NCBI GenBank assembly: GCA_014534155.1
Contig: JACVSB010000110.1
Coordinates: forward strand, 1-6,219
Source of the DNA: Thermoleophilia bacterium
GTDB taxonomy: Bacteria; Actinomycetota; Thermoleophilia; Gaiellales; Gaiellaceae
Reading direction: 5' to 3'
Length of the DNA: 6,219 nt
Part shown: positions 1-6,219 of the stretch, piece by piece
Layout: every line of letters begins with the position of its first letter
Numbering within the stretch: the stretch's first letter is position 1
The notes under the pieces: generated by a model
Seen by the model: the letters and a program-made list of their open reading frames with translations, nothing else
The model's database searches: none
What the model was told of the DNA's origin: nothing
Translations under genes and position numbers: made by a program

Positions 1-52
1 CGAGGTCGGTGAACGTGCCGCCCACGTCGATCCCGACGAACGCGCCTCTCAT
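1..52 (-). CDS. Hydantoinase/oxoprolinase-family protein, N-terminal fragment (cut by window edge)
   Basis: Only the first 17 codons are in the window; the ATG is at 52-50 on the minus strand and the gene continues leftwards. The visible peptide is MRGAFVGIDVGGTFTDL. The stretch GIDVGGTFTD is the N-terminal phosphate-binding signature of the ASKHA-fold HyuA/5-oxoprolinase A-subunit family (ATP-dependent N-methylhydantoinases, 5-oxoprolinases, acetone carboxylase beta-like proteins). The family assignment is fairly safe from this motif, but the substrate cannot be inferred from 17 residues. The gene is divergent from the HxlR-type regulator at 98-481, which makes it a candidate target of that regulator. 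There is no clear Shine-Dalgarno: a GGGG run lies about 12 bases upstream. A GACGAT hexamer ends 7 bases before the ATG, so the transcript may be leaderless. Confidence 0.75.
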   Translation of the reverse strand, partial: MRGAFVGIDVGGTFTDL

Positions 53-59
53 GGCGCGC

Positions 60-65
60 ATCGTC
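60..65 (-). promoter_or_regulatory. Possible -10 box of the hydantoinase-type gene
   Basis: On the minus strand GACGAT (65-60) ends 7 bases before the ATG at 52. A TTGTAC hexamer (89-84), resembling a -35 box, lies 18 bases further upstream. The spacing suits a sigma-70 promoter firing at the start codon, but GACGAT is a poor -10 match, so this is tentative. Confidence 0.3.
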
Positions 66-84
66 CCCGCCCGACGCCTCGTCG

Positions 85-90
85 TACAAT
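85..90 (+). promoter_or_regulatory. -10 box (TACAAT) of the HxlR-type regulator
   Basis: TACAAT at 85-90 is a near-consensus sigma-70 -10 hexamer in otherwise GC-rich DNA. It ends 7 bases before the ATG at 98, so transcription would begin at or next to that codon and give a leaderless mRNA. No recognisable -35 box is seen. The hexamer overlaps the -35-like TTGTAC of the divergent gene, so a repressor bound here could affect both directions. Confidence 0.55.
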
Positions 91-97
91 GGACGGT

Positions 98-481
98 ATG
101 CGCACGATGCGGGCGGTGCACGACGAGGAGTGTGCCGTCGCTTGTACTGCTGAGATCATCGGGTCGAAATGGACGGCAGTGCTCCTCCACGACCTCTCGG
201 AGGGGCCGCGGCGGTTCTCGGACCTGGAGCGGGCCCTACCCGGCATCAGTCCGCGCACGCTCTCCGAGCGGCTTCGCGCGCTCGAGGCCGAACGGATCCT
301 GGCGCGCGAAAGCTACCCCGAATCTCCGCCCCGCGTCGAGTACGCGCTCACGCCGAAGGGCCGTGCGCTGCTTCCGATCATCGACGCAATGCGCGATTTC
401 GGCCACGAATGGCTCGTGCCCGAGCACGACCATCGCCCGCTGGACGCACGGCACACGCGCAGCCTCTCGGCACGCCGGTAA
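98..481 (+). CDS. HxlR-family winged-helix transcriptional regulator
   Basis: This is a 127-residue protein, the normal size for the HxlR (DUF24) family of small dimeric regulators, many of which sense electrophiles or oxidants through an N-terminal cysteine. The winged helix covers about residues 20-90. Family hallmarks are IGSKWTAVLL (21-30), GPRRFSDLERALPGIS (36-51, leading into the recognition helix), LSERLRALEAERILAR (55-70) and PPRVEYALTPKG (78-89, the wing). Cysteines at 12 and 16 sit where family members such as HypR and YodB carry their redox Cys, so thiol sensing is plausible but inferred. The ATG at 98 was chosen because the TACAAT box at 85-90 would put the transcript start there. 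An in-frame ATG at 89 lies inside that box, and another is at 107. No Shine-Dalgarno is seen. HxlR proteins often repress a divergent neighbour, here the hydantoinase-type gene. Confidence 0.9.
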   Translation: MRTMRAVHDEECAVACTAEIIGSKWTAVLLHDLSEGPRRFSDLERALPGISPRTLSERLRALEAERILARESYPESPPRVEYALTPKGRALLPIIDAMRDFGHEWLVPEHDHRPLDARHTRSLSARR

Positions 482-495
482 GCGGGGCGCCCCGC
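482..495. terminator. GC-rich palindrome between convergent genes (possible bidirectional terminator)
   Basis: A perfect 14-base palindrome (GCGGGGCGCCCCGC) lies immediately after the HxlR stop codon and 17 bases before the stop of the convergent M20 peptidase gene. It could fold into a short hairpin on either transcript. There is no U-tract and the loop would be very tight, so intrinsic termination is only suggested by position. Confidence 0.3.
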
Positions 496-512
496 GCTCC
501 GGCGCGCGACGG

Positions 513-1841
513 CTAGCGGAGGTCCGTAAACGCGAGGAGCACCTCGCGCGCCGTCTCGACGCCGAGCGGGATGTAGCGTGCGAGCAGCCGTTCGTTCGGC
601 GAGTGCACATTCGCGCCGGGGATCGCGAAGCCGGTGAGGATCGTCGGGATTCCTTTCTCGGCGAGCGCGGGGACGATCGGAAGCGTCCCGCCCGTACGCA
701 GGAGCAGCGGACGGCGCCCGAGCACGCGCTCGAACGCGGCCGAGGCGAGCTGCACCGCCCGCGCCTCGGGAGGGACGAGCGCGCCCGGCGACGACGACCA
801 GCGCTCGATCTCGACCTCGGCGCCGGCGGGCGCCGCGTCGCGAACGAGCCGCTCGAACGCCGCCGCGACGAGACCTTCGTCCTGGCCTGCGGCGAGCCGG
901 ATCGACACGTTCGCCTCGGCCTCCACGGGCAGGACCGTCTTCTGCAGCGTCGGCTCGCCGCCCGCGATTCCGTTCACGTCCACCGCCGTGGCAGCGAACG
1001 TGCGGCGATAGAACTCCTCCCCGGCGGTCTCGTCCAGCGGGCGCCCCCCCGCCGCGGTCAGGACGTCGGAGCCGGGCGCGAGCTCGCGCCAGGAGGCGAG
1101 CTCGGCGTCGGTCGGCTCGATCGCCCCCGCCCGGAGCTCCTCGGGCACGCCGAGGGCCGGCGCGAGCGCCTGGGTGAGGGCGTGGATCGCGTTCAGCGCC
1201 GCACCGCCGAAGACGCCCGAATGCAGGTCGCACTCGCCCGTCCGCACGCGTACGTGCAGGTAGACGAGGCCGCGCGTGCCGAGGTCGAGCGCGGGAACAT
1301 CCTCCTGCGGCATGGCGGAGTCGAAGATGACGCACGCGTCCGCGCCTCGCGAGTCGCCGGCGAGGAAGTCGACGATCGAGTGCCCCCCGACCTCCTCCTC
1401 CCCGTCGAAGGCGAGACGCACGTTGACGGGAAGGGCACCCTCCTGGGCGAGCAGCGCGGCTGCCTTCAGGAGGAGGTACGCCTGCCCCTTGTCGTCGGCC
1501 GCTCCGCGCGCGTAGAGGTAACCGTCGCGGAGGACCGGCTCGAAGGGCGGCGACGACCAGAGCTCGAGCGGCGCCGGAGGTTGGACGTCGAAATGGCCAT
1601 AGAGGAGAACCGTGGGCGCGCCGTCGCCGTCTTGTGCGCCGGAAGCCGGTACCTCGCCGACGACCAGGGGCTGCGTCGGCGTCTCCACGAGCGCAGCCTC
1701 GCCGCCCGCCGCCCGGACGAAGGTAGACAGCCACTCGGCCGCGCGACGGACGTCTCCAGAGTGCGCAGGGTCGGCGCTGACGCTCGGGATGCGAAGCCAC
1801 TCCGACAGCTCCTCCAGCCAGTCGCGGGGCACGTCGGCCAC
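513..1841 (-). CDS. M20-family zinc metallopeptidase (dipeptidase / carnosinase-like)
   Basis: This 442-residue protein matches the M20 family (CNDP/DapE/ArgE type), cytosolic di-zinc enzymes that cleave dipeptides or N-acyl amino acids. The metal site is complete: H83 and D85 in YGHFDVQP, bridging D116 in ARGAADDKG, catalytic E149 and ligand E150 in DGEEEVGG, D174 in IFDSAMP, and H413 in GANVHSPNE. The inserted dimerisation (lid) domain, about 190-310, carries DLHSGVFGG with H207, the residue that in dimeric members reaches into the partner's active site. DLHSGVFGG and GTRGLVYLHV favour the dipeptidase/CNDP branch over DapE or ArgE, but the substrate is unknown. There is no signal peptide. 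The start is GTG at 1841, without a Shine-Dalgarno but with TACACT six bases upstream, implying a leaderless mRNA. It lies 34 bases downstream of the sigma-factor gene on the same strand, so readthrough from that gene is also possible. The four residues MADV at its start fit no specific motif. Confidence 0.93.
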   Translation of the reverse strand: MADVPRDWLEELSEWLRIPSVSADPAHSGDVRRAAEWLSTFVRAAGGEAALVETPTQPLVVGEVPASGAQDGDGAPTVLLYGHFDVQPPAPLELWSSPPFEPVLRDGYLYARGAADDKGQAYLLLKAAALLAQEGALPVNVRLAFDGEEEVGGHSIVDFLAGDSRGADACVIFDSAMPQEDVPALDLGTRGLVYLHVRVRTGECDLHSGVFGGAALNAIHALTQALAPALGVPEELRAGAIEPTDAELASWRELAPGSDVLTAAGGRPLDETAGEEFYRRTFAATAVDVNGIAGGEPTLQKTVLPVEAEANVSIRLAAGQDEGLVAAAFERLVRDAAPAGAEVEIERWSSSPGALVPPEARAVQLASAAFERVLGRRPLLLRTGGTLPIVPALAEKGIPTILTGFAIPGANVHSPNERLLARYIPLGVETAREVLLAFTDLR

Positions 1842-1847
1842 GCGGGG

Positions 1848-1853
1848 AGTGTA
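1848..1853 (-). promoter_or_regulatory. -10 box (TACACT) of the M20 peptidase gene
   Basis: TACACT (1853-1848, minus strand) ends six bases before the GTG start at 1841. It sits in the 34-base gap after the sigma-factor gene. The placement predicts a transcript starting at the GTG. No -35 match is seen about 17 bases upstream. Confidence 0.5.
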
Positions 1854-1875
1854 GGGAGGGCCGGGGCTCGGCGCG

Positions 1876-2958
1876 CTACGCGGCGACTTCGCGGAGCTTC
1901 TGCGACTCGGCCATCGCCTGCAGCTTCCGAAGCGTCTGGTTTTCGATCTGGCGCACGCGCTCGCGCGTCACGTTGAAGGTTCGGCCAACCTCGTCGAGCG
2001 TGCACGGACGCTCGCCGTTCAAGCCGTAGCGCAGCTCGAGGATCCGCCGCTCGCGGTAGGAGAGCGTCCCGAGCACGCGCTGGAGCGTCTCCTCCCTCAG
2101 TGCCGTGTCCGTACTCTCGTCCGGGGAGGGCGCGCTCTCGTCGGCGAGGAAGTGGCCGAACTCCGAATCTTCCTCGTCACCCACCGGCTTCTCCAGCGAG
2201 ACGGGGGCCTGCGCGCTGCGCCGCAGGTGCTCGACCTCGTCGACGTCGAGCTCGAGATCGCGGGCGATCTCGGCGCTCGTCGGCTCGCGGCCGAGCTCGG
2301 AGACGAGCTTGCGCTCGGAGCGGCCGATCTTGTTCAGCTTCTCGACCACGTGGACCGGCATCCGGATCGTGCGCGCCTTGTCGGCGAGCGCACGCGCGAC
2401 GGCTTGCCGGATCCACCACGTCGCGTACGTCGAGAACTTGAAGCCCTTGCGGTAGTCGAACTTCTCGGCCGCCCGGACGAGCCCGATCGTGCCCTCCTGG
2501 ATCAGGTCGAGGAACGGGAGCCCCTGGTTGCGGTAGTTCTTGGCGATCGAGACGACGAGGCGGAGGTTCGACTCGACCATCGTCCGCTTAGCGCCGTCGT
2601 CTCCGCGCTCGATCCGCTTCGCGAGGTCGACCTCCTGCGCCGCGGTCAGGAGAGGAACGCGCCCGATGTCCTTCAGGAAGAGCTGCAACGAGTCGGTCGA
2701 CGTCTCGCGCTGCTCGAGGTCGAGCTCCGGGACCACGCGGGCCGGCTCCTCGACGAGGTCGATCTGGAGCTCTTCCAGGGCGTGGTAGAGCTCGTCCGCC
2801 TGCGAGGCGTCCGCACCGAGCTCCTCGAGGACGGCTGCCACCTCCTCGTGCGTGAGCGAGCCCACCTCCTGGCCGTGCACGAGCAACGCCTTCGTCTCCT
2901 CGTGCTCGAGCACTACCGGCCCAGCCCCACCTGTTGCCTCCTCCCGTGCCGCTCCCAC
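1876..2958 (-). CDS. rpoD: RNA polymerase sigma-70 factor, primary (RpoD/SigA) type
   Basis: This 360-residue protein directs RNA polymerase to promoters by recognising -10 and -35 elements. A short region 1.1-like helical segment occupies about 33-70 ([14 protein letters not shown]...). It is followed by region 1.2 at 87-120 ([18 protein letters not shown]), region 2 at 124-194 with [22 protein letters not shown] and the -10-reading [13 protein letters not shown], and region 3 at about 199-275. Region 4 spans 287-350, with the -35-reading helix-turn-helix [20 protein letters not shown] region 1.1-like segment plus full regions 1.2-4 favours a primary (group 1) factor, although a close group 2 paralogue cannot be excluded. 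The GTG at 2958 was chosen because AAGGGAGGT ends five bases upstream. The frame stays open to an ATG at 3063, but those 35 extra residues look unlike sigma sequence and would cross the inverted repeats. The M20 peptidase gene follows after 34 bases. Confidence 0.93.
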
Positions 2959-2963
2959 GGAAG

Positions 2964-2972
2964 ACCTCCCTT
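2964..2972 (-). promoter_or_regulatory. Strong Shine-Dalgarno that fixes the sigma-factor start
   Basis: On the minus strand AAGGGAGGT (2972-2964) lies five bases before GTG at 2958, near-ideal pairing with the 3' end of 16S rRNA. It decides the start codon over the upstream in-frame ATG at 3063. It is the only strong Shine-Dalgarno before any gene start in this window. A TAGGGT hexamer just upstream (2981-2976) could be a -10 box but would leave a leader of only about 11 bases. Confidence 0.75.
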
Positions 2973-3036
2973 CTGACCCTAGCCGCTCGTGCGCCACCGG
3001 CAGTGTGCCAAGTCCGGATCGCTGGTTGCGCGACTT

Positions 3037-3053
3037 TGCCACAAGCGGTGGCA
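3037..3053. repeat. Inverted repeat in the sigma-factor leader (possible operator)
   Basis: TGCCAC (3037-3042) and GTGGCA (3048-3053) form a perfect 6-bp inverted repeat with a 5-base spacer. It lies about 80 bases upstream of the sigma-factor GTG and just before the terminator-like hairpin. It could be a dimer-binding operator or an RNA stem in the leader; nothing in the window identifies a cognate regulator. Confidence 0.35.
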
Positions 3054-3061
3054 CGTCCGCC

Positions 3062-3083
3062 ATGGGCCGAACGGCCCATTTTT
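3062..3083 (+). terminator. Intrinsic-terminator-shaped hairpin plus T-run, plus-strand orientation
   Basis: ATGGGCC (3062-3068) and GGCCCAT (3073-3079) pair around a GAAC loop. A run of five T (3079-3083) follows on the plus strand. The flanking genes are both on the minus strand and no plus-strand gene precedes it. Read on the minus strand, the hairpin lies 15 bases past the stop codon of the TPR gene, with five A before it and no U-tract after it. It may therefore end TPR transcripts as a hairpin-only terminator while also stopping antisense transcripts. Confidence 0.55.
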
Positions 3084-3098
3084 CGCGTGTACCCGGTC

Positions 3099-4064
3099 CT
3101 ATTCGACGCCTCCGAGACGGTCGAGGATCCTCGCGGCCTCCCGTCCGTAGAAGCCCTTCGGGTCGTCCCCGCGCGCCCGCCGCAGCTGCACACGGGCCTC
3201 CTCGAGGTTGGGGAGGTAGAGGAGCGCGAGGCCGAGGTGGTAGCGGACGATCGGCGCCCGTGGGTGGCGGCCCGCAAGCCGGCCGAGCCGGGAGAAGGTC
3301 GCCGCCGGCGCATCCTTTTGGAAGCGCGCAATCGCTGCGCCGACTTGCGCCCGCAGATCGGCGGGCGCGAGCTGCGCCGCACGGTCGAACGCGCGGCGCG
3401 CCGAGAGGGGGCGCCCGAGGCGCAGGTACGCGATGCCGAGGCGAAGGAGCCGCGCGGGGTCGCGTCCGCGCGCGGCGACGCCTGCCTGCCCTCCGGCGGC
3501 CTCGGAGAGGAGCGATGCCGGCACCGAGAGCGGCGCCACGAAGAGCGGGCGACCCGGAGGCGAGCGCGGGTTCAGGAGGTCGTCAGCGCGGATCGCCGCC
3601 GGCGAGTCGGGGTCGACGCGCTCCGCTCTCCGCCATTCCCGCCGGGCAAGCTCGAGCTCGCCCGCCGAGAGGAGCGCCAGCCCCAGGTTGAGGCGCGCGA
3701 CGCCGCTCGCCGGGTGCCTCTCGGCGATCGCCCGGAGACGCCGGACGAGCGCCGGCCCGCCCCCGGCGAACGCGAGGCCGACCTCTGCCGCGACGGAGTC
3801 CGGCTTCCGTGCGAGCACCGAAGCGAAGCGGCGGCGGGCCTCCGCAACCCGGCCCGTCTCGTAGAGGCGCTCGCCCTCGCGCAGGCCTCCCTCGTCGGGG
3901 GCGAGCGCGGCCAGCTCGAGCGCGGGCCGCTCGCGCTCGCCCGCCGGCGCGTGCGCTTCCCCTCCTGCCTCCCGGCCCTGGACGAGCGCGCCGCCCACGC
4001 TCGCGGCCGCGGCCGCGACCGCGACCGCGGCGACCACGACGACTGTCCGCGTGCGCGGAGACAT
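3099..4064 (-). CDS. Membrane-anchored tetratricopeptide-repeat (TPR) protein
   Basis: This 321-residue protein has a basic N-terminus (MSPRTRT) and a hydrophobic Val/Ala stretch at about 7-28, read as a signal anchor or uncleaved signal peptide. An Ala/Glu-rich linker then leads to TPR-type helical pairs. The clearest repeats are about 59-92 ([24 protein letters not shown], ending ARKPDS), 120-153 ([25 protein letters not shown], ending VDPDS), 203-236 ([24 protein letters not shown], ending LAPAD) and 272-303 ([25 protein letters not shown], ending DDPKG). Such proteins act as protein-protein scaffolds, here probably outside or at the membrane; the partner is unknown and no enzymatic motif is seen. 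The ATG at 4064 is preceded by TACCCT ending six bases upstream, with no Shine-Dalgarno. The frame runs open far upstream, antisense to the next gene, but that extension is a GC artefact. The gene is divergent from the MoeB-type gene across 54 bases. Confidence 0.85.
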
Positions 4065-4070
4065 GCCGCG

Positions 4071-4076
4071 AGGGTA
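4071..4076 (-). promoter_or_regulatory. -10 box (TACCCT) of the TPR-protein gene
   Basis: TACCCT (4076-4071, minus strand) fits the TANNNT pattern and ends six bases before the ATG at 4064, predicting a leaderless mRNA. It shares the 54-base divergent region with the TATACT box of the opposite gene; no -35 match is evident. Confidence 0.45.
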
Positions 4077-4102
4077 GCCTCGGGGGCGCCCACGACGGCC
4101 GC

Positions 4103-4108
4103 TATACT
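4103..4108 (+). promoter_or_regulatory. -10 box (TATACT) of the MoeZ-like / CysO-CysM operon
   Basis: TATACT at 4103-4108 is one mismatch from the TATAAT consensus and ends ten bases before the ATG at 4119. Transcription would begin within a few bases of that ATG, giving a leader of about 0-4 bases. No Shine-Dalgarno fits in that space: GAAG at 4113-4116 is too close to the ATG. No -35 box is recognised. Confidence 0.6.
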
Positions 4109-4118
4109 CTTTGAAGCA

Positions 4119-5294
4119 ATGGCCTCCTACCGCGAGCTCCTTGCCCAGGTCAAGCGCGAGATCGACGAGGTCGACGCGCAGGGCGCGCGCGAGCGGCTCG
4201 AGCGTGACGGGGACGTTGCGCTCGTCGACGTCCGCGAGCGCCCGGAGTGGGACGAGGGCCACGTGCCGGGCGCGCTGCACATCCCCCGCGGAAACCTCGA
4301 GTCGCGGGTCGAGGGCTTCCTGCCCGACCGCTCGCAGGCGATCATCCTCTACTGCGCGACGGGCAACCGCTCGGCCCTGGCCGCGCGGACGCTGGAGGAG
4401 CTGGGCTACGAGAACGTCGCCTCCCTGGCCGGCGGCTTCACCGAGTGGAAGCGAAACGGGTTCCCGTTCGAGGTCCCGCAGACGCTCGAAGCCGCGCAGC
4501 GACGTCGGTACAGCCGCCACATCCTCATCCCGGAGGTCGGTGAGGAGGGGCAGGCGAAGCTGCTCCAGTCCCGGATCCTCCTCATCGGCGCCGGCGGACT
4601 CGGCTCCCCCGCGGCTCTCTACCTCGCTGCCGCCGGGATCGGCACGCTGGGCATCGTGGACGACGACGCGGTCGACGAGACGAACCTGCAGCGCCAGATC
4701 GTCCATTCGACCGAGCGCCTGGGCGAACCGAAGGCGGAGTCGGCGAAGCGGACGATCGAGGCGCTCAATCCGGATGTCAACGTTCAGGTCTTTCGCGAGC
4801 GCCTCACCTCGGACAACGTGGATCGCATCCTCGGCGAGGGATGGGACGCGATCGTCGACGGCGCGGACAACTTCCCCACTCGCTACCTCCTGAACGACGC
4901 GTCGGTGTGGCACGGGATCCCCGTGGTGCACGGGTCGATCTTTCGCTTCGAAGGCCAGACGACGGTCTTCAAGCCCGGCGAGGGACCGTGCTACCGGTGC
5001 CTCTTCCCGGAGCCGCCGCCTCCGGAGCTCGCGCCGAGCTGCGCCGAGGGCGGCGTTCTCGGCGTCCTGCCCGGGATCGTCGGCTCCCTGCAGGCGAACG
5101 AGGCGCTGAAGCTCGTGCTCGGGATCGGCGAGCCGCTCGTCGGCCGGCTCCTCCTCTTCGACGCGCTCGAGACGATGTTCACCGAGGTCTCGCTCCGGCG
5201 CGACCCGGGCTGCCCCGTCTGCGGCGAGGACCCGTCCATCACCGAGTACGTCGACTACGTCGAGTTCTGCACCCGCCCGCGCGTCGCCTCGTGA
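4119..5294 (+). CDS. Rhodanese-MoeB/ThiF fusion: adenylyltransferase/sulfurtransferase (MoeZ-like, permuted domains)
   Basis: This is a 391-residue E1-like enzyme that should adenylate the C-terminal Gly-Gly of a ubiquitin-fold sulfur carrier and convert it to a thiocarboxylate. Residues about 15-118 are a rhodanese domain (LVDVREPEW-like LVDVRERPEWDEGHVPGA; active loop CATGNRS with C79; AGGFTEW). Residues about 125-385 are the MoeB/ThiF domain: YSRHILIPEVG, nucleotide loop GAGGLGSP (157-164), DDDAVDETNLQRQ (181-193, arginine finger R192) and DGADNFPTRY (247-256). The zinc cysteines are C291/C294 (CYRC) and C365/C368 (CPVC). C308 in PSCAEGGVLG is at the catalytic or sulfur-relay Cys position of MoeZ and Uba4. 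MoeZ of M. tuberculosis has rhodanese C-terminally; here it is N-terminal and the protein ends soon after SITEYVDYVEFC. The ATG at 4119 follows the TATACT box. The stop overlaps the next gene's GTG, implying translational coupling. The natural partner is the adjacent CysO domain; a MoaD elsewhere could also be served. Confidence 0.93.
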   Translation: MASYRELLAQVKREIDEVDAQGARERLERDGDVALVDVRERPEWDEGHVPGALHIPRGNLESRVEGFLPDRSQAIILYCATGNRSALAARTLEELGYENVASLAGGFTEWKRNGFPFEVPQTLEAAQRRRYSRHILIPEVGEEGQAKLLQSRILLIGAGGLGSPAALYLAAAGIGTLGIVDDDAVDETNLQRQIVHSTERLGEPKAESAKRTIEALNPDVNVQVFRERLTSDNVDRILGEGWDAIVDGADNFPTRYLLNDASVWHGIPVVHGSIFRFEGQTTVFKPGEGPCYRCLFPEPPPPELAPSCAEGGVLGVLPGIVGSLQANEALKLVLGIGEPLVGRLLLFDALETMFTEVSLRRDPGCPVCGEDPSITEYVDYVEFCTRPRVAS

Positions 5295-5560
5295 TCCGAG
5301 TCCGGATCCCTCCCACGCTGCGCACGGAGGTCGGCGGAGCACGGGAGGTGGAGGCGAGCGGCTCGGATCTGCGCGAGCTCATGCAGGATCTCGTCGCCCG
5401 CTTCCCGGCCCTCGGAACCCACGTGTTCGAGGAGGACGACGGGCTGGCGCCGTTCCTGAACGTCTACGTGAACAACGAGGACGCGCGCACGCTCCAGGGC
5501 CTCGACACACCGCTCGCCGACGGGTCCACGGTCATCCTGCTCCCCGCCATGGCAGGGGGC
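5291..5560 (+). other. cysO: Domain: CysO/MoaD-like ubiquitin-fold sulfur carrier (residues 1-90)
   Basis: This 90-codon segment corresponds in length and sequence to a whole stand-alone CysO (about 93 residues in M. tuberculosis). Shared elements are an IP-T-LR N-terminal strand, a central F-NVYVN-ED strand and a C-terminal ADG-TVILLPA-AGG tail. The terminal Gly-Gly is where a thiocarboxylate forms in this family. A normal gene would stop right after GGC at 5558-5560; here the next codons are GAG CAG ACG. Confidence 0.88.
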
Positions 5561-6219
5561 GAGCAGACGCTGACGCGAAGCGTCCTCGCCGCCGTCGGGC
5601 GGACGCCGATCGTCGAGCTCCCGCGCCTCGCTCCGCACGAAGGCGTCCGCCTCTATGCGAAGCTCGAGGGCCAGAACCCGACGGGCTCACTGAAGGACCG
5701 CGTCGCGAAGGCGATGGTGGAGGCTGCGGAGGCCTCGGGCGAGCTCGCGCCCGGGCGCGAACTTCTCGAGCCGACGAGCGGAAACACCGGTATCTCGCTC
5801 GCCCTCGTCGCGAAGCTCACGGGCCACCGGCTCACATGCGTCGTGCCGGAGAACGCGACCCCGGAACGTATTCGGCTCCTGCGCCTGTACGGCGCGGACG
5901 TCCTCTTCTCGCCGGCCGCCGAGGGCTCCAACGGCGCCGTGCGCCTCGCGCTTCGGATGGCCCAGCGGGACGAGCGGTACTTCATGCTCAACCAGTACGC
6001 GAACGAGGCGAACCCTCGAGCACACTTCGAGGGGACCGGCGCCGAGATCGTCGAGGCGCTCTCCCAGGTCGACGTCCTCGTCGCGGGCCTGGGCACCGGC
6101 GGGACGCTGATGGGAGCGGGCGAGCGCGTACGCGACGCGTTCCCCGACGTGGTGGTCGCGGCCGCCGAGCCGCTCCAGGGCGACCTCGTCTACGGGCTGC
6201 GTTCCCTCGCCGACGGATA
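5291..6219 (+). CDS. CysO-CysM fusion: sulfur-carrier domain joined in frame to O-phosphoserine-type cysteine synthase (3' end cut)
   Basis: One uninterrupted reading frame runs from GTG 5291 to the window end (309 codons visible). Residues 1-90 resemble CysO/MoaD/ThiS carriers: RIPPTLRTEVGG near the start, FLNVYVNNEDAR (55-66) and a tail VILLPAMAGG ending in Gly89-Gly90. Residue 91 onward is a fold-type II PLP enzyme of the CysK/CysM family: GRTPIVEL (103-110), NPTGSLKDR with PLP lysine K135, EPTSGNTGIS (160-169), AEGSNGAV and phosphate-binding GTGGTLMG (268-275). R304 in VYGLR aligns, from memory of the M. tuberculosis CysM sequence, with R220, the residue that selects O-phosphoserine. The expected chemistry is carrier thiocarboxylate + O-phosphoserine giving carrier-cysteine, then release of cysteine by a JAMM protease. 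In M. tuberculosis carrier and synthase are separate proteins. Here no stop follows Gly-Gly, so cleavage after G90 or an internal start would be needed. The GTG overlaps the preceding TGA (GTGA) and has no Shine-Dalgarno. Confidence 0.88.
   Translation, partial: MIRVRIPPTLRTEVGGAREVEASGSDLRELMQDLVARFPALGTHVFEEDDGLAPFLNVYVNNEDARTLQGLDTPLADGSTVILLPAMAGGEQTLTRSVLAAVGRTPIVELPRLAPHEGVRLYAKLEGQNPTGSLKDRVAKAMVEAAEASGELAPGRELLEPTSGNTGISLALVAKLTGHRLTCVVPENATPERIRLLRLYGADVLFSPAAEGSNGAVRLALRMAQRDERYFMLNQYANEANPRAHFEGTGAEIVEALSQVDVLVAGLGTGGTLMGAGERVRDAFPDVVVAAAEPLQGDLVYGLRSLADG
5561..6219 (+). other. cysM: Domain: CysM-type PLP-dependent cysteine synthase (residues 91-309, incomplete)
   Basis: This segment follows Gly-Gly with about twelve linker-like residues (EQTLTRSVLAAV) before the GRTPIVEL motif, the same distance a free CysM has from its own start to that motif. 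There is therefore essentially no added linker. It holds the PLP lysine (K135), the substrate-binding TSGNTG loop and the PLP-phosphate loop. About 219 residues are visible, against roughly 320 for complete CysM, so the C-terminal third lies beyond the window. The presence of R304 and AEGSNGAV favours CysM (O-phosphoserine) over CysK (O-acetylserine). Confidence 0.88.

Follow-up and report, generated by a model that had tools for sequence, protein, structure and literature searches.

A CysO-type sulfur carrier fused in frame to a CysM-type cysteine synthase in Thermoleophilia, a probable precursor for cleavage after Gly-Gly by a neighboring JAMM protease

Eukaryotic ubiquitin-ribosomal protein precursors are cut after Gly-Gly and yield their two products in a 1:1 ratio. 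In prokaryotes, MoaX of Mycobacterium tuberculosis needs a cut at Gly82 to work (PMC4326299), DR2607 of Deinococcus radiodurans is cut by a JAMM protease (PMC8832034), and HvJAMM1 cuts SAMP1-MoaE after the terminal glycine and is required for SAMP1-MoaE function (PMC4443979). PMC8832034 mentions in passing that HvJAMM1 cuts linear fusions without requiring Gly-Gly, and PMC4443979 reports that deletion of Gly-Gly abolished detectable cutting by HvJAMM1 in cells. Shorter extensions occur in a Streptomyces, where the carrier PtmS2 has the cap MV, PtmS3 has the cap C, and the gene of the JAMM protease PtmS1 is clustered with that of PtmS2 (PMC6006322). JAMM cleavage of MoaD-MoaE fusions is known, and the partner here is CysM. 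No CysO-CysM fusion was found in literature searches that covered papers outside bioRxiv, mainly those free of subscription.

The window, that is, the whole stretch of 6,219 nucleotides analyzed here, contains a cysO-cysM fused gene on the plus strand (5291 to 6219). A single frame of 309 codons runs from a GTG start at 5291 without a stop up to 6219, where it is still open, and encodes a CysO-type carrier followed by a CysM-type synthase; the claim of the first-pass annotation that both lie in one frame, with no stop after Gly89-Gly90, is confirmed on the sequence. Full-length relatives have approximately 399 to 416 amino acids. The CysO-type domain (5291 to 5560, beta-grasp, ThiS family) ends in ILLPAMAGG and matched Pfam PF02597 at residues 4 to 90 (2.5e-12), and its top PDB sequence matches were 4n6e_B and M. 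tuberculosis CysO, 3dwg_C (1.4e-15 for the latter). Gly89 and Gly90 close the terminal LPAMAGG and are encoded by GGG-GGC at 5555 to 5560, with the predicted cleavage site between G90 and E91 (codon 91, GAG). This half therefore has both the ThiS domain and the domain-terminal Gly-Gly of a sulfur carrier. A free C-terminal glycine carboxylate is absent from the protein as encoded, where the Gly-Gly is internal, and would be present only if the protein were cut. A short linker, EQTLTR (5561 to 5578), leads to the start of the profile match of the CysM-type, PLP-dependent cysteine synthase (5579 to 6219, cut off by the window end), which matched PF00291 (PALP) at residues 100 to 304.

For the CysM half, a relative, P0003, gave M. 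tuberculosis CysM (3dwi, 3dwg, and 3dki) as best PDB matches, and a fold search with P0003 likewise hit the CysM half and contributed little regarding CysO. The models cysM and cysKM of NCBIfam matched below their cut-offs. K135 (codon 5693 to 5695), which we take to be the PLP lysine, and R304 (codon 6200 to 6202), which aligns with Arg220 of M. tuberculosis CysM and is presumably the counterpart of that phosphate-binding residue, were invariant in a 120-row alignment. The PALP fold, the nearest solved relative, and the retained lysine and arginine all point to a CysM-type enzyme, and a ubiquitin-like (Ubl) domain with an internal Gly-Gly ahead of its own partner enzyme would be the architecture of a MoaX-like precursor. 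An AlphaFold model of P0003 was of moderate confidence (mean pLDDT 80.4, pTM 0.66); pLDDT fell below 50 at residues 87 to 92, which agrees with an exposed link but carries little weight because residues 237 to 240 and 303 to 310 were low too.

Whether homologues keep the fusion was among the checks proposed by the first-pass annotation, and they do. Both domains were present in all 120 database matches listed, one of which is the window's own protein, and the fused frame was retained at 24 related loci besides the window. The fusion is therefore real and no assembly error, and the condition under which the first-pass annotation would have abandoned it falls away. Of 114 annotated loci, 12 without a CysO match were left out of the fused and split counts, and the true fused loci number 25, including the window and excluding L152.

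We consider it very probable, judging from sequence comparisons, that this gene encodes a pro-CysO with the whole of CysM as its C-terminal extension, cut after Gly90 by a neighboring Mec-like JAMM. The JAMM metalloprotease from the adjoining gene would cut after Gly90 and release CysO with a free Gly-Gly carboxylate, together with CysM, in a 1:1 ratio; the upstream rhodanese-ThiF protein would then adenylate and thiocarboxylate CysO, CysM would move the sulfur from CysO onto O-phosphoserine, and the same JAMM would take cysteine off the CysO-Cys adduct. That the protein is cut, which protease does so, what the substrates are, and in which order the steps follow are all inferences.

Immediately upstream of the fusion, at 4119 to 5294 on the plus strand, lies the gene of a MoeZ-like activating enzyme of 391 amino acids with an N-terminal rhodanese domain (PF00581, residues 24 to 112) and a ThiF/E1-like adenylating domain (PF00899, residues 131 to 367); the protein also matched NCBIfam NF006444 above its cut-off and is expected to carry out adenylation and sulfuration of the CysO C-terminus. 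Its stop codon overlaps the start codon of the fused gene (GTGA), and a rhodanese-ThiF match ends no more than 300 nucleotides upstream of cysO at all 25 true fused loci. The JAMM gene lies downstream of cysM in relatives; it is expected there in this genome too but is not visible in the window because the window ends inside cysM. In 21 of the 25 true fusions it starts within 250 nucleotides of cysM, and the contigs of the other four end there; the HxHx10D motif was found in all 22 JAMMs adjoining fused genes (one of them at L152). A JAMM match (PF14464) was present in 37 of 40 and in 73 of 73 genomes, and in the three without one (G004, G007, and G011) the contig stops at cysM. These data bear on the possibility that a different protease makes the cut after Gly-Gly and that the neighboring JAMM only recycles CysO-Cys. 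The mycobacterial protease of MoaX is not identified in PMC4326299, and therefore JAMM is not the sole candidate. We nevertheless regard a different protease as unlikely, given that the JAMM adjoins every one of the 21 true fusions in which it could be sought, that 93 of the 110 genomes with a PF14464 match contain no second one, and that JAMMs of Haloferax and Deinococcus cut linear Ubl-MoaE fusions, according to the papers cited above.

Extensions past Gly-Gly were also found on unfused CysO. Among 76 split CysO proteins, 60 have 1 to 23 residues past Gly-Gly and 16 end exactly there, whereas 35 of 38 readable other carriers stop exactly at Gly-Gly and 3 are tailed (Fisher 2e-13, uncorrected for kinship). 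The control carriers were two hand-picked sets of 20 matches, taken after CysO and MoaD-MoaE had been set aside; the five weakest were omitted from the first set and some strong ones as well from the second, and two of the 40 (L282 and L286) were unreadable. When three more carrier loci were added, 4 of 41 other carriers were tailed: L277 and L279 stop directly after Gly-Gly, and L255, whose carrier is CysO-like, has a tail of one residue. Tail presence and carrier type are thus imperfectly matched, because of the 16 exact split CysO and the 3 (4 with L255) tailed others. These statistics and the tree described below omit L152 and L037, the latter sharing its CysO end with L036. Trimming would be required for the majority of unfused CysO proteins as well, a point beyond the first-pass annotation. 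Five split CysO proteins (L020, L029, L138, L174, and L175) end exactly in Gly-Gly-Cys, the same end as that of the CysO-Cys adduct, which is hydrolyzed by Mec according to PMC3227635.

The residue directly after Gly-Gly (P1') was proline in none of 103 tails and linkers, compared to 67 of 467 later positions; with distinct tails and linkers only, the counts were 0 of 64 versus 45 of 327 (p = 4e-4), the P1' residue groups having been chosen after the data were seen. The deficit may stem partly from mutation out of stop codons. Proline and alanine are each two changes from a stop, and alanine occurs 25 times at P1' and proline never. Taken together, the adjoining JAMM, the tailed unfused CysO, and the lack of P1' proline support a predicted cut after Gly-Gly. 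The proposal of a ubiquitin-like precursor, cut after G90 and perhaps by a Mec-type JAMM, with which this work began, is borne out to that extent by these three lines and by the retention of the fusion in homologues.

The conservation of the fused protein bears on whether it needs to be cut at all. Gly89 and Gly90 were invariant in an alignment of 120 fused proteins (119 listed matches and the window) and in a more diverse set (n = 44). Six fused relatives were compared to the window over ILLPAMAGG; five gave a dN of 0 and one a dN of 0.085, and synonymous substitutions were present. If the protein worked uncut, with CysO serving as a tethered domain for docking or regulation and CysM using free sulfide or another carrier, this constancy would be hard to explain, as a free C-terminus would not be needed, and the adjoining linker is variable (6 to 23 residues between Gly-Gly and the CysM match over the 25 true fused loci). 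Such a protein would fit the maintenance of the fused state in two clades of eight rows and the presence of other free carriers in some fused genomes, but we judge it very improbable. That CysM merely carries a nonfunctional relic of CysO is still harder to credit: the conserved CysO end, a CysO core dN/dS of 0.31 to 0.66 in the six comparisons with fused relatives, and the operon partners stand against it, and nothing among the true fusions speaks for it, the damaged CysO of L152 being a frameshift case. An artifact of assembly or sequencing in the G run at 5555 to 5559, of which L152 shows that an indel can produce a false fusion, has next to no chance of being correct and was rejected, given the fusions at 24 other loci and in 119 other listed proteins and the absence of a five-G run at this place in five of six aligned relatives.

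The first-pass annotation had also argued that a single indel in this run would not restore a normal gene, and this holds: one G fewer gives AMAGASRR and a stop, with Gly-Gly lost, and an extra G preserves Gly-Gly but shifts the reading out of the CysM frame, and no stop follows within the printed stretch. Frameshifting at the run was rejected as well, since L003 alone among the six aligned relatives has five Gs at this place. L152 (genome G292) was removed from the fused set because its LPAMAGG lies in another frame.

In a quick tree, seven changes between the fused and unfused states were needed, six of them forced by supported branches. Two observations go beyond the first-pass annotation: the fused state has switched several times, and the majority of these genomes also have MoaD-MoaE fusions. 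For 8 of 24 fused genomes, no ThiS-family match was found other than the fused CysO and a fusion of the MoaD-MoaE type. The precursor reading would accommodate the repeated switching, in that pro-CysO looks to be general, with the fusion as its longest version; with a protease that already handles anything after Gly-Gly, the CysO stop position appears free to drift, and repeated fusion would thereby be explained. More tentatively, and with somewhat less than even confidence, we suggest that JAMM may be an obligate maturase of cysteine synthesis in these actinobacteria, with most CysO made as precursors, some tails having the same covalent end as the CysO-Cys intermediate, and stop drift repeatedly giving CysM polyproteins; the uncut fusion might hold carrier and enzyme in reserve until proteolysis activates them, and one JAMM might also mature MoaD-MoaE, which would connect the synthesis of cysteine to that of the molybdenum cofactor. 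With CysM, the enzyme of the last step to cysteine is added to the natural fusion partners of ubiquitin-like carriers. The suggested rule, that carriers with a JAMM at their service need not end at Gly-Gly, can be tested on sequences of other lineages and shows a route by which ubiquitin-like precursor genes can arise repeatedly. Should proteolysis be the limiting step, cysteine synthesis would be under a post-translational switch.

Compared to known systems, the present locus shares with MoaX, DR2607, and SAMP1-MoaE a Ubl carrier with an internal Gly-Gly ahead of the enzyme it serves. In those cases the partner is MoaE, of another pathway, and here it is CysM and the cleavage is predicted; the SAMP1-MoaE of Haloferax was, moreover, artificially expressed, and the species has separate genes. 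The CysO/CysM/Mec/MoeZ system of M. tuberculosis matches in both halves, in the rhodanese-ThiF gene upstream, and in the JAMM of relatives, but there CysO and CysM are separate chains (3dwg) and here they share one frame; in addition, the JAMM gene of relatives follows cysM, and the rhodanese domain precedes ThiF. The capped carriers PtmS2, PtmS3, and QbsE, the last being the carrier of the protease QbsD, resemble CysO in having extra residues past Gly-Gly and, for PtmS2, a clustered JAMM gene, but their caps are 1 to 2 residues long and those here reach 23 residues or a whole enzyme. The ubiquitin-ribosomal protein precursors also place a Ubl ahead of a functional partner, but with other proteases and functions, and are an analogy only.

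Reading-frame analysis gave a single frame without a stop from the GTG at 5291 to the end of the window at 6219 (forward strand), and its product matched the ThiS family at residues 4-90 and PALP, a family of PLP-dependent enzymes, at residues 100-304 (Pfam). Gly89-Gly90, encoded at 5555-5560 on the same strand, is followed by EQTLTR and then by the CysM match. The best solved relatives of the CysO half were 4n6e_B and M. tuberculosis CysO 3dwg_C, and those of the CysM half, with the full-length relative P0003 as the query, were M. tuberculosis CysM 3dwi, 3dwg, and 3dki. The gene directly upstream (4119-5294, forward strand) encodes a MoeZ-like rhodanese-ThiF protein (Pfam, NCBIfam), and because its TGA stop overlaps the GTG start of cysO-cysM, the arrangement suggests that translation of the two genes is coupled. 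Farther upstream, Pfam identified an HxlR-type regulator (89-481, forward strand), an M20 peptidase (513-1841, reverse strand), and a sigma-70 family factor (1876-3063, reverse strand).

The first-pass annotation had described CysO and CysM as fused in one frame. A database protein search scored 8000 candidates, and both domains were present in all of the best 120, which included the window's own protein, bearing out this observation. The other 119 were 399 to 404 amino acids long, and the organism names, given for few of the 120, were Gaiellaceae, Gaiellales, or Thermoleophilia. Fused sequences were already deposited in databases, for example, as "cysteine synthase/molybdopterin converting factor small subunit." In the 120-row alignment, G89 and G90 were invariant among the fused proteins. 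Across the nine codons of ILLPAMAGG, dN was 0 in five of six comparisons of the window with fused relatives and 0.085 in the sixth, with locus L116, where the change was Met to Leu; synonymous changes did occur in the same six comparisons, one synonymous estimate being saturated. At least 25 rows from a class sample of 399 genomes had a single open frame across nearly the whole query. One of these, L152 from genome G292, was rejected as a true fusion since a frameshift in its cysO gives a false one; at least 24 genomes of the sample are therefore fused, and homologues in related genomes do keep the fusion, a point that the annotation had raised. Taken together, the two-domain matches, the invariant glycines, the dN values, and these genomes rule out an artifactual origin of the fusion.

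In all, 114 loci were annotated with profiles of four proteins, namely CysO, CysM, rhodanese-ThiF, and JAMM, a Mec-type metalloprotease (PF14464, Prok-JAB); 102 of the loci had a CysO match. By score, 26 of the 102 were fused, and 25 true fusions, including the window, were left once L152 was removed. All 25 had a rhodanese-ThiF match within 300 nt upstream, and in 21 a JAMM match started within 250 nt after cysM; in the other four (the window, L004, L007, and L011), no more than 77 nt of sequence was left beyond the cysM match. For the 76 split loci, with separate cysO and cysM genes, rhodanese-ThiF was upstream in 71, and JAMM lay within 250 nt in 66 and farther off in 7. No JAMM was found downstream in the fetched stretch of the other three (L040, L170, and L194), with the gene lying upstream of cysO in L040 and elsewhere in the L170 and L194 genomes. 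HxHx10D was present in all 22 scored JAMMs adjoining fused genes (L152 included) and in 70 of 73 adjoining split genes; of the three others, two are truncated where the fetched stretch ends and the third has a longer spacing. JAMM was found in 37 of 40 genomes and in all of 73 further genomes; of the 110 genomes having a match, 93 had just one, and in the 3 genomes without a match the contig stops at cysM. For the JAMM adjoining L005, a Prok-JAB protein, the sole NCBIfam match was haloarchaeal desampylase, which scored below its cut-off. Six split loci (L016, L019, L026, L031, L035, and L067) have approximately 750 to 840 nt between cysO and cysM, filled in L016 by a methyltransferase-domain protein (Pfam PF08241) whose start overlaps the cysO stop, and in L165 the rhodanese-ThiF match is split over two frames.

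On a 100-row tree of CysM and rhodanese-ThiF, made by a quick method with no bootstrap and with nine rows less than half filled, the fused label required seven changes, six of these forced by starred branches, versus a shuffled mean of 22.4. The window fell within seven fused rows (support, 99), which L005 joined (support, 93), and a second fused set comprised eight rows (support, 100). This tree cannot distinguish gains from losses of the fusion.

Split CysO proteins are expected to end at Gly-Gly. Just 16 of the 76 ended exactly there, and 60 carried tails of 1 to 23 residues (one residue in 26, two or more in 34). LPA(M/V/L)AGG was found in 101 of 102 CysO sequences, the exception being L152, and the tails after it vary freely. 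Other ThiS/MoaD-like carriers from fused genomes (20) and split genomes (20 fetched, 18 readable) served as a control, and 19 of 20 and 16 of 18, respectively, stopped exactly at Gly-Gly (together, 35 of 38; Fisher p = 2e-13 versus CysO, with no correction for kinship). Adding three more loci brought the count to 37 of 41; L255, the new exception, is itself CysO-like. The sole tailed carrier of the fused-genome control, L248 (G096), has 15 residues after ISGG; among the other control carriers, L285 carries a tail of 2 residues and L290 one of 1 residue. A phylum sample of 396 genomes gave at least 31 rows with one frame spanning CysO and CysM and a single stop; in the 31 rows used, tails of 1 to 9 residues were present in 18 and absent from 13. 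One more row had no stop: L310 (G421), a fusion in which about four residues separate Gly-Gly from the CysM match. Its JAMM gene lies upstream instead of downstream, in the order JAMM, then CysO-CysM. Given the tails in the split loci and in the phylum sample, the CysO-CysM fusion appears to be the extreme case in a range of CysO C-terminal extensions. Three related loci (L173, L176, and L178) have 23-residue tails with GGRSRAAEPPSA, in which Gly-Gly occurs a second time, and the CysO tails of L157 and L331 end again in Gly-Gly.

In MoaD and ThiS, the terminal Gly carboxylate is adenylated and thiocarboxylated. Both reactions likewise occur on the terminal Gly carboxylate of CysO (PMC3227635), and therefore fused CysO should be active only once it is cut at G90/E91. 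MoaD-MoaE is cut by DRJAMM (PMC8832034), MoaX activity requires a cut at Gly82 (PMC4326299), and a protease is typically required by capped carriers (PMC6006322). In the P0003 model, pLDDT was below 50 at residues 87-92 and at two other short stretches. The neighboring JAMM is most likely the enzyme that would cut the CysO-CysM fusion.

The best ThiS-family match in 21 of the 24 fused genomes runs 136 to 142 residues beyond an internal VSGG (L201 to L221); the three tested by Pfam (L201, L205, and L210) are ThiS plus MoaE, and the remainder were assigned by eye. Of the 30 loci (L251 to L280) that came from the search of split genomes, 19 showed a similar VSGG-continuing pattern. Judged from sequence, MoaD-MoaE as one protein is a second Ubl-enzyme fusion beside CysO-CysM in many Thermoleophilia genomes. 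The genome search found just two ThiS-family matches, fused CysO and the MoaD-MoaE type, in 8 of the 24 fused genomes (G011, G030, G033, G314, G283, G246, G187, and G289). Because both matches are fusions, these eight would have no free carrier tail without a protease, unless incomplete genomes hide one.

Proline was the first residue after Gly-Gly in none of 103 tails and linkers versus 67 of 467 later positions. When near-copies were collapsed, it was first in 0 of 64 versus 45 of 327 later (p = 4e-4). The corresponding counts for small or polar residues (S, A, G, C, T, N, and Q) were 51 of 64 first versus 157 of 327 later (p = 2e-6). As a trace of the protease, this bias is a lead rather than proof, because the residue groups were chosen after the data were seen and linkers were counted up to the CysM profile match.

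Iyer et al. (2006) described operons in which a cysteine synthase gene accompanies those for a ThiS/MoaD protein, an E1-like protein, and a JAB protease, and also proteins in which ThiS or MoaD is fused to ThiG, MoaE, sulfite reductase, or aldehyde ferredoxin oxidoreductase (PMC1779556). The passages of that article covered here do not name a ThiS/MoaD-cysteine synthase fusion, and no paper on a CysO-CysM fusion was among the matches listed by the literature searches. The rhodanese domain of the window enzyme (4119-5294) is N-terminal to ThiF by Pfam, whereas MoeZ has the reverse order, with rhodanese C-terminal (PMC3227635). Five split CysO proteins have Gly-Gly-Cys as their exact C-terminus, the same end as that of the CysO-Cys adduct, which Mec reportedly hydrolyzes (PMC3227635).
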